From the NCBI RefSeq assembly GCF_026210795.1, contig NC_089434.1:3782001-3846000 (forward strand): DNA of 64,000 nucleotides, in the 5' to 3' direction. This DNA is from Rhizophagus irregularis. Lineage: Eukaryota; Glomeromycota; Glomeromycetes; Glomerales; Glomeraceae. Shown in pieces: positions 1 through 64,000 of this stretch. The position numbers were made by a program, and so were the translations under genes. The notes under the pieces were generated by a model. It saw only the letters and a list, made by a program, of their open reading frames with translations, searched no databases and was not told the origin of the DNA. Every line of letters begins with the position of its first letter. The first letter of the stretch is position 1.

Positions 1-190
1 AAAAACATCGTCCAAAACATAACTTTAATGATTTCACGCAAAATTTTCCTTTCTTCTTCTAATATTTCCAATGTGCACTTTTAGCTTCACCCCATTTAAT
101 GTACTGTTTTAAATTACGACGTTCTTTAAATCCATTTATCCATTTATTAGGAGCTTTAAATTTATTGACTTCAAACTCCCGTGCAAAATT
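1..190 (-). pseudogene. pogo/Tigger transposase HTH fragment, cut by window edge
   Basis: Read on the minus strand from about 190 down to 1. The frame gives a CENP-B-type helix-turn-helix segment with the motifs REFEVNKFKAP, NKWINGFKERRNL and WGEAKSA, the usual second DNA-binding half of pogo/Tigger/jerky-like transposases (W-x2-F-K-x-R and G-E-A). After GEAKSAH the frame is lost to a one-base indel and resumes as LEILEEERKILREII, the acidic helix before the DDE domain. The rest lies outside the window. It is not in one frame with the other pogo pieces here, so it is a separate decayed copy. Family confident; activity excluded by the frameshift. Confidence 0.6.
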
Positions 191-645
191 TAGCTTTTAC
201 ACGTAAAATATCCGTCAGTATTTGGAATAAGGTCTGCACTCTGCAGTAAGTGTGTTTGTTGTTCGAAAGAGCCTTTTCAATTTAAAGAAAACGTGTAGAC
301 TTATAGTATATTTATCGCACATTGAAGATCTGACACACTTTATTACAATTTCGACACAACATATAAATATAATTCGGATCTTTTTCTTGGATACTCTCTA
401 AATGATTCCGGTGAAGTTTTGATTTCATCACATAATAAACGTACAATGTGTATAAACAAATGGAAAATACAAATTGACATTTATTTTTAATTTCAAGTAA
501 AATTTATGAATAATCCGATTTTAACAAGAATCAGAAATAAATATTGTTTGACAATGAACGAAAAATTATTTTTATAAAAGAATTTTAATTTGTAAAAGGA
601 ATTAATTTATAGTTAATTGGTTGGTTTAATTTATTTTTAATATCA
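190..645. other. AT-rich stretch, nothing recognised
   Basis: No reading frame of note on either strand and no repeat shared with the rest of the window was seen. Confidence 0.4.
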
Positions 646-646
646 C

Positions 647-737
647 CCCTATAAAAAATTTATCAGAAAAATGATCACGTGTCTGAGTTTCTTCGAAACA
701 AAAACTAGAAAAACGATCATTTATCAGAGTTTTTTAC
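647..737. repeat. small MITE-like repeat, CCCTATAAAAAA end
   Basis: Begins CCCTATAAAAAATTTATCAG and contains AAATGATCACGTGTCTGAG then ACTAGAAAAACGATCATTTA. The same elements occur in opposite orientation at 25126-25215, so this is one family of short (about 90 bp), internally near-palindromic Tc1/pogo-type elements. The right end is not sharply defined here. Confidence 0.5.
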
Positions 738-959
738 CGTTGCAAGCCTGTAATTAAACGATGTATTCACCTCTTCTAAGTAAAAATAAAAAACAATAAA
801 TATTTATCGGATTTTTTCCAGAATTTATAAAGCATGATACTTGAAAATTTTTTTTTCCACCACGTAAATAAATCGACAAGCGGAGCTGATGTGAATTGAC
901 AATGGTATGAAACAGACGAAGGTAACTCATAAAAAATAGTTTAAATTTCAACGAACTAA

Positions 960-1420
960 AGGGCAGGATGAATTAATAGGTAAAGATGATCTTCGGAGAA
1001 CTCGGAAGATGCCAATCAATAACGCTACTAATTATTTTCAGAGGATGTTCAATTTTTTGAAGCGAGGGAAAGTCTAACGGGTTCGACGGTTAATAAAAAT
1101 AATTTAGTTACAGATCTTAACAAATTGAATTCATAATTTAGTGGTATAATCAAAATATTAATGTGAATGGAGAAGGATCAAAAGGTAAAGGTAAAGAGGT
1201 TGAGACGGATAATGATAAATTAAATGCAAACAAAAAACGCGCAAACTCAGGGAAGTAGGGATGATAGTAATAGTGAGTAATCATGCAATAAAGTAATCTT
1301 TTATACTGTAGCTTACTTAGTCACAATACAGTTAGGTTTTTGTAGAATTTCTTTTGTATTAGTTTAAATACTTTATTGAGATGATGTATTTACGTCTATA
1401 TTGAAATTAATTACGTTCTG
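960..1420 (+). other. possible 3'-terminal exon relic
   Basis: After a TTATTTTCAG acceptor-like site near 1045, codons read VQFFEARESLTG and TVNKNNLVTDLNKLN. A one-base shift further on gives a lysine-rich, low-complexity tail (SKGKGKEVETDND). The codon-like stretch ends near 1260 and is followed by AT-rich sequence with AATAAA. Product not recognised. It could be the end of a host gene whose front part is lost. Confidence 0.25.
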
Positions 1421-1436
1421 TAATTACTCCAATAAA

Positions 1437-1567
1437 ATTTTTATAAAAAAAAAATGGTCAAAAGCTTCCGTATACAAAACGTGTTTTGCAAGATATGGAA
1501 TTGTATTTCAAAATGTATCTAGCCGTATCTCTCAGTATAAAAAACGTATCTACTTTTTTTATAGGGA
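1437..1567. repeat. MITE-like repeat with CCCTATAAAAA terminus
   Basis: On the minus strand it starts CCCTATAAAAAAAGTAGATA followed by CGTTTTTTATAC and several GATACG words. Sequence at 58746 starts CCCTATAAAAAAATTGGATA followed by CGTTTTTTATA, so the two are copies of one family. The other end (TTTTTATAAAAAAA) is compatible with an imperfect terminal inverted repeat. Confidence 0.45.
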
Positions 1568-1639
1568 TTAGAAACTTAACTATAAAAATTGTGGTGCTAA
1601 AATTGTGCAAATTTGAACAACTGAAAATGAAAAAAATCG

Positions 1640-2058
1640 GTTAACATGTGTTCTTAGAGTTCTTGCAGATGGTACAAACTTACCACCAACTGTCATTTTT
1701 AAAGATAAGCAAATGCCAAGGAATTTATCTTTAAAGATAGACTTCGTGAAAAGTGGAATATCTGGACGAGTTCTGATAAATTTTCTTATACTAAAGGTGG
1801 GAATTTGAGAAAGCCCGAATTTGCAAATGGATACTGAGACATGACGGAAATTCCAAAAGAAATGATTGTAAAGTCATTTAAAAAATAAAAAATGCGGTAT
1901 TAGTAACGCGATGGATGGGTCAGAAGATGATTTGTTTGGACAAGATAAAAGAGGAGGAATTTGATGAAAACGAAAAAGAAATTATAGATATAGATAGTGA
2001 TTCGGCTGATGAATTAGATGAATTGGAAGATGATGAACTAAATAATGATTTGTATTAA
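1640..2058 (+). pseudogene. pogo/Tigger DDE transposase C-terminal remnant
   Basis: Translated fragments read CVLRVLADGTNLPPTVIFK, then after a frameshift EKWNIWTSS, then TEIPKEMIVKSFKK, AMDGSEDDLF and an acidic tail ending ELNNDLY before TAA at 2056. LADGTxLPPxVIFKGK and SFKKCGISNAMDGSEDD are hallmarks of the DDE domain of pogo-like transposases. Most of the catalytic middle is missing: only about 140 codons separate the first strand from the C-terminus, against about 250 in full copies. Several stops and shifts are present. A non-functional relic. Confidence 0.7.
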
Positions 2059-2284
2059 AAATAAAAATTTTAAAATATGAAATATAATAAAAATTTTTTT
2101 TTCAAATTTGGGTGGTTCTTATTCAGAAGACGGAAGGATACGGTAATTATTTTCACATTATTAGACAAATAAAATAATGAATTTTTTTTTATTATTCTTA
2201 TATTAATTTATTATTTTGAATGAAGTCAGATGATACAACTGAATATCACAGTGATTTATGTTAACTTATTTAGAAGAATTTTTC

Positions 2285-2390
2285 TAAGGGGTGATAACTG
2301 AAATTATGATGATCGACCAGCATTAAAAAAATATAGTGCCGGTAAAAATTGATGATTCTGGCCAACGGTGATGATTACCCCCGGTGATTT
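2285..2390. repeat. MITE copy (also at 58640-58735, opposite orientation)
   Basis: Contains AAATTATGATGATCGACCAG, CATTAAAAAAATATAGTGCC, GGTAAAAATTGATGATTCTG and GCCAACGGTGATGATTACCC. The reverse complement of 58640-58735 shows the same words in the same order. About 100 bp, non-coding. Confidence 0.6.
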
Positions 2391-2541
2391 GAAGTAAAAA
2401 TCTATTTAGAAAATACTTTTTACATTAATTTATCATACAGCATTCTGTATTTATTGATAAAAGTATATTATACTTAAAAGAAAATTTAGCATAATCTTAT
2501 TTGTTCATATTTAAATTAGAAATTGAAAGTTATTTTTTAAT

Positions 2542-3021
2542 CTACGATCCTGATCTTAGTTCATCTTGCATCGCGGATTCATGAACAGCCTTCATCATGT
2601 CATTTTGACCTTTACGTCGCAGAGAAAATCCATTCCTTCTAATAAACCCATAAAGCCAACGTTCTGAGGCAAGAAAATTTTCACCATCTGGATAAACTTG
2701 GGCAAACTCTCCGATTAAAACTTCTTTCATATAAAATTTAGCCACTTTAGAAGTCACTGCAATACCATCATTTTGAAGTTCTATAAGCCAATTTTTTAAA
2801 CTAGCTTCAGCTTCAGGATAATTTGCTTTTCTTCCTGCACCAATACGTCGACTTTCCCCTTTTGCCGACTTAAGTTTATCTTCCCGATTTTTCCAACGTG
2901 ATATCATTGAATGATCAATAGAAAAATGACGTGCAGCTTCTCTTTGACCATGATTTTTTGCATATTTCAAAATCTTAAGTTTTTCACTGGCAGAATATGA
3001 TGACCTTCGAATTTTTGACAT
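2542..3021 (-). CDS. HTH_psq/CENP-B-type DNA-binding protein, pogo transposase N-terminal part
   Basis: A 160-residue uninterrupted frame starting at the ATG MSKIRRSSYS. This start is preferred over an upstream in-frame ATG because the extra 28 residues are hydrophobic and unrelated to the family. Residues 5-50 (SASEKLKILKYAKNHGQREA then IDHSMISRWKNRE) are a psq/homeodomain-like HTH. Residues 60-140, with KANYPEAEASLKNWL and ERWLYGFIRRNGFSLR, are the CENP-B-type second HTH. In pogo/Tigger transposases these precede a DDE domain, which is absent: the frame stops after QDELRSGS. Either a truncated transposase or a stand-alone DNA-binding protein; binding of transposon ends in the nucleus is inferred. 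It converges on, and is not continuous with, the DDE relic at 1640-2058. Confidence 0.6.
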   Translation of the reverse strand: MSKIRRSSYSASEKLKILKYAKNHGQREAARHFSIDHSMISRWKNREDKLKSAKGESRRIGAGRKANYPEAEASLKNWLIELQNDGIAVTSKVAKFYMKEVLIGEFAQVYPDGENFLASERWLYGFIRRNGFSLRRKGQNDMMKAVHESAMQDELRSGS

Positions 3022-3499
3022 CGTGCGTGGAAAAAATGTATGTAAAATAAGGGTAAAGTCGAATATATATAGATTTATGTAATATAAAAATTTTTCAAAG
3101 CACAAAATAAATTTTTTCTATGTATAAAAAAAAACTACAGAATTTCTTTAAAAAAGTGGTTCTTAGGATATGGGTTAGTCAATTGCGAATTTCTAATTTT
3201 TTTAATTGAAAGATATAAATAAAGAGATTATTTTTATCATGAATACTATCCTAAATATCGTGTGATTTCAATGATAATCGTAGTCTTGTGGCTTGTGGCT
3301 TATGTGGCTTTGTAATAATAGTAATTAGTTGGTGCGAAGCTGATCCGTCCGGCACGTAACGATGTACAACAATAAAACATATAAGCAACACTTCGGGCTT
3401 ATAACCGCTTACCGTTTCCCGACAGCCTAACGCTGGCCATTTGATCACGTGTTCTAACATAACTCTGCATAACTCTGGCGAAACCTGTCGGGCAAATGT
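3022..3499. other. intergenic stretch, slightly GC-richer at 3290-3480
   Basis: No supported gene. The 3290-3480 part is less AT-rich than its surroundings (CTGATCCGTCCGGCACG, TTCCCGACAGCC), suggesting a small foreign repeat, but no ends were found. Confidence 0.3.
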
Positions 3500-3607
3500 C
3501 CTGTAAGGAAATCCTTATATTTCCGTGTTTATTTTCTTTTTTATTCCATAAATGTATCATATCCACGGAGTTTTTATAGAAAATGCGGATAAATTTTTTT
3601 TACAGGG
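3500..3607. repeat. MITE, CCCTGTAA family, internally deleted copy
   Basis: Starts CCTGTAAGGAAATCC and ends GCGGATAAATTTTTTTTACA then GGG. It shares TTTTTTATTCCAT and ACGGAGTTTTTA with the 186-bp copy at 29964-30149 but is only 108 bp long. Confidence 0.6.
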
Positions 3608-5160
3608 AATATTTAAATGTACTTTTCAGCCATAAAAAGAATAAAAATAAAATAATAATAATAATAATAAAAGAATTAAAATGATGACCAAATTAAGTAT
3701 AGACGTTCTATAAAAATACTCTGTCTTTAGTAAATGAAACTTGGAATGAGATTATTTTTCTAATTCTATGAAAAAATCCTTGGGAATATCTAATATACTG
3801 AAAGAGGAAATTTCGAGATTTAATTATTTTACCTTTATCAAGTGAATCAAGAAATAAATTAAAAAATCAACATTTGGATAACCTTAGATATAGAAATGCG
3901 CTTTCACTTGCTACTGATACTAATGCTAACAACACTACATAAACAAAAACGAGTTGAAAGCACATGAAAGATGATTAGTGATGAAACAGCTTTCCACTTA
4001 TACTGTAACACCATAAAGCATTGGTGTAAAAACGCAAGGCAATCCTATACAGAAATTTTAGAAAGACATATCCTAAAAGTGTGCAATATGTTACGAGGTA
4101 GATGGTGGCTGCAACAAGTGAACAAGATAATACTAAGCATACCAGTCGTATTGCTAGGAAATTTCTTGATAATAATGCTAATAGTTCAGACCTAAATAAA
4201 TCCTACTGAAAATCTTTAAGCAATCATAAAAAAAACGTGAAGCAAAAAAATCTTAGTGAATCGGAGCATTTTTGGAGTAGCGAAATATCTTAAATAGCCT
4301 TCTAATTAATCTTATTAATCTTGTAAACTAAATGCTACGGCGTTGTAGAGAGGTTATTGAAAAAGTTGGTGGAAAAATATTATATTAATTTTTATGATAA
4401 AGTTAACATGATCATGAAAAATAGTCATTTTTTTACATATTACTGTAAAATGACGAATTGAAGAATAAATTAAGATTGTTATGTGCGTACGTGCATTTTT
4501 TTCAAGTTAATTCGAAAGTTTCTTACACATTAAGATCGAGATTATTAATCCGCAAATTTTAGATATTATTTTTTACCTTAATAAAATTGTTAAATTTAAA
4601 AATTAAAGGTTTGTTTTTATTAGAGATAAAATCTAATATAATTGAAGTATTCTTTCGGAATGTCTGTTTTGTGTGATATATGAAGTTGATGGTAGCTATG
4701 GTATTGTTATGCAGTAAAATGTTGCGCAGTAATCACATGATATAACTGGACCCGTGATGCCGATCAATATAGCAAATGTCGAACATGTTCGATATGTTGC
4801 ATATGTCCGATATATAGAACATATAGTATATATGGGTTATTATGCAGCCAAATAGGATCATGTTGTTTTTAACATACTGATATTTTTTAAATAAATTATT
4901 ATTGAGTAAATATCTCTGATATTTTTGACGCATTGCGTCATATAGATTATTATCACACATTTACTATGCTTTTCATATGGAATTGTACAATTATTGTAAG
5001 ATTTATTACATTTAATAAACAGAAATTGTACAATTTTTATATTTTAAATTTGTAACTATTATTTATTTCAATTTTTAAATTTAGTTGAAAAAATAATTAT
5101 ATTAATGATTTTCGCGTTATAAAAATATGTATCACGTCAGTATGTGATATAATCCGCAGT
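3608..5160. other. AT-rich, no supported gene
   Basis: Contains an AAT trinucleotide microsatellite (about 3645-3672). A 74-codon plus-strand frame at 3971-4195 has no recognisable motif and no coding signature. A cluster of ATATGTCCGATATAT/CGAACATGTTCG palindromic words lies at 4765-4825. Nothing else seen. Confidence 0.35.
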
Positions 5161-5164
5161 TCGA

Positions 5165-5480
5165 TGATGATCAACTTTTTCATTTTAAACTTTTTTTTCT
5201 TTTAAACTTTTTTTTTTCTTTTAAGCTTTTTTTTCTTTAAACTTTTTTTTTCTTTTAAACTTTTTTTTTAAACTTTTTTTTTACATTCTTCCCTTTTCCT
5301 TCAGTTCGTTCGCCCTTTCACTTCCCTTTGTACTTCCCTTCGTCTCTCCCTCGTTCTTTCCTTTTCATTTCCTCCCTTTTTCCTTTACTTTACATTTCCC
5401 TTCTCTTTTCTTTCTCTTTTCCCGCTTCTCTCGCACTTTTTGTTGAAGAAATCTTAAGCGTTTCTCTCCTTTGGTGCAAA
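5165..5480. repeat. poly-pyrimidine tract
   Basis: Six or so repeats of AAACTTTTTTTTTCTTTT from 5185 to 5280, grading into a C/T-only stretch to about 5440. A similar tract lies at 46500-47070 and a purine-rich (minus-strand pyrimidine) one at 59500-59880. Confidence 0.7.
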
Positions 5481-5499
5481 TTTCTGGTAAGTTCATCTT

Positions 5500-6085
5500 T
5501 TTTTTAATTGTTTAATTTTAATGAACAATTTCTAATAGTTGTTTTTCTTACTTTTTTTTTAGACTTTGAGTATTTGGACGTGTGGGAATAATGGTGGGAG
5601 ATTTTTTTTCTTAAATTTTAATTATCTATTTTAACAATTTTTTCTCTTTTTTTTAGATGCTTCTTACGGTCTTGTTGGATGTGGAATTTTGGCGTAACAA
5701 TTCAGTAGGGTAGAGGTTTTTTTTGAATTATTCTTTGCCGAAACATTTCCTAACACTTTTATTTTTCTTCTTTTAGGCAGCTCTTCAGCTCTTTGGGCAG
5801 GGACTTTAGTGGGAGTATTATTTTTTTTTAGTTTCTTCTAAAAATGGTGGTTACTTATTTCTTTTTCTTTTTTAGGTGGCTTTTTGGTCTCCTGGACATG
5901 ACATCTTGTAAATTTTCAAATTTTTCCTTTAATATTAACAAACAGATATTAATAGTTCTTTTTTTTATAGATATTTCTTCAAATCTCTTTGGATACCATT
6001 ATGGTAAGTTGTTTTTTTCGTCTTAGTTTATTTATTATGATGAAATGTATATTGATGTTTCAAATTCTATCTTTTTTTTTAGACG
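5500..6085 (+). other. series of acceptor-like poly-pyrimidine/AG sites
   Basis: After a donor-like TTTCTGGTAAGTTC at about 5485, five acceptor-like sites occur: TTTTTTTTAGACTTTG (5553), TTTTTTTTAGATGCTTC (5650), TTCTTTTAGGCAGC (5770), CTTTTTTAGGTGGC (5868) and TTTTTTTTAGACGGG (6072). Each is followed by a short less AT-rich segment. Two of these share a pattern (TATTTGGACGTGTGGGAATAA and CTCTTTGGGCAGGGACTTTA, both ending in GTGGGAG). This could be a non-coding spliced transcript with very small exons, or a tandem repeat built on splice-acceptor sequence. No protein is readable across them. Confidence 0.4.
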
Positions 6086-6276
6086 GGTCTAGGCGCATGG
6101 GAAAGGAAATCAGACTATATATTTTTTTGAATTTAATTCTTTTAGCAAAATTTTGATAAAATGATTTTTTTTGGCAAAACATTTTATTAACTTTTGCTTT
6201 TTGTCTTTTTTTTTTAAATACCAATGAGGTACCATTTCTTGACTTAGGAATATCGAAGGGTGTCATAACTTAAAAA

Positions 6277-6630
6277 ATGGGAGGTATATTCACAGTAATG
6301 TACAAAAACAATTTGGAGTTGACTTTTACATTTATGGAAACTGTAATCCCAAACCAAGTGGCCAAAGACGAACCAGAAATTCTCAGCAAACCAAAGATAT
6401 TCTATAGATCATTATATAAGTCTTTGACAAGTACAATAAAGTACACAATATCATCCAATTTTGAAAGAGGCAATAGCTCATTTTACGATCAAAAATTTCT
6501 TAGGCGGAAATTTATTGTAGTAGTAAGACCATATCTTGTTCTGCTATGTCAAATCCATATATTGTATAATTTATCATATTTTTTTAACTTAATTTTTTTT
6601 ATATTCCATTCTACCTTATATTATTTTTAA
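6277..6630 (+). other. 117-codon frame, unrecognised
   Basis: Starts MGGIFTVMYKNN. The first 80 residues have balanced composition (ETVIPNQVAKDEPEILSKPK), then a hydrophobic F/L/I-rich tail that coincides with falling GC and may be chance read-through. It directly follows the acceptor-like sites, so its first part could be the coding exon of that unit. No family recognised. Confidence 0.25.
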
Positions 6631-6766
6631 TTTTTTTCACCAATTTAGATCATTGAATAAAGACATCAATCCTCATATATTTTTTATAAATTTTAATAGA
6701 TTGTATTTCATATATACACAGTAATTCGTATATGAATAATAAATCAAACATGTAAAAATAATATAC

Positions 6767-7275
6767 AAATTTATTCTAAATGTTACATAAAAACATTGCA
6801 AGTTTATGACGAATTTACTTTGAATTCTATATAAAACATTACAAGTTTACTACAAATTGTTTACAAATACTGTACAAATGGATGCTCATAATCATATTAA
6901 ATTTGTAACTTACATTTTTTATACAAAAAATCAACATAAACTTTTTACTGGGGATCTTGGATGTCTGCATAATAACACAGTTATTAGGTAGGGGGGTTAA
7001 AATATCATCTGAACTGCTTTGCAGTTCGGTGATATTTCAACTCACCTACCCAATAACTATTATATATATAGACCCAATAAAAAGTTTTTGTTGGGTTTTT
7101 GTGAAAAAAATGTAAAATAAGTTAATATAACAAATTTAGTACAATTATGAGCATCCATTTGTACAATATCTGTAATGTTTTTGTATGGTATTTGAAATAA
7201 ATTTGTTATAAACATGCATTATTTTTATATAGCATTTGAAAGTAATTAATTGTAAATTTGCAATAGACTTGCACT
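6767..7275. mobile_element. foldback (long inverted repeat) element, about 510 bp
   Basis: The two halves are near-complementary. ACAAATGGATGCTCATAA at about 6876 mirrors TTATGAGCATCCATTTGT at about 7145. AACTTTTTACTGGGG mirrors CCCAATAAAAAGTTTTTG. The centre, 6980-7057, is a tight hairpin with arms of about 37 bases: GTTATTAGGTAGG paired with CCTACCCAATAAC, GAACTGC paired with GCAGTTC, loop TTT. No coding capacity. Probably a non-autonomous foldback transposon. It abuts RNase H relics, so it may have inserted into the retroelement downstream. Confidence 0.7.
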
Positions 7276-7289
7276 TTATATTTGTGTTT

Positions 7290-7555
7290 TTGGTTAAGAG
7301 CACCAATAAAACTGAGAGAAATTACCCAATTACAGATTTAGAATGTTTAGTAATATATAGTATATGGAGTTGAATATTTCCATAAATTTCTGATAAATAA
7401 AAGATTTAAGATAATTACTAATCATGCAGCACTTAAAAGTTTAGTAAATGAGAAAATTCCAAAAGGAAGGTGTGTCAGATGGATAATGAAATTGTAACAA
7501 TATGATTTCTTTGTAGAATATAGACCAGGGAATATAAATGATAATTAAAATCAAT
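7290..7555 (+). pseudogene. Ty3/gypsy RNase H domain remnant
   Basis: Codons read ENYPITDLECLV, then after a stop SVEYFHKFLINKRFKIITNH, AALKSLVNEKIPKGRCVRWI, QYDFFVEYRPGNIND. This matches the end of the RNase H domain of Ty3/gypsy reverse transcriptases (ITDHxAL, KGRxARWxxxLQQYDF, YRPGKxNxxAD). In-frame stops replace expected Trp/Gln codons. The reverse transcriptase and protease expected upstream are not found; the foldback element lies there instead. Downstream the usual integrase does not follow directly. Confidence 0.75.
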
Positions 7556-7929
7556 TAAATTAGTGTAATAAACAAATTAAAAGCCCAAGTCATATTGAAT
7601 ATTTAATGAAATAAAATTAGTAATGAAACACTCCTTGGCATAAAAGAATTTTTGAATTTCTAGATAGAAAATCAGAATTTAAAATAGAACAATCAAAACC
7701 CAATTTTGGTATTATTCTGATAAAATAAACAAATTATCACAAGAAGAGTTTGTTTATTTAGAGATGTAAACAATAATTTAAAAGATACACCAAGATCATT
7801 TAAAGATGCACCAGTAAAATTGATGATGATCATTTAACTGCAGGAAGAGAATTTATTATAAAAAGACAACATTCAGGATAATAGAACAATATCATACAAA
7901 TCTTAATTTTAATAATAAACTAATCACTT

Positions 7930-7997
7930 TTTCAAGAAACCAAAACCCAAAACCTGAAAACCAAAATCTGAAACCCAAAACCTAAAACCCAAATTAA
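7930..7997. repeat. ACCCAAAA-type low-complexity repeat
   Basis: About nine imperfect 7-mers (ACCCAAA, ACCTGAA and similar). Probably the coding repeat of a Lys/Pro/Asn-rich linker in the decayed polyprotein. Confidence 0.5.
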
Positions 7998-8074
7998 AAA
8001 TAAATTCAACTGTTGAGCAACTCAAGGAAGTTCTTAACTAATCCAACCCTCAAAACTTTAAAATTAGGACTGAT

Positions 8075-8770
8075 TTAAATTAAAAATGTAAGAGATGTTT
8101 AGAAAGATGTTAACAAAACTATTACAGCTTGGATAGGGAATATGGAGAACTAAAAGCTGTAATAAGTAACCTTCAAAAACACAAAGAACCTATTGAATGT
8201 TTCAAGCATTTAACCGTAACTTATCACCCTCCATATAATTGTAATAAATCTAAATGCACAAGATGTGGATCTTGGGTACACAGTAAAGAAGTGTGTAATG
8301 ACAAATTATACTATTGGAATAGGTTATATTTGTGCAAGTGTGATGGAGAATGGTGTAAAAGACAAAGATCAGAAGCCCAATCCAAGGGAAGCAATCATTG
8401 TTGTACCTGCCAAAACCAGTTATCTTTTATGAAGCCTATATTAACTATAATATTTGAAAGTTAGGATGTAATGAATGCTATAAAAATAGTATTAATAATA
8501 AATAGACCATCCACTCCAGATACTGATGAAAGTAATAAAAAGCCCAAATTTAATATACCAGAACCAGAAGACCCCATGGAAGAAATGGAGTTAGATCTAC
8601 CCAAACCCAACAAAGGAAAAAGAAAGCAGGAATATCCTAAAATTAGATGCACAAATTGTGATAGGGAAGAAAGCCCACCAATTATATTAACAATTTAGGC
8701 ATTTGCCCTAAATATAATGAGAAGAGAGAAAGATTAGAATTGATAGGAAGTACCTCTTGCATAAAACTTG
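8075..8770 (+). pseudogene. cysteine-rich zinc-knuckle segment of the retroelement
   Basis: The longest frame (about 8114-8464) holds CTRCGSWVHSKEVC, a C-x2-C-x4-H-x4-C zinc knuckle as in retroelement nucleocapsids. It is followed by a second cysteine cluster (LYLCKCDGEWC, HCCTCQ). The next frame (8471-8698) is acidic and proline-rich (PEPEDPMEEMELDLPKP), then basic (NKGKRKQE), then CTNCDRE. A shifted frame continues with NLGICPKYNEKRERLELIG. Nucleic-acid binding is inferred from the knuckle. Its place after RNase H rather than before protease is unusual. No ATG begins the frame, and stops separate the pieces. Confidence 0.5.
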
Positions 8771-9243
8771 TACAGTCTGTCAATTAAAAACTGATGATTT
8801 TGAATCATGATCATCAGGAGCAATAGTCTGCAGGAAAAAATATAATGGTGTATTAACCATTAAGAATATGGTTAACAAAGACAAATCAGAAAAGCCCCAA
8901 CTCCAATCAATACAGGAAAAGTTAAGGATTTGGATAGACAGATATGGATATGACCTAGAGGATGAAGATGGCAGAAAGGAAGAACAAAATATATTCAGAA
9001 GCATGTCCAAAAAAATACAAAAATATTTTAATAAGGAATTTAAAGGAAGGATATTTTCTGAATATCCAAAAGAAGAAATTGAGAAGGCGTTAGATTATGT
9101 AGTCCTCCAGAAATAACAGATATAATAGCTGAACATATAGAAGAAAAGGAATTAATCCAAGTTGAATATATCAGGACTATTGATGATATTATTGGATGAA
9201 CTGAAGAAATCCAACAACCATAGGAAATGAATGGAGAATTTGT

Positions 9244-9579
9244 ATGGCCAGAAGAAGAACCAATGAAAGGCCCACCTCTACAATAAACATAATTCAAAAA
9301 ATAAACTCCACTGATAATAGAATAATTGAACTTCAAAACCATATTGCAAAATTGAAAAATGAAATTGGAACAAAAGATCAAATGAATGAAGGCTTAAGAA
9401 GACAATTAGAAGAAACTCAAGCCCAACTTAATGAAATAGAGAGAATGTGTAATGAAAATGCAGCCATGGTAATGAATGCCCAAGAGTGGATAAATTATTT
9501 CAAGATCAAGTATGAAAGAAGAAACAAATATGTAAATGAGTTGAAAAAAAAGGTAATATTTGTTAATGAAATATGTTAA
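9244..9579 (+). pseudogene. coiled-coil segment of the retroelement
   Basis: A 111-codon frame whose residues 25-105 are a strongly charged heptad coiled coil (IIELQNHIAKLKNEIG, NEGLRRQLEETQAQLNEIE, YVNELKKKV). Similar coiled-coil relics on the minus strand lie at 11900-12150 and 18988-19324. Function unknown; multimerisation as in Gag-like proteins is inference. It is an internal piece of a longer broken polyprotein rather than an independent gene. Confidence 0.4.
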
Positions 9580-9799
9580 CAAAATGAATGATTTGAAAGA
9601 TAGGATAGAAGATTTAGAATGAGAAATAACTTTTGGAAATGAAATATTTGATCAAATGATATATTTCAATATGACAATTAGTTTAGATATAAACATAGAT
9701 CCTTTTATGGAAAGCATAAAACTTTTAAAATGTTAATTGAATTTTTATAAATTAAGCCTAATTTTACAATACCAAACTCAAAATTTCAAAATAAAATAA

Positions 9800-10465
9800 A
9801 AATATGTAAAAATAAAAGATAAATGGCATTTTATTTTATATACTAAAGACTCAAACTTCAAATTCAAATATTTTACAGATAATGAAGCAATGTTACTTAA
9901 ACTAGAAGAAGTAACTAAAGAAATTTTATTAAAACAAAATAATAGGAAAATCCAGCCCATTTTAATAATACTTGATGGAATAGATGGTGTAGGAAAAACT
10001 ACTATAGTAGAAAATATAATTAGGAAAATTGAAGCCCAAAATCTCAAAATTATCTTTAATACTTTCAAAAGAAGAATAAATTATTTGAAACCCCAACTAT
10101 TAAATATGAATGGATATTTCGAAAAGAGGTAGTTGAATAAATTAACAAGAAATTAGTAATATATACCAATAAAGATATAATTATAGTAGATAAATCTCCA
10201 TACTGTGAATATTTTTATCAAAAGATGAGTAGTTTCAATAGAGGAACAATAAAACCTTTGGAAATTTTAAAATGGAACAAGAAATTTTCAAATACAAAGA
10301 TATAATTGATAATGTGATAGTTATATTTTTAGAAAATGACACATGTTGAAAAGATTATATAGAAAGAGAGCTTAAAAAGAATGATGAAGGACATAAATCA
10401 TCATATAATACACTCAAAGAAAATGAGTACATGGAAATGGTTAAGATGTTCAAACAACATTAAAC
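9800..10465 (+). pseudogene. thymidylate-kinase-like P-loop domain (broken)
   Basis: From about 9810 the frame reads KWHFILYTKDSNF and then, in a run from the ATG at 9890, LIILDGIDGVGKTTIVENII. That is a Walker A motif (G-I-D-G-V-G-K-T-T) in the form typical of dTMP kinases and related deoxynucleoside kinases. After a frameshift near 10090 come EWIFRKEVVE, a TAA, DIIIVDKSPYCEYFYQKM (the DRS/DKS-P-x-A-Y-Q element of the family), and after a second shift DIIDNVIVIFLENDTC and DYIERELKKND. Expected reaction in an intact protein: ATP-dependent phosphorylation of dTMP or a deoxynucleoside. It lies between retroelement RNase H and integrase in the same orientation. At least two frameshifts and two stops, so inactive here. 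Confidence 0.65.
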
Positions 10466-10563
10466 AATATATGAGGATAAAAATATATATAAAGCAGTGA
10501 AAATTCACAATAATAATAAAAGTTGGAAAATTGCTTATAATGAAATTTTGAAAATAATAAAGA

Positions 10564-11690
10564 ATGGAAGCTGACGAATATAATGAAATTGTTAAAAATA
10601 TTCATGAAAACCCAAAATTCAAATTGAAAAGAATCCAACTATATAAAGTGAAAGATGGTAAATTACTTAAAGTAATACAAAAATATGAAGTCAAAGGATT
10701 ACTATACATGATGCATAATCACAAATTATCAGCACATTTTGGAATAAAAGCAACCCAAAATAAAATACGAGAAAAGTATTGGTGGATTAAAATGATGAAA
10801 GATATTGAAAATTATGTTAAATTATATGATAGATTCCAAAGGAGGAATAAACCTCAAAAGAAAAATGAATTAAGCCCAATCAGCGTCAAAATCCCATTTT
10901 ATCAAATAGGAATTAATTTTGTAGAACCATTGCCTGCTACATCAATACATAATTGTAGCAATGGATTATTTTACTAAATGGCCAGAAGCAAGAGTGACTA
11001 AAAGTAAGGAATACAGCTGAAGAAGTAGTTAAATTTCTTTATGAAGATATTATATGTAAACATGGTTGTTCACAAAAAATAATTAGTGATGATAGATGCA
11101 AACATTTTGACAATAAGATGGTAGAATTATTAACTAAAAAGTTTGAAATAAAACATAATTTATCAACAAGTTATTATTCCTAAACTAATGGACTAGTAGA
11201 AAGATTTAATAAACACTATGTGAATTATTAGCTAAATTACAAAAAGATAAACAATGGGATGATACCTTTAGTATCAGAAATAAAACCCATTCTTTTACAA
11301 AAACTAAACCATTTATTTAGTATATAGACAAAAAGCTAATTTCATTGGAAAAGAAACCCAAACTACATAAAGATTAGACAAAATTATAGAAGAACTACCT
11401 TTTCAAAGAAACATAGCAAAAGGAGAAATTTTAAGATCTCAGAAGGAATATTATGATGGCAAAGGAAAAGGAAAAGAAGAATTTAAAATAGGTGATGAAG
11501 TATTAAAATATAATGCAGCACAGCAAAATTCTAAATCAAACAAGTTAAATGATAAATGGTCAGAACTATACTTAATACATGAAATATTGTTAAATGAATT
11601 TTACAAATTGAAAGAATTAGATGGAAAGATATTAAGAAATCCCACAAATGGAGAATTATTAAAGAAATATTTTATGAGAAAACTTAAATA
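10564..11690 (+). pseudogene. Ty3/gypsy integrase (broken)
   Basis: The first 137-codon frame contains the H2C2 region (MMHNHKLSAHFGIKATQNK) followed by KLYDRFQRRN, where both zinc cysteines of the usual C-x2-C are replaced (Y and F). The rve core follows in shifted frames: YFTKWPEARVTKSK, DIICKHGCSQKIISDD, KHFDNKMVELLTKKF and, after a TAA in place of Gln, TNGLVERFNK. The three catalytic acidic residues are recognisable (DYFTKWP, ISDD, VERFN). A C-terminal part (KIGDEVLKYN, LNDKWSELYLIHEI) ends in MRKLK and TAA at about 11690. Catalyses strand transfer of retroelement cDNA when intact. Multiple stops; dead. Confidence 0.8.
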
Positions 11691-11899
11691 AATATTTTAA
11701 TTAATTCGTATAATAAAAGCAAACATATAATTTGTTAAAGATAGAATATAAAATTTTATTAAATTTTAAAACTCCCAAAAGAAAGAGAGAAGAGTTATTG
11801 GAGTTTTTCAAAGCGAGATTTTCTTCTAAAAAAAAAAAAAAAAAAAAAAAATTTAGTAATTTAATATTAAAATATAATAAGAATAATAATATACCTTTG

Positions 11900-12231
11900 A
11901 GGTTAAGAAGTAATTGACCATAATTTAAATTGGAAGAATGAAGATTAGAGATGGTATCCTTGAATTTATCTTGTTCTTATTCAAGAGCTTTGACCTTCTC
12001 TTCCATCTCTTCAACCTGGTCTTGTAATTTCCAACCAGTATTTAGATATTGAAGGTTCTTTTCAAAGAGAGAATCATTTCGCTCTTTCATTTTAATTAGT
12101 TTCCATTGAGTCAAAGATAATTCACTTTAAAGAAATTCTACTTGCTCTGTTAAAAGAGAAAAAGAAAAAGAGAAGAGGAAATTCATACTATCAATTTCTA
12201 GTTAAAAACTAAGTGAATAAAATTGATAGTA
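11900..12231 (-). pseudogene. minus-strand coiled-coil relic and adjacent 12-bp hairpin
   Basis: Minus-strand codons from about 12150 read WKLIKMKERNDSLFEKNLQ, LNTGWKLQDQVEEMEEKVK, a heptad coiled coil resembling that at 9244-9579, with stops. Between it and the next transposon lies an exact 12-bp inverted repeat, TACTATCAATTT (12186-12197) and its complement (12220-12231). A 24-base poly-A lies at about 11828. Confidence 0.35.
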
Positions 12232-12268
12232 CAAAAGAGTACTACAGGGGAGTGCATTCAAGACTAAT

Positions 12269-12276
12269 CCTAGAGG
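12269..12276. repeat. left target-site duplication CCTAGAGG
   Basis: Identical 8 bases recur at 16130-16137 in direct orientation, just outside the inverted ends of the 12277-16129 element. Confidence 0.7.
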
Positions 12277-12379
12277 AGCATAGCGAACATCCCTATTTTA
12301 TCACAATTTTGGCGATCATTTGACGATCATTTGTTGATCACTTTTCAACTTTATCACATCGCTATAATTAAATTGATTA

Positions 12380-12700
12380 GCTTAAATTGAACGATTCTAC
12401 ATAATAATATTGATCAATATATACTCAAAATTTACAAACAGCATTTGAATTTACAATATATTGAATTTTATTAGAATCGCACTATTATTAGGCAACTTTT
12501 ACTAATAATAACTTTTAAAATGCCAATAATTAGCTTCAATCGGAAAATTTTACACAATAATACATGTTTAAATTTTACAAATAATTTTAGTATTGTTTTA
12601 ATTTACTATGTATTAAATTTTATTAGAGTTGTATTACTATTGAATAATATCTATTAGTAATAACTTTTAATAAAAATAAATAAATCTATTATAAATTTAA
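12380..12700. repeat. diverged two-copy tandem repeat inside the transposon
   Basis: TTTACAAACAGCATTTGAAT...ACTAATAATAACTTTTAA (about 12430-12520) is followed by a diverged copy TTTACAAATAATTTT...AGTAATAACTTTTAATA (about 12575-12675), period about 140 bp. Non-coding 3' flank of the transposon gene. Confidence 0.4.
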
Positions 12701-12704
12701 TAAA

Positions 12705-15508
12705 TTAATATAAATTATCATAATCTGACCATTTTTGATATAAAATTTCAAATTGGTTATCTATATTTTGTTCTACATTTTCCATAATATCTTGTATATT
12801 TTCATCAATATCCTCATTTATATTGTTATTTGCATCTTTTTCAATTAAAGGCTTCTCATTATCTTTTAGTAGTGTATTTAATCTTTCTGTTAAACTATTA
12901 ATATTTTTTTTTATTTCAGATGATAAATAATTAAAACAATGGTTACAATTACCATTATATAAAGTTAAACATTCTTTATGAAAGCCATGCCCACAAATTA
13001 AAATAACATTATTATTAGGTAAATCTATATTATTATTATTAGATAGCAAACATTTTTCTGCATCACAAAATTTATCCTTATCATCAGAAGGTTTGCTTTT
13101 TGTATTCCAAGCCAATGGAAGGGCCTTTATATCAACATTAATTTTAAAGGTTGGAAGTGCAAAACTTGGATACTTATTATTATTAACTTGATTTGTATTT
13201 CCTAAATTATGAAAAATTTCATCAAAAATAGAAAGCAAAAACAAGGAAACTTTTTTTTCTAAGTAATTTAATCTAACTTGAGAAATAACTGGATTTCTTG
13301 AATTAACAAAAGCTTCTTTAAAAGAAAGGTTGCTATTTTTTTCAACATCAATAATTTTGGCCTTTTGAATAATTTGTAATGCTGTATTTGATTCAGCAGT
13401 TTGACTTCTAATAGAACTATGAAAATTTTCTACAAAATAATCATTAAAAATTGGCAAATGATTTTTTAAAATATTAGCCATTGGATGATTATTTAATTTC
13501 CAATAAAACACATCGCTTAAAAACATAAGTGATGCTTTATTATAATTATGTCATCTTAATCTTTGAAATAATACCCAAATTCTTACAACACCTTCTAAAT
13601 ATCCTTCAAAATATCCACTTCTAAAGAGTATTGTATATATATCTAAAGTAAGTGGTATAGAATTATCTAATAAATCAATCATCATTCTATATTCCATATC
13701 TTTAGAATTTCCAAAACGATGCATAACAACATTTCGAATCTTTTTCCAACCATTAAATGTTAAATCTAAAATAAGATTAATTACAGTTTGTTTTGGTTTA
13801 TGAGATAATATTTTTTTTTCTCCAAATAAATCATGGTATAATTTTTCAAAAAAAAATGATAGGTTTGAAACAAAGTTTCTCTACTATTTAATGAAATATG
13901 AAGTGGACCAATTATAGGAATTAAACTCAATATTTGTTCTGAAATACCAGATTTATTTCCTTTATTAATTCTTAATGTTATAGCTCTTCTTATATTTACT
14001 TGTCCTGGCCAATCAGCAACTACTGGAATAACATAATTATCTAAATAATTATATTCATTTTCTGACCTTTCAAATACTTTGAATAAAATATCTAAACATT
14101 CTATATAATCTTTAGTACTATGCAATGAATGTAAGATAAAATCTACTAATTTGCTATTATTTAATGATCTTAATTCTTGGTGATTTTGAATTCGACTATC
14201 ATAATCATGAACATTAAGATTTTCAACTCTATTTTCATAAGAATCTTCAATTAAGAATTGTTTCCATAATTCATTTTGTTCATAATAACTTTTACCTATT
14301 TGCTTCATAAAAAAATCCTCAAAATTTTTAATAATTAATTTAAAGTCAATCCCTTTAGGATTATGTATTAAAATATTATTTGAACAATATGGTATTGCTG
14401 CTATATTAGAATTAGAATTTAATAAAATTGTAACAAAATGAAATATATTATGTGTTTCTAATAATGTTGGCTTATTACGACGATGAATATTATGATAATC
14501 ATCAATATTTAAAATAAATATTTTTTCTATATTTTGCAAGCAGTAAATATCAACAGTTTGCTGATGCTCATTTGAAATAAGATTTTTTTGACGATCTACT
14601 GTCATTCTTCTTATTGAAAATCCTATATTTGCTAATGTATCAATAGATGATGATGATGCACCAGAAGTTTGTAAATATGATCCAATATCAGCTTTAATAC
14701 TATTAATATATTTATTATTAATACTGGCCAAAAAATAACATAAAGAAACTAATTTTTTCTTGTTATTTTCATTTGTTTTATCAGATTTAGTATGGGGATT
14801 AGTACCAATATATAATTCATCAAAAAAACCAACCAAATCTTTATCAGCTGCTTCTAACATTATTTTAAAAGTTGTTGGTTCATAAATAGGCTTTTGATTT
14901 AATTTATGTTGATTATGATAAAGAATATTGGACATTTTTATTATCTTATCACTTAAACTAACTTCATTTGGAATTGTCATATGCTCTAAAATTTCTTGAA
15001 AATCCAATTCAAGTTGTTTTAATTCTTCTCCACTATAAAAAACATCATTTCTTAATATATAAGAATAATTACCAACTTGTAGAATTTTATCATCATTTTG
15101 TTTTTTTTTTGAAATAGGTGCTTTATATTCTTCAGTTTGTAAATATTCAGGATCCTTATCAGTTTTTTTCCTACACATGCTACAAATTTCTGCAAACTCA
15201 TCTAATCCTAATACTTCAATTAACCTCTTTGGAACTTTTTCAAGATTAAGTTTTTTTGATTGTTTATTGCCTTTTGATTGTGTTTTATATAGTTCATGTT
15301 TTGGATGAGAACAAGATTTATTATATCCAAGATTATGAGTTTCATTAATGACATATCTATTATAATGAGTTTGACATAGTTTCATGCCAACTAAAACAAT
15401 TTCTTTCATTGTTACTGGAATATCTATGTTTTCAGTAATTATTCTAATTCTTCCCTTGCAGTCAGTAGAATGAAATTTACAAACATTTAATATGTTTTCT
15501 GTTTCCAT
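12705..15508 (-). pseudogene. large zinc-finger/RING protein, putative transposase, broken by one frameshift and one stop
   Basis: Starts METENILNVCKFHSTDC at 15508. Residues 1-575 run without a stop: an N-terminal Cys/His cluster (CKFHSTDC, CQTHYNR, CSHPKH, CSMCRKK; residues 10-110) and a long alpha/beta region. That region has IFILNIDDYHNIHRRNKP, VVADWPGQVNIRRA and LSLIPIIGPLHISLN. A one-base indel in a run of eight T/A near 13855 shifts the frame. The continuation reads LYHDLFGEKK, SGYFEGYLEGVVRIW, then a TGA for Arg near 13550, then FLSDVFYWKLNNHP in the 273-codon frame ending at 12705. That frame has ENFHSSIRSQT and a C-terminal RING-H2-like finger (CDAEKC, CGHGFHKEC, CNHC). The layout recalls DUF6589-type fungal proteins (D...PG..., GLxH), a weak inference. 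As the only gene inside the TIRs it is the likely transposase. Confidence 0.6.
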
Positions 15509-15539
15509 TTTTTAATTTAAATTTTTAAATGATTTATTT

Positions 15540-16060
15540 TTCAAAAATAAAGAGTTTTCTTACAAATCTTAAGCTATTTATAAAAAAAATTAAAAAAAAT
15601 TAACAATAAATTTAGTTATATAATTTTATTTGTTATCAATATTCATAAAAAAAGTCCGAAAATTAATGTTTTCATATCCAAAGTTAACTACCCAGCCGAA
15701 AATAGGCTAAATTTTTAATAATTAGAAAAATTAAAAAATAATTGATGATGTTGCAACACCCAGTGATCAGAATTTAACGATTTATAGCTTGTTGGATTCA
15801 TCTCATCAAGACGAACATTTTGATAGTAATTTCATAAATATTTATGCAAAATTGATTGAGAAATGATATTTTGAAAATTTCTATTTATTATATAAATTAT
15901 AGTATTATAATTGCAAATACAATTTTATTCATAACTTTTGTGTTACCAAAAATTATACTTGGTTACTTCGGCCATTAATTTTAAAGCAGTTAAACTATGG
16001 GCTATAAAAGTTTCAAGTTTCGCCCGAACTTCTGTGGCTTCGCCCGAAGCCTTAAAGTCC
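15540..16060. other. 5' flank of the transposon gene, non-coding
   Basis: AT-rich upstream region within the element. A CGCCCGAACTTC...CGCCCGAAGCC direct repeat lies at 16021-16050, near the right inverted end. Confidence 0.4.
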
Positions 16061-16129
16061 GATATCACCTAATTTACTATATGATCGGCAAATGATCGAC
16101 AAGGTGATATAAGCATGTTCGCTATGCTT

Positions 16130-16137
16130 CCTAGAGG
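16130..16137. repeat. right target-site duplication CCTAGAGG
   Basis: Direct copy of 12269-12276. Confidence 0.7.
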
Positions 16138-16361
16138 TATAAAAACCCCATCTACAGGCCAAAAGATCAACCATTAAAGAACTAGAACATAAGTACTCTG
16201 TGATAAGGTATTTCAGCTTCTTTTTTTAATATATTTGAAAGGAAAATTTAATGTAACTTTGAGAAACCAGTAATAGTAGGTACAGAAACTATTTACTTTA
16301 AATTTTGTAGTTGCTTTTATATTATAATTTGAATAATAATCTCAAAGATGTTAATTGTTAC

Positions 16362-16740
16362 AAGAATTTATATGTTAAAATACCACTTCATCTTAGTGAA
16401 TCTGTTATTATTAGGGTTCAGCCAGATAATAGCATTATTTGATTGGTGGAAATTAACTTTCAAGTGTAAGATATGTTTTCTAGGAGTTGCTTCTTCATGT
16501 GTATGTATAGTTTCATTAATATCTTGAATTACGAATTGAATTGATTCATTATTTAAAATCTGCTAAATAAATTTTTTAGACAACATTTGAAGTAAGATCC
16601 GTGCATCTATTAAGGAGTAGTATATTGGCTTATTTATAGTTTTTAGCATTTTTAATATATTGGCTAGTGATTAATATGATGCATGATCTTGAATTTTAAG
16701 TTTAGCTATATTAAATACGAGTATATTTTCTTCTGTATCA
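16362..16740 (-). pseudogene. degenerate coding remnant, family not recognised
   Basis: One minus-strand frame with only two stops reads DTEENILVFNIAKLKIQDHA, SLANILKMLKTINKP, YYSLIDARILLQMLSKKF, NESIQFVIQDINETIHTHEE, ATPRKHILHLKVNFHQSN and WYFNI. The composition is protein-like throughout, unlike neighbouring frames. Possibly part of the LINE remnants that follow on the same strand at 19-23 kb. No motif supports a function. Confidence 0.35.
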
Positions 16741-16812
16741 TAAGGATTATAAATCCTTTTGAATGTAGTGGCAGAAAATTTTCAATCTCTATTGAAATAT
16801 CAATCAAAATTA

Positions 16813-16903
16813 AAATTTCAAATAATTAAGATATTGATAAATATTGAAAATATTGAAATTTCAAATAATTAAGATATTGATAAATATTGAAAATATTGAA
16901 ATT
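16813..16903. repeat. 43-bp tandem duplication
   Basis: AAATTTCAAATAATTAAGAT... repeated exactly with period 43, 2.1 copies. Confidence 0.8.
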
Positions 16904-18987
16904 AGTAACAAATGTTCATATGAATTATAAAATCCTTTTGAGTGTGAATGACAAGCAATCTATATTATGATATAAATCAAAATTCCAATGAACTTTACCA
17001 ATGTTTATATTACTAATATTCATAAATTATCCAGTTCTATAATGTTTTTTAATTTTAAATATTCCAGTTCCATTTTAGTTCTTTTCTGAAGATTTTGCAG
17101 TGGATTTAAATTTTTTTGTATTCTTATTACTAAATTAATCCAGATTTTGTATCAATGTTGAGATTAAGTTGTTGATACATATTATAATATAATCACCATT
17201 CAAAGTATTCTCCAAATATTAAACTAAAAATTTTAGCTTGATAGTATAATATGGTGTGGTGAAAAATAAATCACTTATAAATATATATATATAAAACTAT
17301 TTTTTTTTTTTGAAATTACAGATATAAATTCAGTCAAGATATAAGTCTTATATATTTTCTAATGATAACAAGCAGATTTTTTAAATAATTATTTATATAG
17401 AATTTTGAAATATTAAACCTAATTTTTGTAATTAGGTATTTTCATCTAAGCTTTGCTTATTAAATTTTAATATCCTATCACATTCAAACATCTGGTATCA
17501 CTAAGTAAATCCTATCAATTATTATAATATTAGCAATTTTAGTTGTATAATTTAATTTTAAACCATAAAGTCTACTTATTTCTTAGCCCACTATGATTAC
17601 TTAAAAAATGTACTTATGGAAAATTTGAAAAAGATAGTGACTATTGAATAAGAGCCATATGAAGTAATGAGAAGTACTTCTATGAGCGCAGTTGCCACTA
17701 GAGTATTGTATTGAGTGATGATTTCTACTTGTACTATTTTGTATTGTCTTCTGTTTTATAAAATAAAATTTTTTTAAAAGTATTTCAAAGTTTATATTTT
17801 TTTCTTTGAAATACTAGACCTAATTTTTGTTATTAGGTAGTATTGTTATTTTAATTAAATTAATCCATCATCTGGAATTTTTTTATCAAGTTTAATAGTT
17901 GATATTTGCAATTAAAGTTATTAATAATATAATAATATAAGTCTAAAAAAATCTGTTTTCTAAAAAGTTATGATGATTTCATTTCTAGTAAAAATAAATT
18001 ACTTATAAATATATAGTTTATTTTAAAATTGCAGTTTTTTGAACTTTTTGAAATTAGACTTCCAATAATAGTAATCAAAGAGAAAAGGTCAAAAGTTATG
18101 AATTATCATTTTTAATTTCTATCCATTCTTTTTTAATCAATATTTTTTAAAAAATAATTATTTTACTGATTTAATATAATTTTGTAATACTAAACCTAAA
18201 TTATGTAATTAGGTTTATTTTATCTAGCCTTGCTCATTAAATTTTAATATCTTATCATCTAGTATTACTAGGTAAATTCTTATAATTTTAAGTTTTAAAC
18301 CATAATAAAATTTTTTATTATATAGCCCTCTATAGTTTTTTATAAAATGTATTTTATTGTTCATGTGCCTTTAGAATAAGAGTCATAAGAATCAGGATTG
18401 TGGTTTAAACCATAATTCTTAGCCCAAAAGTTAAACCATCATAGTACTTTGTTGGGGATAGTGCATAGTCAGCATCTTGGATGACGTGCCATGGTGAATA
18501 ACATGATTTTTGTTCATTCTTTGTTGATGAGTGACAAAGGTTTTGAAAAAAAGGTCCCTCCCTCTCATAAATGTTTTTATTATACAGTATGTGTTTCTTT
18601 AGAAAGGAATCGGCAGTTGTTATAAGGTATTGAAAGCATTAAGTAGTGGTTTTTATTTTAACTATTTTGTATTGCCTTCTGTTTTATATAAGTAAAGTTT
18701 TTTCAAAGTATTTCAAACTAATATAATTTTAAACTTTGAAATACTAACCCTAATTTTTGTAATTAATTAGCATTATTTTAAGATTTACCAAATTTTTATT
18801 AACTTAACCTGATTAAATATTTTGTCTGTTGAAATGCTATATTGTTTAATAATAAATATATTTATATTTACTAATTAATGATAAAATAATTTTTTTTTAT
18901 AATATATTGTTTTTCTAATTAAGGTAATCCATTATTTGTTAAATATATAAGACATCTGTTTATCAGTTGGTTTCTTACAAAGAATCA

Positions 18988-19324
18988 TCAATTGACAACA
19001 GTTGTTAACTTCCTCTTTAATTTAATCAAAAACATGTTTCTTTTTGTTGTATGCATTAAACCAAACCCCACGACACTTCTCTCTAAACACATATTGTGCT
19101 CTAGAAGACTGCACACTCCTTCTTCAAGTCCATCAATCGTTTCAGTTTGCCTAATAATTAATGCTTGGGCATTCCACAATTTCCTTTGTTCTACAGCCCA
19201 AAATCATAATGTGCTTGAACTTGAAGCTTGTTTAAGAATCCCAAATTCATTTAAGTTCACAATTTCTTCTCAAAGATCTTTATTCTCCTTTTTAACCTTC
19301 ATAAGATCCTCTATTGAAAAATAA
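18988..19324 (-). pseudogene. minus-strand coiled-coil relic
   Basis: Minus-strand codons read SIEDLMKVKKENKDL, EEIVNLNEFGILKQA and LWNAQALIIRQTETIDGLEE, GVCSLLEHNMCLERSVVG; part is in a second frame. Coiled-coil character and the phrase MNAQ/WNAQ near the end resemble the 9244-9579 segment, so both probably come from one retroelement family. Interrupts the repeat array. Confidence 0.35.
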
Positions 19325-19499
19325 AAATGGTCATTTTTACAGACTGGTTTTAACAGTGCCATTATTCTTATTTCTTTATATTCTTTCACTGAACTTAGAA
19401 CATTGATTGAGTTTATTTCTGAAATCAGTTAAGAATTTACGAGTTCTTTTTAAATAGCCTTTAGCTTTACTAGTATAAATTTTTACTCACAAAATTTTT

Positions 19500-19745
19500 G
19501 CAATTAAATCGTCAAGAGCTTTACTACACAGATGATTTGATTGTATTCATAATTAAAAATATAAGAGACAATATAATATGAGTTACTGTCATCTGTATGG
19601 GCTAAATTAATCCAGATTTCAAAGTTAATGGCTGATTTCATGCCACTTATAAAAAAACAAACACTTAATTCTTCAAAACAATCAAGAAGATGTCAATCAT
19701 AACCAGCTACTTCTAATAATCTGTAAATATATGGTGTTCACTAAA
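19500..19745 (-). pseudogene. degenerate coding remnant upstream of the coiled coil
   Basis: Minus-strand codons read NTIYLQIIRSSW and, after a shift, LDCFEELSVCFFISGMKSAI, FEIWINLAHTDDSNSYYIVS. Protein-like but unrecognised. Position upstream of the coiled-coil piece on the same strand suggests the same Gag-like polyprotein. Confidence 0.3.
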
Positions 19746-20699
19746 GCATTAGATCCATATTAGATAATGATATTAAAGGGTAAAATTGTGAAATTAATAA
19801 TTTTGCCTAAAAAATTTGTATCTAAAAAATTTAGTTTAAAAAATATAATATGGCGGTGATTTCACTTCTAGTAAGAAATAAATTACTCATGAATATATAA
19901 ATAATATAATGTGCCCTTTTTCATCTGTTTACACACCTTATCAGATAGGATAATTTCACATCCAAGATCCATGCGTTAAACCTCACACATTAACAGTAGC
20001 AATGTTAAGATAGGGATATTCTTTAGTTTTTTGTTTAAAATCTGCCTTTTTCTTTTCGGTAGCCTTCAAGTAGTAAAATAAATATTTTGTTTTTAAATTG
20101 CAGATATAAACAATAACTTGGTAAAATAATATTTCAAAATTATTTAATGTGAAACTTTGAAATACTAAACTTAATTTTTGTAATTAGGTTTATTCTGTCT
20201 AGTCTTGCTTATTAAACTTTAATATATTATGATCATATTTAAGCATCTGGCATTACTAGAAAAATCCTATCAATTGTAATATTTAAACCACAATAAGTCA
20301 TAATAATTATATTTCTCTTTTAGCTCATTTACAAGTTCTTTATATAAAATATATTGTACCTAGTTATAGGAATAAGAAAGTAATGAGAAGTACTTCCATA
20401 ATCAGCTGTAGTGTTGTTGGAGAAATTGTCATAGTATATAAAGAACATTGAGTGGTGTTTCACTTTTTCTATCTTCTTTTTCATTATATAAAATAAAGTT
20501 TCTTTAAAGTATTTCAAAATTGATATTATTTTAAATTTTGAAATACTAAACCTGATTTTTGTAATTAGGTTTATTGCTTATTACTTAGTCCTTCTATAGG
20601 TTCTTTGAACAAGTGATCTAAAAGTGCTTTATAATCAGTATAAAAAAAAAGAAGAGGTGATAAATTGAATGAAAGTGTGAATTGTATGTGGTAATAGTT

Positions 20700-21228
20700 T
20701 TTGATTGCAAAATTGGTAGTCAATTTTTTGATATAAGTAATGCTGGCATGTTGTCTGTTGCATGATATTTAGCTAGATCATCAATTAAGCCATGTGCTTT
20801 TATAGTCTAAATAGCTTGTAGTTTCATTCTGATTTTGTCTTTTAGTCTATAATTAAAGTCTCCTATTATGATTCCTAGAGTGCTACCACAATAGTTTAGA
20901 GTATTCTTTCTATCATTTGTTTTTAATTCATAGAAATCTTTGTGAATTGGCAAAAAGGTAGCAACACATGATATTTAGATGTTTATTTTTCTTGAATCCT
21001 AATATGATGTTGAGTAAATAACCAACAGCCATAGGTATTAAGAAATTAGGAATTAATAAGGAGTATTTCCATAATCCATAATCCAGTCCTGCTATAGTTA
21101 CTTCCTAGTTTATTAGACATTTTTTGAGATCTCATTTTTATCTCTGATAGTGTATAGAAGGCATTGAGTTTTTTAGTTAAGTATGCCTCCCCTGGTATAT
21201 TAATAATATTCTTATCATTCTTATCCAT
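20700..21228 (-). pseudogene. LINE endonuclease (EEP fold) fragment
   Basis: On the minus strand the segment reads from MDKNDKNIINIPGEAYLTKK (21228) through HVLLPFCQFTKISMN, QMIERIL to GIIIGDFNYRLKDKI at about 20845-20885. GDFN is the metal/phosphate-binding motif of the endonuclease/exonuclease/phosphatase fold that opens LINE ORF2 proteins. Then comes HGLIDDLAKYHA. Several stops and shifts. No reverse transcriptase follows. Same class as the plus-strand LINE at 36.6-38.1 kb, though too decayed to call the same family. Confidence 0.5.
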
Positions 21229-21449
21229 ACAATAAAATAAAAAATAAAAAATGTATTAAAGAAAAAAATATATATTTAATAAGTGGTAATTTGGTTGATA
21301 TTTTTTTATCATAAATGTGAAAGAAATGGAAGTAGTTTTTAATTTTACTATTTATATAATTTTCTATTTTCAAAGTATTTAATTCAAACCTTTTAAAATA
21401 CTTAACCTAATTTTTGTAGTTAGGTAGTATTATTCTTTTAATATTTAAA

Positions 21450-22970
21450 TCACCCACTTCACAACTTTTTATTTTTTTTAAACAGTTTATCTTTTCTCCT
21501 ACAGATTTTTGTATTAGTGTATAATTCATTATTATTAAATATTACAAGAAGACTTATAATATTTATTAGGTATATAAGAAGACTTCTAATATTTAGACAA
21601 AAGTATTATGTACCATCAACACCTAATTTGGTTGACTTATATATCTATTACTTATATTTATATTGTTCAACAGTAGGTATTTCTTCTATTAATCTTTGAA
21701 TTTTTTTATGATAATATTTTGTACTGAAAGATGTTGTTGAAGATTTTTTAAATGTTCAAAAGTGATTGTAACCAATTTATTTCTAATTCATTATATTTTG
21801 AATTTTTGTTTAAATTTAAAAAATTTTCAAAGTTACAAACAATAATAGTGATAGGACCCATAAATTTGTTCCTTCTGGTTTAACTTTTAAAATAAATATT
21901 TTTGTTTAATTGAAATACAATAAATATATTTGTATTGGAATAGTTGTTTAAATTCTTTTAATTCTTTGTATGAACACTATTTGTCCTAACTCCATTGGCT
22001 ATAAGTTAAGGGATGCCTTATTTTCTGGATATGAATTGAACAATTTAAATACTATATTGTTGCAAAGTAGCAGAGTGATAGTCCATAGTTGAAAAGTTAT
22101 TTCAATTATCAATTTACAAAATCCTCATCAGGATTCCAAAAAGATATAAAAGAGATATAAAAATATTATTCTAATGATCATGGTACTTCAAATCTATATT
22201 AAAACAGATAAACTCTATAATAACAAGTGGTTGTATATCCTATATTTAAATCCATAACTAAAAATTAATAAAAAACTAGACTATTTTGAAATTAGTATAC
22301 TAGTCATAATGGTTAGAACTTAATGGTTAAGACGTTAAGTGACCAATACATATTAATGAGATGTTTAATAGCTAATATTAAGTTTCAGTCAAATTCATTT
22401 TTTTCACTCAGAATTTTCCTACTAAACATTTTTACTATAAACACATTTAGCCCATTGAGTGTTTGGTATTTTTTATTTTTTTTCTAACATTTGAAATAAA
22501 TAATTTGCCCTCTAACTGGTACTTTATATTGGGCAATACTGCTATAATAAATTCATGAATGCATGCTGACAGTTCAAATATGTATATCCTTTTCATCAAT
22601 ATGTTCTCTACAAAATCAGTTTGTTTTTTATAAGATAAAAAGCTAAATTTATATGATTTCAACAATTAAACTTTATTATTCTAATATATTTATAATAATT
22701 TATTTGAACTGCATTGGATGTATACAGTAAATTATATATTTTATTAGAATAAGATTAAAACAAATGTATTGTTAAGAACATTTGTAAATATAAGTAAAAA
22801 AAAGCAAAAAGAATATATAGATAAGTGATGAATATTAACAAGTATTGGAATATAGATGGTTCATATTGGAGATGGTAAGGATAGCATTGTAATAGGAAGT
22901 ATAATGTTTTTGCTAATAATCTTTTCTTAGATATGAAAGATTATATAATCATATAGTATAAATGTCAGGT
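21450..22970. other. AT-rich, nothing recognised
   Basis: Frames up to about 70 codons on both strands lack motifs and sit in A/T runs. Confidence 0.4.
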
Positions 22971-22974
22971 AAGA

Positions 22975-23303
22975 ATGATGAGTATTAATTCTGTTCATTC
23001 TGATCTTGGATTGTCCTTTATGTATTCTCCTAGTTATTATCATTTATTCATTTGTATGTCTATAATTGTTTTGTTGTTTATTGATAGATTTAGATTTGTA
23101 ATGTCAGTTTATGATTTTTCTCTTTGTATTATTGAAATACTAGAATCAACAATTTTATTTCCACTTCTGGAAGGTATCGTTAACTCCTTGGTAATTCTAT
23201 TTAAATCTTTAATAGTAGATAAATTTTTGCCGTTCCATGAGGTTTTAAAAGCTTCTCTAATAGCAGTTTTTAACTGCCATCCACTCAAAGATTTATAGAT
23301 CAT
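22975..23303 (-). pseudogene. degenerate minus-strand remnant, unrecognised
   Basis: A 64-codon frame (MIYKSLSGWQLKTAIREAFK, TSWNGKNLSTIKDLNRITKE) continues after a stop with TDITNLNLSINNKTIIDIQ and WLGEYIKDNPRSE-like codons. The composition is protein-like and it lies on the same strand as the LINE endonuclease piece. No conserved motif allows a call. Confidence 0.3.
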
Positions 23304-23309
23304 TGATAA

Positions 23310-24940
23310 TCAAATCATTAGTTTATTATTATTAAAAGCATTATGCAGCCACATGACAATATTGCATATAATGATTAATAAATTATTACAGGATTGGTCC
23401 TTAGTAAAAATTTTCTGAGTTTATTGCCTATGAAATATTAAGTAATATAATTGTAAAAAAAATATTCTAAGCAGAAAAAAGGAAAAGGAGGGAAAAGATG
23501 ATCAGATTAATAAATTTTGAATCTATTTATTTATTTTTTAAATCAGAATTTTACCACATGATAATATCAAAGCCTAAATCACAGCCACACAACTTCAACC
23601 CACCACTTAGCAGAAATGTGTATGATATCATATGTCAAATCAAAAATCTACAAGTTTATTAAAATTATATAATAATGTAGTAATATATTTAATATATTAT
23701 AAATATATACATATATTATTTTTTTTTTATATAATAAATGATTTGTATTATACATTCAGTTAATTAGAATGGACATAAACTGATTGCTGGTTACAAGAAA
23801 AGTTCAAGTTTTATAGTAATTATTAAAATAAGTTCCAATAATAATAAAGGTTTTATGATGAATAACTAAATAAATAATTTGTACTTTTACTAATATATTT
23901 TCAATTATTAGAGTTTGGCTGAAATCATCTAAATATCGCAAACCAGAATTAAAATAATTATTACTGATATTAAAGCCACATAAGCAATAAACTTCAAAAG
24001 AAAAGAAAAAATTATATAACCAACTGGCAGTAAATGTCACAGATGTTATATAATAATCAAATTTGATGGTTTTTCACAATAACCTTTTAATTTACTTTGT
24101 TCTAAATTAAATATCATGACAAACCTCAAAAGCCTCTTATTTTACTATATTAATTCTTGTTGAAAATCAGGAATAAGATATTTATTGTTGATGATAAATT
24201 AAAAATAATTAAAAGGCTTTTCAAAACTAAGCCTTAAAACAATTTGTTCAACTTTGGGCATAACTAAGCCATAGGAATAAGCCTGCATATTTTATATAAT
24301 ATCTTATTATTGATTTTATTCTAAATTTATTATAAGCCTTTACTTACATATCTGCTTACATAATAATAAGAAACTTCTTACGTATTGTTTTGTTCTATCA
24401 CATGATTTATTAGAACAAAGTGGATAAAGCTTATAATCTTTATTTAACGAGGGTGCTGTTAAAGTTATAATACGATTGCGCCACGGCTACAAAATTAATT
24501 ATGGCTTTATATCACGTGCCGTAATGCCATAAGTTTTTTTTTACGGTTATGACATTTTGATATATACCCAATGTTATAATTTTGTCAGCATCTAAAAATT
24601 GTGAAGATTAAAGTTATAAAAATAGATATAAATCATGATAAATTTTTAATGTACCGAAATTTTTTTTTGAAATAACAAGGTTATATATGAATTTAAATTT
24701 ATTTTGTAACCGATAATTTATTTTTCGGAATTCTTTGCTATTATTCCTATTCTCCGTGGAATAAATAATACTAAATTAAATTTTAATGAATTTGGATTTT
24801 TTAGTGATAGTAAGAAAGCAATTAATATATTATCCTATAAATGGATATCAGAAATTGTGTTCTTTTGACTATTTTCTATTTTCCATTTTTCATTTTTTAT
24901 TTCTATTTTCTATTTTAATATATTCCTATTTATTCTAGAA
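23310..24940. other. AT-rich, no supported gene
   Basis: A 78-codon minus-strand frame at 23804-24040 is hydrophobic and unrecognised. AAGCC-containing words (AAGCCTTAAAAC, AAGCCATAGGAATAAGCC) cluster at 24210-24340, as they do at 31250-31660. Confidence 0.35.
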
Positions 24941-24949
24941 AATTCATAA

Positions 24950-25650
24950 TTTCAAGGACGCTCAATCACAATTTTTGGTGAAATGAATAATTAGCAATAC
25001 GTGTACTAAATAGTAACATATTATCGAATAAATACTTCTAATTTTTTAAAACTTTCAAAATATACTAAATCAAAATTTTGTTCCATCCAGTTTGCTTTAA
25101 TTTCAATTAAAAAGGATTGAATATACCCTATAAAAAAAATTCTGGAAAAAGCTCGTCATTTTTCTAGTTAGAAACTCAGACATGTGATCATTTTTCTGAA
25201 AAATTTTTTATAGAGATAGGTATTCTTAATTCATTAGCGGCAATCAGTAATTCAATTATATCTAATGGATCAATTTTTATTAAAGATTCCGCCATAAATA
25301 TATCTAATAAATAAAAATACAATATTTTGAGATTGAAAATGTAATGATAAAAATAAATTATTAATACATTGATTCAATTAGCTTTTCCTTAAAATTATTT
25401 CTGATAAAATATTAGATAGTTCAGTACGTGCCAAAGTTCCATCATTATTTTTTATATTAGTCGATAACTTTCTTCGCAGATAAGGAGAACAGTAATTTAA
25501 AAAGACCGGCTTTAATTTTTATATCGTAATATTCGTCATCATCCAAAATTCTGTGAATTGTCAATAATGTTCGTTTATGCATTTTCAATGATTGTTGAAC
25601 CATCATTACACTTTTGCAAAATGAATTGTTGATGCTTAGTACCACGCTTT
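24950..25650 (-). pseudogene. BTB-BACK gene remnant split by a MITE
   Basis: Minus strand. A BTB piece reads RILDDDEYYDIKIKAG (about 25550), then RRKLSTNIKNNDGTLARTEL, YIYGG with a frameshift, and IDPLDIIELLIAANELRIPI, ending at 25217. After the MITE (25126-25215) the BACK domain resumes as FLIEIKANWMEQNFDLVYFE, SFKKLEVF. The order matches the intact gene at 54970-56470 (YIYGG, DLLxAANEL, YLIE...W). In the intact family BTB proteins are substrate adaptors or scaffolds. No C-terminal TLDc was found. Two or more frameshifts. Confidence 0.65.
25126..25215. mobile_element. 90-bp MITE inserted in the BTB-BACK relic
   Basis: Ends CCCTATAAAAAAAATTC and (complement) CTCTATAAAAAATTTTTC, with TA next to both ends as expected for Tc1/mariner/pogo-type insertion. 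Internally contains AAACTCAGACATGTGATCAT, shared with 647-737. Confidence 0.6.
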
Positions 25651-25659
25651 TCCCACATG

Positions 25660-26850
25660 ATGATGTTAGTAAGATTATCTTTTTTTACCCCTATAAAAAC
25701 GCAGGTTTAAAAAAAAATTATTGAAACATCAAGAACAAAATTTCGATTAAATTTCAAAGTAGACAGAATTGTCCTCATAGCTGTATTCCCATTTTTGACC
25801 GCGAGAAGGTTCAGTATGCGTACCTTTGTGAAAATTAAAATAATTTAATTTGTGGAATTAGAGTCAATAAAAATGATATTTTACTAAATGACTCACCATA
25901 ATTCGAATTTTCCTTGATTATTAAAGAAAAAATTACTTTAATTTAGAAATTAGTAGATTTTGATTTCAATAATTAAGCTATATTATTCTTACCTCCAAGC
26001 GACATACAGTATTTAACAAGCAATAATCACATTACATTATATTTATATCAGAAAATTATGTAACACTTTACGGTGTCGTATTTCTTAGTATGTTGGATAA
26101 TTTCGACAAAACTACAAAACGAGCTTCAAGAACTTTACCGGGATGTTTAATAATAATTAGTCATTTTCAGAATAAATTCAGCAGATATAAAGTTGAATAT
26201 CAAAATTTTTGTACACCGGCAAAACGGAAATTCATTTAGCCAAATTGCACAAATCACACGCCAATAATGACTTGCCATAGTTGCGCACAGGAATAATGTT
26301 TTTTTTTCTTCTAACGGGTGACGAGAAATATTAAAGATTTTATTTGTGGCGCTACCTATAATCTTGTAAGTTCGTAACAAAAGTCATACTTTTAACTACT
26401 ATTCTTTTATTCAAAATAACCGTTTAAATTAATCTTACATGAAAATGAGAAATATTGAATTCAAACTGGTTTTTATCCGATCAGTTAATTTGATTCACCC
26501 ATTTAAATTCGATAAAATATGCACTATATTGAACTTTAAAGCTGAAATTGCATGATATTGCCGGTTGGTATTATTTAAAAATTGAATTTACTCTATATAA
26601 TTGTATTAAATAAGAAAAATAATTTTTCATATTTTAAAAAAAATTAAACATTTTAAATTTCGAGAACAGAGAATTTTATCATCCTTTATATATCTATTTT
26701 TTTATAATTAGTTAAAAACTTTTCCTTCAGCGACGTGTACCGATCGCAAAGTTAATACTTTTATTAAAATATTATTCATATGCTGGTAAATAATTTGTTT
26801 TAAAAGGTACAAACAAAAAAAAGAAAAAAATATTAAAACTATTCATTTTT
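25660..26850. other. weak minus-strand frames only
   Basis: A 77-codon minus-strand frame at 26147-26380 (MLRTYKIIGSATNKIFNISR...) has mixed composition and could be an exon, but shows no family motif. Another CCCCTATAAAAACG MITE-like end lies at 25687. Confidence 0.3.
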
Positions 26851-27155
26851 ATCAATCACAGGACATAGGCTGCCTATAGGAAATATTTTGCTTGTTTTGA
26901 ATAGTGGATACTTTTGGAATGTCAGTTTCTTCTAAAATACCTTTCTTTACTAATTTCGTAAGTTCATATCACATTTCCTGCCTTCTATATCTATTTCTCT
27001 TATTAATTTGCAAAAATAATTCCCCGAAATGTATTAGTAGAATTCACTGGTTTGGAGACGGATCACGAATTAACTTTAACAAATTCATCGGCAATTAAAG
27101 GATTTTCAAGGCCAAGTTTATCAATTAAATCTTGAATTTCCTCTAATTTTTTCAT
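26850..27155 (-). other. possible two-exon small gene, unrecognised
   Basis: From ATG at 27155: MKKLEEIQDLIDKLGLENPL then IADEFVKVNS and a stop. About 150 bases further the codons ELTKLVKKGILEETDIPKVS then TIQNKQ are protein-like and end at a TGA near 26860. A GT-AG intron could join them, but the phase was not resolved. Function unknown. Confidence 0.3.
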
Positions 27156-27468
27156 GTTAAATCAGAAGAACTTCACTGAGATCCATATAATAATCATATT
27201 TTTATGCAAATATCTGCTTTTGACCAGCAATTTTCGCACGTGCGATATATTTAATGCACTTTTTGACGTTTGATAATTTTATTTTGAACATGAAAGAAAA
27301 CAAATTTTCATTTCGTATTTCTTATCAATAAAAAGTCCTTTCAAAATATAAAAGATTATACTTTTTGAAAGTCGGATACCAACTATATTATGAATTTAGG
27401 AGCATTAATGAATAAAATTCCTTTGGGTGATACTTTATGTTTGATAATAAAATTGCAAAATTATAAAC

Positions 27469-27618
27469 TTATATATATAAACTTGTCAATTCATTAAATT
27501 CAAGCGCATAAAGCCTGAAAAAAGATATATCGTCAAAAAACAAACGCTCATTTTCTGAATCCAATTCAAATTCTTTCAATAATTCAGAAGACACAATTAA
27601 ATTTAATTCAAATCCCAT
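27469..27618 (-). CDS. 49-residue hypothetical protein
   Basis: ATG at 27618, stop at 27469: MGFELNLIVSSELLKEF then ELDSENERLFFDDIS. Less biased than other short frames nearby and on the same strand as 26850-27155; possibly an exon of the same unrecognised locus. No motif. Confidence 0.25.
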   Translation of the reverse strand: MGFELNLIVSSELLKEFELDSENERLFFDDISFFRLYALEFNELTSLYI

Positions 27619-27699
27619 ACTAATCCTTTAAAATGGACAAATTACTTTTAATAACTCGTATGCAAAATATACAAAATAACCCGTTGCAGAAATATTATT

Positions 27700-28150
27700 A
27701 TCGAAACTTTTCGCCGATATCCATTTCGTCGAAGAGATGTTTCGCCAAAGGGATATGTTTCACGGGACCCAGAAATATATAAAAGGGTCATTAGAGTTTG
27801 CATAAAAAATCATGAAAATCTTTCCTTTTTTAGATAATTTTTGATAATGCAAGTCAGAATATATTTCCTATTATAGTAACTGGCTGACATTATCATAATT
27901 CCGGCCCTGAAAAAATGCGTACAGCTCATAGTAAAAAATTTTTTCACTTGACCCCCTATATATATATTTTTGGGTCCTCATTTCACCAAATTCCGTTTCG
28001 CTGAAGCCATTTTAATGTATGGTCATTTCGCCAAAAATTTTATTTATTCCATTTTGTTACTGTATTTTATTGTTTTTATATTAAATACACTCATAAAAAA
28101 TTCTTTATTGAGAAAAAATTTTGAATTAATTGATTTTTACACGCCAAACA
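27700..28150. repeat. TTTCGCCGAA-motif repeat element
   Basis: Words TTTTCGCCGATATCCATTTC, GATGTTTCGCCAAAGGGATA, ATTTCACCAAATTCCGTTTC and GGTCATTTCGCCAAAA recur between 27708 and 28040. The following sequence (TTATTGTTTTTATATTAAAT...TTGATTTTTACACGCC) resembles 49745-49815, so the element is shared with the 49.7-50.1 kb copy. Confidence 0.5.
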
Positions 28151-28339
28151 TGCTTAACTTACTTCAGACGGAAATAAAATGTAGCTTTCGTCACACGAAA
28201 TAAACAGACACTCCCCATTATGCAACTCATGTAGTACCTCCTTTAACTATACAAGATAAAAAAGAAAAAAATACAACACATAATAGTCCTCTTTACATGC
28301 CAAACACTCTTGATCTCAATTTCTTCAATAAAGAATTTA

Positions 28340-28960
28340 ACATTGCTTTACTATAACCATGTAGACGTAAAGCATGAATTCTTTATCAATTATATCTCCG
28401 TAGGATATTGTATCAGCAGCTTTTGCGAAAGACCCAGAGATGCGAATTTTTGGAGCTTATCACTTGGGTTTTTGAGCATTGATATCATTGATACGTATGT
28501 ATAGAATCTATAAGAGAAGTGTCGGTAGGAAGGTTATTTGTTTCAGAAGGGGAGGTTGTATCAACCAAAGAGTTAGGGTTTCATATCAGTAGGAAGAGGT
28601 ATCATCAATATCATAGAGTGGACTCTACATCAAACTTGAAAAGTATATGGAAAATTCTACCAAAGTAGGACTTTATGAGTTAGTAAAATTAAACAAAATT
28701 AAAAGCAATTTGTACCTAACTTCTAACCAATTAAAGGAGTTTGGTCAACTTTAAAAGATATATTTGCTAGAATTGGCTCTTATCCTGCCGCTATTAGAGT
28801 CGTGTGCTTTTAAGGAAATGGTTACTTCTAAGGTTATAGGTATACTTTGGAAAAGATGATTTGGTAATGTGGAAGCACATTATGAAGATTTTGACATTGA
28901 AGATAAACTTTTTATATGAAGTTATAAATTTTAATAAAATTCACATTAAAACGTAATTAA
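28340..28960 (+). other. coding-like remnant, unrecognised
   Basis: Plus-strand codons near 28640-28800 read KYMENSTKVGLYELVKLNKI, NLYLTSNQLKEFGQL, KDIFARIGSYPAAIRVVC. A shifted frame gives LKEMVTSKVIGILW and FGNVEAHYEDFDIEDK. Protein-like with few stops, so probably a decayed element or gene, but no family could be named. Confidence 0.3.
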
Positions 28961-29960
28961 CTGGAAGCCTTAAAAAGAATTATTAATGAATAAAGAAAAT
29001 TCAGCCTAAACTACTATTTTTGCATGATTACATACAAATATTCTAGGTGTATTAAAAATTTATTTAAGATTTTTTGATCTAATATTTGAAAACATCAAGT
29101 AGTGGTACTACTTACTAACCAAAAAATTTTTGGTAACATGACATGACGAATTTTATGTTCAGATTCCATTTATCAAAAAAATTTCACATTTAAAAAATGC
29201 AAAGAAGCGTTTATTTAAATATTTCTCATAATTCTTTTTTATTTATAAAATTTGTTGGCTTTTTTTAGTAAAATAGTAGCAGTGACCCATAGTTTCACAT
29301 TAGAACTAATGTTTTTTGATCAATATAGATTATGTGCATAAAAATGATAAAATATATTATATAAATAAGCGATTATTTTAGAGAAAATGGTAATTATGTG
29401 CTAAAATGTTTTTTTATTTTCAATTGAAAACAGTAGTAATATAACTTATTATATAAATAGCTTATGCTATTATTTAATGCAAAAAAAACGTATAACAACG
29501 TAATATATTATGTAATTATTTCCATGTAACCAATATTTTTGTCATATCAATCTATGCTAATTCAGTTATTTAAATTCATCATTTTTTTTTCTTTTTTGAA
29601 CTTTATATATGCTTGTAAAAATATCATCCCATTTTGTATTTCATTACTTTTTCCAGATGGGTCATCTCTCCCGAGGTTCTGAAAAATATAAAATATTTTC
29701 AAAATAAAAACTGATCACGGTTCTAAAAAAATTGTAAAATTTTTATGTTATTATTTATAATTTATTTAGTATTGTCATAAATATTAATAACAATATATAA
29801 TAGTAATTTATAAATAATTGCATTCCTTAACTTACCCTTCCCAAAAAATTATTTAAAAACAAGCTTCGTTTCGCTACCATAATTCCGAATTCGATAATGG
29901 AACAATTCATTAATATACAAACATCATAATCTTATAGAAATACAAAATTGAAAATTAATA
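28960..29960. other. AT-rich, nothing recognised
   Basis: No gene, repeat or structured element supported. Confidence 0.4.
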
Positions 29961-29963
29961 ATT

Positions 29964-30149
29964 CCCTGTAAAAAAAATCAATCCGTTTTTTATATTCCAT
30001 CTTTTTTATGTAAAAGGCTCATATTTCCGGAATTAATAACTTTATATCACGGAATTTATCGAATTATTTACATTTTCCGTGAATGGATCCGTGAAAGGCT
30101 CATTTTTACGGAGTTTTTACAGAAATAATGGATAAAATTTTTTACAGGG
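29964..30149. mobile_element. 186-bp MITE, CCCTGTAA family
   Basis: Starts CCCTGTAAAAAAAATCAATC and ends GGATAAAATTTTTTACAGGG, an imperfect terminal inverted repeat of about 20 bases. ATT flanks both ends and may be the target duplication. Contains three forms of an ACGGAGTTTTTAC/CGTGAATGGATCCGTG palindromic segment. Near-identical copy at 42601-42785. Confidence 0.75.
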
Positions 30150-31250
30150 ATTTCTTAATTCAACTTAACGATAATCATAAATTAAGACAATTAACAAAAT
30201 TATGACTTCATCAAATTAGAGAAATTACCAAAAAAGTATCAATGTTCGTATTTATTAAGAATGTGTCAATTATGTACCATTAATAAAAATTGCCTACCAG
30301 ATATAAAAGGTGGAATTACAAAAGTTAAGATTCATATCAAAAATATTTGAATAATTAAGGAAAAATTCAATTTCAGAGGGACGAAATTAACCAACAAAAT
30401 TATAATGATATATGCTTTAAAAAAGGTATGATTTAGAAATAGTGAAGATTAACTACTTCAAATGTTACCACTTCAACAAAAACTCAAATACTTCTATATC
30501 AAAGGTTGTCATAATAATTATGTCACATTAGAACGTAATGGTCATGTGGATTAATTTTATCATTAACAATATTACACATTAATTAATACTTATAGAAAAA
30601 TTGTATGAAAGAAATTGTCATTATTAACATTAATAATTATTAGTAATAAAAAGGAACCATATTATAATTATCCTAATGAAATGTATTCATTAAAAAGAAA
30701 ATAATATGAAAAAAGAAAAGTGGGGAAATTTTTTTTACAAACAAAAGGTTCAACGATCTGCTGTGGTCGGTCTGAAACAGATCAAAATTACATTAACCAG
30801 AATCGGTTAGCGTCCTATCGAAATGTGCAGCTTTTGACAATAAATAGATCAGGCGCAGGCATGTCACAGGGTTTAATATTATGGCACGGGTTTTTACGTT
30901 ACACAATTCTAGTTATTTCCGAATAAATAATTAATATTTGATAATAAAAAGTCTTTCAAAAACTTGATAGTTTTACTCAAGTTTGTAAAAAAATATCTTT
31001 CAATATTATTTAATAAAGTAGAATACAATTAATTTAAAATATAGTGTAGAATATAAATAATAATAAGAATAATAATCTCCAAGACAAGATTACAGAAAAA
31101 AACACACGTATCGATATATTTACTATTTTAGATTATTAATACAAAGTCATATTGCCAAAAATTATTGGTGGTGTTCTTTAGAGTAGTTGTTTTCTAATAT
31201 ACCAAAACATGTTCAATAATTGAAAACAAGTTCCATATAAAAAGATATAT
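30150..31250. other. weak coding-like remnants
   Basis: Around 30170-30480 the plus strand reads RQLTKL, QLCTINKNCLPDIKGGITKV and KFNFRGTKLTNKIIMIYALK in changing frames. Unrecognised. A less AT-rich patch at 30740-30900 shares GCAGGCGCAGGCAT-like words (GATCAGGCGCAGGCATGTCA) with 56775-56800. Confidence 0.25.
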
Positions 31251-31660
31251 ATAAGCCAGTAAAGCCACTTTTAAGCCCCATCCTTATTTAATCATCAGGT
31301 AAGCAAATAAATTTATGCTATATATCAAATTTACACCCTTCATTATTATCTCAATATTGAGTCTAAATAGAGAATAATACTAGTAATGTGAAATTCAGAA
31401 ATTTTATTAGATCATGAAAAATTCTAATACATTGTTAACCAAAATGATTTGTGAGTTGTAAAAGCTTATTGAATAATCTTGGATATTTAAGAATAGAATG
31501 GAAAAAAAGATTTCCACAATGTTCATGCATTTAACATGTAAGCCACTTATAAGCCCCTAGTTATTGTTCATAACCTGATTAATAATCATATTAAAAATGA
31601 ATAATATATTAAGCCACTTAAAAGCCCTTGTCTAATGTTTTACAGCCTATCATTGAATTA
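31250..31660. repeat. recurring TAAGCCACTTxxAAGCCC motif
   Basis: AAAGCCACTTTTAAGCCCC (31263), TAAGCCACTTATAAGCCCC (31540) and TAAGCCACTTAAAAGCCC (31612) occur just upstream of the helicase relic. Could be upstream regulatory or repeat material. Confidence 0.45.
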
Positions 31661-31739
31661 TTAAATAAAAACCTTGTGTTTATTAATTCAGCTGAAGTGT
31701 AAATGTTTAGGCTTTTTAAAGTATAACAAAGAGATACTG

Positions 31740-34700
31740 ATTCTTATTATAAAATGCTATTGAAAATATTTTGAAAGACCTGATAAATGAGTTTGATATT
31801 TTAACTTACCCTGAATATTTCCATAAATATAAAAAATTATTTCACAATCAAATAGAAACTAATTACATTGAAAAGACAAAATGGATCAAATTATAATAAA
31901 GAGAAAAAAGGAAATTTTAGTTAGATTTCAATATTTAACTATTAAAAATGTAGAACCATTTTTCTATCAACAGCTGTTATTTAATAAACCTTCCAGAAAT
32001 AAAATACACTCATTTATCACTCTCCTCTTTTAACAGTTTCCAATTTTTTTAAAAAAAAATATAAAAAATACACACCCTTTATTTTTGAATAAAAAATTAA
32101 ACCCAAAAATTTTATTTTTTAAAAATTACATGAAAAACAAAAATGTCTTACAAAGAAAATACACACTATTGGTCATTTTCTTTTGAGCCCTGATAAAGTA
32201 ATTCAGTGCTTTTTGGAAAATTTTATATGCCCATATCCTGAAACAAATGGTTTTCCATTCAAATTACATAACAATTATCCTATACCAAACTTTGTGGAAG
32301 AGATAAAAAATTTATACATCATATAGAATCACTAATTAAAGAAAACAAATAAATAAATTAATCAGAAATCAATAATCTATTAAATATTTTCAAAAAATTT
32401 GAACATTTAGTAATTCACGAAGGTCATCTTTCCAATAATACACTTACAAACAAAACTAAAATTAAAAATTGATGACAATAATTCAATAAGACAGAATTTT
32501 TAATTTTGTCAACTATAAATGATTACTGCCACAAATTCAAACAACAACTTGGACCTAATCAAGATTAACTAATGATATATCATCCAATCTGACCAACTCA
32601 ACATCGAATGAATAAGGATCATCTAACTCAAAAATAAAGATCTAATGGATATAGATTATGAATTTATTATTATCAATGATGTGATTTAACAACAAATCAA
32701 TAATAAAGTATCATATGATAAAGAATTATCCAATTACAATCAAATGAACAAGGATTAAATGATCAAACAACTCAACCAATGAATTTAAATAATGAATCAT
32801 TTAAAGAGAATGACATTCTCATGGACTCAATTAAATCCATTGAAAAACTACTTAGTAAACTATCATGTAATTTAACAAATATAACTAATAATAATATTAA
32901 CAATAATGTAATTCAAGATAATAATACAGGTTTAACTGGTAATATTAGCTGATTAATAATTGAATCAAATAATAACCCAAAACCAATTAAAACCAATAAT
33001 ATAACATAACCAATCAATGAATCTAATCAATCAAGAGTTAATCATTATAAATCCAACCAATCAAAAAAGAAACATTGACCAATTATAGAAAACAATAAAT
33101 CAGATGAAACCAATAGGCAATAGTAATCAAAGACAGAGAAATAATCAAAAAACCAAATGAAACCATTAATAAAAAATTAAAGGCAAATAACTCCAAGCCA
33201 AATATAATAGGATCAAATTCCAACAATCCTATTATTATTAATGAGACAAAGATAATAATGATGTAAACTCCAACAAATAAAACTCATGAAGAAAAACAAA
33301 AAACAAAAGAAATTACAAAATTAAACCATAATCTAATGAAATTTCTGATCATCACTCCACTTACTGATCTACATTTCAACACTATGTATGGTATTCCAAT
33401 ATACAATGCAAATACCTCTATATGGAATTGTTGAAGCCCATGTGGTAATACTACATAATACTCTATCTTTATTTAGTATTTCACCATACATATTAGAAAA
33501 TTTAGACAATTTTAGCTGTATTTAAATTATTTCTTAATTGTAGCACTAATTCTATAATAGCAGTATTAATGCAACCAATTTGTCACATTCCTTATATTTA
33601 AAAAATTACAAATATTTAATTGACAATTTATTAATATCAATGCAATAAACATAAAAGATATTATTGGCAAACAGCTCTATAATTTAATTTCAAACCCTAT
33701 AATTATATCAAGTAATGAAGTATTAAACACTCCACAAAATCAATATAAAGTATAATATTATAATTTCATTTTGAAGATAAAAGCATTCATTTTTCTTTAT
33801 TACTGGCTCAACTGGTACGGAAAGAACTTATTTAATAAAGTAAATAATCAATTACCTTAAAAGCACCAATAAAAAATTTTATTAATGGCTCCAACTGGTG
33901 TAGTAGCAGAAAATGTTAGTAGTGAAACAATTCACTTTAAATTAAAAATCAATGGTAATATTTACAAATTACAAACTCTTTCTTTATATGATAAAACATT
34001 TAAATGGTGAATTAAGAAAATATAATATATTATAATTGATAAAATATCAATGGTTTCTTCCCAACTCCTTACATTTATAAGTAAAATATTTTGTAAGCTT
34101 CATAATAATTCACTTGAATTTGGTGATATACCTGTTTTTGTAATAGTAGGTAATCTAACTCAACTTCCACCTGTGAAAGGAGATCCAGTATTTTACTCTC
34201 CATTATGGAAAGTATTTTTCCATTATTCTTAGAAAAGCACATCATCAACAGAAAGATGAGGAATTTTTTCAAATCCTTCAAAAAATTAGAATAGGAATAT
34301 TAAGTGAGCAAACAATTCAAGCAATTAAATTGAAAGTTTAGACATATCAAGAGCAAAATAATATAACTTTAGATACAACTTACATTGTATCACACAGAAA
34401 GATAGCTCAAACTATAACTTCCATAATATCAACAAAATTACCATCATTTAATTTAAATGAAGAATCATTTACTTCAATTTCAGTTGATTTTGTGAATAAT
34501 GAATAATGGAATAGATTTCAATCAGAAAAGCATTTATTCATCATACAAACTATTCTGTTAAACTAGTATTGTTAGTAGATATAAGAGTTATGTTTTAATA
34601 ATACTCAATTAAACATGGACTATATAATGGTTCAATAGGTGTAATTATAAAAATATGCAATCAAGAATGTGACTATTCAAAAAGTTACAGCATTTTTTAC

Positions 34701-34970
34701 ATTTAATGGTATACCAGCAAAAAGAACTCAATTTTCATTGCAAAATGTCTGTTCATAAACCCAAAGTATTACATTAATCTACAGTACACTTTCTTTAGAT
34801 GAGTCAATTTTTGCCTGTAGGCAAGCTTATATTGCAATAAGCAGATCTCTATTATGGGATAAACTTGGTATAACTCCATTTAATGTAAATTCCATTAATA
34901 AGTATTAGAAGAATATTGGAGATTACAAGAAATATATGATAAAAATATTAGAGCATTCTTTGCTTGAATA
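31740..34970 (+). pseudogene. PIF1-like helicase relic
   Basis: The upstream part reads NAIENILKDLINEFDILTYP and FQYLTIKNVEPFFYQQLLFN, a phrase seen before the helicase core in PIF1-like fungal proteins. The core starts near 33798: ITGSTGTERTYLI is Walker A with GK changed to ER (both A/G transitions). LMAPTGVVAENV follows, then KISMVSSQLLTFISK (Walker B region), FCKLHNNSLEFGD and QLPPVKGDPVFYSPLWK, and finally SLDESIFACRQAYIAISRSL. 5'-3' DNA helicases of this type act in genome maintenance or in Helitron transposition. Dozens of stops and shifts. Low-complexity N/Q/I-rich sequence at 32400-33330 separates the two parts. Confidence 0.65.
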
Positions 34971-35560
34971 TTTTTAACTGTATATTATATTATAAACTTT
35001 GTAAATAGCTTAAAGGAAAAATTAATATCAATTTTTTTTTATTTTCACTGAAAACTTTGTTTTTAAATTTAGAATCTAAGATATTAAAACAAAACTTTAT
35101 ATAAATTTAATAATTTTTACTAAATCTTGCATCAGCATTTACACTAACCCAACTCCCCTCTAAATATGAACTCTTACTGATAAAAAAATTTTAGACACAA
35201 AAAAAGCTTTTTTTTTATTATATAATGAAAAATAATAATTCACATATTAAAATCATATTTTTATAAATTATAATAACGCATTTTTTTTGTTAAAAAAAAA
35301 TTTTTAATTTAATAATTTTCATATGATGATAAAGAAAATTTAGGAAAGGTATTTCTTTTTTTAGTTAGAAATTATTTTTGTTTTAAAAAAAATCATCACA
35401 TTCCAGATTTATATAGATTGACATTTTAATTTCTAAATTTATTTTTTTTTTTCACATAAACATTATAATGGTTTTAATTACATGCAGAATAGGAAACTCT
35501 TTTTTACAAATTGTTAAAATCGCTTAAAATTTGCAGTAAATATCTTGCAATTTATAGAAA
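34970..35560. other. AT-rich, nothing recognised
   Basis: Probable 5' untranslated part of the LINE that follows, but no sequence feature proves this. Confidence 0.3.
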
Positions 35561-36619
35561 TGTCTAGAAACGCTAAATGAGGTGGTAGAGGTGGTAGACA
35601 AACATGTAGCTCAAGCCATAATTTCCAAGCTGGTGGAAGTAGGCCAACTAGTCCTGAAAATCAGCTTACCTTCAGTACACCGAAGGATACTAATGCTCCT
35701 CATGAGGGTATTTGGAAAACCTATCAGAAAAAGCTGCAACTAACTTCTAATAAAAAAATGACAGAAGCTCTGGAAGCAGAACATGCTATGGACATGGAAA
35801 AAAGTATTGTTCAGAATACTTATGGCCTAACTCCAAACCGACCCATTCGGAGCTTTAGGAAGATCGCATTTGTAATATCTGCAGTAATCCCACTCATATG
35901 GCTAAAGATTGCACTAACAAAAATATTAACAAGTCTTAATCGAAATGATTTGTTAGTGGTGCTGATAATTGGAAAACTTGAAAAGTCTTATGCAGAGACA
36001 GCTAAATCAAAACAAAAACCCAGAAATAGTTTTAATTCTAATAATAATAATAATCCTTCTGGATCACATGATCGGGAAAGAGTTCAAGGCAATATTAATA
36101 ATACTGCAGATGGGGATAGTGAAGACTTCAATAACCATCCGAATTTCTTGAAATTTAAGGAACAAATTATTAACACTATGAGGAAGGTGGAAGAAAAATT
36201 ACTTAAAATGGAATCACTCATTGGTGACACTAGAAAGCAAATTAGTGAAGTAGTTACGGTACAACAAGCGTTCAAATGTGATAAAAATCATAAAATGCAT
36301 CCAGTTTTAATCAGTAAGAAAAAGAAAAATCAACAATCTGCGTCTGGTGCAGAAGTAAAAGCAGCGAAAAACGCTGTAAAGTGACTCTGAATCAAGTGAA
36401 GATGAGGATGAACTAATAAACAAGTCTACTCTCCAATCACAACAATTTCAAAAATCAGATCAAAATATTCAAAGTATTGTTGATCAGCAAAAGCAAATAC
36501 AACAAAATCACCAGGAAACTAAATCCTTACTTTCAACACTCTACAATATGCTATCTGGCGGCCCTTCAGCTTCATCATTAGGGGATGATGATGAAGTTTC
36601 TGATGATTCTGTCATATAA
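35561..36619 (+). pseudogene. LINE ORF1 (Gag-like, CCHC zinc knuckle), frameshifted
   Basis: ATG at 35561 (MSRNAK, then a TGA for Arg) begins a glycine-rich head (GGRGGRQTCSSSHNFQAGGS) followed by LTFSTPKDTNAPHEGIWKTY and MTEALEAEHAMDMEKSIVQN. A shifted frame at about 35865-35925 encodes CNICSNPTHMAKDC, an exact C-x2-C-x4-H-x4-C zinc knuckle. The frame then returns to KPRNSFNSNNNNNPSGSHDR, a coiled region (FLKFKEQIINTMRKVEEKLL, KMESLIGDTRKQISE) and a basic stretch. A final shift gives SDSESSEDEDELINK ... DDDEVSDDSVI and TAA at 36619. RNA-binding chaperone of a LINE is the expected role. The 208-codon run at 35758-36384 is the best-preserved part. At least three frameshifts. Confidence 0.65.
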
Positions 36620-36628
36620 TTATTTTAA

Positions 36629-38060
36629 TGATGAATAATAATATAATTTCTCCTTCTAGTTCGACAATTCAACAACAAAAAAATTTCCCCCAAATAGAAA
36701 ATAACAACCCATTAATTACAAAAAAATCCTTAAAAAATTCTTTAATAACTAAATAGCTACTACGAATGTTCGTACCCTTAGTAAAGATAAATTAGTTTTT
36801 ACGTTAGACGCTATGAAAAATAATGATATTGATATATATGGATTAGTTAAAACTAATCTTTCAATTAGAACATCAAAAATATGGCAACAACAATTCAGTT
36901 TCCATGAATACTTCAATTATTCACAACGGAAGGGTAGAGAACAAAGCATAGGAATTATCATTAGCGATAAATACGATATATTTGTAGTTGGGTACAAAGG
37001 TTATGTTTTATACTTAAACTTAAATTTTAGTCAAAAGAAAAATGTTTGATTAATTCAAGTATACATTAATGCTAATAAAAAAGAAAGAACACAAATTGAA
37101 GAATTATACAAATATGTTGAAGATATCATTGACAAAGCTAAACAAAAAAATATGGAGATAATCATTATGGTGATTTTAACATTAATTATAGAAAATACTT
37201 AATGGCTTTTATTACAAACTGATGGTACTTTAAATTGTTCAAAATGTTAGAAAATAGATACCTTTTGAATATAATTCCAATATTTAATGAAGATGATGAA
37301 AATATATATACATATATTTCACCTAATGATTCTAATGAAAAATCAAGAATAGATTATATTTGGGCTTTATTACTGATACTTGGTCAAAGTATCAATAGTG
37401 CTGTAATTGAAAATTATCATTTCACGACAGATTACAATACTGTTATATTATCGCTTGACACACAATTATTTATAGAAAAGGCACTACTTAAGGTTAATAA
37501 GAGTAAGAAGAAAATAACTTGTACTATATTCTTATATGATGAAATGGATGTAAAGATAATGAGTTTACATGGGATAACTTCCATGCTGGTTTAGACCATA
37601 AAATTGAAAGACATAAATTAAATTGTTTAATTACAAAAAGAAAACATATTGATCATGTGTAGGATTGTCTTAGGCAAATTATAATGAAATCTGCTAAAAA
37701 ACATATTAAAAACAAAAATGTTATGAAAAACAAACTCAAAAATGCACCTGAGAAAAAATTAGCAGTATATTTTGATTAAGATATATTATCAATCATATTC
37801 AAGAAATCTGCTCATATATTACAAGATTAAGAAACTGTTCAAATATCAATTCTGGGGATTGATTCTGATAAAGGTCACCAAAAATACATAATTTGGTAAA
37901 TGTGTAGACTAAATATTAAATTACTAACACTTCATTGAACATACAAAAAATATCATTATTGTAATCAATTTCCACTATTTAATTATCACTTATGACTTGA
38001 TCTTTATTATATAAGAAAATTTACATATACTTTACAATCAGTTTAGAACAAAAAACAACT
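36629..38060 (+). pseudogene. LINE ORF2 endonuclease domain, truncated before reverse transcriptase
   Basis: Starts ten bases after ORF1: MMNNNIISPSSSTIQQQ. The endonuclease domain follows in pieces: TNVRTLSKDKLVFTLDAMKN, DIYGLVKTNLS (normally ETNLS), RKGREQSIGIIISDKYD, VYINANKKERTQIEEL, EIIIM with GDFN restored by one missing base (about 37170), KSRIDYIWALL (about 37343, the SRIDYIW motif) and TTDYNTVILSL. In the last piece the catalytic SDH is replaced by TDY. EEP endonucleases nick the target for LINE insertion. Downstream codons reach about 38060 with no YxDD reverse transcriptase. Truncated and multiply shifted. Confidence 0.7.
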
Positions 38061-38069
38061 ATGTATCAA

Positions 38070-39540
38070 ACTAATCAAAAATATTAAAGAAAAAAAAATA
38101 AGATAATAAATAAAATGTTATTGTTTAATAATAAAAATATTTTTTTTAAATAGAGTAAAATAATAATTTCTCTTTTCCATATTTTAACACTATGAAATAA
38201 TTATCTAAAAGCTTGAATCTCGAACTGTCTATTTGCATCATATGTTGCAATAACATTTCTCCTACTGCAATATCATCACTAAATTCGTTATTATTATTTT
38301 TTGGATGTTCTACATATTTCAAGAATAAATCTCCAACTGCATTGTTATCACTAAATTTATTATTATTCTCTGGAAGATCTTCAACTAGAGGACTAAGTAA
38401 CTGGAATGTATAAACAGTTTAAAACAATAAAAAGATATTATTGGGCATTTTTTATAAAACTAGTAACGATTTTGTTGATCATTTGTTGATCATTTATTTT
38501 TAAATTTATTATAAATTTTGTCATGAGATTTTCTATGGAAATCATTTCTCAATTTGTTATTAAAACACCTGCTGAATTGCCTCGAAATTGAAAATCATTT
38601 CTCTTTTTATAAAAAAATTTCCTTTTTGGTAAAAAACTCTCAAATTAATTTTATATAACTTTATGTAAAATGACAATGACAATGACAATGTCAGTGTCAA
38701 TGTCAATGTCAATGTCAATGAAAAAAACTTCTAATGCCAACTTTTCGCAAAAACTCTTCCTGTGCCACTGAAAATACCTGTTAAATTGAGACATCATTCA
38801 ATATTTGCATGTTTTCATTTGTTTGCTGATCAATTTCACTATTATAATATTATTTACTGTTGCAGCATTTTCGCTATAATTTAAAAAAATTTTTAAATAA
38901 TTTTAACAAAAAATGTTTTATCATTAATTAATAAATTATAGTTTTTCAATTTAATTTTTAAAATGTTAATTTTAAAATAATACATGTATTATGACAATTT
39001 CTCTCTATAAAAAAATAAAATAAATAATAAGTAAAGTTAGAACCATCCAAAAAAACCTTACTGGGTAGTAAATTTTATGTGTATTTATTTATCCATTCCT
39101 AGGAGATTTTGCAGTGAAAATTAACTATTGATTATACATTTATACTATAATAAACAGATTTGAAAATTTGAGTAATTCAGAAAGATTTGCATTTTCCAAA
39201 TTAGAAAAACTTTTAATTTATTCATAATTTTAATATTATTTTACAATTGTAATAGCAGGAGATATAATTTGGCCTATCGGTCATATATGTAATACATATT
39301 ACCAATTTAAATATAGGATTTCCGATTTTAATATTGCAACATGTGATCATGTATTACGGTTATTAACAAAGAATTTTTTTATTTTTCAGCTGATTATTTT
39401 TTTGTCTTTTCATTTACAAAAACCTAATAAAATAGAAGTAAAATTTTATTTTTTTTCCTTAAATATAAACACAAACACATTTAAATTAAATAACTCAGAA
39501 TTTAAATATAAACAAATATTATAGTTTGTTTACACATATT
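38070..39540. other. AT-rich, no gene
   Basis: Holds the hexamer microsatellite at 38669-38720 and a GTTGATCATTTGTTGATCAT duplication at 38474-38495. Nothing else seen. Confidence 0.4.
38669..38720. repeat. hexanucleotide microsatellite
   Basis: Three TGACAA units, one TCAGTG, then five TGTCAA units; the hexamer changes by one base mid-array. Confidence 0.85.
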
Positions 39541-39544
39541 TCAA

Positions 39545-40545
39545 ATTATAGTTTGAGCATTTTGGCCAAAGTAAATCTTGCTCTTTAATTGAAAGTAGTT
39601 CAGCAAGTTTGAAGCTGTTAAGATATTAATCTACATGAAAGCACAGTTAATATTTTTGGAGTTATTTACATTTTTACATGATAGTACTAAGTTACAAATT
39701 TTTTTACCTTCAGAGCGTATTTTGGGCAGTTTAGTCAAAGTAAATCGACTTCTTATATTAATTGAAAGTTTTTTGGCGGGTCAAAATCTGCTTGGATATT
39801 AATTTTCATGAAGGTACAGTTAATACTTGAAGGGTTATTCACGTTTTTCATAATGGAATTTTATTTTTTCCATTTTATCATTTTAGAGCGTATTTTCGGC
39901 ACTTTAGTCAAAGTAAATCGACTTCTTATATTAACTGAATGTTGTTCAGCGGGTCATAATCTGCTTGGATATTAATTTTCATGAAGGTACAGTTAATACA
40001 TGAAGAGTTATTCACGTTTTTCACAACGGTACTCATTCACGAATTTTATTTTTTCTGTTTTGTCACTTCAGAGCGTATTTTAGGCACATTAGTCAAAGTA
40101 AATCAACTTCTTATATTAATTGAAAGTTATTCAGCGAGTTATAATCTGTTTGAATATTAGTTTTCATGAAGGTAAAGTTAATACTTGAAGAGTTATTCAC
40201 ATTTTTCACAATGATACTCATTCACGAATTTTATTTTTTTTCATTTTGTCACTTCAGAGCGTATTTTGAGCATTTTAGTCAAAGTAAATTGACTTCTTAT
40301 ATTAATTGAATGTTTTTCTGTGGGTCATAATCTGCTTGGATATTAATTTTCATGAAGGTACAGTTAATACTCGAAGGGTTATTCACATTTTTCACAACGG
40401 TACTCATTCATGAATTTTATTTTTTCTGTTTTGTCACTTCAGAACGTATTTTGAACATTTTGGTCAAAGGAAATTGACTTCTTTTATTAATTGAAAGTTG
40501 TTCAGCAGTCAAAATCCAATTTTTATGAAAATGCTGTGGAGTAAT
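39545..40545. repeat. satellite array, 173-186 bp units, six copies
   Basis: The word AGAGCGTATTTT begins units at about 39712, 39885, 40070, 40256 and 40441 (spacing 173, 185, 186, 185). A diverged first copy starts near 39550. Each unit carries TTTAGTCAAAGTAAATCGAC, TTCTTATATTAATTGAA, GCTTGGATATTAATTTTCAT and GAAGGTACAGTTAATAC. The first and last copies are most diverged, the middle ones most alike. Non-coding. Confidence 0.9.
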
Positions 40546-40559
40546 TTATATTTTTTATG

Positions 40560-41714
40560 ATCATACTATACTGAATTGCAAATATATTTACATTCATTAA
40601 TGTATTTTTAAAATTTAAATTTTTATTTAATATTACTTAATAAAGCATTATTATTTAAAATTAAATTTAATATTACAATATAAATTTTTCTTTATTTTTT
40701 ACCATACAAAAAAATTGTATATGGATTATGGAATCTACATTTTTATATTGGTAATACACTAACGATCTATAAAATTGGCCGTAAAAGTCACAAATTGGAC
40801 AGATGTAGCCAAAAATTGGCTATCTGATTTTTTGCCAATTTTTACTTATTCTGATTCTTTTTTTAACGCATTTATTTATTAAGTTCATAAATAATTACAT
40901 AATTAATATACTTATTCTGATAATAGGCAGTATATATAAAGTAAATTGCATGTATACAAAAGGTTAACAATAAATGCGAATAAATGAAACTTAATAAATA
41001 AATGCAATGTATGAAACATTATAAATTAATGAAATACATTAGTATTAAAAAACAGATGCTTAAATATTGGAATGTATTGTGTCTTTTAATTATATGAAAT
41101 GTGGAAAAACTTTTAAATGGCCTGGAATTTCATGATATGTATTCTATTTATAATAAATATTTGAATTTAATTAAGTACTTTAAAATGTGGAATATTAAAA
41201 AATATGGAGATTTTATTTTTTTATAAGCATACAGTATGAATATACAGTATAAAAAAAAGATATATCATTTTATTGTTTCAAAATATAAATGGATTAATGG
41301 AGTTTTTTTCTTTATATAAATCATGTTAAAATCACATCACAAAATATCTTTTACAAAATAAATATAATTTCATCCATATTATGTTTCTATATTTTCATAT
41401 CAATTTTTATTATTTTTTTTTGCCACTATTTTATTAATAGAAAATTTAAAAACAAATTTTATAGTGATAAAAAAATTATTAAAAACACTAAATAAATAAA
41501 AGAATTACAATGATGGAAAAAAAATTGGCTTTGACTGAAAAAGAAATAATATTCATTTAAAAAAAATTTGTAATTACAAAAACTGACAAACTAAGTTTTT
41601 TTGTAAAAAAAGTGATTAAAATTTCATTAACCAGAAAATTATATTAACAATAAAGAATTGTGTATAATATGACCCGACCGCCAATCAAATAACATGGACA
41701 GATCATATTACATA
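40560..41714. other. AT-rich, nothing recognised
   Basis: A short GATCTATAAAATTGGCC...ATTGGCTATCTGA region at 40765-40830 repeats the word AAATTGG three times; otherwise featureless. Confidence 0.35.
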
Positions 41715-41950
41715 CAGATGGTGGCCTAAATGATCTGGCCACTTTTCAAAATTAAAAAATTTTTGTTTTATAAAATGAAAATAAAAATTTAACATGTTCA
41801 TTATGCCTTCCTTTATTGAATTTTACAAAAATTTAATAATTAATTCTATTTCCATTCGTGGAAATAACAGTATTGACCCTCTGAGGCATACTATCAATTA
41901 ATTTTCGATAATATTCAGGAGGGAGATCATCCCATGCAACCTTGACATAT
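41715..41950 (-). pseudogene. Tc1/mariner element 3' end with transposase C-terminus
   Basis: Minus-strand codons from about 41945 read VAWDDLPPEYYRKLIDSMPQ then RVNTVISTNGNRINY and a stop at about 41838, the C-terminal tail of Tc1-like transposases (W-D-x-I-P, SMPxRVxxVI, G-x-T-x-Y). Past the stop comes GTGGCCAGATCATTTAGGCC and ACCATCTG ending at 41715, next to a TA dinucleotide (41713-41714), the usual Tc1 target. The rest of the element upstream is missing. Confidence 0.7.
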
Positions 41951-42239
41951 ACTTAACATTATCATCATATCTAAAAATCAATACAAACTATTATATTTAT
42001 ATTTATCTTTATATTATCACTTAACATGTTACAGGATTAATTCATTTTGGTCATTAAATATAATATTTCTTTAATAAAACTAATAAACTCAAAATAAACC
42101 ATAAAATTTATTATTTGATAAATATACAAAATACAAATCAACTTTTTAATATAAACCCTATTATATTACTTAAAATATATATAAATAATTACTGAATAAT
42201 GCAATAATTATATTATAACTCACTAACAATACCAAATTA

Positions 42240-42350
42240 CCCTAGTTTTACATTATTAATTAATTTTCTGCTTTCAAATGTTAAAAGATTTTTTTTCTGT
42301 ATTCTTCTGCTTCTTTGAATTGACTTCTAATTTTATAATATTGTTCTTTT
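42240..42350 (-). pseudogene. kinase C-terminal tail fragment
   Basis: In one minus-strand frame codons read EIRSQFKEAEEYRKKIF, matching the KKQFEKAEEYRKANLLS tail of the gene at 43486-45839. Only this tail remains. Confidence 0.4.
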
Positions 42351-42584
42351 CTGATCGATCTGATTCATTTAAATGTAAGTGCATCCATAGTATAAAAAAA
42401 TAAGAACACAACATGAACGCAAATTTCAATCTTTGTGGTGAAGCAATTTGAAGATTGTTTTGCATTTTCATAATATACTTTGACATTTTTCAAATATAAT
42501 AAATTTTTATTGCTCTATAGTGTTAAGTTTTTTATAGACAATACAACAACTGAATATATGATTGGTAATATTAAAAGGATTTTA

Positions 42585-42895
42585 CTAAGCATCACCGGTG
42601 TCCTGTAAAATAAGTCAATCCATTTTTTTATTCCATCATTTTTTCGTAAAAGACTCATATTTCCAGAATTAATAACTTTATATTACAGAATTTATCAAAT
42701 TATTTACAATTTCTGTGAACGGATCTGTGAAAGGCTTATTTTTACAGAGTCTTTACAGAAATAATGGATAAAATTTTTTATAGGGTGGTGAAATTATGAT
42801 GTAATGCCGGCCAGTATCTTATTAGATTTTTAATTCTGGTCAAAAGTACATCATAATGCTGGTATGGTGACTATCATTACCAGTAAGCATTAGCA
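42585..42895. repeat. palindromic repeat interrupted by a MITE
   Basis: GCATCACCGGTG (to 42600) and GGTGGTGAAATTATGATGTA (from 42786), TGCCGGCCAG, AGTACATCATAATGCTGGTA flank a 185-bp MITE. Vocabulary is close to the elements at 2285-2390 and 58640-58735. Confidence 0.45.
42601..42785. mobile_element. 185-bp MITE, CCCTGTAA family
   Basis: TCCTGTAAAATAAGTCAATC at the left, GGATAAAATTTTTTATAGGG at the right, and the same internal order as 29964-30149 with scattered single-base changes. Nested inside another repeat. Confidence 0.75.
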
Positions 42896-42899
42896 ATTT

Positions 42900-43480
42900 T
42901 CATATTAATTTTTAGATACATTCAACTGAAGATAGTTTGCTGAGATTGGGACATTTGGTTGTACTCCAACTTGATTGTTCTAAATTAGTATAGATAAATT
43001 TGGAATATGGTCAGATTTAGGCATAAAATGTTCTGAACTTGGCTATATTCCAGGTTTGATTTGATTTTAACATGTTAATTTAGGCAAATTTAAATTTGAT
43101 GATCATTATTACAACAATATTTAAATATTAAAAGATAAATTATTCAATTACAAACTGATTTTATTTATGTAAAAATGTTTTACAAATACTCACTAGTCTA
43201 TAATCAATGTCAAATAAAAAAAAAAAACTATTTATAAAGAAATAAAATATTTGTTCAATTACAAACTGATTAAACTGATTTCACCTAGTTTACAAATACC
43301 TCATAATTAGTGTTGAACAAAAAACAATCAATCAAGAAAAAAATTATGATTTTACAATGATTTTCTTTATTCCCTTTGATTAATTATTTTCATTTTAGAC
43401 TTATAACCTATTAAATAAATTTAATAATTTATAAATTTTAAATATTTTTTAATTAAAAAAAAATAAATAAATAAACATAA
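42900..43480. repeat. AT-rich stretch with a 111-bp tandem duplication
   Basis: TTCAATTACAAACTGATT at 43143 and again at 43254, each followed by a TTTACAAATAC..CTCA word and a TCAA-rich end. Remainder featureless. Confidence 0.5.
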
Positions 43481-43485
43481 TTAAC

Positions 43486-45839
43486 TTACATTGTGAAGTC
43501 AATAACTTCCATTGAATAAAGATTTTTTGTAAATGGATTAAGTAATCGAGATGTGTAATAAGCTTCTGGATGAGTAGTTGATTGAATACTTTCAATAGAT
43601 AAAAGATTTGCTTTTCTATATTCTTCTGCTTTTTCAAATTGCTTTTTAATTTCCTTATCTTCAGCAAAATAAAATGATCCAACCAGTATCCCTAAGTCAA
43701 TAGCACTTGGTCTATTATTTGGATTTGAATCCCAACACTTTTTCATTAATTCACCATAACATTTTGGTATTTCTGGTTCATTTATTTCAGGTCTAAAAGA
43801 ACTGAATTTCATACCTTATTAAAAAATTTATCGACATTATTTTGCAAGTTGTAAAATTTTAAAGTAATTTTGATTCTTATTTGTTAAATTTCTTTGATAT
43901 ATTTTTTTATATTTATCATAATTTAACTGACCATTTTTCCATATTGCTGAATATATTGTAATATAATCTTCTTTGTTTATTTTTTTAATATTATTAAACT
44001 GATTGTATGGTATCCATTCAACTATTATATCATAATAATGATTAATTTTTAGTTGAAATTCTTGAATAAAATTATTAACTTTTTCATTTCCACTTGTCCA
44101 ATTTGTAAAATTTTTCTTTAGATAATTTATTTCACATGGTTTACACCTTTTGAACCACATATGATTTGTATATTGCTCACCACATTTTTCACAATATTCA
44201 TCTTTAAGAAACATTATATAATCTTTTGTATCTGGATTTTGAGATAATCCATATATATTATCAATTATATATAGCTTTGAATATTCATTATCCTATTAAA
44301 AATAAGAAAAAAAATATTACTAAAAAATAATATAATATAAAGGAAATTTATAAGAAACTTTCTTACCTCACTTAAAATTCAGTAATATCTTGTGTATTAT
44401 AACATATCAAAGTAACTTTTTTATTTTGATTTATAAAATCTCTCTTATATATTTTTTTATTTATATCATACTTTAATGGACTACTTTTCCATATTGCTGT
44501 ACATATTGTAATAATACCATTTTTGCCTGTTTCTTTAATTTTGTACAACTGTTCATATGATATCCATTCAAGTATTGGATCATTGTAGTGATCAACATGA
44601 TTTAGTTGCCTATCTTGAATGAAATTATCAACTTTTTCATTTCCACTAGTCCAATTTATAAAATTTTCCTTCAAATTGCTTATTTGACATGGTTTACACC
44701 ATTTATAAAATGTATTTGTATATTCTTCACAACATTTTTCACAATATTCATCTTGAATAATTATTATATAATCTTTTGTATCTGGATTTTGTGATATTCC
44801 ATATATTGGAAGAGCATTACTATTACGTCCCTTTGTTTGAAGATTAATTAGTATAAAAAATAATATAAAAAAAAAATATTTATATTAAATTTCATACCTT
44901 GCTTAATAATTCGTTGGTAATATTTTGTGAATTATGCATATATTTTAAAGCAACTTGTTTTTTTCCTAACTTTCTTTTATATTCTTTTTTATAAAGACAA
45001 TAATATAAAGGACCGTCCTCCCATATTGTTGAATATATTGTACTAAAACCATCTTTTCTTATTTCTTTAATATTATTAAGCTGGTCATATGGTATCCATT
45101 CGATTATTATATCATTGTAATCATTAATTTTTAATTGAAATTCTTGAATAAAATTATCAACTATTTCATTTCCACTAGTCCAATTTGTAAAATTTTTCTC
45201 TAAATAATTTATTTGACATGATTCACACCATTTGTACTTCACTGTTGTATATTTTTTACCACATTTTTCACAATGATCATCTTGAAAAACCATAAAATAT
45301 TCTTTTGTATTTGGATTTTGAGATATTCCATATATTGGAAAATCATCATCATAAAAATATGATTTAATCTATTATAAATAATAAAAAAATTATTACAATT
45401 AAATATATATATATTTATATATTAAAATTTTGGATTAAATAAAGTCATTTCATACCTTATCATAAAATTCATTGGTAATAATTGGTAAATCATACAAACT
45501 GAAAATAATAATTTTTTCATTCTTAGATTTCCTTACATATTCCTTTTTGTGATGACAATAGTATAATGGACCATCTTTCCATATTGCCAAATATAAAACA
45601 TTGTTTATTTCTTTAATATCATTCAATTGATTGTATGGTATCCATTCAAATATTATATCATTTGGTTCATAAATATATTGATTTTTTTTTTGAATTAAAT
45701 TATCAATGATTTCATTTCCGCTTGTCCAATTTGTAAGATTTTTTTCAATATTATCTATTTGACATAGTCTACACCATCCATCTTCTACATATGTGTATGT
45801 GTCGCCACATTTTTCACAATCTATATCAATTTGTGACAT
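43486..45839 (-). pseudogene. tandem zinc-ribbon/kinase-N-lobe repeat gene (four units, last exons damaged)
   Basis: Minus strand. Exon 1 (45456-45839, 128 codons), exon 2 (44898-45368, 157 codons) and exon 3 (44367-44830) are joined by GT-AG introns of 87 and 67 bases; exon 4 starts at 44292 after a third intron. Each unit has a zinc ribbon (CEKCGxxY...WCxxCQ), NWTSGNE, EWIPYxQ and a degenerate glycine loop (for example KEIRKDGFSTIYSTIWEDG). A VALK-like strand, an intron and YGISQNPxTKxY follow, then the next ribbon. Only unit 2 keeps the VAxK lysine; no catalytic loop or DFG exists. The last unit jumps to a kinase C-lobe tail (CYGELMKKCWDSNPNNRPSA). Exon 3 lacks one base near its end; exon 4 has two shifts. 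In this family the full kinase is TKL-like. This array cannot phosphorylate. A scaffold role, or simple decay, are both possible. Confidence 0.7.
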
Positions 45840-46490
45840 TTTTTTATTATTTCAAAAAAAAAAGCGGCTAAAACGCCCACAATTTACAGTGACCATGCCG
45901 ATCGTACTGTATTAATATCATAATAATCACGTGACAGTCGTGACACGCAAACGTTCTTAAATGATTAAATGATATTTGATGATTGTCGATCAATGACAAG
46001 AAATTCTGAAATAACGAGTTATAATCAATTTTTATTCTAAACTATTTTTTGAAAAACGGGATTGACCATTTGAAATTATTTTAATAAGCTAAAAACTATT
46101 TTTTAAAATATCCTAAATGAAATATTAATGTATTACATATCCAGATTTTCAGAAAATTCATTATATATATTTTTTTTTAAAAGCTAAATATTATTTATTT
46201 TAACGAAGGTCTTAATTATAATTAGATAATTATGTAAATATATTAACATGAATAACCCAAAAATTTATATAATTAAAAATGTGACCATATCGGCTGATCA
46301 GAAAAGCCTCCCATAATTTTATATGCTAATGACAATAAGTAACCCATATATTAATTGGCTTGATTTTTCCAATCAGCCGATATCCTGTATAAATTAATTT
46401 TGAATTGCTGATTCGTATTCTTTATAGTTAAGACCCGCTTGATGCCTTGATCTGCAAGTCATGTTGTACATCTAATATTCTAATCCAATT
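45840..46490. promoter_or_regulatory. upstream region of the kinase-repeat gene with a long inverted repeat
   Basis: ATATCGGCTGATCAGAAAAG then CC at 46287 is mirrored by GGCTTGATTTTTCCAATCAG then CCGATATC ending at 46383. The arms are about 22 bases with one internal 4-base bulge, spaced about 60 bases. A TCACGTGACAGTCGTGACACG segment lies at 45935. Could be a small MITE or an operator-like palindrome. Confidence 0.4.
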
Positions 46491-46499
46491 CCGGTTCGA

Positions 46500-47070
46500 T
46501 TCCTTTTTTTTAATTTTCATTTTTTTTTCTTTGAATCGACCTTTTACAAATGGCTGGTTCTTTCTTTTTTTTAAATTTCCTTTTTTTTTCTTTTTTTAAA
46601 AAATTTTCGTTTTTTTCCTCTTTATTTTTTTTTCATCGTTTAGATTTGGTTTTTTTCCAAACTGAAAAATTATTATTATTATTATTATTCGTTCTTTTTT
46701 TAGACCATATTATTAATTTTTTTTTGAATTTTTTTTTTCGGTCTTTTTGGACCGAATTGTTATTGTCCTGAATTTTTTTCGGTACTTATTTTTTAAAAAA
46801 AACTGATTTCTTTCTTTATCTTTTTTCTTTCCCCAAAATTTTTTTTTCTTTTCTTTCAAATTTTTTCTTTTTTCAACCCGATTTTTCTCTTTGTCCCTCC
46901 TGACAAATTTTTTTTTCGTTTTTATTTTTTTTATTTTTTATTTTTTTTTATTTTTTTCCAGTAGACTTTTTTTCCAATCCGAAAATTTTTTTCCCTTTCC
47001 TTTTTCGGTTTGGCTTTTTTTTCTTTCAAACCGAATTTTTTTTTTCCGAATACATTTTTTCACCATTTAG
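46500..47070. repeat. poly-pyrimidine tract
   Basis: T-runs broken by CAAACCGAA/CCGAATT words (TTTCAAACCGAATTTTTTTT). Open frames here are homopolymer artefacts. Similar to 5165-5480. Confidence 0.7.
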
Positions 47071-47600
47071 GTTTAGACCGGTGATCAGATCAATGTTGTG
47101 GCGAACGGCAATTGCCGATTCTTATTATTAATAATAATATTTTTTTTTATCAAGCTCAATAATAGACTAACATAATTATTTATTCATTTATTTTTTGTAA
47201 CAATAGATCGTTGTAATTAATTTTCCTGGGAATTTTTTTTCATATTAATTAATAGGATATTATTTTTCCTAGAGGATAAAAAAAAAAGATTTTTTTCGTA
47301 ACAATGTAACAACAAACTACTTATACAAAATTGTTTTTGTAATGAATTTCTAAATTTCACAGTACTGTAGCATTTGTTTCGTGTGGTAAATAAATTTGCA
47401 TTTAATAATAATATTTCATATACTGTATTAGAAGTAATGGTAAATATTTTTATAACCTTTATTTACTTTAGGTTTATACCACTCATCCAATCTATTAGGT
47501 TTATGAAATTATTTTGGACTAAAATATAATCACTTGTGCTTATTTGTATGATTTGTTAAATACTTTATAAAAAAATTAGTGATATTTTAAAAAACTTATA
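47070..47600. other. AT-rich, nothing recognised
   Basis: No supported feature. Confidence 0.4.
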
Positions 47601-47897
47601 CCTTGGTTATTAGGAGTTTAATTAAGATATTGAGAGTCGTATAAGCAATTTAAAGTAACTTTTTTATTTGAATTTCTTGTATATTTTTTATTCCACCAAT
47701 TTTTATATAACGGACCATCCTTTCATTTTTCTGAATATATTGTTACAAAATCATTTTTATCTGCTTAATTGATTATATGGTATCCATTCAAATACTATAT
47801 TATGACAGTCTTTTATTTCCAATTGCATTTTTCGAGTGAAATCATCAATTTGTTAAATTCCACTGGTCATTAAATCTTCACTATCTTGAAAAGACAT
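47600..47897 (-). pseudogene. kinase N-lobe relic
   Basis: From the ATG at 47897 (MSFQDSEDLMTSGI) codons give QIDDFTRKMQLEIKDCHN, IVFEWIPYNQLS, then in shifted frames NDFVTIYSEK, KDGPLY, NKKYTRNSNKKVTLNCLYDS. Same module as the four units at 43486-45839, without the zinc ribbon. Confidence 0.6.
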
Positions 47898-47930
47898 TAT
47901 TAATAGCTTAAAAAAATTTTGAATAAAATT

Positions 47931-48299
47931 TTATTGTAACGATATAAGTAAAATTTTTGCGCAAGGGCATGTGACAATTGTGACATGCACGAAAATAAAT
48001 GTTGTAGATTTTTCCTTTTCAAAATTTATATTAGCCATATTTGAGATGATCTGCATTTGATGTTTTTTGGAAGAAATTATTTTATTGAATACGCATAAAT
48101 AAATTCTAAATAATGAAGGTCCAATATTTTGCAAAAAAATGCTGTGCCATATATAATTTGTATAATTCGAATATAATATTTTATAATATAATTTTGCTAA
48201 ACATTCTTTGGTTACAATTCTCAAATTTTTTTTGTTCAGGAACTTTATTAGTAAGTTGACTTTCTTATGACATTTAGAAAATAAATTATTAAAAATCAA
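47931..48299 (-). other. 122-codon frame, unrecognised
   Basis: MIFNNLFSKCHKKVNLLIKF...; I/K/F/N-rich with a hydrophobic end, no motif. Length slightly above chance for this base composition. Confidence 0.2.
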
Positions 48300-48610
48300 A
48301 ATTCAATTTTATCGGTTTATTCACTAACAAATAAATATTTATTGTTTTTTTTTTGTGATATAATGAGTTAACCGAGGGCGCAGCAGGGTTAATCTCATAA
48401 CCCGCCGCAATGCACATTGTAAAACATATTAATCTAAAACATTTTCAACAAAATGAAAATTTTTCGATAAATTTCCATAATTGGAAGGTCATTATTATTC
48501 CAAAAATAATATTTATGAACCAACTTAGTTAACTAATTTCCAATCACGTTCACTACAATATGGGTTGCAAAATATAGTGTACAGTATGTTGTCTTATTTT
48601 TCCATTATTA

Positions 48611-48729
48611 CCCTATAAAAACGAAGTGTGTTAAATTTGTTTTGTATTTGTGCTCATGTGTAATAAATGTCTAAAAAAGCACCATTTTGTTTAATACATA
48701 AATCGGACAAAATGTTGCTTTTTATAGGG
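48611..48729. mobile_element. 119-bp MITE, CCCTATAAAAA family
   Basis: CCCTATAAAAACGAAGTGTG at the left and CAAAATGTTGCTTTTTATAG then GG at the right form short inverted ends, with TA nearby on both sides. Non-coding. Confidence 0.6.
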
Positions 48730-48778
48730 TTATAATAATTTGTATTATTTATTTCAGGGGGAGTTGGAAATAAATGAG

Positions 48779-48955
48779 TAATCCCCTGGAGCGTGTCACT
48801 CATTAAATATTAACTATTTAACTATTTTAAACTAAAATTAGTAATTTCCCGGCTATCTATATGAGACCGGGAAATAACTAAACGAAGATTCAATTTTTAA
48901 AAATTAGTATGAAGGTGATCATGAGTGACACTTAGTGCGACAGGGGATTAAATTT
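48779..48955. mobile_element. nested-palindrome MITE, about 177 bp
   Basis: TAATCCCCTGGAGCGTGTCA then CTCAT (48779) is mirrored by ATGAGTGACACTTAGTGCGA then CAGGGGATTA (ending 48955). The centre holds a second hairpin, ATTTCCCGG and CCGGGAAAT (about 48841-48874). TAA at both edges may be a 3-bp target duplication. Confidence 0.65.
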
Positions 48956-48959
48956 GTTT

Positions 48960-49680
48960 ATCTACAGAAAATTTTTTTACAGGTGAATTAATAGCTTCTG
49001 ATTTACTTTTTTAAAATGAAATGTTGTTGTTTCATTGCAAAAGGAATGAGGAAATGACTTAAAATATATCAATTTTAACTTTATAGACTTACAGAAACAT
49101 GTGATATCGATTAAGCTTTTTCCCTAAAAAATGTCAAAGAATGACGCGCCTTTAACACACTGGGAAAATGGGTTAGATAGTGAGAAAATTGGTTAGACGC
49201 AAGATTTGGAGTACAAAAAATTTTATGGGCTCATTTTGACTGTTCACTAATAAATTTGGGATTTAAATAAAAATTTGGTGATCAAAATACTGTCAAATAT
49301 TTATTTAATTTGATATGAAGAGCAAATTTTTGGGTATTTTATAAATCCGCCGTGATGGTAAATAAGATTAATAAAAAGTCACAATTAATATAATAAGAAT
49401 TCACATATGTGATATATTTTGATCCACCTTACGTACGAGTATTTAAATTTATTTATAAAAAACATCAAAGTTAAAAAAAAAAATCCTTATAATATGAAGT
49501 AATCAAGTATAAAATAAAAATAATTTTAAATTTATCTCCATAATTATATTGTGAATCTCAGATGCTATTGGTATAACATTGCGTGATGGGTTTTAATTAA
49601 ATTTTATATGGCCACACAAGATTTTGCAATCAATTCGTTGTTTTTGTTTAGAATTATATACATACTAATTTTTTTTGGTA
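48960..49680. other. AT-rich, nothing recognised
   Basis: A GTGGGAAAATGGGTTAGATA/GAGAAAATTGGTTAGACG near-duplication at 49160-49200; otherwise featureless. Confidence 0.35.
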
Positions 49681-49689
49681 TCCGGACTT

Positions 49690-50115
49690 TTTACCGAAGT
49701 CCATTTCACTGAAACCATTTCACCGAATTCCATTTGGTTATTTTATTGTTTTTATAATAAAAAATCTTTTCTAGATAAATTTCTGAATTAACGGATTTTT
49801 ATTAAATTTACTTCGTTGTTTATAATACATTAATCTTTTTTTACTTACTTTTTCATGAATAAATGTTTTCAGGAAAATAAGGTTATTTATTTATTGCTTA
49901 ACAATTAATATCAGTTACTTGAATGTTGAAGTGATAATATCCTGAAAAAAAAAAAATTCTCTAAAAATAATTTAATTTTTATTATCATTGCGCGAAGAAT
50001 ATTTTTTATAAAAATGTTAATCGCTACCATTTTCGCGAAATTCGGCGAAATGGATTCGATAAAATGCACTTTCAGCGAAACGTCCTTTCGGCGAAACGTC
50101 CCTTTGGTGAATCGT
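49690..50115. mobile_element. inverted-repeat element with TTTCGCCGAA words
   Basis: Left: CCGAAGTCCATTTCACTGAA, CATTTCACCGAATTCCATTT. Right: ATTCGGCGAAATGGATTCGA, CTTTCAGCGAAACGTCCTTT, CGGCGAAACGTCCC. These are mirror images. Further copies of the word lie at 50362-50402. The interior resembles 28050-28150. Confidence 0.55.
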
Positions 50116-50399
50116 TCAAGGCAGGTGATTGACAGTTTCACAAATATGTAACAAGCTCGTCATTTTTCAATCATTAATTGACATACAATATATTAATAAT
50201 ATAGAAACAAAAAAGAGAGAAGAGACAATTGTGTAATCACCTCTGATCACTCCTTTTTTTAACGATATAATACATGCTTGATCATCATATGACTGACATG
50301 AGGTTTTCTTATCCTTCCTAACTATTTGGAGTTAGGTGTAAATTTTGCAAAATCCGATTCTCTTCGGCGAAATGGCTTCGGCGAAATGGGTTTTGGGGA

Positions 50400-51570
50400 A
50401 ATGATTATGAAAAAATATTTTAATTCTTTTTTATTTTTATTTCTAATTACAAAAAAAAAAAATATTTTTTTTTATCACACAACAATAAACTTGCGAACTG
50501 AGTAAAACATATATTTGGGTATTACGATGCGATGAAATGAATATTTAAGAAAGAAGTAAAGGTATTACACAGCAAATGAAACAATCTAGTAAAGAAGATC
50601 GTACTTTAATTCTGTTAATCAACGCATCAAAGATTAATTTGTATTTGATAGTTAGGTCTAATGAGGTGTTTGAAAATCAATGGAGTTGTCATATTTATGG
50701 AATTTATGAAATTATAATAATTTTTCTGTATTTATTATACTAGAAATTTTTTATTTGATTTGTAGTCCAGTTAAATGTTATTTAGTAGTTAGATACAGTA
50801 CTTAGGTTACTTTAATGATTAGATTATATATTGTATTTAAATTAGATTTGTATCAAATTTCTTAAAGAGAGTTATTGTAAAAAAATACTTGTAAACGAAC
50901 TATATATAATTTTGATCGCCTCGTAACTAAATAAAATACATAAACTATCCCGGTATCCCCGCATTATTTATGAACAAAAATTTACATAAATAAAATAAAA
51001 TAATTGTTTTGATAGCAACAATAATAATAATTACTACGATAGCTAATTTTTTTTTTTTGGATTCATCCTTTGCGCCATATTACCAAAACTTCATATGCCT
51101 TCACTTTTTTTATTTTATTCTTTTGAATTTTTTTCTATACAATATATTACATTGTTAATAATTTTGTAATGTTTAAAACCGTTCATATGAAATTATTAAT
51201 TGAATTAAATGATGTTTAATACGAAAAAGAAAAAAAAAAGTAACGAATGGCCTTCTTTTCATCGTTTAAAACTTTTCAGAACTAAATTGATATAAAAAGA
51301 TGCATACGTAAGTCATACGGTAATGCATAAATTCTTAGCAGAAAAACTAAAATTATAATAACGATTTGAAGCAATTTACAATTATGTAATTCATTCATTT
51401 ATCCGGCCAATTTGTTTAATATCATATAAAGATTCTTGACGTCATTGGTTTCCAAAGAGCTAATATGTTGCTGATACATTATCACACTATCAATAATATT
51501 AAATTGTTGTTATATAATTAAAAAATTAATTTAAAATAAATTCAAGGTTACCACTTATCACCGCAAAAAT
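50400..51570. other. AT-rich, nothing recognised
   Basis: No supported gene or repeat. Confidence 0.4.
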
Positions 51571-51576
51571 ATGTAA

Positions 51577-51785
51577 GGGGACTGCCAGAAATGACGTCAT
51601 TTCCTAAGGGGGAGGGGGGTTAAGACCATGATGATGTTACACATCTTCCATTTTTAGACACTTGTAGTTAATATAATTCTAGCCAGAATTATGTTTTAAT
51701 TTTACATTTCCTAAAATGAATGATGACATGGGGAGGGGGGGTCAAAAATCCTAAAATTTAAATTACGTCATTTCTGGCCATCCCC
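51577..51785. mobile_element. PIF/Harbinger-like MITE, 209 bp
   Basis: Terminal inverted repeats GGGGACTGCCAGAAATGACG and (complement of right end) GGGGATGGCCAGAAATGACG, each followed by T. TAA directly flanks both ends (51574-51576 and 51786-51788), the 3-bp TWA duplication typical of PIF/Harbinger. Two G-runs (GGGGGAGGGGGG, GGGGAGGGGGGG) inside. Confidence 0.75.
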
Positions 51786-51839
51786 TAATGGTTTCATCTT
51801 TTTATTTTTAATAAAGCATATATATATGATAGTTTCCAT

Positions 51840-53420
51840 TAGTTACATACTTATAATTTGAAATATTTCGATTTCTTCCACAGAAAAGAAATCTTCGGTA
51901 TCTCTAATTGATTCTTCGTAATCAAATTTATAGCAATTACTCTGACAATAACAATGTCTCCATACAAATTAAGATCACCACCACCAAATGAAGGACACAT
52001 GTTAATGCTGTCATTTCATATAGCATTTCTTTCGTCATCTGCTCGACTTAAAATATAATCTTTAATACTTTCTTTATTCCTAAATGAGAATATTAAACTA
52101 TCATTAGTATTTCTATCACTAAAATTAGATTTCCATGTTTCCGAATTATATCCTCCAAGAATTTCATCACTATCTTTCACTTTAATAATTGAAATTGTAT
52201 GATATTTATTATCACAAATCTCATTAAATTTACCAATAGGAGAAATCCATCACGAGTTCCACGAAGAATTAAATTAAATTCGTACACATTTTTTGTTTTG
52301 TCGGTAACTCTTAATTTATCAATCCATCTAGAGATTAATTCGGCATATTGGACTGTGATGATTTTTGAATCAATACTACTTACTGGTCTAATTTCTTTAG
52401 TTATTTTTGGTTTTGGATTTCTAATTGGTTTAAAATGATTGATTAAACTTTCACGAAATCTTTTGATAAAATCTCTTCTATACGGATAAACTTTAGTCAA
52501 AAATTCATTATAATTCAAATTAAAGTATTTAATATTAGGAATAAATCGTTGCAAAGTATTTCTTAAAGTATTAATATCATCTTTAAAATATAAAGAAGGA
52601 TCTGAAGGAAGTTTTGGAAATTGAATAATGATTATTTAAGTACACTTTTCCAAACTTTAAAAGCATTCAATTGCTAAAATTATCATGTTAAAGGTGTTGA
52701 AGAAGAAAAACCAAACATTTTTCTGAAAGTGAAGGAAAATCGATTGAATTAAAAATTTTTTCTGGATTTTTAGAAATAAACTCGGTACAAAAATTTGTAA
52801 TTCCAAGAAGGAATCATTTTCAAAGCTTGTTTTATATATCAAGTTAAAATTTTGTTTCACCCAATCTTCTTTATCTTTAACCAGAAACAATTGTAAATAA
52901 TCGATTAATTTTTTAAGGCCTAGTTCGCTAGAAGAAACTAAACATTAATGATATCCAAAGTATTATATTCCTCTAAAGAAAATCTCTCTCAATAGATATA
53001 TATCTAAAATGAAACTATTCGAATATTTCCGCAAGTAAATATTGTGTTTATTTTTAAATAAAAAAAGTCGCCATAATTTATTATTTCTCTTACCTCAATA
53101 TTGTTTGGAAATTTTCCTGTCGAATATTTGATAATTTAATACGTGGTAAGCCTCCATCATCTTTATCTTTATTAATGTTAGTTGGTAAAATTTTCGCAAA
53201 TAAGGAGAACGATAATTTAAAATAACAATATGAGCATGAAAAACTTTTACGTAAGGGTCATTGCCAACTTTAAAAGTAATATCACAATAATTCATTATCT
53301 TCTAAAATTTCAAGAAAATTCTGAGATAATATTGATAAAAATTTATCGTTATACATTGTAAATAACTTTGGAATTTTTGGTTGTTTTTTTTTTGAAAAAA
53401 AAAAAACGTAAAATTTATCT
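51840..53420 (-). pseudogene. BTB-BACK-TLDc protein pseudogene
   Basis: Minus strand. The BTB part reads KFLSILSQNFLEILED, YCDITFKVGNDPYVKVFHAH, ILNYRSPYLRK, then shifted RIKLSNIRQENFQTILR. BACK follows: KDKEDWVKQNFNLIYKTSFE, NPEKIFNSIDF. A link with YRRDFIKRFRESL and the TLDc start FNLILRGTRDGF (52270) come next. After a shift come DEILGGYNSETWKSNFS, DSLIFSFRNKESIKDYILSR and a CPSFGGGDLNLYGD end near 51960. The order is identical to the intact gene at 54970-56470. At least five frameshifts/stops. A CTGAAACAA microsatellite lies just upstream (53427-53452). Confidence 0.7.
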
Positions 53421-53429
53421 TGACTGAAA

Positions 53430-54130
53430 CAACTGAAACAACTGAAACAAAGAAATAAAGAAAAACAAAGAAACAAAAAGAAACATCACCAGCACGGTAA
53501 ATGTTTTGATCATGTGTTTCGGTCACACTATCACATGATTTTTATAATTAAAATTTTTGAATCACATGATGGGCGCGATATTTTTTAATATTTTTTAATA
53601 CTTTTTTTTTATTTGATGTTTTTTACATTTATAGAGAGTGAGTTTTTTATTAAGCATGGTTTACTACTAGTAAGATTTATTAAACACTTTATATATTAAT
53701 AAGGGACAAGCCATATTATGCCATATTATGCCATGGGTATGAAAAATTTGTCAACAACTTTAAAATTATCTTTAAAATTCAATAACAAAATAAAAGCAGC
53801 TTTATAATAATATTATACACCTAAATGTCTGTCCAAAGCGTTAAACCGTTATTTAATAACTACTATTACATCTGCGAGATGTAATACAGTTTTGATTTGG
53901 ACTATGAAACTTAATTATTGCCAAACAGACAAATCTTTGCAAAATAATCAAGTGTAATCTATCCAAAATCCGCGGATATGGTGTATCTGGCAATATTGCA
54001 AATCACATAATAGCTTATTCAGCACTTCGAGCTGAATAGTAAGTTGATAATATCCTACAAAAAATTTATTTCGTCGTAAAAGAATAATAAAATCAATAAA
54101 TTTCATTTTTAATTAATCAAAAAAAAAAAT
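53430..54130. other. AT-rich, no gene
   Basis: Contains GCCATATTATGCCATATTAT duplication at 53711 and nothing else seen. Confidence 0.35.
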
Positions 54131-54149
54131 TAAACAAACATTTGAAAAA

Positions 54150-54720
54150 TTCATGGAATTAGTGAAGAAAATATTGAAGAAGCTATAAAGGATGCTTTTA
54201 TGTAAACAGATAATGTTTGGAAAGATGAAAGTTCTAAATTTTTTGCCTGATGAAAAAGACCTTGCTTTCTAAGTACAATGATAGTAGTACTGCAGTAGTA
54301 ACTGTGATAACTCCAAACAAAATTGTCTATGTTGGAAATCTTGGAAATTCACGTGCTGTTATGAGCAATTTTGATAGAGAATCTCAAAGAATAATCATTC
54401 AAGCAGGAAGAAACCCAGAAAATTATAATGTATCCGTTCTTTTGATGACTTTAAAGTGAAGCGTGTAAGAATAATCCTGATAAAGGACCAAAAGAACAAA
54501 TTTTCATTGCTTACCCGATATGATCATGTTCCGTAAAGTTGATACAGATACTGATTTCTTAGTCTTAGCACGTGATGGAATCTGGGATCGCATGTCATTT
54601 GAAGATGTCATCAATTTCATCAATAAGGATATTAAAATAGATAAAGCTCTGAGTAAAGCTTGTGAAATTAACTATCTATAAATTTCTTTAGAACATACTA
54701 AAAATTTCGAGTAATCTATT
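54150..54720 (+). pseudogene. PP2C-type protein phosphatase pseudogene
   Basis: Codons read GISEENIEEAIKDAFM, DNVWKDESSKFFA, then the 69-codon frame at 54250-54459 with DSSTAVVTVITPNKIVYVGN and LGNSRAVMS. This is the PP2C core GSTA...VANxGDSRAV, with the expected metal Asp of GDSRAV replaced by Asn. After shifts FKVKRV and DFLVLARDGIWDRMSFEDVI follow, corresponding to the conserved FLILACDGIWD motif. Metal-dependent Ser/Thr phosphatase when intact. The N-terminal DGH motif is missing and several stops are present. Confidence 0.7.
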
Positions 54721-54969
54721 GAATATTAGATGATAAAATTTTAGTATTTACCATAAATGACGTTTTATTTCACTAGTTTAGCACTAAGAATTACATCAAC
54801 CAAAAATTTCTCTAAAATGTATCACCGTTATCTCATCTTATATACTGTTAATAAAAATTTGATTTTATCTTTAAAAAAACGATTAAGCAAGCATAAGATT
54901 TTATTTATTTCAAAATAAATTTTATTTGCATATAAATAAAAACTCGTAAAACATCTAATTGTTTGGCAT

Positions 54970-56470
54970 TTATCTCCTAATGATTTGAAATACTTCATAA
55001 TCTCCTATTGGGAAATCAGCTTCAGTATCTCTTATCCTTTTTTCGTAATGCTCCTTACTACAATAAGTTACGTTGAAGTCTGTAGATACATCATCTAAAT
55101 CTAAATTTTTATAAGAATTTATGTTAAGATCATATCCAAACTGTGGACCACATTTAATGCTATTATCTAAAGCACAATTGGCATTTTTTACATTACTTAA
55201 AATTGCATCATTAATATCCATATTTTTAAATGAAAAAATAAAACTATCTTTAGTTTGGGTCCATAAATCAGAAGATTCCCATTCTAGAGGATTATATCCA
55301 CCAAGAATTTCTCCAGTTTCTTCCACTTTAATAAATGTAACAGTTCTAGGTTTACCATCACATAATTCATGAAATTTTTTAGGGGTAAATCCATCTCGAC
55401 TTCCTCTTAATAATAAATCAAATTCATATGGTAAATATGATTCTATACAATTATCATCATTAATAATCACTTTATCAACCCATTTTGAGACAGTTGAAAT
55501 AATATTAAAATCAATAATTTGTGAAATTATTCTTGGACTTAAAATGTTGTCATTTGACACACTACCAGGATCCAAATGAGAATTTGACAATTCTTCATAT
55601 AGTCGTTGACCTAAGAGTTTTTGATATGGACGAACTTTTTGTGAAAATTCCCTGGATGATAAACAATAAAATCTAATTAAAGGCAAACAGTGCTGTAAGA
55701 TATTTTTCATTGTTTTAAAATCATCATCTGACCAAGTTTTAGGGTCTGGAATAAGATTTGGATTTTTTGCAAGACCCCATTTTAATACATGCTCCCAAAT
55801 TTCAACTTCTTTCGTTTGTAAATCCTCTCTTTTAATAAGCGAAATTAATGACTTTTCAGAAAGTGAAATAAAGTCAATTGAATTAAATACTTTATCAGGA
55901 AATTGAGCCATTAAATTTGTACAAAATTCGTGAAGTTCTAATAAATTATTAGATTGCGAACTAATATGTTGAGCAAACTCAAAATGATGTTCTATCCACT
56001 CTGGCTTTTTTTCAATTAAATATTCTTGTAAATAATCAACTAATTCTTGTAGATGAAGATTATCTGCAGCGACCAAAACTTTAAGAAAGTCAGAAGTATC
56101 GTTCACATTTAACGGAAGAATACCGCCATAAATATACCTATATTACAAAAATTTAATAAATATTATATTATCAGTTATAACTTATGACTATTATTTAACT
56201 TGTTATATAAACTTACTCTAAAATTATTTGAAATATTTCTGATGAAATATTTGATAGTTTAATATGTACTAAATCATTATAATTGTTCCTTTTATTGGAA
56301 GCAAAAATTCGTCGAAAATATGGAGAACGGTAACACAAAATATTCATGTGAGCACGAAATATTTTTACGTTAGTGTCTTCACCAACTTCAATTGTTGTAT
56401 CATAATATTTATCATCTTTCAATAATTCAAGGTAATTTTGACTTAATTTCGTAAAAAATTGAGTAGACAT
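54970..56470 (-). CDS. BTB-BACK-TLDc domain protein, two exons, 473 aa
   Basis: Exon 1 is 56217-56470 (start MSTQFFTKLSQNYLELL). The intron is 56138-56216 (GTAAGT...AATATAG, 79 bases). Exon 2 is 54970-56137. The split codon restores Glu in QIILEYIYGG. BTB (about residues 20-110) has YYDTTIEVGED, FRAHMNILCYRSPYFRRIF and YIYGG. BACK (about 115-260) has EYLIEKKPEWI and WEHVLKWGL. TLDc (about 305-473) has FDLLLRGSRDGFTPKKFHEL, GEILGGYNPLEW, SFIFSFKN, CGPQFGYDLNI and DYEVFQIIRR. BTB proteins of this kind can act as Cullin-3 adaptors, and TLDc is linked to oxidative-stress response; the specific role here is unknown. Intact frame, clean splice sites and AATAAA soon after the stop make this the best functional gene of the window. 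Confidence 0.9.
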
Positions 56471-56479
56471 TTTTTTTTA

Positions 56480-57140
56480 AAAGAAAGATTTTTATTGTGA
56501 GAAAATTTATAATTGTTTCATAGTAAACTAACCCATTTACGTTAAATTGTTGACAATCTGCACAACCTGCGGCTTATCACTTTCAAATGATTGTTTTTAA
56601 TTTTTGTGGCTTTTTTTTTTTAATATTAATAGCCGCCGCTGTCATATCCCGTGAACTCGGTGGAGGTAGAATTAAGAGCATTTATTAGGCTGTTCTATGG
56701 CAACTTGATTGATCTTTTGATAAAAATATAATGACGGCCATCGGAACATACACATGACCCCGACAGCCAAGTAGATCAGCAGGCGCAGGCATATCATGCT
56801 GTATCTGTCACGTGGGTTCAATTGAGATCTACTTTACTATCCTAAAATGTTTCAGTTAAATTAGAAATTTTATACCGTAACATTTGGTCTGAATAGAGGA
56901 TTAGAAGTTAAATTTCTGCCGGAATTTAATAGAAAATTTGCCAGAATTAATGAAATCCAAGTTTACACTCTCTATGAGGGTAAATTATAAAAAAAATAAA
57001 CAAGATCAATGTTATAAATGTATTTTAATTATACATAGTATTTAAATTACAAAATTTAAAAAATTTACGATTAAATTAATTTGATTTTAATTATTATTAT
57101 TATAGTACGCGAGCAATACACTTATTTTTACAGCAAAATT
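56480..57140. promoter_or_regulatory. upstream region of the BTB-TLDc gene
   Basis: GC is higher in patches (GCCGCCGCTGTCATATCCCG at 56631, GACCCCGACAGCC at 56756). A GATCAGCAGGCGCAGGCAT word at 56775 is shared with 30850. No defined promoter element was recognised. Confidence 0.3.
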
Positions 57141-57152
57141 TTAGCCGATCAC

Positions 57153-57387
57153 CAGTGTTGTACATTTTTGATGTCCGCAGCTTTTTTTGGTTGTCCCGGA
57201 CATGTCCGCGCTCTGTCCATACTCTTCTGTAACTTAAAATTCTTTACAAAAATTATATTTATTTATGCATAATTGGATGCTAAACATTTTTGCTAAGTAT
57301 TGAACAAGGTTATCATAGAAAAATTTCGAGGGGTTATCATTTCTTTTTTGTGTAACATGTCCCGGACATTGTCCCGTGACAACACTG
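57153..57387. mobile_element. hAT-like MITE, 235 bp, perfect 8-bp TSD
   Basis: Ends CAGTGTTGT and ACAACACTG are perfect inverses; subterminal GTCCCGGACATGTCC (left) and ACATGTCCCGGACATTGTCC (right). CCGATCAC flanks on both sides (57145-57152 and 57388-57395), an exact 8-bp duplication. CAGTG ends with 8-bp duplication are typical of hAT elements. No coding capacity. Confidence 0.8.
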
Positions 57388-57399
57388 CCGATCACCCAT

Positions 57400-58635
57400 T
57401 AATCATGTGATATTGCTGATATTTCTCGCGTGCTATAATATTATCGTACGACCTGAATATTACTTTTAATAAAATGTTTTTTCTAATATTATAATATTAA
57501 TAATAACAGCAGTGTTTATTACAAAATGAATAACTCCTTCTACTAACAACAGCAATAAATAATATACAATATATAGTTTATCCGATGGTATAAGCTTTAA
57601 TCAATATGTAACCGTACGATAATATAAATTCTTATACCTAAAGGTTTTTGGTGATACATTCATTAGTTTGCTTATGATTATTTGTTGTAAAATATCTATG
57701 ATCTTAATAATTACGTACAATTTGATCAAATCTTTATCTTTTTCCTTTTTTTGAAGTATTTACCAAAGAAAAATAAATCAATACGAACTGATTATTTTAA
57801 ACTATTATACAGACTTATCTCAAAATTACAGGATCGGTCAAAGTTATAAAAAACATATTAATTCATAATTTTCTAACTAAATAAATGTCTTAATACTTTT
57901 AATTTTTTTATAAAATTTTCTATACTATTCTAACTATTTATCTAAACAATATATATTAAACTACTATTAAAGTTTAATCTGAAAGGTCACATCCTTAATC
58001 TTAGTAATTTCTTTGTGTAAACTTGCAGAAACAAGCTTCATAGTCTTTCTAATTATTTAGTTCTGCGTGAAGTATTTGACATTTTTTGCATTAATTTTGA
58101 AAAATATAAAATACAATATTCAAAATATGATGTATTTAAAAACATTTATTAATATTTTTATCGTAGAAATGGATTTGTTAAGAGCTATTTACTACTACTA
58201 CTTGACCATAATTTTCACACTTTATTCATTCTTAATTTTTTCATGCCTCATCAAAGATAAGTAAGATAATTAATGCAAAGGTAATATGGAAGATATGGTC
58301 TCAATTCAAAAAATATATCTCTTGATACATAATTAAATAAATATTGTATAAGATAAAAGATAAATAAATTTTCTTTTTGTTTAAAATTTACTCAATTTAA
58401 AATTGCATAATAAACTTTTCAAAATTATTATTTATTTACGTATATACAATAAAATTTTCGATCCTTCAAGGATAATATGAAATACCTTATATTTCTTTCA
58501 TTTACCATATTTACTAGACAAGGTTCATTTACCAATCATATAATATTATTATTTATCTTCCTAGCTTAAAGACAAAAAAGTTTATGTGCGAACTATACTC
58601 TGTATCCACCTTGATTTTCGTTAATTAAAAGGTTT
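57400..58635. other. AT-rich, nothing recognised
   Basis: A 65-codon plus-strand frame at 58067 is hydrophobic and unsupported. No repeat found. Confidence 0.35.
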
Positions 58636-58639
58636 TTTA

Positions 58640-58735
58640 CTTCAAATACCGGGGTGATCATCACCGTTGGCCAGAATTATCAAATTTTACCGGCACTCTA
58701 TTTTTTTAATGCTGGTCGATTGTCATAATTCTACA
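58640..58735. repeat. MITE copy (family of 2285-2390)
   Basis: GGGGTGATCATCACCGTTGG, CCAGAATTATCAAATTTTAC, CGGCACTCTATTTTTTTAAT, GCTGGTCGATTGTCATAATT; reverse orientation relative to 2285-2390. Confidence 0.6.
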
Positions 58736-58745
58736 TAATACGAAT

Positions 58746-58940
58746 CCCTATAAAAAAATTGGATACGTTTTTTATAAAGTTTTTATACGATTTTTTTTCC
58801 TTAGAAATAAAGTATCATAATAGGATACGGAAAAATGCACAATTCCGTATCACTAAAAATATGGTTTGGATACGGAATTTGCACGGGATTTATATGGAAT
58901 TTACATGATTTGATCACTGATTTTATCACGAAATTTATAC
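58746..58940. repeat. MITE-like repeat with GATACG/GGATACGG words
   Basis: Starts CCCTATAAAAAAATTGGATA; shares its first 40 bases with the complement of 1437-1567. Right end not resolved. Confidence 0.45.
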
Positions 58941-59084
58941 GATTTGGTCACTGAATTTACTATTTGTATTACAGTTTACTATAATTGTATTTACATAAAT
59001 CTAATTTTACTTTTATTAAATTAAATAAAAAATAAAAAATAAACAAAGTACAAATACATTATGAAAATTCCCTCCTTATTAAAA

Positions 59085-59490
59085 CCACCTATTGCAACCA
59101 AAATTATCTATAAGTTCAGGTTCATTTGGAGTCAAACAACCTAAAAGAACAAAAAAAAAGATTGGAAACAAAACCCCCATATAGTCTAATCTGCAATCGT
59201 CCAAGTCACCAAAGGTCAGCATTCCTACAAAAAAAGAAAGAGAACTCCAGAATGTCTGATCTAGTACATAAAAGAAAAGAATTATGAGGTGTCTAATGAA
59301 AAAGAAACCAAAACAACAAAATAAATCCAAAACTGACCTACAAAAAAAGAAGACTCTGAAGCAACAAAACTGAAACAACCTACAAAAAAAAAAGAATCTG
59401 AACCCAATCATCCTACAAAAAAAAAAGGACTCCCAAACTGATCTACAAAAGAAACTGAATATTCTCACAAAAAAAAATCTGCTGGCCTAT
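59085..59490 (-). other. series of minus-strand poly-pyrimidine/TAG acceptor-like sites
   Basis: Plus-strand CCTACAAAAAAA words at 59223, 59337, 59379 and 59412, plus CTACAAAAG at 59446 and CCTAAAAGAAC at 59140. On the minus strand these read TTTTTTTGTAGG or CTTTTAGG, consensus 3' splice acceptors, spaced 33-115 bases with GAGTC/CAGATT-like segments between. Mirrors the plus-strand series at 5553-6075. Confidence 0.45.
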
Positions 59491-59499
59491 GAAATTAAA

Positions 59500-59880
59500 T
59501 ATAAATAAAAAAGAAAGGGGAATAGTAAAGAATAAACCAAAAAAAATATTTTTTTAAAAAGAGGGGTAATGAAGTTAGGAAAGTTAAAAAAAAATTTTTT
59601 TTTAAAGGGAAGACGTCAAAGTTAGAAAAATAAAAAATTTTTTATAAAGAGGAAATAGAAATAGAAAGAAGAATTTTTTTTTTAAAAAAAAAGAGTGGGA
59701 ATAAAAGAAAAAATTTTTTTTTAAGGGACGAAAAAAAATTTTTTTTCAAAGGAGTTTTTTTCAAGTGAGGTATGAAAAAAAAAATTATTTTTAAAAGGGG
59801 GTGACGAAGAAAGAAGAAAAATTTAAAAAAAAATAACAAAAATAAGACAAGAGAAAGAGAAAGGAAAGGAAAGACAGAAA
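59500..59880. repeat. poly-purine tract
   Basis: Almost only A and G with A-runs separated by GGAAG/GGGG blocks. Minus-strand equivalent of the pyrimidine tracts at 5165 and 46500. Open frames here are composition artefacts. Confidence 0.7.
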
Positions 59881-60089
59881 GGAAGATCGGTAGATCAAAC
59901 TCATCAAAGTAAGGGTTTATATAAAAAACAACTAGAACTGTACTGCTATGGCCGCCTGGCGGCGGCCTTCAAAATAAAATTAGGTGTAACATGAGCATAA
60001 ATGCATAGTCAAATAAACACTTTTTTTAAAGAACCCCTAATTGCTTTATTATACTTATATGATAACTGATAACATGATAATCTAGGTTT

Positions 60090-60215
60090 GTTTATGAAAT
60101 AGGAAGCGGTTGTGATGCTACTTGTTCTAAGCAAGAATATTCTTTAATCACATTTGGATCTACTTTGAATGCATCTCTATTTAAATTCATTGTTTGAATT
60201 TGATTCCATTTAGGA
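60090..60215 (-). other. possible terminal exon, unrecognised
   Basis: After AATCAG at about 60216 the minus strand reads CPKWNQIQTMNLNRDAFKV, DPNVIKEYSCLEQVASQPL then PIS and TAA. Protein-like without stops. May belong to the gene at 60957-62881 or to a separate one. Confidence 0.35.
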
Positions 60216-60299
60216 CATCTGATTCAGTTTTATTATTAATTATGATTTAATGTTAGTAATAAATTATTAAAAAAATTATTAGTAATCAAATTATTATGA

Positions 60300-60925
60300 A
60301 AGTTTTAATAGTTCGTATATATATGATCAGTGATCTATAACATATATTTGTAATATTATTATTAAGGATCAACAATTAAATTTTACAATAACTTCAATTT
60401 TTTTTTAATAAAAAATAAATAAATATAATGTTTATTACATATAAGATATAAAAAATACCAGATAATAAAAATGAATTTTAAAAACAGTTCGTATTTGTCA
60501 GGTGATCTATGACATGCGTAATAGTACGATCAGCAATTAAATTTTACGTTGACTTCGTTGACTTCAAATTTTTTTTTTTGAACTAATTATACTTTGATAT
60601 AAAAATAAAATAAATGCAACATCTTTTATTTCATTTATTTCATTGAAAAATAAATAAAGTACTTATTAAATATAAAATATAAAAAACAATAGATAATAAA
60701 AAAAGAATTTCAAAAACAGTTCGTATTTGTCAGGTGATCTATGACATGTGTAACATGATCAGCAATTAAATTTTACGTAGACTTCAAATTTTTTTTTAAA
60801 CCACTTTTCTTTGACATAAAAAATAAAATACGTTTTTTATTTCATTAAAAAAAATAAATATAGCACTTATTACATATAAAATATAAAGAACAGATAATAA
60901 AAAAAATTAAAGAAAAGATTATTAC
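60300..60925. repeat. tandem repeat, three copies, 176-232 bp
   Basis: AACAGTTCGTATTTGTCAGG TGATCTATGACATG starts copies at about 60485 and 60717; a diverged copy starts at 60310. Each copy continues with GATCAGCAATTAAATTTTAC and ends in TTATTACATATAAAATATAA and an AGATAATAAAAA word. Confidence 0.75.
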
Positions 60926-61741
60926 TGGGTTACATTAGTTCATAAACATTATTTAGTTTTTTGTTTTTTTCTACCTCTTGTTGAATTTGAAATTTTTGGT
61001 GTATTATTTTTTTTTTTAATATTTTCATTTCTCTCTTCATTTTCTTCAATATTTTCACATTTCTTTCTTCATTTCTTCAATATTTTCATTAATTCTTTCT
61101 TCATTTTCTTTATTTGTAATAGAAGTTTCACTATCATGAATTTCATCACTTTGTTGATTTTGCAATAGCAAAGATCTTGAAATATCTGCTATTTTAGTCA
61201 TATTTGTTTTACGTTTATTTTTGGTTGGTGTCATTGATGATGATGGTTGTGTTGTTGAATTCTGTTGTATGAGAGAAATTCTTTGTTCTATAACAGATTT
61301 TGAAGATCCTTCATTACGTGAATCAGATTTTGATTTCCATGGAACTACAATACTGTTATCTGATTCTATTTTGCTGATACAAACTGAAATTCCAAAATTT
61401 CACAGTATAATTGATCTTTTGCAAAAAAACATACTCCTGTTGTATGAACTGTTGAATTTTTTCTGGCTTTTGATAACATGTTCTTAAATCGCCCATTTGG
61501 TGGGTGAGTTAAATTTACAGTAAATGGATGTATTTGTAAAGTATATCCACTTTCTGTTAACTCTGCATACCCCAAAAAGTCTTTCCAAGAAGATGTACAG
61601 TTGGTTTTATTATAGGAATATCTTCCTTATCGATAAGGAGTTGTACATTAGTTGTAATAGAGATGTTTATTGAACCATCTTGAGTTGTTGAAAATTTTCC
61701 TGTAATTAAGTATACATTTTCTGCCTTAAGTGGCAAAGTTA

Positions 61742-61749
61742 CTTCAGAT
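61742..61749. repeat. left target-site duplication CTTCAGAT
   Basis: Identical to 62671-62678. Confidence 0.85.
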
Positions 61750-62670
61750 TAAGGATGGTCATCGGTCCTACCGGTCCTACTCGGTCCTGGACCGGTCGGT
61801 CCCGGGACTTGTAGGACCAGACCGTGGTCTTGCATTTTTTTGTGGCGCAGTAGGACCGGTCCCGAGGACCGACCAGTCCTCATATCGGTCTTCATATAAT
61901 AAATGATTTTTATATTGAATAAATCTATTAATCTGATGAAGGTCTTTATAAAATAATATAAAGACCGACCAATTCTAAACCAATAAACAATGACAATCAC
62001 TTCTCCCCACTTGTAGAGTTGCCTGTCAAAACGCTAACTCCAAAAAAAGCGTTTAAGCGGAATATCTCGTCATCCAGTGATCATAAAACGATGAAACCAC
62101 TACCATTCGAATCGTCTCAACGAGATGCGTCGAATGGTGGCTAAATCATATTTCCAGGATCGATAGATAGCTGGAAATTATTGAATTTGTTATAAAATAG
62201 TTTTGCCGATGTAAATTTTTTCTATTGATTATAAAATAATGATTTTGATACCATTCAACGCGCCTCATTGAGACGATTCGAATGGTGGTAGTTTCATATT
62301 TTTATAATCACTGGATGGCGAGATATCACGATTATTATCACCAATACAATAATAGTAAGTGCATGACGCATGTGATGATCATTTGTAAAAAAAAAATTTG
62401 TATATTTAAAAACATCCCGATTAGTGTTCAATATTTATAAAACAAGGCTATTCCTAATAAAGTTAAGGAAAAAAATTTTTTTATTTGTAAAAAAAAAAGA
62501 AAAAAGACTGATCGGTCTTAAAAAGACTGCGGTTCTTAAAAAGACCGACGGTCTTATTATATGTGATACAGGACCGAAAGACCGCGGTCCTACACTAAGA
62601 CGGACCGGTCCGTCTTTTTATGGTGTAGGACCGTAGGACCGCGGTCTTTTAGGACCGATGACCATCTTTA
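61750..62670. mobile_element. hAT-like non-autonomous element, 921 bp, inserted in a coding exon
   Basis: Terminal inverted repeats TAAGGATGGTCATCGGTCC and TAAAGATGGTCATCGGTCC (18 of 19 identical), flanked by exact CTTCAGAT copies. Both ends carry dense GGACCG/GGTCCT subterminal words (at least ten within 130 bases of each end), as hAT transposases require. No transposase gene inside. Skipping it joins the host reading frame without loss of a base. Confidence 0.85.
62060..62330. mobile_element. foldback MITE nested in the hAT-like element
   Basis: ATATCTCGTCATCCAGTGAT near 62062 and, mirrored, ATCACTGGATGGCGAGATAT near 62326. Arms of about 80 bases also share ACCATTCGAATCGTCTCAA and its complement TTGAGACGATTCGAATGGT-like sequence. 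Central AT-rich spacer. Confidence 0.7.
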
Positions 62671-62678
62671 CTTCAGAT
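62671..62678. repeat. right target-site duplication CTTCAGAT
   Basis: Identical to 61742-61749. Confidence 0.85.
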
Positions 62679-63049
62679 CCATCATCTGAATCAAGGTCTG
62701 TGTTATTTATTAAAGTCATATAATTGTAAAATTTATATATTTGAAATGCATCTTCATTATCAATTCAGGAAATAGCCATGCCTTTCTGCAAGACACCATT
62801 ATTAATAGTTTTATCAGTCACAGAGAGTATATACACGATGGTTGTAATGTTTGCAATCATATTTCGAAATTTTTTTTGAATCTGATTATTATTAAAATGA
62901 AAAATGAATAAAAGTAAAAAAAAAGTAAATGAATTACTTATATTTATAAAAAAAATTATGACTTTTATATATTTATAATATATTTTATTTTTTTAAAAAA
63001 AGTAATAATATTACAATTACTTATTGCAAAATTTATGATTTATTATAAT

Positions 63050-63400
63050 TATTTATGATTTATGATTATTAAAAAAATGTGATTTTATTACAATTTATTA
63101 CAAAATTATGATACATTTTATTTAAAACTTAAAAAAGTGGTTCCATTGAAAAAATTACGATTTTATTATTTATTAATATATGAAAAATTTTGATTTTTAT
63201 CAAATTTATTAAAAAAAATGCAATTTTATTGAAAAAATTACGATTTTATTACAATTTATTGCAAAATTATGATGATTTTATTACATTTATTTAAATTTAA
63301 AAAAAAGTAGTTTTCATTGAAAAATTGCGATTTTATTATTTATTTACATTGAAAAAAAATTGATTTTATCAAAAATTTATTACAATTTATGTAATAAAAT
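63050..63400. repeat. degenerate AT-rich tandem repeats
   Basis: ATTACGATTTTATTA-type words (63155, 63237, 63327) alternate with ACAATTTATTGCAAAATTAT and AAAAAGTGGTT/AAAAGTAGTTTTCATTG. Unit length about 80-165 bases, strongly diverged. Confidence 0.5.
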
Positions 63401-63499
63401 TAATTTATTAATTTATATAATAGTTTATAATTGAAATAACATAATCTCATTAACTGTTAAATATTACTTTATTAATTAAATAAATGATAAAAAAAAGGG

Positions 63500-64000
63500 T
63501 AATTTTATTAGAACTAATTTGTTTATAGTTACTATATGCGGCTTTAAATTTTCTAACCTGTGAATTCAATTTTAGTTTATTTTCATTGTAACGTAAATGA
63601 TGATCATCTTTCAATTTTTCAATTTGTAAATTTATTTATTTTTTATTATTAAAAAAGTGTAATAATCTGTTGAAAAAAACCATACTTTTATAATTATAGC
63701 TATAAAAAAAGGGTGGTTTCATTGTAACTAATTTATTTATATTTATTAATTGCGGCTTTAGTTCTTTTAACTAATATTAACATGTGAATTTAATTGTAGA
63801 TTATTTTTCATTGTGACGTAAATGATGATCATCTTTTGATTTTTAATTTGTAAATTTATTAATAAAAAAAAGTATAACTAATTTATTTATAGTTACTATA
63901 TACAAGTTTCAATTTTTATAACATGTGAATCCAATTTAGATTATTTTTACTTACTGTGACGTAAATGATGATCAACTTCAATTCACAAAATTTATTTAAA
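63500..64000. repeat. tandem repeat with TGACGTAAATGATGATCATC core, three copies
   Basis: The core starts at about 63589 (TAACG), 63814 and 63957 (spacing 225 and 143). Each is preceded by TAATTTATTTATAGTTACTA, a GCGGCTTTA-like word and ACATGTGAATTCAATTT. The third copy runs to the window end, so the array may continue outside. Confidence 0.7.

Follow-up and report, generated by a model that had tools for sequence, protein, structure and literature searches.

A 3852-bp Transposon of Rhizophagus irregularis with 9-bp Target Duplications and a RING-H2-like Finger Protein: A Candidate Deep Lineage of DDE-like Elements

Introduction

DNA transposons with terminal inverted repeats (TIRs) are moved by transposases of several described kinds. 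The hAT elements carry short inverted ends and a D...D...E arrangement with a long insertion, and KDZ transposases are large fungal proteins that have zinc clusters. MULE and hAT-like DDE transposases typically show the order D, D, xxH, E, in which the E comes after a long stretch, and a similar motif order may occur in DUF6589 (PF20231). The length of the target site duplication is tabulated for Mutator elements as 8-11 bp, often 9, and for Rehavkus, which has a PHD finger, as 9 bp (PMC6446971). The same source describes the ends of MULEs as usually much longer than 14-16 bp, with some MULEs being devoid of long ends (PMC6446971). For KDZ, duplications of 7-8 bp are given, and for hAT 8 bp as a rule, with published variants of 5-7 bp (PMC12730594).

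This work addresses one element in a window of the genome of the fungus Rhizophagus irregularis, the window being the whole stretch of 64,000 nucleotides at C6:3782001-3846000 of the assembly (146.7 Mb, 32 contigs), with a GC of 25%. An earlier note, made from the letters of this window, had proposed a DNA transposon of about 3.85 kb whose single large gene belongs to no recognised transposase class. We read the element as a class II cut-and-paste transposon with AGCATAGCGAACAT ends and 9-bp duplications, moved by its own transposase of about 920-1054 aa and of an undescribed lineage, and we give this reading a probability of roughly 85%.

The Element and Its Ends

The extent of the element is set by a copy of the same length on contig C2, which is 99.6% identical to it. 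Its outer features are as follows.

12268 to 12276, no strand: left 9-bp target site duplication, TCCTAGAGG
12277 to 16128, no strand: whole element, 3852 bp
12277 to 12290, plus strand: left TIR, AGCATAGCGAACAT, 14 bp
12309 to 12330, plus strand: left subterminal inverted block (inverted repeat I7), with CGATCATTTG words at 12313 and 12324
16081 to 16102, minus strand: right subterminal inverted block, with CAAATGATCG at 16089
16115 to 16128, minus strand: right TIR, the same word AGCATAGCGAACAT reversed
16129 to 16137, no strand: right 9-bp target site duplication, TCCTAGAGG

Both TIRs are based on counts of the end word and on paired copies, and both duplications on paired copies and on comparison with an empty site. 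The 14-base identical inverted ends and the matched subterminal words (the right-hand one being CGATCATTTG reversed) were already pointed out in the earlier note, and they are found at these positions. The CGATCATTTG word also lies close to the ends of copies L011, L013 and L055, and the subterminal blocks that carry it are probably binding sites of the transposase.

When at most one mismatch is allowed, the end word occurs at 277 places in the genome, against 17 for the reversed control. A search of the genome with the DNA of the left end returned 51 match rows, 29 of them beginning exactly at the first base of the element (query base 78). Besides the window itself, only four rows begin 1-6 bases before the element start, and a single row covers nothing but the flank (bases 1-77). 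Similarity of other copies beyond the element edge, which would speak against a discrete element, was looked for by this search and was not seen. With its TIRs, its duplications at independent sites and its empty-site paralog, the 3852-bp unit bears out the proposal of a DNA transposon.

Target Site Duplication and Empty Site

Pairs of a forward end word and a reverse one less than 7 kb downstream were taken from 100 of the 277 end-word places, which yielded 31 pairs. In 24 of these, the exact repeat that abuts the right end measures 9 bases, and in none does it measure 8; with up to one mismatch, the 9-base duplication is present in 27 of 31, against 0 of 930 in a cross-pairing control. The left 9-mers are distinct in all 31 pairs, and the left flanks are all unlike one another. 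Four pairs (L021, L041, L044 and L046) lack a 9-base repeat even with one mismatch, the duplication being shifted or partial in L021 and L041, as judged by eye, and absent in L044 and L046. L044 is also a carrier of an intact 1054-aa frame. Among five further copies inspected by eye, exact 9-base repeats flank L048, L049, L011 and L013, and no matching 9-bp repeat was found in the flanks of L055, which has the inverted ends.

An element-free relative of the window flank lies at C6:4455300 (L050). The left flank is 82% identical to it over 273 bp, whereas the match of the right flank is only 16 bp long; exactly 9 bases are common to both matches. The direct CCTAGAGG previously noticed at both edges is present, and the T outside the right-hand CCTAGAGG belongs to the repeat, which makes the duplication 9 bp (TCCTAGAGG) and not 8. 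Likewise, the flanks of copies with both ends are variable, as had been anticipated, at a length of 9 bp and not the 8 bp expected. Since the measured duplication is 9 bp, the analogy with hAT and KDZ, which had been drawn from a length of 8 bp, is unsupported. The hAT elements differ further by their dimerisation domain, and neither this domain nor the 8-bp duplication that is their rule (PMC12730594) was found in the studied elements.

Because 9 bp falls within the 8-11 bp given for Mutator, the element behaves like Mutator in duplication length, at least as that range is tabulated (PMC6446971). This brings in a rival reading, that of a Mutator/MULE (or Rehavkus-like) element which has diverged strongly; it would work by the same mechanism, with a transposase that has drifted past profile recognition. 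We regard it as a possible but doubtful explanation. The studied element shares with this group the TIR type of DNA transposon, the 9-bp duplication and a zinc finger on the transposase. It differs in its ends, which are identical over 14 bp in the window copy and 16 bp in a related element (L053), instead of being typically long; as some MULEs are described without long inverted ends (PMC6446971), this difference is not decisive.

Recent Movement and Short Derivatives

The window copy and the contig C2 copy, nearly identical over all 3852 bp, are flanked by different target duplications, and the window insertion is therefore recent. Three other copies (L043, L044 and L035) are 99.8-99.9% identical over 4.55 kb. 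Within the set of 31 pairs, 19 are shorter than 2.2 kb and at most partly coding; their match to the long elements is partial, and they have therefore probably moved in trans. Likely movement in trans would also suit a passenger or regulator role of the protein, with the elements being moved by the transposase of another element, a reading which we consider very improbable given the gene evidence below. One apparent full-size element, L017, proved to be a short copy into which about 3 kb of foreign DNA has been inserted, and the insert carries a frame that we take to be Tc1/pogo-like.

The Gene and Its Intact Versions

The gene of the window copy is broken, and its parts are listed here.

13781 to 15508, minus strand: 5' part of the transposase gene, 575 aa, with the N-terminal Cys/His cluster and three motif stretches
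14483 to 14509, minus strand: NIDDYHNIH, in the 575-aa part
14000 to 14017, minus strand: ADWPGQ, in the 575-aa part
13877 to 13909, minus strand: GPLHISLNSRE, in the 575-aa part
13554 to 13862, minus strand: middle part, second frame, its first few codons overlapping the frame-change region
13551 to 13553, minus strand: in-frame TGA ending the middle part
12705 to 13550, minus strand: 3' part, 281 aa, with VENFHSSIR and the RING-H2-like finger
13407 to 13433, minus strand: VENFHSSIR, in the 281-aa part
12936 to 13070, minus strand: RING-H2-like finger, with weak RING profile matches

The earlier note had described one long minus-strand gene at 12705-15508, with a Cys/His cluster at its N-terminus and a RING-H2-like finger at its C-terminus. 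Both modules are there, and it is the sole long gene of the element. It is not a single open frame: a poly-A/T run near 13850 marks the place where the first frame is left, and the TGA then stops the second. Intact frames exist elsewhere in the genome, with 1054 aa in L043, L044 and L048, 932 aa in L013 and 918 aa in L011 (L016 is the same place as L043, and L015 the same as L044). In the longer form of the protein, part of the N-terminal Cys/His region is present twice. A 920-aa version is encoded by a soil contig of 4276 bp, which has its own inverted ends (ACAGGGCGGACAT) and is filed under a Bacteroidetes MAG. This protein is 69% identical to that of L044 in the best segment and 98% to that of L011 in the core, and the contig is presumably a fungal contaminant.

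The gene is under purifying selection, with a dN/dS of 0.24-0.44 in all six pairs among four intact frames, and a second frame of at least 250 aa was not found in the intact copies L043, L044, L048 and L013. Both observations argue against a passenger or regulator. It likely encodes the transposase, which is how the earlier note had read it.

Deeper Lineages

As a protein query, the 575-aa piece of the window also reached paralogs that are 31-39% identical, and a search with a core from lineage 2 linked the lineages to one another. Three lineages are recognised, mutually 39-44% identical over about 370 core residues. Lineages 2 and 3 share AGCAT(A/G)G ends and 9-base duplications with the window lineage (lineage 1), and at such identity both features have therefore long accompanied the protein. 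The gene fills elements of three lineages only about 40% identical, all of which have matching ends and a 9-bp duplication, and this stands further against the protein being a passenger.

Lineage 2 consists of L051-L054, with probable introns. A scan of these four loci which used no lineage-1 sequence found a pair of ends with a duplication in L053 only, where the ends are identical over 16 bases (AGCATAGGGAAAGTTT) and the duplication is TCTTAACGT. All nine exact genome matches of this 16-mer lie at lineage-2 genes, and its 127 places with up to two mismatches, against 75 in the control, are mostly chance. The 9-base duplication is exact in three of the four lineage-2 end pairs (C6, C11 and C17) and has one mismatch in that on C18. 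On C11, the left end itself has one mismatch. Another word, AGCATAGGGAACA, had been tried as the lineage-2 end and was a wrong guess: many of its listed places are lineage-1 ends, and with 115 places against 58 in the control, nearly half may be chance.

In lineage 3, L060 has AGCATAGTTAAA ends with CATGAGATG flanking both sides, and L062 has AGCATGGTTAA ends with TTTCTTTAT flanking both sides. These were obtained by a scan of seven loci for 7-base ends with flanks of 7-11 bases. The same scan gave other candidates, ten of low complexity in L062 and one AT-rich each in L060 and L061, as well as one site of another kind with a 10-base flank in L054; it found none in L051, L052 and L059. Of the seven loci, only L062 had hits in the shuffle control, two in number. 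Given these hits and the low-complexity candidates, L062 is supported by ends that agree over a longer stretch and by the recurrence of its left end in L059, a locus with a left end only, the right end being absent from the stretch fetched. The end scans found no complete pair of the AGCAT(A/G)G kind in L052, L054 and L061. Paralogous genes without TIRs at all loci, the earlier note's second sign against a transposon, are thus seen in part: these three loci are without recognisable ends, and other loci have them.

Conserved Residues and the RING-H2-like Finger

The stretches IDDYHNIH, ADWPGQ, GPLH and VENFHS hold residues that are invariant in nine of nine sequences from the three lineages, in agreement with the candidate catalytic positions first named (IDDYHNIH, ADWPGQ, GPLHISLN and ENFHSSIR), except for the W of ADWPGQ, which reads ADFPGQ in lineage 3. 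In the numbering of L044, the invariant residues (9/9) are D459/D460 of IDDYHNIH, D624 of ADWPGQ, H662 of GPLH and E819 of VENFHS. The second candidate D is followed by the H after 38 residues in eight of nine sequences, and the H by the E after 157-158 in all nine; the first and second candidate D are 153-187 residues apart, some of these counts including unremoved intron sequence. Further acidic positions are invariant as well (e.g., D561, E669, D737, D740, D748 and D791), and the choice of triad is therefore inferred from order and context.

The C-terminal finger has the form C-x4-C (C-x2-C in lineage 2) ... C-x-H-x2-H-x2-C ... C-x2-C, a spacing which we take to be that of RING-H2. Seven of its eight ligand positions are invariant in all nine sequences, and the second H in eight of nine. 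The RING families of Pfam match it below cut-off only, the best being zf-RING_Vps41 (E 0.00012, 22.1 bits against a cut-off of 30.3). Two other sub-cut-off matches were seen with Pfam, namely HEPN_RiboL-PSP (E 0.0011 in one member among 16; E 0.0026 and 18.2 bits against 28.4 in a consensus core) and CRIPT (E 0.0036, intact proteins). AlphaFold2, run on four-row alignments, reached a mean pLDDT of 31.6 and 39.1, values too low to define a fold. The invariant D...D...H...E, together with the RING-H2-like finger, would be consistent with a DDE-type transposase.

Profile Searches and Comparison with Known Superfamilies

No significant transposase match was obtained in Pfam, NCBIfam and PDB sequence searches, and none to any PDB entry by sequence or profile, which agrees with the earlier statement that the protein falls in no recognised class. 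The KDZ, MULE and hAT profiles gave no match in the three intact proteins. At the genome level, neither the MULE profile (PF10551; 150 scored of 407 candidates) nor the hAT dimerisation profile (PF05699; 150 scored of 836) has any among its listed matches on the elements, as judged by eye. Relatives were not found in viral contigs (three scans), plasmids and phages.

For the reading as a drifted MULE, these results weigh in both directions. The D, D, xxH, E order resembles, by eye, that of the MULE proteins of this genome. However, the MULE profile has no listed match on the elements, the RING-H2-like C-terminal finger sets them apart, and SWIM, FLYWCH and CCHC fingers are absent from the profile matches of the family proteins. 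Comparison by hhalign with seven MULEs of the genome gave probabilities of 0.09 and 0.24%, and three KDZ pieces gave no signal, in a test of little power, because KDZ against MULE gave no signal either.

The earlier note had also considered a KDZ or DUF6589-related branch, a reading which we now find unlikely. KDZ elements are present elsewhere in this genome, where their profile (PF18758) has 23 matches, none of them on the studied elements as judged by eye, and their duplications are given as 7-8 bp (PMC12730594) against 9 here. As to DUF6589, its profile is the top but insignificant match of one of eight lineage-3 pieces (from L060; E 0.35, 9.9 bits, cut-off 27), and the similar motif order mentioned above would also point its way. 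Against this, it has no match in two consensus cores and none in the genome, the control genomes likewise giving 0. The open-access literature searched does not mention DUF6589.

Proposed Mechanism

We assign the element to the DDE-like TIR transposons, as a lineage that is deep and putatively new, and its movement may proceed as follows. The zinc-binding modules, i.e., the Cys/His cluster and the RING-H2-like finger, would help the transposase to bind or assemble on the TIRs and the subterminal GATCATTTG words. Cutting of the ends would fall to an active site of the DDE type, with D460, D624 and E819 (L044) as candidates and H662 of GPLH perhaps standing in place of the xxH motif of other such transposases. 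The cut ends would then be joined to the target DNA with a stagger of 9 bp, the repair of which would leave the 9-bp duplication. Intact copies probably move short non-coding derivatives of 620-800 bp in trans.

Significance

We tentatively propose, at somewhat short of even odds, that these elements form a new eukaryotic cut-and-paste superfamily, recently active in an arbuscular mycorrhizal fungus, with AGCAT(A/G)G ends, 9-bp duplications, a DDE-like core with a RING-H2 finger, and no fewer than three lineages whose cores are about 40% identical. A published description of the element was not found among the titles and abstract openings listed from the open-access literature, subscription journals and Repbase lying outside the search. 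Some two-thirds of the transposable elements of Rhizophagus irregularis are reported to be unclassified (PMC11075540). As its curated library is described there, full-size DNA transposons were kept only where a known transposase profile matched them, and short elements without a transposase could enter as MITEs (PMC11075540). If the superfamily is new, the element would be among those left unclassified because such pipelines require a known profile match. It would be a recently moving lineage that a filter of this kind would probably miss, as judged with the profiles of Pfam and NCBIfam.

The AGCAT(A/G)G ends and the 9-bp duplication represent a diagnostic signature that can be searched for. 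Should the fold prove DDE-like but outside the MULE clade, one more superfamily would join the catalogue, and the question would then be why a RING-type finger has been kept on the transposase in all nine sequences compared.

Non-coding derivatives and a nested copy

Eleven non-coding derivatives of the element fall into two size classes, which represent MITE-like subfamilies, and exact 9-bp duplications are found in 9 of the 11 derivatives when both classes are taken together.

Non-coding derivatives of the element, by size class
About 620 bp: L036, L038, L042, L045
776-803 bp: L021, L026, L027, L029, L031-L033

In a short family copy (L017, G000:C1:3208339-3212344), about 3 kb of foreign sequence has been inserted, and this insert contains a 303-aa frame that we take, by resemblance, to be Tc1/pogo-like. 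This locus is a transposon nested inside another transposon. In the window, 1.3 kb to the left of the element, lies an open frame:

10561-10977 (+), 138 aa, resembling the zinc-binding region of a Ty3/gypsy-type integrase

Variant proteins and a possible further lineage

The longest form of the putative transposase, the 1054-aa protein of copy L044, contains part of the N-terminal Cys/His region twice (residues about 70-260), and the two units are separated by an ESIE/NESIE-like repeat run. Locus L061 (G000:C21:121000-126000), where recognisable element ends are absent, may represent a fourth, degenerate lineage of the transposon protein.

A fungal-type transposon of this family is also borne by a contig assigned to a Bacteroidetes MAG (L055, VBAS01000141.1). 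Its core is 98% identical to that of L011, a copy with an intact 918-aa frame, and its presence there probably reflects contamination of the MAG.
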